Assembly: GCF_000430625.1 (NCBI RefSeq)
Contig: NZ_AUMJ01000058.1
Location: forward strand, 1 to 37,421
Length of the DNA: 37,421 bases
Direction of reading: 5' to 3'
DNA from: Aneurinibacillus terranovensis DSM 18919
GTDB lineage: Bacteria; Bacillota; Bacilli; Aneurinibacillales; Aneurinibacillaceae
Part shown: positions 1-37,421 of the stretch, one piece after another
Position numbering within the stretch: position 1 is the first letter of the stretch
Layout: each line of letters opens with the position of its first letter
The notes under the pieces: generated by a model
What the model was told of the DNA's origin: nothing
What the model saw: the letters and a program-made list of their open reading frames with translations, nothing else
The model's database searches: none
Translations under genes and position numbers: made by a program

Positions 1-266
1 CAATTGACTTCCAGCGTCAGTTGGCCGACCAGCTTCTCCAATTGTTCCTGCTTCTCCTCATAGCTCCTTTTCATCTTTTCAGCTGCCTTGCTTTCCCGTC
101 CGAACACCATGGAGGCTCGCTCCAAAAATTCTCCTTTCCACCGGCTCAACATCACCGGACTGATTTCATACTTCCCGGCAATTTCATTCACCGTCTGCTC
201 TTCCCTCAGCACTTCCAGTACGACCTTCGTCTTAAATTCTGCCGTATATCGATTTCGTTTCTCCAT
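1..266 (-). CDS. IS3-family transposase OrfA, partial at window edge
   Basis: Read on the minus strand from an ATG at 266, this starts MEKRNRYTAEFKTKVVLEVL and continues with a helix-turn-helix (NEIAGKYEISPVMLSRWK) and a charged helical stretch ending at the window edge. This is the DNA-binding OrfA of IS3/IS150-type elements, which is normally fused to the DDE OrfB by programmed frameshifting. About 88 residues are visible, so nearly all of OrfA is present and OrfB would lie outside the window. A weak ribosome binding site (AAGGAGGCG) lies upstream at about 285-293. Family call is firm; subgroup is not determined. Confidence 0.85.
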   Translation of the reverse strand, partial: MEKRNRYTAEFKTKVVLEVLREEQTVNEIAGKYEISPVMLSRWKGEFLERASMVFGRESKAAEKMKRSYEEKQEQLEKLVGQLTLEVN

Positions 267-318
267 GTCCTCAGTATAACTTATTTATCGCCTCCTTGTG
301 TCTCACCTTATGGGTTCA
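1..318 (-). mobile_element. IS3-family insertion sequence, left part
   Basis: The orfA above is preceded on the minus strand by about 50 bp of non-coding DNA. That stretch probably begins at the 5'-TGAACCC at 318, because IS3 elements start with TG. Just beyond this point (about 340) the sequence becomes a gene fragment with no start, which fits an insertion boundary. The exact end is inferred; the other inverted repeat is outside the window. Confidence 0.6.
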
Positions 319-324
319 TTGTAG

Positions 325-537
325 GGTTCGTGTTTAAAGGATTCAAATAAAATCCTTCTTAATTTTGAACTTATCAAAGCTCCAAAATATTGTATCGACT
401 ATGTTGTTTTACATGAGTTAGCCCATTTTTTACATAAAAATCATGACCACAAATTTTATGATTTTCTATATGCGATAATGCCTGATTGGAAAGAAAGAAA
501 AACCATACTTGATGAAGAAATTGTAAGGGATTTGTAA
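325..537 (+). pseudogene. C-terminal stump of YgjP-like (DUF45) metallopeptidase
   Basis: An open frame without a start codon reads LLNFELIKAPKYCIDYVV, then HELAHFLHKNHDHKFYDFL, then MPDWKERKTIL, and stops at 535-537. HExxH plus the following NH is the zinc site of YgjP/WLM-like peptidases, and the closing MPDWKER is typical of that family, which is often found beside type I restriction systems. About 60-65 residues remain of roughly 230. The N-terminal part is missing exactly where the IS3 element ends, so the insertion or a related deletion probably destroyed it. Confidence 0.75.
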
Positions 538-676
538 GAAATTTGCAGGCTAACATCTATGTCATTGATAACTTGCAACGGGTTTCAATTTTAGGTACGA
601 TTAAAGTGTCAGATTATTATAGAATAAAATAATCTACTGTGTGGGTTCTGTTGGAGATAAGAATAAATAACAGAAT

Positions 677-740
677 AAAATCCTATGTGCAAATTGTTTT
701 AAAAAAAGAAACAATTATTGCATATAGGATTTTTTTATTT
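677..740 (+). terminator. Long-stem terminator
   Basis: AATCCTATGTGCAA and TTGTTT pair with AAACAA and TTGCATATAGGATT around an A-rich loop, followed by TTTTTTT. The stem is over 20 bp with few mismatches. It separates the metallopeptidase stump from the small-gene run. Confidence 0.7.
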
Positions 741-743
741 TTA

Positions 744-759
744 ATTGACCAAAGTCAAT
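744..759. promoter_or_regulatory. Small dyad upstream of the first small gene
   Basis: ATTGAC CAAA GTCAAT is a perfect 6-bp inverted repeat, 25 bp upstream of the start at 784 and directly after the terminator. It may be an operator; no regulator is identified. Confidence 0.3.
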
Positions 760-783
760 GGAGAGAAAGGTTTGTGAGGATTT

Positions 784-942
784 ATGGATTTATTACTTCT
801 GGTAAGTGGATTAGCCGTTGTATTCATAATCATCATTGCTTCAATTTCAGTCTATACCATAAGTGAAAACCGAAAAGAGAAAGCGTTAATTGTAATGAAA
901 CAAGTCGAAACGGAGAGAAGCGGTAGACATTTTAGTTTATAA
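784..942 (+). CDS. Small single-helix membrane protein, unknown
   Basis: A 52-residue frame starts at ATG 784 with GAGGA about 6 bp upstream. It begins MDLLLLVSGLAVVFIIIIAS, a single hydrophobic helix (residues 2-25), followed by a charged cytoplasmic-looking tail (ENRKEKALIVMKQVETERSG). No family is recognised. It stands first in a run of small same-strand genes (784-2573), suggesting one transcript. The length and the ribosome binding site support a real gene, but nothing shows its function. Confidence 0.5.
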   Translation: MDLLLLVSGLAVVFIIIIASISVYTISENRKEKALIVMKQVETERSGRHFSL

Positions 943-986
943 AGAGTTTGAAATAAAACGGCAAAGATTGAGGGAGCGACTGAATC

Positions 987-1283
987 ATGACTGACTTTAC
1001 AGTATTTGTTGAAGAATTGGAGCGTCAAATTGAACACCACAGAGGAGAGGGCGGAACGAGTTATCGGCTCGAAACAGCAGAACTTTCGCTCGATATAGCG
1101 TTGAAAACTGGAGTAATGGAACCGTTCTACCTATCGAGGGAATCATCAAGAGAAGTGGTAGCTCGGTTCCTAAAAGACCATCATGATGATGACAGAATTG
1201 ATGATGTAGCAAAGGCACTGTATACCATGTCGAGACGACTGATATTTAAAGCTATGATGCCAGAAGAACTAAAAAACATCTAA
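987..1283 (+). CDS. Unknown small acidic protein (98 aa)
   Basis: Starts at ATG 987 with GAGGGAG about 9 bp upstream. The product is soluble and helical, with an N-terminal FVEELERQIEHHRGE and a C-terminal VAKALYTMSRRLIFKAMMP. No family is recognised. It stops two bases before the next start, so the two are surely co-transcribed. The size and tight packing are typical of phage, plasmid or integrative-element genes. Confidence 0.65.
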   Translation: MTDFTVFVEELERQIEHHRGEGGTSYRLETAELSLDIALKTGVMEPFYLSRESSREVVARFLKDHHDDDRIDDVAKALYTMSRRLIFKAMMPEELKNI

Positions 1284-1285
1284 GA

Positions 1286-1534
1286 ATGAGACGAGAAGAA
1301 AGGAATAAAAGAGGTTTTTCACTTATCAAGATAACCGAAGATGAATTGAAAGACGATTTAAAAGTATTTGAGGATGCTTTTCCAACTGGTGTTTACAGTA
1401 TTCCGAATCTGAACAAGTACCGTGTTAAGGTACGCAGGCTGTTAGACTTCTGCAACAAAACGGGTCGAATACCAGGCGACCTGACAGAAGAAGAATGGAA
1501 AGAGTTCTTGGAAGAGGGGGATGACAATGAATAA
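1286..1534 (+). CDS. Unknown small protein (82 aa)
   Basis: Starts at ATG 1286, two bases after the previous stop. It is highly charged, with a basic N-terminus (MRREERNKRGFSLIKI) and an acidic C-terminus (LTEEEWKEFLEEGDDNE). No family is recognised. Its 3' end overlaps the next gene by 8 bp and carries that gene's ribosome binding site, so translation of the two is probably coupled. Confidence 0.6.
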   Translation: MRREERNKRGFSLIKITEDELKDDLKVFEDAFPTGVYSIPNLNKYRVKVRRLLDFCNKTGRIPGDLTEEEWKEFLEEGDDNE

Positions 1535-1718
1535 AAAAGAAGAACGATGTCCGAAATGTAATGCAAATTTGACGGGTGAAGAGATACCTGACGAATTAAA
1601 GGAACATTATGCAGGAACCCATTGGAGCAAGAAGATTATCATAGCACCGTATATCGGAGCAGATAGCGTAGCGTTTCAATGCCCCTATTGCAAACATCAA
1701 TGGAAGAAGGAGAACTAA
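1527..1718 (+). CDS. Small zinc-ribbon protein (63 aa)
   Basis: Two Cys pairs, CPKCNANL near the N-terminus and CPYCKHQW near the C-terminus, make a zinc-ribbon knuckle pair about 42 residues apart. ATG 1527 is preferred over ATG 1521 because GAGGGGG lies 7-8 bp from it. Such tiny zinc ribbons are common in phage and plasmid gene runs; partner and function are unknown. Confidence 0.65.
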   Translation: MNKKEERCPKCNANLTGEEIPDELKEHYAGTHWSKKIIIAPYIGADSVAFQCPYCKHQWKKEN

Positions 1719-1720
1719 GC

Positions 1721-1846
1721 GTGAATGAAAAAATACTGCATGATAAAGCTCCGTTCCCGCAAGCGAGGATTAGCAAAGGAGCAACTTGTAAAGCGTTGGA
1801 GAGACTGTTGGAAGCAATCGCTAAATTAAAACGGGAGTTAGAATAG
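1721..1846 (+). CDS. Very small protein (41 aa), unknown
   Basis: GTG 1721 is preceded by AAGGAGA at 7 bp spacing and opens a 41-codon frame ending TAG 1844-1846. The product starts VNEKILHDKAPFPQARISKG and ends in an amphipathic helix (LERLLEAIAKLKRELE). No family is recognised. Support is the strong ribosome binding site and position inside the small-gene run. Confidence 0.5.
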   Translation: MNEKILHDKAPFPQARISKGATCKALERLLEAIAKLKRELE

Positions 1847-1865
1847 TTATGGAGGCGTATATTGA

Positions 1866-2270
1866 ATGAATGAACCATTGATTCCGAGAAGAGAACCACA
1901 ACCCATCAATTATGGACAATTCCAAGCACATATACCAGGAGAAGGGAAATGGGAATGCTTCGATGGATTTTTGTTTGCCCCTGCCAATGACGACAGTGAA
2001 CGCATAAAAGCACTTTTAATGCTGATGTACCAGGTCGGATTTAAGCGGATGCTTGAAATTCTACCAGATGAAAGTCTATACGAGCTAATTGATGCCATTT
2101 GTGATTTTTCAAATCATAGTCATGATGAATACATCCGCAATCATTGGAATGAAAAGGGGTTTGATATGATGCTTTCTTATATCGAATATCTCGAACAAAA
2201 GTGCAAGAAAGATTATCAAAGGGGCTTCAATGATGGAGTCAAGTTTTGTGAGCAAAACGGACATCGCTAA
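1866..2270 (+). CDS. Unknown protein (134 aa)
   Basis: Starts at ATG 1866 with TGGAGG about 10 bp upstream. It is soluble and acidic, with GKWECFDGFLFAPANDDSER near residue 30 and a C-terminal YQRGFNDGVKFCEQNG. That last stretch resembles the repeated YxxGYxxG-type openings seen in phage and plasmid proteins, including the start of the gene at 3307 (YRAGYLAGHTEGF). No domain is assigned. Confidence 0.6.
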   Translation: MNEPLIPRREPQPINYGQFQAHIPGEGKWECFDGFLFAPANDDSERIKALLMLMYQVGFKRMLEILPDESLYELIDAICDFSNHSHDEYIRNHWNEKGFDMMLSYIEYLEQKCKKDYQRGFNDGVKFCEQNGHR

Positions 2271-2294
2271 AGTTGCAAATGCGGTAGATGGAAG

Positions 2295-2405
2295 TTGAAT
2301 TATTATCAAACGCTAAAAAATGTACATGTTGTATTGGGTAAGGAACAAATCAACTTTTGGGAACAAGAAACTATACGGAAGCTGACTTTGAAGAAGCTGG
2401 TTTAA
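2295..2405 (+). CDS. Doubtful small frame (36 aa)
   Basis: A TTG-started frame in the same phase as the preceding gene reads LNYYQTLKNVHVVLGKEQ and continues to TAA 2403-2405. The upstream signal (ATGGAAG) is weak. It could be a degraded extension of the preceding gene instead of a gene of its own. Confidence 0.2.
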   Translation: MNYYQTLKNVHVVLGKEQINFWEQETIRKLTLKKLV

Positions 2406-2453
2406 GTGTTTGTTTTCTTTTAGAAAAAAGACTATGCGAAAGGAGTGATTGAG

Positions 2454-2573
2454 TTGAAATTGAAGCGGAAAAGGAAACGGTCAGTATTGCATCCAAACAC
2501 CACAGTCGTTATGAAACAAACGATAATCGAGAAGATTGATAAAGCGATTGAGAAAATTGGGAACAGGTACTAA
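2454..2573 (+). CDS. Very small basic protein (39 aa)
   Basis: TTG 2454 lies 8 bp after AAGGAGTG, one of the best ribosome binding sites in this run. The product begins LKLKRKRKRSVLHPNTTVVM and ends IIEKIDKAIEKIGNRY: a strongly basic N-terminus followed by a short helix. It may bind nucleic acid; no family is recognised. Confidence 0.45.
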   Translation: MKLKRKRKRSVLHPNTTVVMKQTIIEKIDKAIEKIGNRY

Positions 2574-2660
2574 CGAGTTTTACACAATGTTGGATTGGTA
2601 AACTTAAAACCCTATGAAATCAGGGTTTATGATAGTTTCTTAATTTCTTCCATTATTAGT

Positions 2661-2689
2661 TTTACAGAATTGCAAAATAACTACATTAT
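2661..2689 (+). promoter_or_regulatory. Possible promoter for the recombinase gene
   Basis: TTTACA (2661-2666) and CATTAT (2684-2689) are separated by 17 bp and lie about 30 bp upstream of the TTG start at 2720. Only the -35 is close to the sigma-A consensus. Confidence 0.35.
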
Positions 2690-2719
2690 GGAAAACTCAA
2701 AAGAAGGAGGAAATGCACT

Positions 2720-3298
2720 TTGGAAATGACCTATCCATTAAAAGATGTAAAGGATATTGATGAAATGAAGGAATATTTTCTCAATGTTCAGGAGAACAAG
2801 AGAAACTACTTGTTATTTATGACGGGGATTTCATCGGCTTTGCGTATATCAGACATTCTGAAACTCAAAGTTCAAGATATATCAGACGGAAAAAAAGCAA
2901 AAGACCATATCGTACTCAAAGAAATAAAAACGGGTAAGCGTAAAGAATTTGCTGTGAGTCAAAATTTGAAAAAGGCAATAAACGCATATTTGCATGAGTA
3001 CACACCTGAACTGGACGATTATGTATTTATTAGCCGACAAGGTGACGAGAAACCCATCACCCGCCAACGTGCCGTGCAAATCTTAAAACAAGCTCTCGAT
3101 GCCTGTGGGTTATCATATATAAATTTCGGGAGTCATGGGATGCGAAAGACATTTTCCTACCATCTATATAAACGTGGAACCGATATTTATTATCTTATGC
3201 GTCTACTCAATCATTCCAGCCCTAAACAAGTTCTCGCTTATATCGGAATCGAACAAGAGGAATTAGACAGAATTTATATCAATCTAAACCTGTAGGAG
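2720..3298 (+). CDS. Minimal tyrosine recombinase (catalytic domain only)
   Basis: A 191-residue phage-integrase-type recombinase. Visible catalytic residues are R42 (SALRISD), K70 in the beta-hairpin (KEIKTGKRK), H139 and R142 (HGMRKTF), H165 (NHSS) and the nucleophile Y174 (AYIGI). The family normally carries an N-terminal SAM-like core-binding domain of about 90 residues, and some members an arm-binding domain as well. Both are absent, so this resembles the small integrase-like recombinases of some plasmids and phages. Start TTG 2720 is chosen for AAGGAGG at 9 bp. It may resolve or invert a site within this element; no obvious attachment core was found. Confidence 0.85.
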
Positions 3299-3306
3299 TG
3301 TAGCGT

Positions 3307-3732
3307 ATGACGGACGATTATAAAGACACATACGAGTACAGGGCTGGATATCTTGCGGGGCATACAGAAGGCTTTAAAAAAGCATTACAAGTGTATATAA
3401 AAAGGCTCCCAATAGCAGACCGATTGGAGATTGCAGAAAAAAGCTTTCATCATCTTTCATTGAAAGATGTCGTTGGAGTTTGTGGAATCACCTGGGATGA
3501 AGTCAATGAGCTTGCAAATCGCTATCCATTCCAAATCATAGAAGAGTGCGAAAACAAAAGGGTTATAACAAATGACATGGATGACTACCAACGAGCGTAT
3601 GTAGAAGGTGGTTACGAGGAAGCAAAACGGATTGTACGGAACGGGATGTTTTCCGTATGCACTGGAAACGATATACGATTGTGCAAGGCTCCCACTAAAG
3701 GAAATCAAATCATTGATGAACGAATACATTGA
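3307..3732 (+). CDS. Unknown element protein, probably frameshifted near its 3' end
   Basis: The visible frame has 141 residues, starting MTDDYKDTYEYRAGYLAGHT. Its middle (HLSLKDVVGVCGITWDEVNEL) matches the middle of the neighbour at 3882 (YLPLNRIIEVCGLDWIQIK). The C-terminus diverges, but one frame over the DNA reads FPYALETIYDCARLPLKEIK, then SLMNEYIDKHISQSL, ending at 3757. That matches the neighbour's ending (FKELLNKYIDNRV). One extra T in the TTTT run at 3649-3652 explains the shift. It is either a recent pseudogene, a phase-variable tract or a read error. LxxxxIxxVCGLxWxxI looks like a helix-turn-helix-type repeat, but this is unproven. Confidence 0.6.
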   Translation: MTDDYKDTYEYRAGYLAGHTEGFKKALQVYIKRLPIADRLEIAEKSFHHLSLKDVVGVCGITWDEVNELANRYPFQIIEECENKRVITNDMDDYQRAYVEGGYEEAKRIVRNGMFSVCTGNDIRLCKAPTKGNQIIDERIH

Positions 3733-3881
3733 CAAACATATCAGTCAATCACTTTAATTCTCAATAAAATCAAGCTGTTTTATAGGATGTTGGTTGAAGA
3801 TCTTCTGCTATGCCAATTTCGATGTTATGGAGTTCTCAGTGGTTTTGGGGTGGACTTGATTTGTATAACGGAGGGGATTTT

Positions 3882-4298
3882 GTGAAAAAGGATTATAAAA
3901 ACCAGATAGACAAGATTCGATTGGAGTCTGAAAAAAACAAGCCCACGACAGATGCATTTAGAGCATTCTTTCCATCTAAAGATTTTGACCCCGATAGGGA
4001 AATAAGGGTAGAAATTGCAACGAAATGTATTCATTATCTTCCGCTTAATAGAATCATAGAAGTATGTGGATTAGATTGGATACAAATAAAAACTATTGTA
4101 AATGATTATGATTTCCGTGCTTTTTCCGAACGTGAAGAACATATAACTACGGAGAACTCAAACGAGTTTGCTAATATATATGAGGACACAAAAAAATTGC
4201 TTGATAAATTTCCCATAAGGGAAGTTAGCGAGCGTAGCTCACTGAACATGAGAGTTTTCAAAGAACTCCTAAATAAGTATATTGACAACAGAGTATAA
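3882..4298 (+). CDS. Unknown element protein, paralogue of the preceding gene (138 aa)
   Basis: GTG 3882 is used because GGAGGGG sits 6 bp upstream; the longer frame from 3810 has no such site. The protein begins VKKDYKNQIDKIRLESEKNK. Two segments are shared with the gene at 3307: YLPLNRIIEVCGLDWIQI around residue 55 and FKELLNKYIDNRV at the end. Function is unknown. The pair arose by tandem duplication and diverged well beyond nucleotide similarity. Confidence 0.6.
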   Translation: MKKDYKNQIDKIRLESEKNKPTTDAFRAFFPSKDFDPDREIRVEIATKCIHYLPLNRIIEVCGLDWIQIKTIVNDYDFRAFSEREEHITTENSNEFANIYEDTKKLLDKFPIREVSERSSLNMRVFKELLNKYIDNRV

Positions 4299-4354
4299 CG
4301 GGGTAGTTCCGTTACAATCAGTACGTTCATCTATATTTAATCATTCTGTTTTTG

Positions 4355-4390
4355 CCTACTCGACCAAATCGTGAGTAGGTTTTTTTCTTT
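4355..4390 (+). terminator. Rho-independent terminator
   Basis: CCTACTC (4355-4361) pairs with GAGTAGG (4373-4379), followed by TTTTTTTTCTTTTTTT. It closes the recombinase/paralogue transcript. Confidence 0.85.
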
Positions 4391-4584
4391 TTTTAGGATG
4401 GTAAGACGTGATTCGACACAATTGCTATTCAATTTGGATTCTTGTCTAACTAAAATGGAAACAGTTGAACCATCGCTCTTCTTTTTTATTCTACCTCGGT
4501 TCTAATCATTTAGCTCCCATAAGAAACATTTATTCCTTTCTCATTTATTTTCCTATGACCATATAAACCCAATTTTTTGTTTGC

Positions 4585-4607
4585 TTGTGTTATAAAAAGT
4601 AACACAA
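4585..4607. promoter_or_regulatory. Perfect operator-like dyad upstream of the winged-helix gene
   Basis: TTGTGTTA (4585-4592) and TAACACAA (4600-4607) are perfect 8-bp inverted arms with 7 bp between. They lie 40-60 bp upstream of ATG 4647 and overlap the -35 of a weak promoter (TTATAA 4590-4595, TATGAT 4613-4618, 17 bp apart). Autoregulation by the winged-helix protein is the simplest reading. Confidence 0.6.
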
Positions 4608-4646
4608 CTGTATATGATATAAAAATTCAAAAGGAGGATTAATAGA

Positions 4647-4895
4647 ATGATAGATATTCTGACCAACAAAAAGATTTCCGTAGCTGAAAGGCTCTTGCTT
4701 CTCTACTTACAAGAAAAGCAAGAAAACGGAGTTGTAAACAAAGAGAAAAAAGAGATTGCACAGGAACTTGGGATTAGAAGAGAAACAGTTATTCGCTACG
4801 TAGCAGAACTGCAAGAGCATGGTTTTATCCGAGAAGAAAGAGATTATACGAACAAACCAAGCAAAATCAGAATTTTGAAGGAGGTAAAAAGATAA
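4647..4895 (+). CDS. Small winged-helix DNA-binding protein (82 aa)
   Basis: The protein is almost entirely one winged helix-turn-helix. KEIAQELGIRRETVIRYVAE is the helix-turn-helix and LQEHGFIREERDYTNKPSKI is the wing, resembling Crp/MarR-type folds. It starts at ATG 4647 with AAAGGAGG upstream and ends in TAATG, sharing one base with the next start, so the two are translationally coupled. It probably regulates the module through the dyad at 4585, or acts as a replication accessory protein. Confidence 0.75.
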   Translation: MIDILTNKKISVAERLLLLYLQEKQENGVVNKEKKEIAQELGIRRETVIRYVAELQEHGFIREERDYTNKPSKIRILKEVKR

Positions 4896-6154
4896 TGGGA
4901 TACAAAGAGTTATTTCTTGATTACAACGCTATGACTTATGAAGAAAGAAAAGCTGATTGGGAAAGAAGAATGGAGAAATTAAAAGTAGATAATCCCGCAA
5001 AATACGAGAAAGAAATGGAAAAACATAATAGAATGTTAGAAAATCAGAATCAAAAACTGGTTTATAACAAGGACTCTTCCGCAAAAGAAAAAGTGCTTTG
5101 GGCGAAAGCACTTAAAAATGAAAATCAATTCGTAGATTACCATAAAGAAAACTACACTACTATTATAAACAAAATTGCGTTAGATATAAATGTTGAATCC
5201 TACGAATACGCCATTAAATGGTTCCGAAAAATAAATCTTCTCAATTTCCTTGGCATCGAGGTAGGTATCGGGAAAAACTTCAAATGTCCAATTCTTAAGA
5301 GTAATATCGCTTCTGTTAATTTCGATGAACACGGTAATTGGAGATACTTTACAAGAAATAAAGAAAATACAGATGGCTACGTATTCGACATTATAGATAT
5401 TATGCAAATCATCTACAACATCCATTATTATAAAGCACTCAATAAGCTATGTGAAATGGCTAAAATAAATGTGAAAGAGGGAGAATGGATGAACAAACAA
5501 AAGATTAAATATGCGGACAATATCATAGAAATACAAAATGTTGACGAAGAAATGGCTATGAGATACCCTGGTTTATTTAAGTTCATTAAGAAGCATCTAT
5601 ATCTCCTACAGGAAATGAACGCCATCGGGCTTGCTAACATTTCGACAGAAAGAGAAGCAGTAGATAACGAAAGCATCTTCTTCGCTTCTTCACGGCATAT
5701 AGCTGAAAAATTTGAAGAACAAGGAATCAAAAAAGACCATTCAACCGTTAGTAGGTTATTGAATATGTTTACTGCACTTGGACTCATTCAAAAAGTCCAT
5801 CAGAAACAAGTTCCAACACACCTCATGGAAAAAGCGAAAGAGCAAATCGCAAATGAGGAATATCATTTCACCGTAACTTTCTATCGTATTCCAGAAATGT
5901 CCAGCGAAGTGTTAACGGCCGCAGAACAAAGAGCCATGAAGCTGAAAAAAGCGGGTATAAAGGCAACTGGAATTAGGATTGATAACATAGAAAAAGCACT
6001 TGGAAGTGTTGTATTACAAGATGTTTTTGGAGATACAAAAGGAATAATAAAGGCAATTAAGGAAAATAAAAGAAAAAAGAAACAAGCAAACGCTGATGTA
6101 AAAGTAAAAGAAGAGACTGTTGCAGAAGAAAAAAAGATACATTTGATTCCATAA
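4895..6154 (+). CDS. Primase-like/replication-type protein with C-terminal winged helix (419 aa)
   Basis: Residues 115-195 resemble the layout of a CHC2 primase zinc domain: LNFLGIEVGIGKNFKCPILK, SVNFDEHGNWRYF, GYVFDIIDIMQIIYN and ALNKLCEMAKI match the usual core, aromatic and helical blocks. Only one metal-type Cys (C131) remains, so zinc binding is probably lost. Residues 260-305 form a winged helix (SSRHIAEKFEEQGIKKDHST, VSRLLNMFTALGLIQKV). The N-terminus is coiled and charged, and the tail is Lys/Glu-rich. Coupling to a winged-helix regulator and the fold-back DNA directly downstream suggest a replication or mobilisation initiator of an integrated plasmid-like element. That is inference; I do not recognise a named family. 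Confidence 0.6.
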   Translation: MGYKELFLDYNAMTYEERKADWERRMEKLKVDNPAKYEKEMEKHNRMLENQNQKLVYNKDSSAKEKVLWAKALKNENQFVDYHKENYTTIINKIALDINVESYEYAIKWFRKINLLNFLGIEVGIGKNFKCPILKSNIASVNFDEHGNWRYFTRNKENTDGYVFDIIDIMQIIYNIHYYKALNKLCEMAKINVKEGEWMNKQKIKYADNIIEIQNVDEEMAMRYPGLFKFIKKHLYLLQEMNAIGLANISTEREAVDNESIFFASSRHIAEKFEEQGIKKDHSTVSRLLNMFTALGLIQKVHQKQVPTHLMEKAKEQIANEEYHFTVTFYRIPEMSSEVLTAAEQRAMKLKKAGIKATGIRIDNIEKALGSVVLQDVFGDTKGIIKAIKENKRKKKQANADVKVKEETVAEEKKIHLIP

Positions 6155-6161
6155 CATTTTA

Positions 6162-6190
6162 AGAACCTATCCGATAGGTTCTATTTTTAC
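6162..6190 (+). terminator. Rho-independent terminator
   Basis: AGAACCTA and TAGGTTCT pair over a 5-nt loop, followed by ATTTTTA. It ends the winged-helix/primase-like operon. Confidence 0.75.
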
Positions 6191-6219
6191 TAAATTATAT
6201 TAAACGATTTCATTATCAT

Positions 6220-6632
6220 AAAAAGTGCAACAATAACCTTCTCTTAAATATGAAAAACAGATATCAGAAGTTGTATTCAAAAGTTTCAATGAATGTTTTT
6301 AATACGTCATTTTACTTTTAGTCGCCCTGTAGGGCTTTATAGTATTTTTTTGTTCCGAAATTTCATTTGTTGGTTTGAAGCTGTTTCTGGTAATGACAGC
6401 AAAGGGGATTATTAACAATCATAGGTGTTTGGAAAGTTTCCCGTTTCCCCTTTGGCTGTTGTTAAAAACCATTCTTCAATTTAATTTATTTTGAATTTTC
6501 CCAATGAAATGCTTTTGAGTGTAGAAGCCCTTAAAGGGCGAAAAGAAGTAAACGGAAGTATCAAAAAACCATCTATAAAACCTTTGAAGTTTGTTTAAAA
6601 CATATAAATAGAAGGTTATTGTCGCACTTTTT
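6220..6632. repeat. Fold-back element: long imperfect inverted repeat, about 410 bp
   Basis: The outer 23 bp (6220-6242) are the inverse of 6610-6632 with one mismatch (…GTGCAACAATAACC… against …GTGCGACAATAACC…). Further matched blocks lie inside: CGCCCTGTAGGGCTT on the left against CGCCCTTTAAGGGCTTC read backwards on the right, and TTTCATTTG against TTTCATTGG. Near the centre, ACAGCAAAGGGGA (6396-6408) faces TCCCCTTTGGCTGT (6446-6459). The arms therefore correspond along most of their length. No open frame is present. It could be a replication origin (single- or double-strand) for the adjacent initiator-like gene, or a MITE-like element; no target duplication was found. Confidence 0.75.
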
Positions 6633-6658
6633 TACCCCAATTACGTATATAAAGAAGC

Positions 6659-6703
6659 GACCGCCCATTGTTGCTTTTGTCGAGTTTTGGGTGGTCATTT
6701 TTT
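6659..6703 (+). terminator. Terminator-like hairpin
   Basis: GACCGCCCA pairs with TGGGTGGTC (one G-T pair) around a 20-nt loop, followed by ATTTTTTAA. It sits between the fold-back element and the mdh remnant. Apart from this, 6633-6813 shows nothing recognisable. Confidence 0.6.
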
Positions 6704-6813
6704 AATGTTATAATCGCTAAATAACAATCTTGATAGAATTTGATTGTTTGCCCCTTGTGGCGTTGCGGTGAACCGTATCATAAGTGATGGTAAAACAGTA
6801 AACTACATTACAT

Positions 6814-7245
<432 letters not shown>

Positions 7246-7299
7246 ACAATCAAACATATGGGGTGGTGGCAAATCATGTGTTGCCATGTAAAATGTTTG

Positions 7300-7471
7300 C
7301 ACCGTCACTTTGGTCATAGGCGAAAACCAAGCTTACTATGACCATTCCAACGTACAAACGATTTCTACTAACCGTTGGAACAACGGGGTTAGCTCAATCA
7401 ATTTATCTGCGTTGGCTGATATTACTTGAGAAGCCCCCACTTCAAGCGTTAGCTAAGTGGGGGGTAGTTCA
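7300..7471 (+). mobile_element. IS200/IS605 right-end remnant (omega-RNA-like)
   Basis: The stretch ACCGTTGGAACAACGGGG, then the GC-rich hairpin GCCCCCACTT / AAGTGGGGGG and a final GTAGTTCAC, is laid out like the 3' end of TnpB-carrying IS200/IS605 elements. There the right end doubles as the omega-RNA scaffold. No tnpA or tnpB remains; directly left of it is the mdh remnant. The end coincides with the stop codon of the universal stress gene (7469-7471). Recognition rests on memory of related elements. Confidence 0.6.
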
Positions 7472-7891
7472 CTTCCTAACAACAAGGACGGGGATATGAG
7501 AGCGGTGCAAGACACCGTGTGCAACACTGCCTAATAAGGCCCGATCAACAATACCTCTCCCATGACTTCCCACGATTATCAAATCTGCCTGCTCTTCTTT
7601 GGCAACCTCACAGATTGTTATACTCGGATGACCCGTGCGATGCAAGAATTGAACACGATTTTGCCACTTGGAAAACAAGTGTTCCACAACCTCGTTTTGA
7701 ATTTGCTGCACGAGGTGTTCTTCATAGCGATCGACTGCATTAGGCACTAAGTCATACGCATAATTTTCTTTTGCAGTGACGTATAAAACAACAGCAGTGG
7801 CTTCAGACCAAGCATCTAAAAATTCCCCTGTCATTCGTGCCGCATGTTCGGAGTATTCCGAACCGTCAGTTGCAAATAAAAGTCTTTTCAT
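7469..7891 (-). CDS. Universal stress protein, UspA family (140 aa)
   Basis: A single full-length Usp domain starting MKRLLFATDGSEYSEHAARM. The ATP-binding motif GSHGRGIVDRALLGSV, followed by VLHRSHIPVLVVRK, marks the nucleotide-binding subclass. The start ATG at 7891 has AGGGTGG upstream. It lies 36 bp downstream of the YeiH-type transporter on the same strand, so the two are probably co-transcribed. The stop codon abuts an IS605 right-end remnant, but the reading frame is intact. Confidence 0.9.
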   Translation of the reverse strand: MKRLLFATDGSEYSEHAARMTGEFLDAWSEATAVVLYVTAKENYAYDLVPNAVDRYEEHLVQQIQNEVVEHLFSKWQNRVQFLHRTGHPSITICEVAKEEQADLIIVGSHGRGIVDRALLGSVAHGVLHRSHIPVLVVRK

Positions 7892-7927
7892 TCATAACCA
7901 CCCTCTCATTAGTTGTATAAAATCCAA

Positions 7928-8995
7928 TTACATGGCAACAAACGTTAAGAAGGAAAGAACGATTGATGTAATCGACATGGCAATAAGTGGTCGCAATGCT
8001 TTCGTTCGGAGATCTTTAAGGCTTACATTCAACCCGAGTCCCACCATAGCCATGGTTAAAACAAATGATGTAAAATTCGCTACATTGTTCATAACAGTCT
8101 TCGAAACGAATAGATGCTTGCCAAGAACATAGCTTCCGAAGAAACTCATTACGATAAACCCAATCAAGAACCAAGGGAACTCGATTTTTGTGTCAGATTG
8201 TAATTTCCCTCTACGTTTCATCCAATACATCAAGATAAAACTGAGTGGAACAAGCAGGAAGACCCGCCCCAATTTTGCCAATAAGCCAATTGCCAGAGCG
8301 TCTTGACCAGCAGGAGCCGCCGCTAATGCAACGTGCGCAATCTCATGTAAGCTTACACCTGACCAGATGCCGTATTGAATGCCCGTTAAGTCTATGAAAG
8401 GTCTTAAAATGGTATATGCGATGGCAAATACAGTACCTACCAAAGCAATAATCCCCGCTCCAATCGCTGTATCTTCATCTTTAGCTTTTAGAATGGGGGA
8501 TACTGCCGCAATGGCAGCCGCACCGCAAACCCCTGTACCGATTCCTAGAAGAAGGGATAAGGACGAATCCGCTCTTAACCATTTTGCTAATAATACCGTT
8601 AGAAAAATGGAGAAAACAATCGTTCCGACATCACGTAAAAGCAAACCAAGTCCCTGATGAAAAACAATGTCGATATTTAGCTTTAAACCAAACAAGATAA
8701 TGGCAAGCCGTAATAATTTTTTTGCCGAGAATTGAATCCCAGGACGTATGGATTCTGGATATCCCCATATTTGACGATACACAACAGCAATAATGATCGC
8801 AGACGCGAGTTGACCAACATGATCAAAACCTGGCACTTTTGCTAACCCATAACCCATTAAAGCAATGACAAACGTAAAGGCAATTCCGCCTATCCATAAT
8901 CCAAACGATGAAGCTTTGTTTAACTGGTTTAGTTCATCCTTTGATATTTTGGACCCATCTGACAATGGCACGGTGTTTTTTACTTGAGTCGCCAT
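7928..8995 (-). CDS. yeiH: YeiH/UPF0324 family membrane transporter, putative sulfate exporter
   Basis: 355 residues with about ten hydrophobic helices, typical of UPF0324 (Cons_hypoth698). Family landmarks include RPGIQFSAKKLLRLAIILFG, the LLGIGTGVCGAAAIAA loop, SGVSLHEIAHVALAAAPAG and the C-terminal AMVGLGLNVSLKDL. Homologues are annotated as putative sulfate or sulfite-related exporters. The start ATG 8995 has GGAGGTGG at 6 bp. It is divergent from a LysR regulator (9132), the usual yeiH-yeiE arrangement, and is followed by a Usp gene. The substrate is not shown by the sequence. Confidence 0.85.
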   Translation of the reverse strand: MATQVKNTVPLSDGSKISKDELNQLNKASSFGLWIGGIAFTFVIALMGYGLAKVPGFDHVGQLASAIIIAVVYRQIWGYPESIRPGIQFSAKKLLRLAIILFGLKLNIDIVFHQGLGLLLRDVGTIVFSIFLTVLLAKWLRADSSLSLLLGIGTGVCGAAAIAAVSPILKAKDEDTAIGAGIIALVGTVFAIAYTILRPFIDLTGIQYGIWSGVSLHEIAHVALAAAPAGQDALAIGLLAKLGRVFLLVPLSFILMYWMKRRGKLQSDTKIEFPWFLIGFIVMSFFGSYVLGKHLFVSKTVMNNVANFTSFVLTMAMVGLGLNVSLKDLRTKALRPLIAMSITSIVLSFLTFVAM

Positions 8996-9007
8996 TTCGC
9001 CACCTCC

Positions 9008-9095
9008 GTTATTCTTTACATTTCCATCATAATGCGCATATTAGAATAACGAAAATAAATCATTATGATGATAATGATAAGTAAATAGGTATAAT
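9008..9095. promoter_or_regulatory. Divergent control region between the YeiH-type and LysR genes
   Basis: It contains GTTATTCT (9008-9015) inverted as AGAATAAC (9043-9050), a core ATGCGCAT (9032-9039), and the dyad CATTATGATGATAATG (9061-9076). LysR sites are dyads of the T-N11-A type, so these are candidate sites for the LysR protein at 9132. TATAAT (9090-9095) is a likely -10 for the LysR gene. Confidence 0.5.
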
Positions 9096-9131
9096 AAATA
9101 CTGGGTATCTTTAAAATCGGGGGGAGTCATA

Positions 9132-10040
9132 TTGGATCAATCGTTGCTTGTTTTTGTTACCGTAGCAGAAAAGGAAAACTTCACACGTGCGGCAGAAGAA
9201 TTGCACATGACCCAACCTGCAGTCAGTCAATACATTCAAACACTTGAACGAATGGTTGGGACGAAACTTTTGGAACGAAACAATAAATATGTACGATTAA
9301 ACAAAGCAGGAGAAATCGTGTACCATCACGCAAAAGAAATATTGGGACTCTATACCCGAATGCAGTGCCTAGTGGATGATTTAATGCATACGGCCAGTGG
9401 GAATTTATCCATAGGGGCAAGTTATACATATGGAGAATATGTACTTCCCCACATCATTGCACACTTGCGCGAGCAATATCCATTGATAAAGCCAACCATT
9501 ACCATTGGCAATACAAAAGAAATCGCGGAACTGGTTGCCAGTCATCAATTGGATATTGGAATTGTAGAAGGGGACTTTAAACATAAGAGCCTACATATTG
9601 AATCATTTGCAGAGGATCTCATGTTTATCATTATCTCAGCCAACCATCGATATGCAAATCGAAAGGAAATACAAATATCCGAATTATGTGAAGAAACATG
9701 GATTGTCCGAGAAGAAGGTTCGGGGACACGAGAGGCAACCGAAAAAATGTTTGCCAAATTCCAACTTCATCCGCATAACATCATGGAATTTGGCAGTACT
9801 CAAATCATTAAAGAATCTGTAGAAGCGGGTTTAGGTATAACGCTACTTTCACATTGGGCTGTTCGTAAAGAAATCTCACTGGGCACATTAAAGGTTCTAA
9901 AAATAAATGGAATTCCCGTTTCCCGTAAATTTTCGTTAATCACGCAAGCCACACAATTTCATACGAAAGCCACGGAGGTTTTTTTGGATATCTTGCGGAA
10001 GAATGAAGCCTTACCTGAATTGAATATGAATGGTTATTGA
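9132..10040 (+). CDS. LysR-type regulator, YeiE/CysL-like (302 aa)
   Basis: Full-length LysR protein. The N-terminal winged helix includes FTRAAEELHMTQPAVSQYIQ, followed by the linker helix and a periplasmic-binding-like effector domain (IGASYTYGEYVLPHIIAHLR onward, with FGSTQIIKESVEAGLGITLL near residue 220). It starts at TTG 9132 with CGGGGGGAG about 8 bp upstream. It is divergent from the YeiH-type transporter and most likely regulates it and itself. YeiE and CysL relatives respond to sulfur metabolites; here that is only suggested by the partner gene. Confidence 0.88.
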   Translation: MDQSLLVFVTVAEKENFTRAAEELHMTQPAVSQYIQTLERMVGTKLLERNNKYVRLNKAGEIVYHHAKEILGLYTRMQCLVDDLMHTASGNLSIGASYTYGEYVLPHIIAHLREQYPLIKPTITIGNTKEIAELVASHQLDIGIVEGDFKHKSLHIESFAEDLMFIIISANHRYANRKEIQISELCEETWIVREEGSGTREATEKMFAKFQLHPHNIMEFGSTQIIKESVEAGLGITLLSHWAVRKEISLGTLKVLKINGIPVSRKFSLITQATQFHTKATEVFLDILRKNEALPELNMNGY

Positions 10041-10044
10041 CATA

Positions 10045-10185
10045 TTTTCATAGTTGCCCAGACCCGTCCACTTGCTCATGTCACAATATCGTGCACGATA
10101 GCAAGTCCGACCCCGGCCCCGCTGCTATTTCTTGACTTTGAGGGATCGACATTCATTATACCTTGTGGAAAGCCAGTAAAAAAGA
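10045..10185 (-). pseudogene. Histidine-kinase C-terminal stump
   Basis: Minus-strand translation gives NVDPSKSRNSSGAGVGLAIV, then HDIV, an in-frame stop, and SGRVWA. This is the G-box end of a HATPase_c domain (compare the usual SRSRxxGGxGLGLAIV...GGxVWA). Fewer than 50 codons remain and one stop interrupts them. No matching response regulator is adjacent. Confidence 0.75.
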
Positions 10186-10221
10186 ATAAACCGATCCACA
10201 CAGTTTTTCCGTCGTATGTTT

Positions 10222-10569
10222 TCAGGAATTATTTCCAACTCTTTCTAGAACTACATACTCTAAAAAGTCTCGAATCGATTTCAGTTCATCTTCCTCTAAC
10301 TTAATTCCATCCCAATGAAGTTGTCGATTTTGTAATAATAGCTTGGCATTCGTTTCAAGAATGCTCGGATCGTTTATGATTCCTAATAAATAATCCGTGG
10401 ATACTTGCAGGACCGATGCCAGAGATTGTATCGTGGCGATATTGGGTTCTCGATATTTTAATTCATAACTGGCATAGGTACTTTTGGCTACGCCAATTTT
10501 TTCAGCAATTTGTTCCATTGTCATTCTTTTCTGCTTTCTCGCTAGTCGCAAGCGTTCTTGAAACGACAT
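10222..10569 (-). CDS. XRE-family transcriptional regulator (115 aa)
   Basis: The N-terminal Cro/C1 helix-turn-helix reads LARKQKRMTMEQIAEKIGVA, then KSTYASYELKYREPNIATIQ and LASVLQVSTDYLLG. A C-terminal helical tail of about 45 residues (LEEDELKSIRDFLEYVVLER) follows. ATG 10569 (MSFQERLRL) is chosen because AAAGGTTG precedes it; an in-frame GTG 33 bp further upstream is possible. It is transcribed away from the c-di-GMP riboswitch operon. Its targets are not evident; repressors of this size often control themselves. Confidence 0.85.
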   Translation of the reverse strand: MSFQERLRLARKQKRMTMEQIAEKIGVAKSTYASYELKYREPNIATIQSLASVLQVSTDYLLGIINDPSILETNAKLLLQNRQLHWDGIKLEEDELKSIRDFLEYVVLERVGNNS

Positions 10570-10689
10570 TTGTTCACAACCTTTCACGTCAAATTTTTCC
10601 ACAATAGATAATATATCATAAATTCTTGTTTTTGAAAGTATATTTTTGTCAATAAAGAAAGAAATAAGTCACGATTTCGTAATAAACTA

Positions 10690-10718
10690 TTGAAAAGTTT
10701 GCGTTTTGTGAATATAAT
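10690..10718 (+). promoter_or_regulatory. Strong sigma-A promoter of the c-di-GMP riboswitch operon
   Basis: TTGAAA (10690-10695), a 17-bp spacer and TATAAT (10713-10718). It lies about 85 bp upstream of the riboswitch aptamer. Confidence 0.8.
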
Positions 10719-10802
10719 AAGGCTTACATCCTATGTAAATAAGCGTTTTGTAATTGTTTTACTTAGTTCTAAAGACCTGAACCAAGAAAATATTCTCTCA
10801 TA

Positions 10803-10890
10803 CGATAATGGCAAACCTTTCGAAAGGAAGGGACGCAAAGCTGTGGACCTACGGAACTCTTGTTCTATGGTAGCCAAGCCGCCGAATTGG
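10803..10890 (+). ncRNA. c-di-GMP-I (GEMM-I) riboswitch
   Basis: The order of conserved blocks fits the class: GGCAAACC, the GAAA-capped P1b-side stem CCTTTCGAAAGG, GGGACGCAAAGC, a GGACCTA...TATGGTAGCC stem with variable loop, then AGCCGCCGA. The GGGACGCAAAGC and GGTAGCC blocks form the ligand pocket and docking site in this class. It is followed immediately by a terminator hairpin, so control by premature termination is expected. Confidence 0.92.
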
Positions 10891-10899
10891 GTGCTTTTA

Positions 10900-10932
10900 A
10901 ACATCATCCAATGGGTGATGTTTTTATTTTTC
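10900..10932 (+). terminator. Riboswitch expression-platform terminator
   Basis: ACATCATCC and GGGTGATGT pair over a 3-nt loop, followed by TTTTATTTTT. It starts about 10 nt after the aptamer. Confidence 0.85.
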
Positions 10933-10958
10933 AAGGGGAGGGGAATATCGCAAAAATT

Positions 10959-11066
10959 ATGATTGCAGAAGATCACGCAGGTATTCGATTTCTTTACAGG
11001 ACTTTATTAACAAGTAAAGGCCACCAGATTATTGCGGAAACGACGAATCTTGAGCGAATGATGTGA
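10959..11066 (+). pseudogene. Response-regulator receiver stump (35 aa)
   Basis: The frame reads MIAEDHAGIRFLYRTLLTSK, then GHQIIAETTN, then LERMM and stop. This is the first beta-alpha-beta unit of a CheY-like receiver (acidic pair ED, then helix 1 and beta 2). The phosphoacceptor Asp and everything after it are missing. A GGGGAGGGG sequence lies upstream. It is the first reading frame after the riboswitch, and its remainder appears deleted just before the FapA-like gene. Confidence 0.7.
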
Positions 11067-11152
11067 ACAATTCCTTGAATCAGTTTCTAATGCTGTGAAT
11101 TGATTGAATAGTATGATTACTTTTACGTTTTACCAGTTGGGAGGTGTTTACT

Positions 11153-13015
11153 GTGACGAAGCAGATGACAGAACATGAATTGACACTTTTAATCAAGCAG
11201 TTAGATCTTAGCGAACTTGATGTTGATTTCATTGATAAACCAATATACGGAAAAAAAGAGAATATCGACGGATTGCCACGAAAACAAGATGGATGGATAC
11301 AAGTGAAAGACCGCAGGATTATCATTCAAGATCCTGTTGACGGGGGAAAATTACCTGTTATTAGTTCTATAGCACCAGTAAAGCTAAAAATCAATGACAC
11401 TGAAATTGTTTCTGAATCTACGATCACATCGGCTGATCGCATTAGCTGGGAGATTGAAGAAAAGCCCTTGTTTGAAATCATAGTCTCAAATGATAAATTG
11501 CATGCATATTTTCATTTGAGATCGAAAGAACGGTTTGGTTGGAAACTTATGAATACAGAGCCTGTATCTAAGATCATCATTATGGCTGAAGAGGATAGGA
11601 ACATCGTGTTAGAGACTGTTCATTTAACCGATGTTGCTTCAATACTTGAGCAAAAATCAATAAAATCGAATCTTGATCTTGCATCCATTCAACAAGAGTT
11701 GATTTCTCCTACGTACAAACCCATCGTTGTAGCTAAAGGAAAAGCGGCAGTGCCGGGAAAAGATGCACAATTGGAGATATACTTTTCACAACAAGTAGAG
11801 AGCCAATTTTTTGAAGTCGGTGGTTCAGTTGATTTTCGCAATCACATGCAAATTCCTTCCGTTAAAAAGGGAGAAATCATTGCAAAGAAAATACCATTAG
11901 TCGAAGGTGTTCCTGGATATGATGTTTATGGTGATGTAATCATTCCTCCTGCGCCCAAAGATATATTTATTGTAGCAAAATCAAATGTTGAACTAACCGC
12001 TGATGGAGAAATCATTGCATTAAAAGAGGGAAGACCAAGAATTACTGGTAGTAGAATCAAAACGTTTGATATATCGACAGCCTTTATCGTCTCTGGAAAC
12101 GTGGACATCGAGACAGGAAATATCGTCTTCTCTGGTGACGTTATTGTTTACGGTAATGTAACGGATCATATGATTATTGAATCATTAGGGAATGTGTATG
12201 TCTATGGCAATATATATAACGCTACTGTTACAGCTACAGGAAGTATTCATGTTAGAGGAAACGTGATCGGAAGCAAGCTTTACTCCGGATATTTTGGTGT
12301 TATGTTCAATCGATTATATAATACCTCAAAAACGCTAAGTGAGCTATTCGAAAAACTTTTGCTGGCTTCCAAGGTGCTTGTACAAGCCCTTGAGTTAAGA
12401 AAACAAACCATTCGGTTTGGGCAAATTGTACTATTGCTGATGGAAAATAAGTTTAAAGAAATACCAACCACCATTAGAGAACTGTTGTCTGTCATTGCAA
12501 ATATTCAACATCTTAAAAATGAAGAGTACCAGAAGTTGAAAGAGATGTCCGAGGTTTTCTTTCAACCGACCAAATTGTTGGAAACGGCTACGGATAGTTT
12601 GATCCAAAGTTTTTTAGTATTGCTTCGTGATACACATCAAGAAGTCGCTCGTATGCAAGAGGAAAAAGTACAAATTTACATTAACCAATGCCATAACAGT
12701 GAGCTAAAGTCGAATGGCGATATTTTGATTCAGCGCGAAGGAGTACTCCTTAGTGATTTGTACTCTGCAAAAAACATTATTTTCAATCACGAGTCTGCTG
12801 TTTGTCGGGGTTCAAAACTTGAAGCTGGAGACAGTATATCAGCCAAAACGATTGATGGACAAACAGGTGCGAATACTGTACTCAAGGCAAATAGGAAAGT
12901 GAGTGTTAAAAAAATGCTGTCGGGTCGGGTTTGTATTGGACGCTTTTGCATGGATATATATGAGGCAATTGAGAATAAGACCTTCGATATCCGTAACATA
13001 AAGCAGAGAGATTGA
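11153..13015 (+). CDS. FapA/DUF342 family protein under c-di-GMP control (620 aa)
   Basis: The DUF342 (FapA) family is recognised from PVDGGKLPVI, the central VPGYDVYGDVIIPPAPKD, and the repeated beta-strand solenoid (SGNVDIETGNIVFSGDVIVY, SLGNVYVYGNIYNATVTATG, SIHVRGNVIGSK). A long helical stretch (about 400-530) precedes a return to beta-rich sequence at the C-terminus (CRGSKLEAGDSISAKTIDG). Family members are linked to flagellar or surface functions, and their role is poorly defined. GTG 11153 is chosen because GGGAGGTG lies 6 bp upstream; GTG 11144 falls inside that site. It is the only intact gene behind the c-di-GMP riboswitch, which fits a motility/surface lifestyle switch. Confidence 0.85.
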   Translation: MTKQMTEHELTLLIKQLDLSELDVDFIDKPIYGKKENIDGLPRKQDGWIQVKDRRIIIQDPVDGGKLPVISSIAPVKLKINDTEIVSESTITSADRISWEIEEKPLFEIIVSNDKLHAYFHLRSKERFGWKLMNTEPVSKIIIMAEEDRNIVLETVHLTDVASILEQKSIKSNLDLASIQQELISPTYKPIVVAKGKAAVPGKDAQLEIYFSQQVESQFFEVGGSVDFRNHMQIPSVKKGEIIAKKIPLVEGVPGYDVYGDVIIPPAPKDIFIVAKSNVELTADGEIIALKEGRPRITGSRIKTFDISTAFIVSGNVDIETGNIVFSGDVIVYGNVTDHMIIESLGNVYVYGNIYNATVTATGSIHVRGNVIGSKLYSGYFGVMFNRLYNTSKTLSELFEKLLLASKVLVQALELRKQTIRFGQIVLLLMENKFKEIPTTIRELLSVIANIQHLKNEEYQKLKEMSEVFFQPTKLLETATDSLIQSFLVLLRDTHQEVARMQEEKVQIYINQCHNSELKSNGDILIQREGVLLSDLYSAKNIIFNHESAVCRGSKLEAGDSISAKTIDGQTGANTVLKANRKVSVKKMLSGRVCIGRFCMDIYEAIENKTFDIRNIKQRD

Positions 13016-13034
13016 TTCTCTTCATGGAGGTCAT

Positions 13035-13115
13035 ATGATTGAACTGTTGGAGAGAGTACCCTTATTCAATAACCTTAGCCCGAATCAGTTGAAGAGCATC
13101 TCCAGTGTATGTAGA
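13035..13115 (+). pseudogene. Crp/Fnr-type regulator N-terminal stump
   Basis: ATG 13035 with TGGAGG upstream opens MIELLERVPLFNNLSPNQLK, then SISSVCRR, the usual opening of a cyclic-nucleotide-binding-like domain in Crp/Fnr proteins. Similarity stops after about 28 residues, where a terminator hairpin begins. The frame runs on to 13238 with unrelated sequence. Confidence 0.65.
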
Positions 13116-13138
13116 CGTTCCAATGGAGCGTCTTTTTC
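13113..13138 (+). terminator. Terminator of the c-di-GMP operon
   Basis: AGACGTTCC pairs with GGAGCGTCT (one G-T pair) over AAT, followed by TTTTT. It lies inside the truncated Crp-type frame. Confidence 0.8.
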
Positions 13139-13203
13139 CGTCTTCGAATCCATTACCATGCTATCGGTTCCCGGGCTCTTTTTTTCTCAGCCGGTTTTCT
13201 GGT

Positions 13204-14202
13204 CTATTTTTGCTCCATGTCATCGAGAATCTGCTTAATGCGGCTTGAATTTTTTTTGCTAGCAATAAGAATGCCATCCGGGCTGGCAGCTATGATAATA
13301 TCAGGTACATCAATCACATGAATAGGGCAGGACAGCTCATTGATGATATGGGTATTTTGTGAGTCATCGGAGATTTCTCCTGCACCAATAACGCTGCTGT
13401 CAAGATAATCCGCCAACGCACTCCAGCTGCCGAGATCGTTCCAGCCCTTATGGTAGGGAACCACGACGGAACGAGGGGTCTTTTCTACGACTTCATAGTC
13501 AAAACTTAACTCAGGCAGATGTTCATACGCAGCGAGCAATTCCTCATAATCAACAGGTAGCCCTTTGCTCCTTAAGAAAGAAAGCATGAATCGAATCGGG
13601 AAGGCGAAAACGCCGCAATTCCACAGGGCCCTCTTTTTTATCAGGCTGCGTGCTCTCCCTTCAACAGGCTTTTCCACGAATCGCTCCACCGGATAATAGT
13701 TGGTGCCGCCGTTGCTCTTAGGCACAATATAACCAAACTGATTGGATGGGTGCGTAGGCGTGGTTCCGAGAAGAGCCAGATCGGCGTGGGATTCAACAAG
13801 GATATCGGGCAGCGTACCCACTATCTCAAAAAAATCGGTTTCGACGAATAAGTCGACAGGAAGGACACAAACCATTTCTTCAGGATCGGCATGTATCTTT
13901 GAATGAAGATACGTGATGGCTAAAGCGACAGCAGTGAAGGTTCCCCTTTTTAAAGGTTCACTGATGATTGGAATCCTGTCGCCGACGTGGTTTTTCGTAA
14001 TATTCATTTGGCTTTTATGTGTAATAATATAAGTAGATGGAAGCAGTCCTACCGAATCCAATTGTCTGCAAACTCTCTGGATCATCGATTCTCTGCCGCC
14101 GTTCTTTATTGGTAATAACTTCAGAAATATCTTTGATCTTATCTCATTTGAAAGCGGCCAGAGTCTTTTTCCGGAACCACCGGATAGTAATACTATTTTC
14201 AA
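13204..14202 (-). CDS. manC: Mannose-1-phosphate guanylyltransferase-like nucleotidyltransferase
   Basis: Catalyses formation of GDP-mannose from mannose-1-phosphate and GTP, supplying polysaccharide synthesis. Visible are the signature LLSGGSGKRLWPLSNEIRSK at the N-terminus, FGYIVPK, the sugar-phosphate motif RFVEKP, LWNCGVFAF and the C-terminal KGWNDLGSWSAL. The length of 332 matches single-domain ManC enzymes without the isomerase domain. TTG 14202 is the chosen start because AGGAGG lies 7 bp away; the upstream ATG overlaps that site. It is last in a minus-strand cluster with a DUF6492-type protein and a truncated glycosyltransferase. Confidence 0.85.
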   Translation of the reverse strand: MKIVLLSGGSGKRLWPLSNEIRSKIFLKLLPIKNGGRESMIQRVCRQLDSVGLLPSTYIITHKSQMNITKNHVGDRIPIISEPLKRGTFTAVALAITYLHSKIHADPEEMVCVLPVDLFVETDFFEIVGTLPDILVESHADLALLGTTPTHPSNQFGYIVPKSNGGTNYYPVERFVEKPVEGRARSLIKKRALWNCGVFAFPIRFMLSFLRSKGLPVDYEELLAAYEHLPELSFDYEVVEKTPRSVVVPYHKGWNDLGSWSALADYLDSSVIGAGEISDDSQNTHIINELSCPIHVIDVPDIIIAASPDGILIASKKNSSRIKQILDDMEQK

Positions 14203-14257
14203 GACCATTCCTCCTGAAGTTATCATCCACGTTGTTTTTTTAGCCGGATTACTTTTT

Positions 14258-14449
14258 CTACGACTTTTTTATGAAGGATGTTAACTTTTTTAGCTGGCCG
14301 CTGCCTATTTTCATCGGCCTTTTCATTTTCGTATCAACTTTGACATCAACACCCTGCCGATGTAACGCAAGCACATACTCCCTGCTCGCTATGCCAATAC
14401 CACTCGCTCTAAGTACAGGGCCTCTCCATACCACTTGATAATGTGTCAT
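14258..14449 (-). pseudogene. Truncated glycosyltransferase (GT4-like N-terminus, 63 aa)
   Basis: ATG 14449 overlaps the preceding stop as ATGA. The product begins MTHYQVVWRGPVLRASGIGI, then ASREYVLALHRQGVDVKV: a donor-side opening with the SGIG loop of GT4 enzymes. After about 45 residues it turns into a Lys-rich tail (SGQLKKLTSFIKKS) and stops. A complete enzyme would be over 350 residues, so the catalytic half is missing. The retained start and overlap show it was once expressed with its neighbour. Confidence 0.6.
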
Positions 14450-15282
14450 AGATTTACGCCCTTTTTTGTGATCCCTTTTCTTTTGAAATACCATCTCCGT
14501 TCGTGTAACGATACTGACCTGTATTTTTTAGCCCATTGCTTTACATTGAAAGGGGTTATTTTTGCAACGTTCCTGTTTATACCTTTGTTCAACGCTTTCT
14601 TTTGAATTAACTTGCCGGGATATTTTGCGTAGAGAAAGTTTCCATACGTTTCGAATTCTGAGAAGGTTACCTGCTTTGATTTGTCGATACTCCGTATGAT
14701 AGCGCGATACCAGTTTGTTTTGTGTTTAGCTTCAATGGCTCGTTTCAATTCCAAAACTTTTGCCTTTTCGAATAGCATATAGTGGGTGACAAAAGATAAG
14801 CGTGAGCCAGCCCTTTTCCCCAAAAGCTTTTTGTAGGTCTTAAAATATTCGGCGCGGCTCCAATTTCTGCAATAAAACACGGTCTTTTGATTTTGTCTGA
14901 ATATATGCGGGCGAATCAGAACCGTATCGGCATCAATGACCAGATAGAAGTTCTGGGAACATAATGAATCCCCACTTAATTTTAAAAGTTGTTGAAAAAG
15001 CCAGCCTGACCGGTCCCATTTCTTTGTTCGATAAGGAATATTTTTTTTTGTAATTGGCAGCACAGAATTTTCATCAACAAATGTACATTTCTTTTGCCTG
15101 CACAATTTTTTAATCTTCCCGTTGTTGGGGGCAACGATGATGATATCACCAATAGGATGCTTCACATTTTTTTTAACTCCATCAATCACAAAAGGGAGGA
15201 CTTTTAAATCCTTTTCGATAACAGGAATTAGAACATCTATTTTGATCCTGCCGGTCAATGGGCGATTTGTTGCGGGTGACAT
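14446..15282 (-). CDS. DUF6492-like putative glycosyltransferase (278 aa)
   Basis: Begins with a short polar leader and then KIDVLIPVIEKDLKVLPFVI, a GT-A-type first strand. An acidic metal motif is visible in YLVIDADTVLIRP (about residue 120), and WLFQQLLKLS precedes it, as in DUF6492 proteins that are annotated as glycosyltransferase-like. ATG 15282 has AAGGAGATG upstream. It is first in the minus-strand polysaccharide cluster that ends with manC. The sugar donor and acceptor are unknown. Confidence 0.7.
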   Translation of the reverse strand: MSPATNRPLTGRIKIDVLIPVIEKDLKVLPFVIDGVKKNVKHPIGDIIIVAPNNGKIKKLCRQKKCTFVDENSVLPITKKNIPYRTKKWDRSGWLFQQLLKLSGDSLCSQNFYLVIDADTVLIRPHIFRQNQKTVFYCRNWSRAEYFKTYKKLLGKRAGSRLSFVTHYMLFEKAKVLELKRAIEAKHKTNWYRAIIRSIDKSKQVTFSEFETYGNFLYAKYPGKLIQKKALNKGINRNVAKITPFNVKQWAKKYRSVSLHERRWYFKRKGITKKGVNL

Positions 15283-15461
15283 TTCTTCATCTCCTTTTGC
15301 ACGTATCTACACCATGGTATGTCAATGGAGAGGCAACGAATTGTGCTGAAGCGGAGATCAAAAAAAATGTATGGTGTGTCAAAAATCAATTCGTGGCAAT
15401 AATATCAGTGGGCGTAAAACACTAAGCATTCTTGGGTAAGTAAACGAAGGGGAGGGTTAAT

Positions 15462-15581
15462 TTGACAACCGAGCAAAGTCAGTATTTAAAGAAGTTGAAC
15501 AACGTGCAAGAGGGACTTAAAAATGCATGGGTGGATTATTGGAAGCATTATTCTCATACAGGAACATGGCAATTTTTCTGA
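15462..15581 (+). pseudogene. Truncated small membrane-protein gene (N-terminal 39 aa)
   Basis: TTG 15462, with GGGGAGGG upstream, opens LTTEQSQYLKKLNNVQEGLK, then NAWVDYWKHYSHTGTWQF, and hits TGA 15579-15581. Related Bacillales proteins, as I recall them, continue with a hydrophobic helix after TWQFW. Here that part is lost, and the convergent DUF3147 gene begins 3 bp later. Family recognition is weak. Confidence 0.4.
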
Positions 15582-15583
15582 TT

Positions 15584-15964
15584 CTATGAAGTACCGGCCG
15601 GGGCCGTGCGTCTGTTTCTAATTTTCTCCCGTACTTTTAGTATAAGAATCGCACTTCCATACCAGAGCAATAACCCGAGAAGTATGCTCATCCACCAAAC
15701 ATGGCTAAGAGAAAGAAAGAAAAGAACGGAAACGACACAAATCGTACATCCTATCATGCCATATACGGAACCTTGGGCAATTTGCGCCGCCTTTTTCGAC
15801 CCGCTTGTGATGCCCATCATCATTACGGCTACGACCATTACAACTGGAAAGGCGGCAAATATTCCCCCAAGTATTTTCCACGGTACTAAATACGATACGA
15901 TATAACTTAACATAACGGCTGTGCCGCCAAGTAAAAAGCGAAAAAATAAATCTTTCTTGTTCAT
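15584..15964 (-). CDS. DUF3147 family membrane protein, copy B (126 aa)
   Basis: Four hydrophobic helices with the family hallmark LGGIFAAFPVVMVVAVMMMG after the first helix and SGSKKAAQIAQGSVYGMIG in the next. The end is basic (REKIRNRRTAPAG). ATG 15964 with AGGAGG is the start; the longer upstream frame runs into the neighbour. It follows copy A by about 11 bp, so the two form one operon and probably one membrane complex. Function is unknown for the family. Confidence 0.8.
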   Translation of the reverse strand: MNKKDLFFRFLLGGTAVMLSYIVSYLVPWKILGGIFAAFPVVMVVAVMMMGITSGSKKAAQIAQGSVYGMIGCTICVVSVLFFLSLSHVWWMSILLGLLLWYGSAILILKVREKIRNRRTAPAGTS

Positions 15965-15975
15965 TCTATTGCCTC

Positions 15976-16338
15976 CTAAGCTGCAGTGGATAAATATACT
16001 GTCACCATTGAAAGGAAAAACCAACAAAAAAGCGAATAAGCCAGCCCTCGTTTCCAGCCATCCCTTGTGCACACATATCCTGTTACGATGGCACAAAGGA
16101 TATTAATCGACATCCCGATAAGTGCTCCTTTGGATAACGTAATGGATTTTGCGATAAGCTCACTTCCTGTAAAATCCAAATGAATCGTAAGCAGAGCTGC
16201 TAAGTAAACAGCTGGAAAAGCGGCGAAAATCCCACCTATTTTACTCCCTGCTTTTTTAGCAAGAAGGGAAGAAACGACAACGCATCCTCCGCCCAACAAA
16301 AACCGAATGATTAAACCACCAATTGATAAAGCACCCAT
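15976..16338 (-). CDS. DUF3147 family membrane protein, copy A (120 aa)
   Basis: Paralogue of the downstream gene, sharing RFLLGG near the start and IGGIFAAFPAVYLAALLTIH in the core, then SKGALIGMSINILCAIVTGY. Four membrane helices are predicted by eye. ATG 16338 has GAAGGAAG upstream. Paired DUF3147 genes suggest a heteromeric small-membrane-protein complex, like paired small transporters. The substrate is unknown. Confidence 0.8.
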   Translation of the reverse strand: MGALSIGGLIIRFLLGGGCVVVSSLLAKKAGSKIGGIFAAFPAVYLAALLTIHLDFTGSELIAKSITLSKGALIGMSINILCAIVTGYVCTRDGWKRGLAYSLFCWFFLSMVTVYLSTAA

Positions 16339-16491
16339 GACAGGCTTCCTTCTTTCTGTACAGAACTAAACCATGCTTTTTCTCCACAAACATATCGATA
16401 TTTGTGAAAAATATCACATGATTTATTTTAGACTACCGTGTTCCTTTTTTCCAAGTGAATATTTATGTAACATTTATGTACCGTTTTCATA

Positions 16492-16527
16492 ATAAGAAAA
16501 GGACTAGCTATAAGAAAAGGACTAGCT
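16492..16527. repeat. Perfect 18-bp tandem duplication
   Basis: ATAAGAAAAGGACTAGCT occurs twice in a row (16492-16509 and 16510-16527). Confidence 0.95.
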
Positions 16528-16530
16528 TTG

Positions 16531-16593
16531 ACCTTTCGGGAATGGCTGTCTTTCTTTCGCATGAGGCGTCGACCGCAGCCACTCTCGAAAGGT
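16531..16593. repeat. Imperfect 18-bp inverted repeat, possible structured RNA
   Basis: ACCTTTCGGGAATGGCTG (16531-16548) faces CAGCCACTCTCGAAAGGT (16576-16593) with two mismatches and a 27-nt loop. There is no T-run on either strand, so it is not a normal terminator. Confidence 0.6.
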
Positions 16594-16656
16594 ACTTACC
16601 TAACTCAGCAAGAAACATGAAATATAAAGAGAGAACGCGTCCGTTACCTCCTTACG

Positions 16657-18828
16657 TTATTTTGTTGAAAGTTTGAATTTATCTACTAAGCGACGAAGAT
16701 TGAATATGACCAAGGAACTCTGTTCTGAATCGAAACGTGCATCTTGTACCATATTTACCATTTCTCCAGTAGATTGATCCACATTTCCCACTGTTTTGAC
16801 ATTTTGTTCGTTTATACTGGCGATATTGCCAATGATGTTTCTGATCTGTTCTGTTACGTCTGGATGGGAAGCAGAGGACTGGGACATTGAGGTCAGCACT
16901 CCTTGTACCATTTGAACGTAGCTGGCCCCTTTTTCCACCTCTTTACTGCTCTCTTGAATTGCCTTCTGAACTAAATGGGAACCAACCTTGATTTTTTCCA
17001 GTGTATGACTTATTTCCTGTGTGGATGAAGTGGTTTGTTCAGCGAGTTTTCGAATTTCTTGAGCGACAACAGCGAATCCGCGCCCATACTCGCCAGCTCT
17101 GGATGCTTCAATCGTTGCATTTAACGCCAGTAAATTTGTCTGGTTTGCAACATTGTTAATGGTATCTACAATGCGTCCGATATTGCTGGAGTGTTCAGTG
17201 AAATTCGCGGTCAATGCCATTGCCTCATGTACCCGCTCTACAATCGCTTGCATTTTCACATTAATGCTTTCTACCTGATCCTGAGCATGGAACAATTGTT
17301 CCTGTGATAACTGTTCTACGCTTCGAAGAGTGTCACTTACCTGATCAACCTGTTGCATTGCTTGTTGTACATCTTCTAACTGCTGCCTCATACCCTCTAG
17401 CATGTCATCCATACGTTTAATCACAGTAAAGGAATCCTTTTCAACTTGAATCGTTTTTCCTCGCAACGACTCATTGGTCTGTTCCACATCCAACGTGGCA
17501 GATTTTACTTTGCTTATCAGTTCATCCAAACTATCAATGAGGTTGTTGACCCAACGTCCCAATTCACTCGTTTCATCGTTAGACTGCGTGCTATGGTCTA
17601 ACCGGATGGTAAGGTCTCCACCACCCTCCGCAATTTGCCGGATGATTTGTGTCATATGGTTCAAGCGGGATGTTATAGGAACGACTCCTTTTTTATAAAA
17701 AAGATACGCAGCAAGAACCCCATATAGTATTTCGATAAATAAAATAGCCCAGGAAGGCAATATATTAGAAAGTACTAATCCTTGATGCAGGGCAATTCCT
17801 ATTGCGGTTAAGGTGGCGAACCTTTTGCCTAATCGCCAGCTTATGGAGCGCCGCCTGTAGACCTCTTCCAAATCGGCCTCGCACATCATCCCCCATATAT
17901 CCGGTGATCCGGGCATCTGAAACGTTATTCCTTTACCAATTACCGGGACATGGCGGTAGTCAGAGTAGCCGGGGAAGTGGACGAAAATATTTTCGCCATT
18001 CCGAATGGTATTCATCACACCGGGGTGTAATTCCTTTGTGGCCGGATCTGTAAAACGGATTTCAAATTCGGTATGATTGCGAATTTTCACAACACCCCAG
18101 TGCTTGGTATGTACCCCGTCTTTAAGATTTTCCCCCAGTGTAAACGTTCGATCTTCAAAACGGCTGCGGGACAAGGCGGTACCTGGAGAAATCGCCGGGT
18201 CAAAATTTGACTTGGCCATAAACAAGTAATTATCCCCTGAATCGCGGTATACGTGTCCGGCTTCCCGCTGTATTAAATCACCCAACACATCATTTGGAAT
18301 GCGGCCGGCTACTATGTAGTTCAACTTTCCATGCTGGATGATTGGTTGTAGAAACAGCAGGGTCACTTCATCATGGAATTGGGAAGTGCGCGGACCGATT
18401 TCGAGGGTGATTTGATCGAGAAAAGGCCCGTAAAGCATTTTTTCTTGGGTATGAAATATGTGATCAATTGCTCGTTTAAGAATAGGAGTTTGCCCCCCTG
18501 AATATGACCTGCCTCGATGCTTGGTATACGTGGAGGCGCTAACGATACACTCTGGGGTTAACAGAAACAATTCTGTAAAATAAACCGCTTTTTGCAATCG
18601 GTCTTCAAGATATTGACTGCGGTCTACTTCTGGGATCCGCTGCAATTCTAAAGAGGTGTTTTCCAGAAACGCCCATTGTTCATTTGCCCAGTCTGTTAAC
18701 AAGGTGACACGTGTTTTGGCGATTCCTTCGAATATTTCTTCAATTGACTTCGTAATTTGGCGGTTCAGTTGATACGACCACCAAAGCGGAACACCTTCCC
18801 GAAAGTCTAGCCATCCAAAAAAGCCCAT
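16657..18828 (-). CDS. Methyl-accepting chemotaxis protein with N-terminal Cache-like sensor (723 aa)
   Basis: Chemoreceptor that signals to CheA/CheW. Residues 1-330 hold a Cache-like sensory region ([34 protein letters not shown]). Residues 336-380 are hydrophobic (one or two helices) and 381-440 form a HAMP domain. The signalling domain has the canonical tip region ([20 protein letters not shown], then [20 protein letters not shown]). ATG 18828 has AGGAGGGG upstream. Oddly, there is no N-terminal membrane helix before the sensor, unlike classical receptors. It is a lone gene; the ligand is unknown. Confidence 0.92.
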
Positions 18829-19192
18829 TTTATTCCCCTCCTATTCCAGCGTTAGGAATGATATTTAACAACTATTGTAATGTTATATATCATAATAGGA
18901 ATATTGTAAGGTTATATTACGTGATTATGCAAGTTTAATTAGAAAGTTTTTAACGTTAAGACATTCTTGACTTCCCTCCGTCCATGCATCATTACATACA
19001 AAAAAACTTAACGATCAATATTTTGAAATGTAAGGATATAGCGGGAAAGGGATTGCGCGGACAAGGTTAACAGGCTCTATAGAAGCCTAAACTTTGAAGA
19101 ACAGGCGGTTTCATCAGTCCTAAAGAGTCACTGGCAACGTAAGATACAGTACATTTAATTACCATTAACAAATGAGAGGGGACATCATCCTA
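18829..19192. other. Intergenic region between the chemoreceptor and CotB-like genes
   Basis: No gene is seen. It holds a direct repeat, ATTGTAATGTTATAT (18874-18888) and ATTGTAAGGTTATAT (18903-18917), 29 bp apart. A possible minus-strand promoter lies in the same stretch (TTACAA, 16 bp, TATAAC). The part next to the CotB-like gene shows no clear sigma-A promoter, as expected if a sporulation sigma factor is used. Confidence 0.45.
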
Positions 19193-19684
19193 ATGGAACT
19201 TTCCAAATTGGACTCGTTGGTTGGAAGAACTGTAAGAATCGGTAGAGTGGGTCCTGAATCCAGATGCGGGAAGTTATTAAAGATAAGCTCGGATCATCTG
19301 GTTCTGTATTGTGAGGATGAGGGGGTTATTTATTACAAAGCCAATCATATTAAAAGCATTAGCCTGGACGCAAAGGACTATTCTAATGCTACGTCAGTTG
19401 ATCCGAACTATGTCGCGCCTCAATATTTGGAGGTGGATACATTTGAACAAGTATTGGAAGGAATGAAAAACCGCTGGGTACAAATTAATCGTGGCCCTGA
19501 TAGAGTGGAGGGGGTATTGGCTGAAAACTATGATGACCGCTTAGTTTTAGTATCAAAGAATGAGGTCGTAACTATTTTTAATTTTCATATCAAAAACATT
19601 AGTTACGAAGTAAAGCAAGATAAGGAGAAGAAAGAACAGCAGGAGAAAGGAAAAAAAGATGAAAACAAGAACGATAAAAAATGA
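19193..19684 (+). CDS. CotB-like spore coat protein, paralogue 1 (163 aa)
   Basis: Two CotB-type beta-rich repeats. The first is LVGRTVRIGRVGPESRCGKL with VIYYKANHIKSISL. The second is WVQINRGPDRVEGVLAENYD with VVTIFNFHIKNISY, which resembles the VNRGGPEAIEGILV...FHIKSIS repeats of Bacillus CotB. The C-terminus is Lys/Glu-rich and short, lacking the Ser/Lys-rich tail of B. subtilis CotB. ATG 19193 is chosen with GAGGGG about 11 bp upstream; the ATG at 19172 overlaps that site. Likely an outer-coat protein made in the mother cell. Confidence 0.75.
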   Translation: MELSKLDSLVGRTVRIGRVGPESRCGKLLKISSDHLVLYCEDEGVIYYKANHIKSISLDAKDYSNATSVDPNYVAPQYLEVDTFEQVLEGMKNRWVQINRGPDRVEGVLAENYDDRLVLVSKNEVVTIFNFHIKNISYEVKQDKEKKEQQEKGKKDENKNDKK

Positions 19685-19730
19685 TCGCAATGTCACTAAC
19701 AATGATACGTAAAGGGAGGCAATGATAGAA

Positions 19731-20528
19731 ATGGATTTGAATCACCAGGATGCCGAATCCTTGAAGGGTAAGATAGTTAGGATCGGCAATGTAGGTCCTG
19801 AGTCTGGCTTAGGTAGAGTATTGTTTGTCGGAAGCGATTACTTGGTTTTATTGGATGATAGAGAACAAGTGACCTATTATAACATCGACCATATTAAAAG
19901 GCTTTCTTATGATGCAAAGGATTATTCCGATATGGAGAATCAGGCAGATAATCAAACGAGCTCCTATTTCGAAGCTGATAATTTCCACCATCTTTTGCAA
20001 ATGATGATGTATCACATGGTGCGGGTTAACGGAGGAAGCCCGGAATGCATCCAAGGGGTGCTTAGTGATACCTCTTCAGAGGATTTTATTACTTTGATTA
20101 TGAATTCAGAAATGAGTAACATCTTTACAGAACACATCAAAACTATTAGTTTTGTCGATGACCGGTCAATTGTCGAACAAAGTGACGACAGCACAAACAA
20201 CAAAGATGGCAAAAGGAATCATGTTGACGGTCAGGTTGAATCTGCCGACGCATCTCATAATGAGAAAAATCACAAGGAGAACAAAACCGAACAGCAGCCC
20301 TTTACGCTAAATTACCGGAAACAGAAAGATCCACGCAAGAGGAAGCAAAGAAATCATACTTTGAAAGAACAGATTAGGAAGAGCGATGGCAGAATAAAGA
20401 GTATTGCGTTTAAAAAAATAATGAACACGACAAAGGGGAGGGTGGTGAAAATCAAATACAAATCGCAAAGGAAAATCAAATATCTTAATGTATGGCTCGC
20501 CGATTTTGTAACAGCTGGAAGAAATTAA
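19731..20528 (+). CDS. CotB-like spore coat protein, paralogue 2 with basic tail (265 aa)
   Basis: Repeats the layout of the previous gene: LKGKIVRIGNVGPESGLGRV with VTYYNIDHIKRLSYDAKDYS, then VRVNGGSPECIQGVL with IFTEHIKTISF. It adds about 100 residues that are polar and then strongly basic (RKQKDPRKRKQRNHTLKEQ; KGRVVKIKYKSQRKIKYLN), comparable in charge to the tail of CotB, which is modified by a coat kinase in B. subtilis. ATG 19731 is chosen; ATG 19722 is too close to GGGAGG. It starts 46 bp after paralogue 1, in one transcript. Confidence 0.75.
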   Translation: MDLNHQDAESLKGKIVRIGNVGPESGLGRVLFVGSDYLVLLDDREQVTYYNIDHIKRLSYDAKDYSDMENQADNQTSSYFEADNFHHLLQMMMYHMVRVNGGSPECIQGVLSDTSSEDFITLIMNSEMSNIFTEHIKTISFVDDRSIVEQSDDSTNNKDGKRNHVDGQVESADASHNEKNHKENKTEQQPFTLNYRKQKDPRKRKQRNHTLKEQIRKSDGRIKSIAFKKIMNTTKGRVVKIKYKSQRKIKYLNVWLADFVTAGRN

Positions 20529-20566
20529 AGTAGAAGAAACTCATATTGCGAAAGGGGGAAGTGCGA

Positions 20567-20758
20567 TTGGTATTTGCCTTCATTTTTCTATTCGCAGGAT
20601 GGATGCTTTTTTCTCTTCTTAGGCCGCCTGAATTCATCGAAACATTTATCCAGAATAAAATTTATCGCCCTAGATTCAGATTTACAGGAAAACGTCCAGG
20701 GGACGAAAAGTCGATTCTAACGGCAAGTCAGGAAACTGGAGCGAAATTTAATGTTTGA
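20567..20758 (+). CDS. Small single-helix membrane protein (63 aa)
   Basis: TTG 20567 follows AAGGGGGAA at about 9 bp. The product opens LVFAFIFLFAGWMLFSLLRP, one membrane helix, and continues with a basic segment (NKIYRPRFRFTGKRPGDEK). Its last 8 bp overlap the start of the permease gene, so the two are translationally coupled. It could be a small subunit or stabiliser of the permease; no family is recognised. Confidence 0.55.
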   Translation: MVFAFIFLFAGWMLFSLLRPPEFIETFIQNKIYRPRFRFTGKRPGDEKSILTASQETGAKFNV

Positions 20759-22133
20759 TGGAAATGCAATGTTTATGTTTACCGTTTTCCTCGTTACTAT
20801 ACTATTTATCATTTGGAGGCCATTTGGAATCAATGAGTCATATCCGTCCGGGATTGGTGCGGCCATCACCTTTCTCGCGGGAATCGTTGGGCTGCAAGAT
20901 ATTTACAAAATAGTGGGTATTGTAAGTCCGGCAGCCATAACCATTCTATCAACCATTGTCATGTCAATCGTATTGGAGAGCATTGGGTTATTTAAATGGG
21001 CAGCTTATAATATCGCGGCAAGAGCAAACGGCTCAGGTGTTAAACTCTTTTGGTACATTAACTTGCTTTGTTTTTTAATGACCCTTTTTTTTAACAATGA
21101 CGGCAGTATTCTCATCACTACCCCCATCATTATTCAGATCCTGACTATATTGAACCTGAAGCATCATCAGAAAATCATATATCTTCTATCCGGGGCTTTA
21201 ATAGCGACAGGGGCGAGCGCTCCTATTGGTGTGAGTAATCTGGCAAACTTAATCGCATTAAATATAGTGGGGCTTGATTTAAATTCGTATGCAGCCATGA
21301 TGTTTGTTCCCTCTATTATTGGATTGACATCCATCGCATGTCTTCTTTTCTCCTATTTTAGAAAAAGTATTCCAATAAAAATCTCTCGACTATCTGATGT
21401 AAATCTGGATTATTTTATCGGGAGAGAAATAAGTGGAGGCAAAGTGACAAATTTTCACCCTTTAAAGAGAACGGGCGAGCATCTGCCTCCACTCTTCGAT
21501 TGGAGATTGTTCAAGATATGCCTCTCCATTGTTGTATCGGTTAGAGTAAGCTTCTTTTTACTAGCTCCGTTTGGCATTGCTCCTGAATGGCCGGCTGTTA
21601 TAGGTGCGGGATTGCTTATTGGTGTAAGGTGGTATTTCAGAGGGATCGGCGCTATTGACGTGGTAAAAAAAACACCATGGTATATTTTAATTTTTGCCTT
21701 TAGCATGTATGTAATTGTCTACGGCCTGCACAATTCAGGATTAACCGCACTGATTATTAACGGCTTAAGAGATTATGTATCTGCAGGTAATTACACCACC
21801 ATATTTATTGTAGGTTTATTGCTCACGGTAATGTCGAATTTACTCAACAATTTGCCCTCTGTAATGATTGGAACCATAACCTTAACAGAAATGGGATTGA
21901 ATAACCAAACATTACATGTGGCTTATTTGGCGAATATTATCGGAAGTGATATTGGCTCTCTATTGTTGCCAATGGGTACACTCGCATCCTTAATTTGGAT
22001 GTTTATCCTTCGTCAAAACCAAATAAAAATTACATGGGGAGATTATCTGAAGGTAACTATTCTTGTCATACCATTGGGTTTGCTAATAAGTCTTTTAAGT
22101 CTATATTTCTGGATTAAATGGTTTATTCACTAG
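20751..22133 (+). CDS. ArsB/NhaD-SLC13-type permease (460 aa)
   Basis: An ion-transporter-superfamily membrane protein with about 11-12 helices. Family marks are SPAAITILSTIVMSIVLESI, FFNNDGSILITTPIIIQIL, ALIATGASAPIGVSNLANLI, and the second-half mirror VMSNLLNNLPSVMIGTITL with NIIGSDIGSLLLPMGTLASL. Paired N-D/N-P loops like these occur in arsenite (ArsB) and Na+/H+ (NhaD) or dicarboxylate carriers. No arsR or arsC lies nearby; it sits between CotB-like genes, so arsenite is not implied. The substrate is unknown, and a spore or mother-cell role is possible by context. Confidence 0.8.
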   Translation: MFDGNAMFMFTVFLVTILFIIWRPFGINESYPSGIGAAITFLAGIVGLQDIYKIVGIVSPAAITILSTIVMSIVLESIGLFKWAAYNIAARANGSGVKLFWYINLLCFLMTLFFNNDGSILITTPIIIQILTILNLKHHQKIIYLLSGALIATGASAPIGVSNLANLIALNIVGLDLNSYAAMMFVPSIIGLTSIACLLFSYFRKSIPIKISRLSDVNLDYFIGREISGGKVTNFHPLKRTGEHLPPLFDWRLFKICLSIVVSVRVSFFLLAPFGIAPEWPAVIGAGLLIGVRWYFRGIGAIDVVKKTPWYILIFAFSMYVIVYGLHNSGLTALIINGLRDYVSAGNYTTIFIVGLLLTVMSNLLNNLPSVMIGTITLTEMGLNNQTLHVAYLANIIGSDIGSLLLPMGTLASLIWMFILRQNQIKITWGDYLKVTILVIPLGLLISLLSLYFWIKWFIH

Positions 22134-22167
22134 GTATTTTATTCAAACGCAAAGTTAGGTGTTGTTA

Positions 22168-22851
22168 ATGATGGGAAATTTTCTGGATACATTTTTCGGA
22201 AAGGAAGTTCTAATAGAATTAACAGGAGAAGGAAGGCATATCGGCATTCTAATTGATGCCGGATCCGACATACTTGTTTTGTATGATGGAACTCAATATG
22301 TTTATCTGCCATTTCTTCATGTGAAACACTTAAAATTAAATATAAATATAAAAAATGCTAAAATACCAACCCCGACTGATAGTGAGCCTTTTGATAATAG
22401 AGATGAAATAACCTATCGAAAAATATTAACCAATGCAAAAGGCTTATTTGTTAAGCTAAATGTTACAGGGAATCAACTCATCCATGGCTACGTTACTAAT
22501 GTTCTTACAAACTATTTTGTTTTTTACTCTCCTGCCTATAAGACGATGTACATCCCCTTGCTTCATTTAAAATGGCTTATACCATACAATTCCAACACAT
22601 CTCTATATGCTCTGGAAAATGATTTTTTTCCGGTTAATCCATCGACTATCCCATTATCGAGAACATTTGAAGAGCAGTTGAAAAAACTGGAGGGAAAACT
22701 TATTTTTCTCGATTTGGGGACGCATTCACACAAGATTGGACAGCTCAACAAGGTCGATAAAGGAGTCATTGAATTCATTACAGCAGATGAAACCCGATTA
22801 TTTTATAATATTGACCACATAAAAACAGTCCATTCACCTTATTTGACCTGA
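22168..22851 (+). CDS. CotB-like protein, divergent paralogue 3 (227 aa)
   Basis: Three weak repeats of the CotB-like fold: KEVLIELTGEGRHIGILIDA with VYLPFLHVKHLKL; GLFVKLNVTGNQLIHGYVTN with MYIPLLHLKWLIP; GKLIFLDLGTHSHKIGQLNK with LFYNIDHIKTVHS. It lacks a basic tail. ATG 22168 is used with TTAGGTG upstream (weak). It follows the permease by about 30 bp and is closed by the terminator at 22905. It is probably part of the same sporulation unit, though this copy is the most diverged. Confidence 0.65.
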   Translation: MMGNFLDTFFGKEVLIELTGEGRHIGILIDAGSDILVLYDGTQYVYLPFLHVKHLKLNINIKNAKIPTPTDSEPFDNRDEITYRKILTNAKGLFVKLNVTGNQLIHGYVTNVLTNYFVFYSPAYKTMYIPLLHLKWLIPYNSNTSLYALENDFFPVNPSTIPLSRTFEEQLKKLEGKLIFLDLGTHSHKIGQLNKVDKGVIEFITADETRLFYNIDHIKTVHSPYLT

Positions 22852-22904
22852 ACGCTTTGCGATTTGAACTGTCTACCAGGCAGGGAATGTCTTGACCAAT
22901 CTGA

Positions 22905-22938
22905 AAAAGACCGGGTACAGAAAGTATCCGGTCTTTTA
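22905..22938 (+). terminator. Rho-independent terminator
   Basis: AAAAGACCGGGTAC pairs with GTATCCGGTCTTTT (one mismatch-type G-T) over a 5-nt loop. It is likely active on both strands. Confidence 0.85.
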
Positions 22939-22966
22939 GCCGATAATTTAGTTTAATATTACTTTA

Positions 22967-23300
22967 CTACACTTTTGTCAGGTCAGGCACGTTCAAGGGT
23001 TCCCTTTCTTTTACATTTGGCTTCTTCAAGTTGAACAATGCTTTGACTGCTACGTAAATCAGCGGCAGAACCCCGACGACAATAAAAATCGTGTCCGGCA
23101 CAATGCGCATCCATAATAAATGACCGGCGGAATGACAATTATGCCGGCCAAACCAATGTTTAAGCCCCGGCAAGAGATTTTCAGCAGCTTCTCGTTCCGT
23201 GCTTCCGGTTTTACAATGTTGCGCAAAGAATCCAAGTACCCCGGCACCAACCAGGTTCCAGTTAGCTGTTGAAATGAGGAACCAGAACGGCCCTTATACA
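22967..23300 (-). pseudogene. norB: Quinol nitric oxide reductase (qNorB) remnant
   Basis: Three minus-strand blocks fit the C-terminal part of qNOR: PFWFLISTANWNLVGAGVLG (about 23230-23290), EKLLKISCRGLNIGLAGIIV in another frame (about 23140-23205), and LLWMRIVPDTIFIVVGVLPL, then IYVAVKALFNLKKP (about 23010-23115). An in-frame stop precedes the first block. The region between blocks one and two lacks well over 100 codons, including heme/FeB histidines. It cannot be functional. Loss of qNOR means any NO detoxification must come from elsewhere. Confidence 0.8.
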
Positions 23301-23456
23301 CACAAGTCAGAGAAGAATGATTCTGATTCAAAAAAGACTTAACGTAGGAATCTGTCCCTTATATAAAACGCACCGTGTATTGTTATAGATATAACGGGGG
23401 ATTCCCGTTTATTTTGCAAGCAGAAAGAGGATAGGTGGTGTAAAAAGACAGTAGAT

Positions 23457-23478
23457 TTTAATTCAATTATGAATTAAA
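23457..23478. promoter_or_regulatory. Perfect dyad, candidate enhancer site
   Basis: TTTAATTC (23457-23464) and GAATTAAA (23471-23478) are perfect arms around AATTAT. They are centred about 70 bp upstream of the sigma-54 -24 element, where bacterial enhancer-binding proteins commonly bind. Confidence 0.5.
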
Positions 23479-23536
23479 GATGATTCCTGTTTTTAATGTG
23501 CCTGTATTAAAAAGGGCTGTTAAAGTTTTTATAAAA

Positions 23537-23554
23537 TTGGCATAAAGGTTGCAT
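23537..23554 (+). promoter_or_regulatory. Sigma-54 (SigL) promoter
   Basis: TTGGCATAAAGGTTGCAT has GG at -24 (23539-23540) and GC at -12 (23551-23552) with exactly 10 bp between, matching the TGGCAC-N5-TTGCA consensus in all but one core base. SigL promoters in Bacilli serve amino-acid and amine catabolism, which fits the downstream genes. Confidence 0.8.
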
Positions 23555-23765
23555 ATGAAAGAATGCGTAACAATGTGAATCCTTAATCCTGATAGGCTCA
23601 ATGATTGAGAGGTAGCCCAGCACACGAATGAAAGCGCTGTCTAGTCGGACGATCATTCCTTACAGGATTGCCAATATTCCTTATGGCGGGTTGGTAGTGG
23701 ATACCGGGTTTTTAAGCAAGCAGTCCGGGTAATAGTAGAATACTTAGATTGTAAGGGGGATTTTA

Positions 23766-25115
23766 ATGAAGAACCAGGAAGTTTCTCTACAGCGGTCATT
23801 AACTTTATCTCATTTGGTTTTATTTGGACTCGCCTATTTGGCGCCAATGATCGTGTTTGGGATTTACGGCACGATTGCCCAGGCCACGCACGGGCTGGAG
23901 GCAAGCGCATATCTTGTCGCTATGATTGCTATGTTTTTCACCGCATACAGTTATAGTCAAATGGTAAAGGCATACCCGGTCGCGGGATCTTCTTACACCT
24001 ATACGCGCAAATCAATCAATTCCCATGTTGGCTTCATGGTAGGATGGGCGATTCTCTTAGATTACGTTTTCATACCAATGGCCATCTGGCTCATTGGAAG
24101 CTCCTATTTAAACGCGGCGTTTCCCCAGGTGCCTGTATGGGTGTGGGTACTTTCCTTTATCATCGTGACTACTGTAATTAATATCGCAGGGATTAAGCTT
24201 AGCAAGAATATCAACGTATTGATGATGGCTTTTCAGTTTCTCGTTATCGCTATTTTTATTATTTTATGCGTTAAAAATGTAATGGGTGGTATGGGAGCCG
24301 GAACACTTGTTTCGATAAGCCCATTTGCGAATGGCCATGTTCCGTTTTCGTTTGTGCTTGCCGGTGCTGCGATTGCCTGTTATTCGTTTCTTGGATTTGA
24401 CGCCGTTTCTACTTTTACAGAGGAGACGATTCAACCGGAAAAAACAATTCCGAGAGCGATCCTTCTTACCACATTGATTGGCGGCGCCATTTTTATTGTT
24501 TCAGCGTATGTCACCCAGTTAGTCCACCCGAATTACAATGATTTCAAAGATGTAAACTCGGCCGGTTTTGAGATCGCCCGTCAAATTGGAGGAAACTTAT
24601 TTAGTTCTATCTTCCTGGCAGGGATTATTATCGCACAGTTCGCTTCCGGGATTTCTGCCCAGGCCAGCGCTTCCAGGCTTCTGTATGCAATGGGGCGTGA
24701 CGCTGTGCTGCCCAAGAAAGTGTTTGGCTATCTTCATCCAAAGTTTAGAACGCCTGTATTCAATATCATCGTTGTTGCTGTAATTGCGCTGCTTGCGCTC
24801 AAACTTGATGTATCTACGTCGACCTCTTTCATTAATTTTGGTGCATTTGCTGCCTTCACACTGGTGAACGTTTCTGTTATTGTCCATTATTTTGTTAAGG
24901 GGCGCAGACGAACATTTAAAGACAGCTTATTCTATTTCTTATTTCCGCTGATTGGTGCAGCGTTTGATAGTTGGCTTTTGGTCAGCTTAGATAAAGATGC
25001 GTTAATCCTGGGAGCAATCTGGGCGGCATGTGGATTTGGCTATCTGTTGTTCCTCACAAAAATGCTTAGAAAGCAGCCGCCTGAACTGAATTTTGATATA
25101 GAGGAAGCCGTGTAA
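23766..25115 (+). CDS. APC-family amino acid/polyamine permease (449 aa)
   Basis: Twelve-helix APC transporter. It shows the first-helix LVLFGLAYLAPMIVFGIYGT, YPVAGSSYTYTRKSINSHVG, FLGFDAVSTFTEETIQPEKT and SGISAQASASRLLYAMGRDA. The overall layout resembles PuuP-type putrescine importers and related Bacillus permeases. ATG 23766 has AAGGGGG at 7 bp. It is first in an operon with a nitrilase-type amidase and a broken M20 hydrolase, behind a sigma-54 promoter, so uptake of a catabolised amine, amide or amino acid is likely. The exact substrate is not shown. Confidence 0.85.
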   Translation: MKNQEVSLQRSLTLSHLVLFGLAYLAPMIVFGIYGTIAQATHGLEASAYLVAMIAMFFTAYSYSQMVKAYPVAGSSYTYTRKSINSHVGFMVGWAILLDYVFIPMAIWLIGSSYLNAAFPQVPVWVWVLSFIIVTTVINIAGIKLSKNINVLMMAFQFLVIAIFIILCVKNVMGGMGAGTLVSISPFANGHVPFSFVLAGAAIACYSFLGFDAVSTFTEETIQPEKTIPRAILLTTLIGGAIFIVSAYVTQLVHPNYNDFKDVNSAGFEIARQIGGNLFSSIFLAGIIIAQFASGISAQASASRLLYAMGRDAVLPKKVFGYLHPKFRTPVFNIIVVAVIALLALKLDVSTSTSFINFGAFAAFTLVNVSVIVHYFVKGRRRTFKDSLFYFLFPLIGAAFDSWLLVSLDKDALILGAIWAACGFGYLLFLTKMLRKQPPELNFDIEEAV

Positions 25116-25126
25116 GGAGGTTTCGC

Positions 25127-25924
25127 ATGGAAAAATCGTGGCGAATTGCTATTGCACAGATCGCTGTTGTAGATGGGAATAAGGCAAAAAATCTGGAAAA
25201 AATAGAAAAATCAATCGAACAAGCATATAACCAATCAGCCGATCTGCTAGTTTTACCGGAACTGGTCCTGACTGGTCTGGTTTCCGGGGAACAAATGAAA
25301 ATGCTGGCAGAATCACGTGAAGGCGATAGCTTTAAGAGGCTGCAGAAAAAACTTGGCACCTGTCCAGTCCATTTGGTTTATTCGTTCCCTGAATACGTAT
25401 CAGAGAATGAAATGTATATTACAACCTGCTTTATCCATAAAAATGGAGAACCACTCGCCTATTACAGAAAGACCCACCTTTTTTCTGAAGAAAGTTCTGT
25501 ATTTAGCCGAGGCAACGAATTAATAGAAGTGAATGTAGACGGTTACAAACTTGGACTCCTCACATGTTATGACATTGAGTTTCCTGAACCGGCAAGAACT
25601 CTCGCTTCCCAAGGGGCAAAACTTCTTGTTGTTAATTCAGCCAACATGGCTCCATACGAACATATCCATCGGCTTTTCGTCACTGCCAGAGCACTCGAAA
25701 ACCAGTGTTTCGTTGTTTATTGCAACCGGATTGGCTCAAACGCTGTATACGAGTATCATGGACAAAGTGCTGTCATCGGCCCGGATAGCAGCGTTCTAAT
25801 GGAAATAGAAGAAGATAGGGAAATGGTAAAAACAGTGGAAATTTCGTTAGGGGAAATCGAAAACGCCACATCCGTTTTCAATTATCTGAGAGAACGCCGG
25901 CCAGAACTGTATACTACCGGGTAA
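25127..25924 (+). CDS. Carbon-nitrogen hydrolase (nitrilase superfamily amidase, 265 aa)
   Basis: Hydrolyses an amide-type C-N bond through a Glu-Lys-Cys triad. E45 lies in LVLPELVLTG, K115 in AYYRKTHLFS and C147 in GLLTCYDIEFPEPARTL. A second conserved element is SANMAPYEHIHRLFVTARAL, followed by ENQCFVVYCNRIG. Length is normal for the small amidases of this superfamily (aliphatic amidase-like or N-carbamoyl-putrescine-like). ATG 25127 follows the permease stop by 11 bp with AAGGAGG. It probably acts on the compound imported by the permease or its derivative. Confidence 0.88.
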   Translation: MEKSWRIAIAQIAVVDGNKAKNLEKIEKSIEQAYNQSADLLVLPELVLTGLVSGEQMKMLAESREGDSFKRLQKKLGTCPVHLVYSFPEYVSENEMYITTCFIHKNGEPLAYYRKTHLFSEESSVFSRGNELIEVNVDGYKLGLLTCYDIEFPEPARTLASQGAKLLVVNSANMAPYEHIHRLFVTARALENQCFVVYCNRIGSNAVYEYHGQSAVIGPDSSVLMEIEEDREMVKTVEISLGEIENATSVFNYLRERRPELYTTG

Positions 25925-26011
25925 AATGCGAAGATTATCAAGTAAAGTGAGCTCAGTGCCTTATTGGTGCTGGGCTCGTTGTATACTGGAAGAAGACTGT
26001 TAAAGAGAGTC

Positions 26012-26836
26012 AGAGAGGAGAATACGTTTGCATTTGCCTCAAAAAATCCTGGGGTTATGCATGCGTGCGGACATGACGGGCACACGGCTATGCTGCTTGG
26101 GACCGCGAAAATTCTATCCGGCCTTAAAGATAAAATCAAAGGTGAAGTGCGGTTTTTGTTTCAGCATGCGGAAGAGCTGTTCCCCGGCGGAGCGGGAGAA
26201 ATGGTGCGGGCCGGTGTGATGGATGGCGTCGATCTCATAATTGGGACGCATTTGTGGTCACCGCTGGAATTTGGCAAAATTGGTGTAGTGTATGGGCCGA
26301 TGATGGCCGCTCCGGATACGTTCTGGATTACGATTAAGGGTAAAGGCGGACATGCTGCGCTTTCTCACCAGACGGTCGATTCAATCGCTATCGGTGCCCA
26401 GGTCGTAACCAACCTGCAGCATATCGTATCAAGAAATACCGATCCTCTGGATAACCTGGTTGTTTCCGTGACACAGTTCGCTGCCGGTACGATGCATAAT
26501 GTAATTCCGGGCTCGGTTGAAATGTGCGGAACGGTTCGCAGCTTCAATGCCAAACTGAGAGAATCGGTCCCGGGGCTTATGGAGCGAATCGTGAAGGGCA
26601 TAACGGACGCCCACGGTGCCGGGTACGAGTTTAAATATGAGTTCGGTTACCGCCCGGTAATCAATAATGAGGAAGTCACACAAGTGATTGAAGAAACCGT
26701 GCGTGAACTATTTGGTGAAGAGGCCCTGGATATGATGAAGCCGAACATGGGTGATGCCCGTTTTACTATAGACGAGGATGCATTGGAAATCGGAGTGAAA
26801 ATGTTTGTAAATGCCGCGTTTAAGTTGCTTGCATGA
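26012..26836 (+). pseudogene. M20 amidohydrolase, N-terminally and internally deleted
   Basis: Similarity to M20D peptidases/amidohydrolases (N-acyl-amino-acid or hippurate hydrolase type) begins at [20 protein letters not shown]. It includes [26 protein letters not shown] and the dimerisation domain ([20 protein letters not shown]). About 90 N-terminal residues, with the RADMDALP metal block, are missing. Near the end, MKPNMG joins directly to [17 protein letters not shown], so about 35 residues with the late metal-binding His are deleted in frame. The open frame from 25964 is thus probably not an active enzyme. It was likely the third step of the sigma-54 operon. Confidence 0.8.
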
Positions 26837-26870
26837 AGAAATTGATTACGATTACTTTATCCGGCACATT

Positions 26871-27329
26871 TTAATAACCGAGCCAGTTCCTTAACATGTT
26901 AGTCGTCGGTCCTGGCGGGTAAATAACATAAAGGAGCAGAAAGACAGCAAGCCCGCTGGCCGTCGTGATAAACCAGGCGATGACTGTCCACGGCCCAATC
27001 TTTTTATGTTTTGCAAACGCCTGCTTGAAGGCAAATCGCAATGTAACAACACCCATTACGGCCGCAGCGGTGGCAAGTATCGTATGAATTTGTAAGAATA
27101 CCTGGTAAGGCAATCGAAGCTGTGCAGGCCCGCCAAACGTTGTGTCCCCCACCAGAATCGTTTTTAAGGCATACCCAATGAAAAATAACGCGGCTAAAAC
27201 CGTTCCAAGCAGCATCAACCGCTTGTGGATAGCAACTCGGCCCCGGCGGATTTGCCACCATCCAATCGCCATAGACAGAGCGCTCAATAGAATAAATGCC
27301 TCATTTATATAAGGGAGAATTTGAAACAT
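26871..27329 (-). CDS. ctaM: DUF420 family protein, CtaM/YozB-like (152 aa)
   Basis: Four-helix membrane protein: INEAFILLSALSMAIGWWQI, the RVAIHKRLMLLGTVLAALFF helix, YQVFLQIHTILATAAAVMGV, and KKIGPWTVIAWFITTASGLA. His in the AIHKR and QIHTILA helices are family features. In Staphylococcus CtaM is needed for assembly or activity of heme A-type oxidases. Here it is divergent from qoxABCD, supporting the same role for an aa3-type enzyme. ATG 27329 has AAAGGATGG upstream. Confidence 0.85.
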   Translation of the reverse strand: MFQILPYINEAFILLSALSMAIGWWQIRRGRVAIHKRLMLLGTVLAALFFIGYALKTILVGDTTFGGPAQLRLPYQVFLQIHTILATAAAVMGVVTLRFAFKQAFAKHKKIGPWTVIAWFITTASGLAVFLLLYVIYPPGPTTNMLRNWLGY

Positions 27330-27710
27330 GCAGGCCCATCCTTTCCGCTTTAGGTCGCTTCAATTATATAAATCATTCGACTTGCAGGGATTGAAACAAA
27401 ATAACTAAGAACTAATTTTATCAAACCACACAACGTACAGCAAGTTCAAAAGATGCGACTTGGTGCTTTTTATGGGTAAAAAGTTAACATGTGGATATAT
27501 CGTGAAAACTTTATGACTAAACATGTGACAAATTGATGAACTTTCATCAAACTAATACGTCACTTGTTTTTACCTTTGATATTATAGAAACGTTGACTAG
27601 TGCAGAATTGTTACCAACATGTTTTTATTCTGTTTTAATTTTTATTCACAAAGTGAAAAGTACCGCCGCCTATGCGTTAGGTGGATGTGTAAGAGAGGAG
27701 ATGAAACAAA
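27330..27710. other. Divergent intergenic region between ctaM and qoxA
   Basis: No gene is seen. The main feature is the dyad at 27533-27550. No clear sigma-A promoter could be placed with confidence. Confidence 0.4.
27533..27550. promoter_or_regulatory. Perfect operator-like dyad upstream of qoxA
   Basis: TTGATGAACTTTCATCAA is a perfect inverted repeat with 8-bp arms and a 2-bp centre. It lies about 160 bp upstream of the qoxA start. The spacing differs from the Fnr-type TTGAT-N4-ATCAA, so the binding factor is unknown. Confidence 0.55.
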
Positions 27711-28646
27711 GTGAAGAAAAAAGGCTTGCTTAACCGCGTTAAATTATTCTTTATGGCAGCCTTGACGACAGTGTTGTTGGCCGGATGTAGCAATAATTAT
27801 ATTGTTTTAGACCCTAAAGGACCTGTTGGCCAAACCGAGCTTCATTTGATCGTGATTTCTACAATCCTATGTGCTATTGTCGTCATTCCAGTTCTGGCTA
27901 TTCTCGTGTATATCGTCGCTCGTTACCGGGACAAACCGGGTAACGATGCGCCCTATACTCCTGATTGGGCAGACAGCAAAGTGCTTGAAATTGTATGGTG
28001 GGGGATTCCAATCATCATTATTGGTATTCTAGGTTATTTCACAGCAAGAGATACGTATGCTTTAACCAAACCGCCGGTGCAGGATACGAAGCCGATTACG
28101 ATTCAGGTTACTTCTCTGGATTGGAAATGGCTGTTTCAATATCCTGACCAAAAGATTGCAACCGTAAATTATTGCGAGATTCCGAATGGAGTTCCTGTTC
28201 AATTTGTATTGACATCGGATGCACCGATGAACTCATTCTGGGTTCCGCAGCTAGGCGGACAGGAATATACCATGCCTGGAATGGCCATGCGCCTCTGGTT
28301 GCAGGCTGACCACCCGGGTACTTATTTTGGTTCTGGCGCGAACTTCACTGGAAAAGGATTCGCTCATATGCAGTTCCAGGTCGTTGCGAAACCGCAATCC
28401 GAGTTTAATGATTGGGTAAAACAAGTGAAACAAACGGCGCCAGCTTTAACAAAAGACGGTTATGTCCAACTGGCCAAACCAGGTCTTTCTAAACAGGTGA
28501 CTTACTCATCCTACCCTGAGGGACTTTTCGAAGAAACTGTGAATAAAAATGGTGGTCGATATATGAATCATCAAATGCAAAACGATGGAAACCAAAAAAG
28601 TAACATGCCCGGTATGGATATGTCCGGCATGAAAATGAACCAGTAA
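27711..28646 (+). CDS. qoxA: Quinol oxidase subunit II, lipoprotein (311 aa)
   Basis: Subunit II of the aa3-600 menaquinol oxidase. It has a lipoprotein signal with VLLAGC (Cys26), two membrane helices (about 45-68 and 90-108), and a cupredoxin domain (WKWLFQYPDQKIATVNY; MNSFWVPQLGGQEYTMPGMA). The CuA ligand motif CxxxC is absent (FTGKGFAHMQFQVVAKP in its place), which marks a quinol and not a cytochrome c oxidase. GTG 27711 has GAGGAG at 10 bp. The C-terminus is unusually Met/His-rich (MNHQMQN...MPGMDMSGMKMNQ), suggesting metal binding. Confidence 0.92.
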   Translation: MKKKGLLNRVKLFFMAALTTVLLAGCSNNYIVLDPKGPVGQTELHLIVISTILCAIVVIPVLAILVYIVARYRDKPGNDAPYTPDWADSKVLEIVWWGIPIIIIGILGYFTARDTYALTKPPVQDTKPITIQVTSLDWKWLFQYPDQKIATVNYCEIPNGVPVQFVLTSDAPMNSFWVPQLGGQEYTMPGMAMRLWLQADHPGTYFGSGANFTGKGFAHMQFQVVAKPQSEFNDWVKQVKQTAPALTKDGYVQLAKPGLSKQVTYSSYPEGLFEETVNKNGGRYMNHQMQNDGNQKSNMPGMDMSGMKMNQ

Positions 28647-28670
28647 GGCGAAAGGAAGGAGGAAAACTAG

Positions 28671-30632
28671 ATGTTAGATAGCAGCAAATCGCACTTCTTT
28701 GTCACTGGTGACCCTATGATATATGGTGCGGACGTTTCGATTGTCTTGGCCAGTCTTGCCATTCTCTTTGTTCTTTCGTACTTCAAAAAGTGGGGCTGGT
28801 TATGGCGTGAATGGATAACAACTGTTGACCATAAAAAAATCGGTATTATGTATTTAATTGCGTCGCTATTGATGCTGTTCCGTGGTGGAGTCGATGCTCT
28901 GTTGATGCGTGCACAATTGGCGTTCCCCAATATGCATTTTCTACAATCGGAACACTACAATGAAATTTTTACCACGCACGGTACGATTATGATTCTCTTC
29001 ATGGCGATGCCGTTCATGTTCGCCTTGTTCAACATCGCTGTTCCGCTTCAAATCGGAGCGCGAGACGTTGCATATCCGTTCTTGAATGCGATAAGCTTCT
29101 GGTTGTTTTTTATGGGAGCCATGCTCTTTAACTTATCATTTGTAATAGGTGGCTCTCCGAATGCGGGTTGGTTGAGTTACCCGCCATTGTCTGAAACCAT
29201 GTTTAGCCCGGGACCTGGTGAGAACTTCTATATTTGGGGTATTCAGATTTCCGGAATCGGTAGTTTAGCTACCGGGATTAACTTTATCGTAACCATTTTA
29301 AAAATGCGTGCCCCGGGCATGAAGCTGATGAAAATGCCTTTGTTTACATGGTCGGTTCTCGCAAGCTGTATCATCATCATTTTTGCGTTCCCGGTATTGA
29401 CGGTAACTCTTGCTCTGTTGTTTATTGACCGTTTTATGGGTGCGCATTTCTTCACCATGTTACATGGCGGAAATCCGATGATGTATGTTAACTTAATTTG
29501 GATGTGGGGACACCCTGAAGTGTATATCGTTGTCCTTCCGGCGTTTGGTATATTCTCCGAGGTCGTAAGCACATTTGCCAAAAAGACAGTTTTTGGTTAT
29601 AAGTCAATGGTGTTCTCCATGATGATTATCAGTATTCTTTCTTACTTCACATGGGTTCACCACTTCTTCACTATGGGTGCAGGGGCTGATGTTAATACCT
29701 TCTTTGCTATTTCGACGATGGCTATCGCAATTCCGACAGGGGTTAAAGTATTCAACTGGCTGTTTACCCTGTACCGTGGACGGATTCAGATGACTCTACC
29801 GATGTTATGGACCCTTGCGTTCGTTCCGTGTTTTGTTATCGGTGGGGCGACAGGTGTTATGCTTGCCGTTGCTCCGGCAGACTATCAATACCACAACAGC
29901 TATTTTCTGATTGCCCACTTCCACCAAGTATTAATCGGTGGTGTTGTGTTTGGGTATCTGGCCGGGCTGTACTACTGGTGGCCAAAAATGTTTGGATTTA
30001 AACTGGATGAACGCTTAGGAAAATGGGCGTTCTGGTTCTGGAATATTGGTTTCTATGTATGTTTCATGCCGCAGTATGCTTTAGGATTCATGGGCATGAC
30101 CCGACGTGTGTATACGTACGGCTGGGATATGGGCTGGGCACCTCTCAACCTTGTGTCGTCTATCGGAGCCGTACTGATGGGAGTCGGGTTCCTCTTCCAG
30201 GTATGGCAAATTCTTTACAGTATTTTTAAAGGTGAACGTGATTTGACAGGAGATCCATGGAATGGCCGCACATTGGAATGGTCGATTCCTTCTCCGGCTC
30301 CTCTTTACAACTTTGCAGTCGTTCCACATGTCAAAGGCCATGATGCATGGTGGTTGATGAAGCAGGAAATGCAAAAAGAAGGAACCAAGAAAGAAAAAGT
30401 AAAGTATGAACCGATTCATATGCCGAAGGACTCTGCAATTCCGTTTATTATGGCGGTCTTCTGGTTTATCGCCGGATTTGGATTCACGTTTGAGTGGACC
30501 TGGATGGGCATCATTGGCCTGGTCGGAGTAGCTGGTTGTTTGATAGCCCGTTCTTTCCAATATGATACGGATTATTATATTCCTGTTGACGAAGTTCAAC
30601 GTACCGAAGCATCGTTTGGGGAGGTGGTATAA
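28671..30632 (+). CDS. qoxB: Quinol oxidase subunit I (653 aa)
   Basis: Catalytic heme-copper subunit that reduces O2 to water and pumps protons. Visible ligands are H103 (low-spin heme, FTTHGTIM), H281 with cross-linked Y285 (WGHPEVYIVVLP), H330-H331 for CuB (VHHFFTMG), and H416/H418 (LIAHFHQVLIGG). R71 and D75 (FRGGVDALLMR) match the quinol-site residues of bo3/aa3-600 enzymes. ATG 28671 follows GGAAGGAGG. Its stop shares one base with the qoxC start (TAATG). Confidence 0.96.
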   Translation: MLDSSKSHFFVTGDPMIYGADVSIVLASLAILFVLSYFKKWGWLWREWITTVDHKKIGIMYLIASLLMLFRGGVDALLMRAQLAFPNMHFLQSEHYNEIFTTHGTIMILFMAMPFMFALFNIAVPLQIGARDVAYPFLNAISFWLFFMGAMLFNLSFVIGGSPNAGWLSYPPLSETMFSPGPGENFYIWGIQISGIGSLATGINFIVTILKMRAPGMKLMKMPLFTWSVLASCIIIIFAFPVLTVTLALLFIDRFMGAHFFTMLHGGNPMMYVNLIWMWGHPEVYIVVLPAFGIFSEVVSTFAKKTVFGYKSMVFSMMIISILSYFTWVHHFFTMGAGADVNTFFAISTMAIAIPTGVKVFNWLFTLYRGRIQMTLPMLWTLAFVPCFVIGGATGVMLAVAPADYQYHNSYFLIAHFHQVLIGGVVFGYLAGLYYWWPKMFGFKLDERLGKWAFWFWNIGFYVCFMPQYALGFMGMTRRVYTYGWDMGWAPLNLVSSIGAVLMGVGFLFQVWQILYSIFKGERDLTGDPWNGRTLEWSIPSPAPLYNFAVVPHVKGHDAWWLMKQEMQKEGTKKEKVKYEPIHMPKDSAIPFIMAVFWFIAGFGFTFEWTWMGIIGLVGVAGCLIARSFQYDTDYYIPVDEVQRTEASFGEVV

Positions 30633-31231
30633 TGGAACATGCTGTATCCCATCACGAGGATCACGGACATGAGAACCACGAATCCTTAAAAATACTTGGA
30701 TTCTGGATTTTCCTTGTGACAGACTGTATCTTATTCGGATCTTTGTTTGCAACCTATGTTGTGCTGCGAACGCATACGGACGGCGGACCTACGGGCAAGG
30801 AACTTTTTGAAGTTCCCGGCTTTGTTACTGAAACGTTTCTGTTGTTAACGAGTAGTTTTACGAGCGGATTAGCTACCTTAGCTATGCATAAAGGAAAGCT
30901 CAAGAGCTTGATTGGCTGGTTAATCGTTACCGTGCTGTTAGGCCTCGGATTTATAGGTTTTGAAGTAAGTGAGTTTACAAAAATGGCTATGGAGGGCGCA
31001 ACGATTTCCCGTAGTGCTTTCCTCTCTGCCTTCTTTACCTTAGTCGGTACGCACGGTCTCCACGTTTCGGTCGGTTTAATTTGGATGATTGGCATTATAT
31101 TCCAATTAAAACATTATGGAATTACCGATGTTACCAATCGAAAAGTGTCTATTATTAGTTTGTATTGGCACTTTCTTGACGCTGTTTGGATCTTTCTCTT
31201 TACCGTCGTTTATCTGATGGGGGTGATGTAA
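30632..31231 (+). CDS. qoxC: Quinol oxidase subunit III (199 aa)
   Basis: Five-helix subunit III, stabilising the oxidase core. The N-terminus is His-rich (MEHAVSHHEDHGHENHESLK). Then come FWIFLVTDCILFGSLFATYV, ETFLLLTSSFTSGLATLAM, FFTLVGTHGLHVSVGLIWM and SLYWHFLDAVWIFLFTVVYL. Length is typical of CyoC/QoxC. Start and stop overlap the neighbours tightly, as part of one operon. Confidence 0.94.
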   Translation: MEHAVSHHEDHGHENHESLKILGFWIFLVTDCILFGSLFATYVVLRTHTDGGPTGKELFEVPGFVTETFLLLTSSFTSGLATLAMHKGKLKSLIGWLIVTVLLGLGFIGFEVSEFTKMAMEGATISRSAFLSAFFTLVGTHGLHVSVGLIWMIGIIFQLKHYGITDVTNRKVSIISLYWHFLDAVWIFLFTVVYLMGVM

Positions 31232-31232
31232 G

Positions 31233-31538
31233 ATGTCACATCAAGAAAACCATGGATCTACCAAATCGTATGTTATTGGGTTTATCTTATCGATTATACT
31301 AACCATCATTCCTATGGTGCTCGTATTTAATCATATGATGAGCATGGGACCGCTCGTTGTCGTGATTGTAGCGATGGCGGTGCTTCAATTTCTGGTGCAG
31401 TTATTCTTCTTCATGCATATCAGGGAAAGCGAAAAGCCTGGATATAACGTGATGGCTTTAGTGCTTGGCATTATCTTTGTTATCACAATTGTTGGCGGCT
31501 CTGCCTGGATCATGACGTTTAACGCTCAAGTTCACTAA
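31233..31538 (+). CDS. qoxD: Quinol oxidase subunit IV (101 aa)
   Basis: Three-helix small subunit IV (CyoD/QoxD). It has SYVIGFILSIILTIIPMVLV, VVIVAMAVLQFLVQLFFFMH and VLGIIFVITIVGGSAWIM. It starts 1 bp after qoxC ends and is followed by the operon terminator. Confidence 0.93.
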   Translation: MSHQENHGSTKSYVIGFILSIILTIIPMVLVFNHMMSMGPLVVVIVAMAVLQFLVQLFFFMHIRESEKPGYNVMALVLGIIFVITIVGGSAWIMTFNAQVH

Positions 31539-31562
31539 AGATGAATGTTCGTGTTTATACCC

Positions 31563-31600
31563 CTCTGTGCGGAAAGAAAATTCTGCACAGAGTTTTTTTA
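31563..31600 (+). terminator. Terminator of the qox operon
   Basis: CTCTGTGC (31563-31570) pairs with GCACAGAG (31585-31592), with GAA/TTC pairing possible inside, followed by TTTTTTT. Confidence 0.88.
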
Positions 31601-31625
31601 GCTGCGCATGAAGCCTTTGTACAGG

Positions 31626-31661
31626 ATGTTAAAAGGCCTCAATATGTTAAAAGGCCTCAAT
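31626..31661. repeat. Perfect 18-bp tandem duplication
   Basis: ATGTTAAAAGGCCTCAAT occurs twice in a row (31626-31643, 31644-31661), with a partial third copy (ATGTTGAAAT). Confidence 0.95.
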
Positions 31662-31766
31662 ATGTTGAAATGACTATACACCGTTTGTTACATTGATAAA
31701 AGAAGCTAAATCGGCCTATCTTTATTGATGCTGTCATATACAAAAACATGAAAAGAGTGATTATCA

Positions 31767-32153
31767 GTGAAACAATTGGATGTGGTAGGAGCGGTCATTA
31801 TCAACCGGCATGGTGAAGTGTTGTGTGCGCTTCGTTCGCAGCGAATGCCCCTGCCTGGCATGTGGGAATTTCCGGGTGGGAAAATTGAGGAGGGTGAAAA
31901 CCCCCAGCAGGCGTTAAAGCGGGAAATCAAGGAGGAGTTGGATATTGATATTAAAGTAGGTGAACTCGTGTCCGATTCCGTCTATGAGTACCCTGATACA
32001 GCTATTCATTTGATGACGTATTATGCTTCGATTGTTTCCGGAGAGCCAAACGTGCGTGAACATGAAAAAGTAGTGTGGTTAGCGCGAAAGGATTTATCCA
32101 GTCTTGAATGGGCACCTGCCGATATGCCAACCGTAACGATTCTTAGTGAGTAA
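31767..32153 (+). CDS. Nudix (MutT-like) hydrolase (128 aa)
   Basis: Hydrolyses a nucleoside diphosphate-linked substrate, probably a damaged or non-canonical NTP. The Nudix box is complete: GGKIEEGENPQQALKREIKE followed by ELDI (G-x5-E-x7-REU-x-EE-x-GU). N-terminal VVGAVIINRHGEVLCALRS and MPLPGMWEFPGGK match the MutT/CTP pyrophosphohydrolase group. GTG 31767 follows GAGTGAT. It is a stand-alone gene between the qox terminator and the guanidine riboswitch. Confidence 0.9.
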   Translation: MKQLDVVGAVIINRHGEVLCALRSQRMPLPGMWEFPGGKIEEGENPQQALKREIKEELDIDIKVGELVSDSVYEYPDTAIHLMTYYASIVSGEPNVREHEKVVWLARKDLSSLEWAPADMPTVTILSE

Positions 32154-32234
32154 AAACAGCGGTTTTGACTTACTACATCTTTAGGTTTGTGTTAGAATCG
32201 CATTAGTGAAAAAATTAATGATTCAGTTACTGTT

Positions 32235-32328
32235 TTCTAGGGTTCCGTGATCGTTGCGATCAGCCTGGTCCGAGAGAAAACGCACACTGCGTTGTGTACA
32301 CGGAGGGGCAAAAGCCCGGGAGAAAATA
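32235..32328 (+). ncRNA. Guanidine-I (ykkC) riboswitch
   Basis: Class landmarks appear in order: TCTAGGGTTCCG, a short variable stem, CCTGGTCCGAGAGAAAACGC, an ACAC...TGTGT stem, ACACGGAGGG, CAAAAGCCCGGGAGA. CTGGTCCGAGAG and ACGGAGGG are the near-invariant guanidine-binding blocks. Its 3' edge overlaps the terminator hairpin, so guanidine should permit read-through. Confidence 0.95.
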
Positions 32329-32363
32329 TCCTCAAAAGGTATTTTCTCCCGCTTTTTATTTTC
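32318..32363 (+). terminator. Riboswitch expression-platform terminator
   Basis: GGGAGAAAATA (32318-32328) pairs with TATTTTCTCCC (32340-32350), followed by GCTTTTTATTTT. Its left arm shares GGGAGA with the aptamer's conserved 3' block. Confidence 0.9.
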
Positions 32364-32399
32364 TTGAGATAGTACGTGAGGATAAGGGAGTGTTGGAAC

Positions 32400-32717
32400 G
32401 TGAATTTTTTAATGGAATATAAGTGGGCAATTCTAGCTGTCCTCGAGGTTTTGGCTTGGTCAGCAACGTTTTTTATGTTTTATGCCCGATACCGTATGAA
32501 ATCAAAAGTATGGTTCAGGGTAAGTGTTGTTCTACTTGCCATTACCGGAGTCATTCCACAAGTTGTCATGGGAATTATTAATTTTGTTATGATGAAAAAA
32601 CTTGATTTATTTACACTTGTTATCGTTTTACTCATTCTATATGGTTCTACAATCGGCAAAAAACAAGTCAAAAAGCTGGACGTCTGGGTACAATCCAGAT
32701 TTTCAAAAAGCGCGTGA
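32400..32717 (+). CDS. Unknown three-helix membrane protein under guanidine riboswitch (105 aa)
   Basis: The only gene behind the guanidine-I riboswitch. Three hydrophobic helices are visible: about 6-27 (WAILAVLEVLAWSATFFMFY), 37-62 (VSVVLLAITGVIPQVVMGII) and 68-86 (LFTLVIVLLILYGSTI). The tail is basic (KKQVKKLDVWVQSRFSKS). A Glu (E16) sits inside helix 1, as in the Gdx/SugE guanidinium exporters, but it has three helices, not four, and no SMR signature. GTG 32400 is the start, with GGGAG about 9 bp upstream. I do not recognise the family; a role in guanidine export or tolerance follows from the riboswitch only. Confidence 0.75.
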   Translation: MNFLMEYKWAILAVLEVLAWSATFFMFYARYRMKSKVWFRVSVVLLAITGVIPQVVMGIINFVMMKKLDLFTLVIVLLILYGSTIGKKQVKKLDVWVQSRFSKSA

Positions 32718-32725
32718 TTCTGAAA

Positions 32726-33703
32726 CTAGCTTTTAACCGGAAAAATGCAGAATTGCCTTTCCATCACTTTACCACTGTCGTTTTTGATTGACAGAGTAAT
32801 TTTCGTATTCGTATCAATGCTTCCCTGATCGACGCGGAACAGCAAGGGGATATCCGCAGTAGAGTGAGGTTTTGTATCAATTCGTTTCGGAAGATCCGTT
32901 TTCCAGGCAGTCGGAATGCCGCTGTAGGAAATAGAATAGCTGGCCGGTTTGCCGGTAAGGTTTTCAACGTTGAGGTTATACGTGTAAATAATATAATTCT
33001 GTACGGGAACATTCTGCAGATTTTTCCCCAGGCTAATCGCAAATCCCGTATTAGCCGAAATCGTCCATGTGAACAACGAGACCAGCACAAGCATTACTAC
33101 GGTCAGAATGAGTCCGCTGCCCCGCACCATGTTTTTACATCCATCCTTCCGGGAATGTTTGTCCGACAGCGCCATTTGGAAGATACCGTAAGGACAGGAC
33201 ACCCGGCAAAACTTATAGCGAAGCCGCGAGTTAAGCAGAATGAAAAAGAAAACAGAAATCGTGAGAAACGCGCGGAAGGTCCAGGCTGATAAATCAAAAT
33301 GAATAATGTAGGAAAGCAGCTGCGCCGGATCGTAGAAATACGCAATAACACCGAACGTGATTACAGGGGCACATATAAGCAGAATCACCGTATCCACTAT
33401 GGTTTTTAACACAGGATGCTTTTGAAAAACCGGAAGGCTGAGTATACGGTTCAGGTGAATAAGAAACTTATTGTGCGGGCATGCCCAGCCACAGAATTGG
33501 CGCCCAAACCAAACGGCAATCGCCACGAACGAATAGACGATAAGCAAAATCGCATACAACAGGATTCGACCTTCGCTGAACGCAAACTCGCTGCCAAACA
33601 TGAAAAAATGATTCGATAATAAGTCGATTCGAAAAATATTCAAAAGTGGGACAAGAAAAAAGAGAAGAAGAATACAAGAACGAAAAATGGAACGCTTATT
33701 CAT
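32726..33703 (-). CDS. CcoG/RdxA-like Fe-S membrane protein lacking the ferredoxin segment (325 aa)
   Basis: Multi-helix membrane protein with paired polyferredoxin-type Cys motifs FCGWACPHNKF (C71, C75) and KFCRVSCPYGIF (C166, C170), and a C-terminal Ig-like FixG domain (NYIIYTYNLNVENLTGKPAS). Classical CcoG proteins have two CxxCxxCxxxCP ferredoxin clusters after the second motif. Here DKHSRKDGCKNMVRG leads straight to the next helix and those clusters are absent. CcoG assists copper or heme oxidase assembly, so a link to the nearby qox genes is possible. It may be a natural short form or an internally deleted gene with the frame kept. Confidence 0.75.
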   Translation of the reverse strand: MNKRSIFRSCILLLFFLVPLLNIFRIDLLSNHFFMFGSEFAFSEGRILLYAILLIVYSFVAIAVWFGRQFCGWACPHNKFLIHLNRILSLPVFQKHPVLKTIVDTVILLICAPVITFGVIAYFYDPAQLLSYIIHFDLSAWTFRAFLTISVFFFILLNSRLRYKFCRVSCPYGIFQMALSDKHSRKDGCKNMVRGSGLILTVVMLVLVSLFTWTISANTGFAISLGKNLQNVPVQNYIIYTYNLNVENLTGKPASYSISYSGIPTAWKTDLPKRIDTKPHSTADIPLLFRVDQGSIDTNTKITLSIKNDSGKVMERQFCIFPVKS

Positions 33704-34074
33704 TAAAGATACCCCTCACTATCTGTCTGGTTTTTGAACGTGTATGGTGTAAAGTCATTCTCGCACATTGGAAAAAATAAGGACAGTGAAGAGTTTGTGA
33801 AAATATTGAAATCGACCTTCTTTATTTCTGCACCGTCTTCCCTTGCATGGAAGTTGAGACTGTTAGGAGCAGGAAGAAAGCAAAAAATAAAACAGATTCA
33901 CTTCATACTGCCAGCTCAAGATGTTATTTTCTAGATGTTGAACATTAATATCTACATAAAATCCAAACCTGTATCAAAACTGTTTATAAAAAAATGATTT
34001 TATATATTGAAATCAAGCAAACAATAATATAGAATGTCTATGTAATAAGCAAACGGTAAGGGGAAGTGTTTTTT
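33704..34074. other. Intergenic region before the DUF2087 gene
   Basis: No gene is supported; a 66-codon frame at 33734-33934 lacks a ribosome binding site and recognisable features. The right part carries the promoter at 34007-34035. Confidence 0.5.
34007..34035 (+). promoter_or_regulatory. Sigma-A promoter for the DUF2087 gene
   Basis: TTGAAA (34007-34012), a 17-bp spacer and TAGAAT (34030-34035), about 40 bp before the start codon. Confidence 0.65.
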
Positions 34075-34839
34075 GTGAGTGATGTTTCTGAATTGTTTTG
34101 GAATGCCTCAGTGGAAGAAATTAAGCAGGGTTATGTTTATGAGGAAGCGACGGAAGAATATATTTGTTTAATTTGTGGCCGTCGTTTTATGGACGGAGTG
34201 GTGTATCGGAAGGATGATGTTTTTTATGAAGCCAAAAGGTTCATCCACATCCATATCGCTCATGAGCATTCCTCGATGTTTGATTATTTGCTGGACCTTG
34301 ACAAGAAACTTACCGGGCTCACGGACTTGCAAAAAAGTTTGGTGAATTATTTTCATAAAGGATACAGCGATAGCGAAATTGTAAAGAAGTTTGATGGGGG
34401 GAGTACCTCTACAATACGCAATCACCGCTTTACGCTCAGGGAGAAAGCGAAACAGGCAAAAATTTACCTTGCTATTATGGAACTCGTCGAGCAGAAAACG
34501 GCCGCACCGCAAAAGTTCATTCCTATTCATCGGACGGCTACGATGCTCGATGAGCGATACGCGATTACCGAACAGGAAAATGAAGAGATTCTCGATGCGT
34601 ATTTTAAAGACGGACTAGACGGTCCGCTTGCGGAGTTTCCAAAAAAGGAAAAACGAAAGGTAGCGATATTGAAGCACATTATAAAACGGTTTGATTATCA
34701 AAAAACGTATACCGAAAAAGAAGTAAATAAAATTCTACGGGAAGTATACGATGACTACGTCACGCTGCGCCGCTACCTGATTGAGTATGGATTTATGGAT
34801 CGGAAGGCTGACGGCAGTTCTTATTGGGTGAAATTCTAG
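34075..34839 (+). CDS. DUF2087 transcriptional regulator with LuxR-like helix-turn-helix (254 aa)
   Basis: Three parts are seen. First is a zinc-binding-looking start (YICLICGRRF ... HIHIAHEH, C-x2-C and H-x3-H). Second is a LuxR/sigma-4-like helix-turn-helix (LTDLQKSLVNYFHKGYSDSE, IVKKFDGGSTSTIRNHRFTL). Third is a C-terminal DUF2087 domain (LAEFPKKEKRKVAILKHIIK ... YTEKEVNKILREVYDDYVTL ... YGFMDRKADGSSYWV). GTG 34075 is preferred; GTG 34066 is only 2 bp from AGGGG. It precedes an MFS transporter on the same strand and probably regulates it. Confidence 0.82.
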   Translation: MSDVSELFWNASVEEIKQGYVYEEATEEYICLICGRRFMDGVVYRKDDVFYEAKRFIHIHIAHEHSSMFDYLLDLDKKLTGLTDLQKSLVNYFHKGYSDSEIVKKFDGGSTSTIRNHRFTLREKAKQAKIYLAIMELVEQKTAAPQKFIPIHRTATMLDERYAITEQENEEILDAYFKDGLDGPLAEFPKKEKRKVAILKHIIKRFDYQKTYTEKEVNKILREVYDDYVTLRRYLIEYGFMDRKADGSSYWVKF

Positions 34840-34842
34840 ATA

Positions 34843-34926
34843 TTGAGCACGTTGGAGGAAAAATGGCTGGAAAAACTGAAGCCCTATCATGAACAAGGGT
34901 ACAACGTCCCCGCCAGAAGACCATAA
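34843..34926 (+). CDS. Doubtful 27-codon frame
   Basis: TTG 34843 opens LSTLEEKWLEKLKPYHEQGY and stops at 34926. The residue composition is protein-like and may be the N-terminal stump of a lost gene, but there is no good ribosome binding site and no family is recognised. Confidence 0.2.
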   Translation: MSTLEEKWLEKLKPYHEQGYNVPARRP

Positions 34927-34976
34927 TATCTAAGAAACGCAATGTCGGGTTAATTAGAAAGGTAAGGAGTGAAAAA

Positions 34977-36224
34977 ATGCCTATATTATCACCTGCATCG
35001 GCAGGTTTTTTTCGGAATCGGTTTGTTCGGGCTATCATGCTGTCCGGAGTATTTTTGCAAATGGGGATCTGGGTGCGCAACTTTGCGATTCTTTTATTTG
35101 TGATGGAACGGACTCATAACAATCCATTTGACGTCTCACTCATTTCTGTCGCCGAATTCGCCCCGATTTTTCTGTTTTCGTTTATTGGGGGAACGTATGC
35201 GGATCGCTGGCGCCCGAAGAGAACGATGGTGTGGTGTGACCTGCTGAGCGCTCTTTCTGTATTTATTGTGCTGTTAACGATTATTTTCGGGACATGGGAA
35301 GCCGTGTTTTTCGTCACATTCGTTTCCTCGATCCTCTCCCAGTTTTCACAGCCTTCATCAATGAAGCTCTTTAAGTTGCATGTGCCTGCTGAGCAGCTGC
35401 AAATGGGCATGGCCATGTACCAGACGCTGATGGCTATCTTTATGATTATCGGTCCAATTATTGGAACGTTCGTTTATCAGAGATTTGGTATCCACGTTGC
35501 CATCGGTGTGATGGGAGGAGCATTTCTGCTGTCTGCGGGGGTGCTAACTTTTCTGCCGCCGGATCAATCAAACGGCAGTGACGAATCAGCCACAAACTTC
35601 TGGTTGGAGATGAGGGAAGGATTCCATTATGTATGGTCCCGAAAAGTGCTGCGAATGCTGGGTGGAACGTTTATTGCTGCAGGACTCGCGGTCGGCATCA
35701 TCCAGCCGCTTGGTATTTTTATCGTAATGGAACGACTCGGGCTGCCAAAGGAAAATGTCCAGTGGCTCCTGACTGTGAATGGAGCTGCAATGCTGGTTGG
35801 CGGAGGGCTGGTATTGGGAGTTTCAAAAAAAATCGCTCCACAGAAACTTGTTGCCATCGGAATGTTTGTCAGCGCCTTTTCAGTGGTCGGTGTTGGGCTG
35901 TCTACCAACCTGCCCCTAACACTTGCTGTACAATTTCTTAACGGATTGTTCTTTCCATGCATTCATATCGGAATCAATACGTTAATCCTTCAGACTACCG
36001 AAGAGGCCTTCGTTGGCCGGGTTAATGGGGTATTAAATCCGCTGTTTATGGGCGCAATGGTAATCACGATGAGCCTGGCCGGTTGGCTTAAAGCACAATT
36101 TTCGCTCGTTACAATGTACGAGGCAGCCGGCTTGCTATTTTTAATTGGCATGCTGTTAATGGTACCTCTCTTTAATGGCAATACTAATTTGAAGCGAAAC
36201 CGGATAGCGACCGAAGGGGAGTAG
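34977..36224 (+). CDS. MFS transporter, MFS_3/macrolide-efflux type (415 aa)
   Basis: Twelve-helix major facilitator. The first loop motif is GGTYADRWRPKRTMVW, with SQFSQPSSMKLFKLHVP after helix 4 and the second-half GVSKKIAPQKLVAIGM. The opening FRNRFVRAIMLSGVFLQMGI and the FVGRVNGVLNPLFMGAMVI block resemble MefA/YttB-type exporters. ATG 34977 has AAGGAG at 9 bp. It is paired with the DUF2087 regulator upstream. Drug efflux is plausible; no substrate is shown. Confidence 0.85.
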   Translation: MPILSPASAGFFRNRFVRAIMLSGVFLQMGIWVRNFAILLFVMERTHNNPFDVSLISVAEFAPIFLFSFIGGTYADRWRPKRTMVWCDLLSALSVFIVLLTIIFGTWEAVFFVTFVSSILSQFSQPSSMKLFKLHVPAEQLQMGMAMYQTLMAIFMIIGPIIGTFVYQRFGIHVAIGVMGGAFLLSAGVLTFLPPDQSNGSDESATNFWLEMREGFHYVWSRKVLRMLGGTFIAAGLAVGIIQPLGIFIVMERLGLPKENVQWLLTVNGAAMLVGGGLVLGVSKKIAPQKLVAIGMFVSAFSVVGVGLSTNLPLTLAVQFLNGLFFPCIHIGINTLILQTTEEAFVGRVNGVLNPLFMGAMVITMSLAGWLKAQFSLVTMYEAAGLLFLIGMLLMVPLFNGNTNLKRNRIATEGE

Positions 36225-36225
36225 A

Positions 36226-36246
36226 GGGGGCATTTTATGCCCCCAT
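36226..36246. terminator. GC-rich hairpin after the MFS gene
   Basis: GGGGGCATTTTATGCCCCC is a strong stem directly after the stop; no T-run follows, so termination here is uncertain. Confidence 0.45.
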
Positions 36247-36276
36247 CCTGCCGCTGTGAGCAAAAATTCATGAAAA

Positions 36277-36323
36277 AAATAGTCCGTACTACTTTTTAGA
36301 GTGGCTGCGGGCTATTTTTTTGA
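36277..36323 (+). terminator. Rho-independent terminator
   Basis: AAATAGTCCG pairs with CGGGCTATTT (one G-T pair) over a 21-nt loop, followed by TTTT. With A residues on the left arm it may also serve the minus-strand pdxK. Confidence 0.75.
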
Positions 36324-36359
36324 TTTCATCATTTTGAACGTATCTGTTTTCGAGATGCT

Positions 36360-37187
36360 TTATGCCTGCTGTTTTTTCGCCCCAAACACCCGGTAAGCGG
36401 CATGGTTGGTCGGGCCAACATATGAATTTAACGGGAAAGAGTGGCGGATCGCTTCAGTAATAAACGCTTTGGCCGTGAGAATAGCTTCTCGCACAGGTTT
36501 TCCCTTGGCTAATTCTGCAGTAATAGCCGCCGAATACGTGCATCCTGCCCCGTGTGTATAGGTCGTTTCAATTCTCTCCGACTCTAAAATTTCAAATGTT
36601 TCCCCATCATACAGTAAGTCAATCGCCTTTTCATGTTCAAGCTTTCCACCGCCTTTAATCAGGACATATTTCGCCCCGAGCGAATGAATTTTGGTTGCTG
36701 CTTCCTTCATGTCATCGACTGTTTTAATGGGAGATTGGCCGCTTAACTGCGCTGCTTCGAATAAATTCGGTGTAACGATGGTCGCTTTCGGAACGAGCAC
36801 GTCCCGCAAGCTTGCGTTTGTCTCCGGGTGTAATGCTTCGTCCGCACCTTTGCAGACCATAACAGGGTCAATCACAATATTTTTCAACTGGTGCTGTTCA
36901 ATTTTCCGGGCAGCCAGTTCGATGATCTCTATTGAACCGAGCATCCCCGTTTTTAAAGCATCGATTCCAATGCCGGTAATAATCGTTTCTAATTGTGCTT
37001 CAACCGTTTCCACCTGTTGGGGAAAAACATTGTGAAACCAACCGTTGTAGGGATCCATTGCGACAATGGTCGTAATCGCTGTCATACCGTATACGCCGCG
37101 TTCCTGGAACGTCTTCAAATCGGCCTGTAATCCGGCACCACCGCTGCTGTCTGAACCTGCAATTGTTAATGCTTTGTAAATCGCCAT
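36360..37187 (-). CDS. pdxK: Pyridoxine/pyridoxal/pyridoxamine kinase, YwdB-type (275 aa)
   Basis: Phosphorylates B6 vitamers to PLP precursors. The ribokinase-like ThiD fold is clear: [48 protein letters not shown] and the anion-hole block [20 protein letters not shown]. The sequence follows B. subtilis PdxK (YwdB) closely through [12 protein letters not shown] and [17 protein letters not shown], which separates it from true HMP-P kinase ThiD. ATG 37187 has AAGGAGG at 5-6 bp. It is monocistronic here. Confidence 0.9.
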
Positions 37188-37326
37188 ACTTATCCTCCTT
37201 ACAACTGCGTAAAATCGGAACCTTCTTTAAATTATATCAGTCATATGAACGATTACAATCAAATTGGAAGCAGGGAAAAGAGTTCTTCTATTAATAGAGG
37301 AAGTGTCCTTAAGAAGGTACTTAAAA

Positions 37327-37368
37327 AAAGTATATGTTGCTTTACAGTGTTAAAGCAACATATACTTT
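37327..37368 (-). terminator. Perfect 18-bp stem hairpin near the right edge
   Basis: AAAGTATATGTTGCTTTA (37327-37344) is the exact inverse of 37351-37368 with a 6-nt loop. A-residues at 37323-37329 give a T-run on the minus strand, so it is a likely terminator for a minus-strand gene entering from the right. Confidence 0.7.
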
Positions 37369-37421
37369 CTTCCATTGGTCACCTGAGAAAAACTCACGGG
37401 GGTGTGCCGAACGTTGCTTTT
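37342..37421 (-). CDS. Possible C-terminal end of a minus-strand gene, partial
   Basis: From the right edge the minus strand reads KQRSAHPREFFSGDQWKKVY, then VALTL and a stop at 37342-37344, inside the hairpin above. The composition is protein-like, and an IS-type gene ending is possible. Only 25 codons are visible, so the call is weak. Confidence 0.3.
   Translation of the reverse strand, partial: KQRSAHPREFFSGDQWKKVYVALTL

Follow-up and report, generated by a model that had tools for sequence, protein, structure and literature searches.

The locus described here raises the question of what a guanidine riboswitch achieves when the only gene behind it encodes an unrecognised small membrane protein. 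The locus lies in a stretch of 37,421 nucleotides (the window; contig NZ_AUMJ01000058.1) from Aneurinibacillus terranovensis DSM 18919. A sequence-only reading had proposed that this protein could be a new type of guanidine exporter, a small regulator of one, or a sensor. Among these three, export is the likeliest. The riboswitch is a known one, and its target family appears not to have been described before. Table 1 lists the features of the locus.

Table 1. Features of the riboswitch locus, in window coordinates.
Feature	Position	Strand	Basis
Possible extended -10 promoter element (TGTTAGAAT)	32190..32198	+	by eye; inference
Guanidine-I riboswitch aptamer, ykkC subtype 1	32226..32324	+	covariance model; subtype letters by comparison
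Intrinsic terminator	32317..32361	+	fold prediction; 5' arm overlaps aptamer 3' strand
Ribosome binding site AAGGGAG	32384..32390	+	by eye
Gene, 105-aa three-helix membrane protein, GTG start	32400..32717	+	open frame; purifying selection in relatives
Helix 1, residues 9-27	32424..32480	+	hydropathy
Glu16 codon	32445..32447	+	Glu invariant in 38/38 aligned relatives
Helix 2, residues 42-60, with TGxxPQ of the close family	32523..32579	+	hydropathy
Helix 3, residues 68-86, then basic GKK..KLDxW tail	32601..32657	+	hydropathy

The covariance model of Guanidine-I (RF00442) matches the RNA over its full length; the score is 86.8 bits (E 2.2e-14), above the gathering score of 63. The earlier description of clear aptamer blocks followed by a terminator is borne out, and the aptamer lies where it had been placed, except that its true start is 9 bases ahead of the proposed position 32235. 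The terminator-like site comprises a stem of 14 pairs (32317-32351) and a T-rich tail, CTTTTTATTT. Aptamer and terminator together are predicted to fold with -46.5 kcal/mol (z -2.98), a value equalled by 2 of 200 shuffles. Because the 3' strand of the aptamer is also the 5' arm of the terminator, ligand binding should block the terminator. The window RNA should consequently act as an ON switch for its gene, with a terminator that is predicted to compete with the aptamer. At the site of the possible extended -10 element, a consensus scan lists no plus-strand promoter.

The following gene (32726-33703) lies on the opposite strand and converges on the 105-aa gene, which is therefore the sole possible target of the RNA, as had been claimed. 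The 325-aa product of this neighbour is CcoG/FixG-like, with 73 bits against an NCBIfam cut-off of 317 bits, which makes it a short or divergent relative. The window contains a second riboswitch, of the c-di-GMP-I class (10800-10886 +, 84.4 bits), which precedes a gene for a 623-aa protein (11144-13015 +) that is presumably polymer-like, of the FapA/DUF342 type.

The expression platform of the window recurs among the relatives described below. When 70 bases are folded from the aptamer 3' strand, 12 of the 13 family RNAs are predicted to form a hairpin with a T run after it. The exception is locus L108 (loci carry L numbers, genomes G numbers), in which the terminator is absent from this fold, though complementary arms are visible. 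Aptamer and start codon are about 60 to 180 bases apart in 12 members (116 in L034, 112 in L035 and 84 in L111) and about 435 bases apart in L108.

The identity of the ligand depends on the subtype of the RNA. According to PMC7266159 and PMC5912903, ykkC RNAs include subtypes for guanidine, ppGpp, PRPP and nucleotides, and the former source states that subtype 2 does not bind guanidine. For comparison of the letters, 10 family RNAs, including that of the window, were aligned with 3 reference RNAs from in front of APC permease, UAAP and paired SMR genes, and with 7 lower-scoring RNAs, which precede purE, xanthine-type permease, HAD and ilvH-like genes; the gene names in both sets were assigned by inspecting the frames. 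The pocket letters of the window RNA (CGAGAG, ACACGG and CCCGGGAG) match those of the RNAs before APC, UAAP and SMR genes, and the distinguishing blocks CGAGAG, CACGG and GGGAG are common to these reference RNAs and all 10 aligned family RNAs. The 7 subtype-2 RNAs, found before purine, HAD and BCAA-type genes, differ, with GCG/GTG, and ACACCG or its relatives. Judged by these letters, the window RNA is a member of the guanidine-binding subtype 1, and it presumably binds guanidine and mediates induction of the gene. The genome of the window also contains a ykkC subtype-2 RNA upstream of purE (L002, 1501-1605; 59.5 bits, below the cut-off), which by its letters appears to be a PRPP-type relative; the stretch between this RNA and purE reads N.

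The three helices and basic tail that had been read from the sequence are borne out by the hydropathy analysis, and the helices are also present in a structure model built from 8 sequences (pLDDT 81.6, pTM 0.64). The model places helices at residues 8-33, 36-65, 70-83 and 85-102, which amounts to three long helices and a C-terminal helix. The Glu previously noticed inside helix 1 is Glu16; together with Trp9, it is the only invariant residue in an alignment of 38 near and distant relatives. Arg30, Tyr31 and Gly86 each change once in these relatives, and position 94 is Asp or Glu. Lysine and arginine on the side assigned as inside outnumber those on the outside in every one of the 38 (mean 10.3 vs 1.7), being crowded in loop 1 and the tail, and the protein should therefore sit N-out/C-in. 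Purifying selection acts on the gene in the three pairs of relatives that are measurable (dN/dS 0.15, 0.21 and 0.26), while two further pairs are saturated.

Profile searches with the protein gave no match in NCBIfam or PADLOC and chance-level rows in Pfam (best E 0.76, far below the cut-off) and PHROGs (best E 0.099). No convincing match to a known non-guanidine family was thus obtained from these four libraries. The statement that the protein is no SMR/Gdx exporter, urea carboxylase or ABC component agrees with this outcome, since the profiles match no known family and SMR homology is undetectable. A 38-row profile has 0 matches among PDB sequences up to E 10, and fold searches of the model returned nothing at E 0.001 or better, where an absent row does not prove the fold new. 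Among viral contigs, 155 stretches fit a pattern and none encodes a relative. The family is without an entry in the libraries searched and appears undescribed. It was not found in the guanidine literature searched, a body that leaves aside the original ykkC target tables, where a prior mention is possible. Recognised as a second family behind this RNA, it would allow annotators to name proteins that lack a profile in these libraries.

Seven loci in genomes of Neobacillus, Bacillus, Caenibacillus, Selenomonadales and Pelosinus, together with whole-genome searches, supplied the relatives. They occur in 3 of 15 genomes of the order of the window, in 72 of 397 genomes of the Neobacillus order (5 close, the rest distant) and in 16 of 380 genomes of the class of Pelosinus, presumably Negativicutes. 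Across 398 genomes of the phylum of the window, the window's own genome is the only positive one in a scan that scored at most 12 candidates per genome and may miss members; the family is accordingly patchy. A close member is defined by an E value of about 2e-34 or better, or as a tblastn relative, which gives 28 loci (the window, L003-L009, L011, L012, L033-L040 and L106-L115). The 38-row alignment (A3) omits the near copies L036, L048, L055, L059 and L060, the frameshifted L012, the plasmid relative L104, and L106-L115; by eye, the helix-1 Glu is present in L106-L114, and the start of L115 is disturbed. Distant relatives are mostly about 200-220 residues long and, by eye, combine the same core with further hydrophobic stretches. 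Two short distant relatives of 111 aa (L046, L052) lie behind a gene for a MerR-family regulator (Pfam MerR_1 on L046), which we take to be TnrA-like. The family is real, and decay of single copies is possible, as in L012.

The proposal to look for ykkC RNAs upstream of homologues proved productive. An intact Guanidine-I RNA above the cut-off lies upstream of 13 of the 28 close members (the window, L003, L004, L005, L006, L009, L033, L034, L035, L036, L107, L108 and L111). Neither of the two outcomes named beforehand as refuting the earlier reading, a profile match to a known non-guanidine family or homologues never found behind ykkC RNAs, was therefore obtained, and that reading is supported. 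Two members (L007, L012) keep a remnant of the RNA, and one (L109) has seemingly been parted from it. The remnant of L007 retains the 3' half and the terminator (33.2 bits). At about 1200-1420 of this locus, the 5' half of the aptamer is replaced by other sequence, presumably related to the end of an IS200/IS605-type element, which it resembles, leaving the 3' strand and the terminator. A similar remnant, recognised by eye, precedes the frameshifted gene of L012. L109 lies near a contig end, and an orphan Guanidine-I RNA of the same genome enters a transposase-like frame at the end of another contig (L123); an IS3-like element likely inserted into the expression platform and so separated RNA and gene. 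No Guanidine-I RNA precedes the remaining 12 close members (L008, L011, L037-L040, L106, L110 and L112-L115), nor any of the 14 distant relatives scanned out of 25 fetched. For these RNA-less close and distant members, the substrate may consequently differ or be broader.

Control of the family by the RNA is well supported. The pairing of RNA and gene recurs in the Pelosinus class as well as in genomes of the Bacillales type. On a tree of the family that omits L012 and L115 and has weak support (13 of its 24 inner branches are open), the RNA label is clustered and present in the Bacillales part as well as in the Pelosinus part; it requires 5 changes, compared with 9.2 for shuffled labels, and none of 500 shuffles is as low. 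The RNA-bearing copies sit in varied neighbourhoods, and the listed loci have no close downstream gene on the same strand; the protein therefore appears to work on its own.

Of the responses to guanidine, export is the best known, and SMR proteins are its main agents. The best explanation of the locus, to which we assign slightly better than an even chance, is that a guanidine-sensing ON switch drives a membrane protein for guanidine detoxification, most likely a guanidinium exporter outside the SMR family. Guanidinium would bind the aptamer, the terminator would not form, and the 105-aa protein would be made. This protein, N-out/C-in and with three helices, would most likely form a homo-oligomer that expels guanidinium. 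The buried Glu16 may provide the site for the cation, and perhaps for a proton as well, and the protein would do the job of Gdx though unrelated to it. The exporter reading draws on the Gdx-like control, on the occurrence of the protein alone and on the invariant acid within a helix, as in a cation carrier. That two groups of bacteria have the same RNA-protein pairing suggests that a new kind of guanidine exporter may be at hand.

The distribution of SMR genes bears on a different role, that of an accessory or regulatory small membrane protein modulating a guanidine exporter or importer encoded elsewhere. Its three helices and fixed topology would be usual in a small accessory membrane protein, and an SMR-family match, in some cases weak, occurs in 7 of the 10 genomes that were scanned and carry the gene under an intact RNA. 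However, 3 of the 10 (G000, G015 and G018) have no such match. G000 is the genome of the window (100% complete), and the PF00893 scan is likewise empty in six further genomes of the 18 scanned. The family can therefore stand alone and often coexists with SMR proteins, and it is not a simple replacement for them. The gene also stands by itself after the RNA in numerous unrelated neighbourhoods, and the invariant, buried-type Trp9 and Glu16 suggest that the protein has a site of its own. An accessory role is for these reasons unlikely, while retaining some weight. A second family of guanidine exporters would extend guanidine biology to genomes without an SMR gene, such as that of A. terranovensis DSM 18919.

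The neighbours of members without the RNA suit export as well, without proving it. TetR genes lie directly before the close members L008 and L038, and a gene annotated as TetR also precedes the plasmid relative L104. A nitroreductase gene directly precedes L112 (Pfam) and L113 (same translated frame), and a Pyridox_ox_2 gene directly precedes L114 (Pfam) and L115 (by sequence). In 6 of 25 distant loci, a regulator gene is located directly upstream, of the PadR type in L051, L054 and L055 and of the MerR type in L046, L052 and L064 (Pfam on L046, L051, L054 and L064); L063 has a divergent TetR gene. Regulators of the TetR, PadR and MerR types often govern efflux genes. The same surroundings could also be expected of an envelope stress protein that shields the membrane or membrane enzymes from chaotropic or cationic stress without transporting guanidine, and whose relatives are induced by other toxic compounds through TetR (L008, L038, L104), PadR (L051, L054) or MerR (L064, L046), or stand beside nitroreductase and Pyridox_ox_2 genes. 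Such neighbours suit exporters too, however, and a mid-helix Glu that never changes would be costly unless it binds something. We therefore consider a stress protein of this kind quite unlikely.

The range of Guanidine-I targets was surveyed in the 380 genomes of the Pelosinus class. At least 72 bits are reached by 31 RNAs, with a cut for such strong RNAs that was picked after viewing the list and scan filters that are stricter and lose weak matches. Their targets are the family (9), the split case (1), SMR pairs (10), radical-SAM genes (7) and a Pyridox_ox_2 gene (1), with 3 unclear, so that SMR pairs and the family stand at 10 vs 9 of 31. The 10 SMR and 7 radical-SAM targets were assigned by reading open frames; Pfam was run on one SMR (L127), one radical-SAM (L152) and one Pyridox_ox_2 target, and PF00893 also covers the pair in G021. 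This genome is the sole one in which a family gene and an SMR pair both lie behind strong Guanidine-I RNAs. Above the Rfam cut-off there are 39 RNAs, and the family follows 9 of them. Of the 8 that score from 63 to 72 bits, none precedes the family: six have subtype-2 letters (L140, L141, L142, L157, L159 and L160), L158 resembles subtype 1 and lies before a Pyridox_ox_2-like gene, and L156 has mixed letters and no clear gene. By chance, about 1e-4 such coincidences of RNA and family gene would be expected, in a rough estimate with 16 genes, 600 bases each and about 3 Mb per genome.

Two other gene types came to light in this survey. A radical-SAM protein of about 228 aa lies behind 7 of the 31 strong RNAs (L122, L126, L138 and L151-L154; PF04055 on L152); its frame is broken in L126, and a further copy follows the SMR pair in L128. 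Such an enzyme in guanidine biology would merit study. Pyridox_ox_2 genes (FMN-binding, Nim-like) recur with Guanidine-I RNAs (L124, L132, L137, L154 and L158). In L137 (by Pfam) and L132 (by sequence) they follow a Guanidine-I SMR pair, and in L124 the RNA itself.

Since Guanidine-I RNAs also control uptake and degradation genes, and in N. cucumis lie ahead of an APC permease gene and of UAAP genes, the protein might alternatively import guanidine or a guanidine-containing nutrient, or sense guanidine. The listed RNA-bearing loci have no adjacent degradation genes, which speaks weakly against import, and we regard import or sensing as improbable. A chance neighbourhood of a real RNA and an open reading frame that is not its functional target can be dismissed, as it is refuted in practice by the comparative data (linkage in 13 of 28 close members, the dN/dS values above) and nothing was found in its favour beyond the decay in L012, which shows that single copies can be lost.

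The exporter reading invites comparison with known systems, first of all with SMR/Gdx proteins. The family shares with them a length of about 105 residues, control by Guanidine-I and a conserved Glu in helix 1. The latter had been likened to the essential Glu of Gdx; the Glu is indeed invariant, whereas homology between the proteins is rejected, with no PF00893 match and an hhalign probability of 1.3% over 22-23 columns. The helix-1 Glu is consequently at most an analogy. SMR/Gdx proteins have four helices, whereas hydropathy and the predicted model give three for the 105-aa protein. PMC9574504 describes SMR proteins as having dual topology or coming from a gene pair of opposite charge bias. 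The family, in contrast, has the same charge bias in 38 of 38 relatives and a single gene. Three helices, a fixed topology and the lack of profile similarity point to another architecture than that of SMR proteins, probably a parallel oligomer, and the mechanism of the antiparallel SMR dimer cannot simply be copied. As a second family of equally small proteins behind this RNA, and one unrelated to SMR proteins, the family would offer a direct test of the minimal needs of a cation exporter.

Two further kinds of small three-helix protein were compared. PQ-loop/SemiSWEET proteins (PF04193) are similar in length (about 85-105 residues), in their three helices and, by eye in the close family, in a PQ pair followed by D and YG. 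Kinship, hinted at by TGxxPQ...D...YG, is rejected, with no PF04193 match and hhalign probabilities of 0.5% and 1.8%. The PQ of the family lies in helix 2 and that of PQ-loop proteins in helix 1, and P53 is kept in 18 and Q54 in 22 of the 38 relatives. NuoK/ND4L-type subunits likewise have three helices with a buried Glu. Several weak structure rows (Z 4.9 to 6.3, a range that helical bundles reach by chance) presumably belong to such subunits, judging by their chain names; sequence identity to the protein is 6 to 12%, and Foldseek gives no match at E 0.001.

PMC12186494 and PMC7736828 name SMR/Gdx proteins as guanidine exporters, with MATE and PnuC proteins proposed as well. MATE and PnuC proteins behind Guanidine-IV riboswitches are likewise non-SMR membrane proteins under a guanidine riboswitch for which export was proposed by association (PMC7736828). 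They differ in belonging to much larger known families and in following another riboswitch class, and the Pfam scan shows no similarity between them and the family. Tentatively, and with a chance somewhat short of even, the family may represent a fourth type of protein, independent of SMR proteins and of the proposed MATE and PnuC exporters, that solves the problem of guanidine export: a parallel homo-oligomer of about 105 residues per chain, with three helices and a fixed topology, built around the helix-1 Glu, whose larger Bacillales relatives (about 205-220 residues) would be efflux proteins for other cations.
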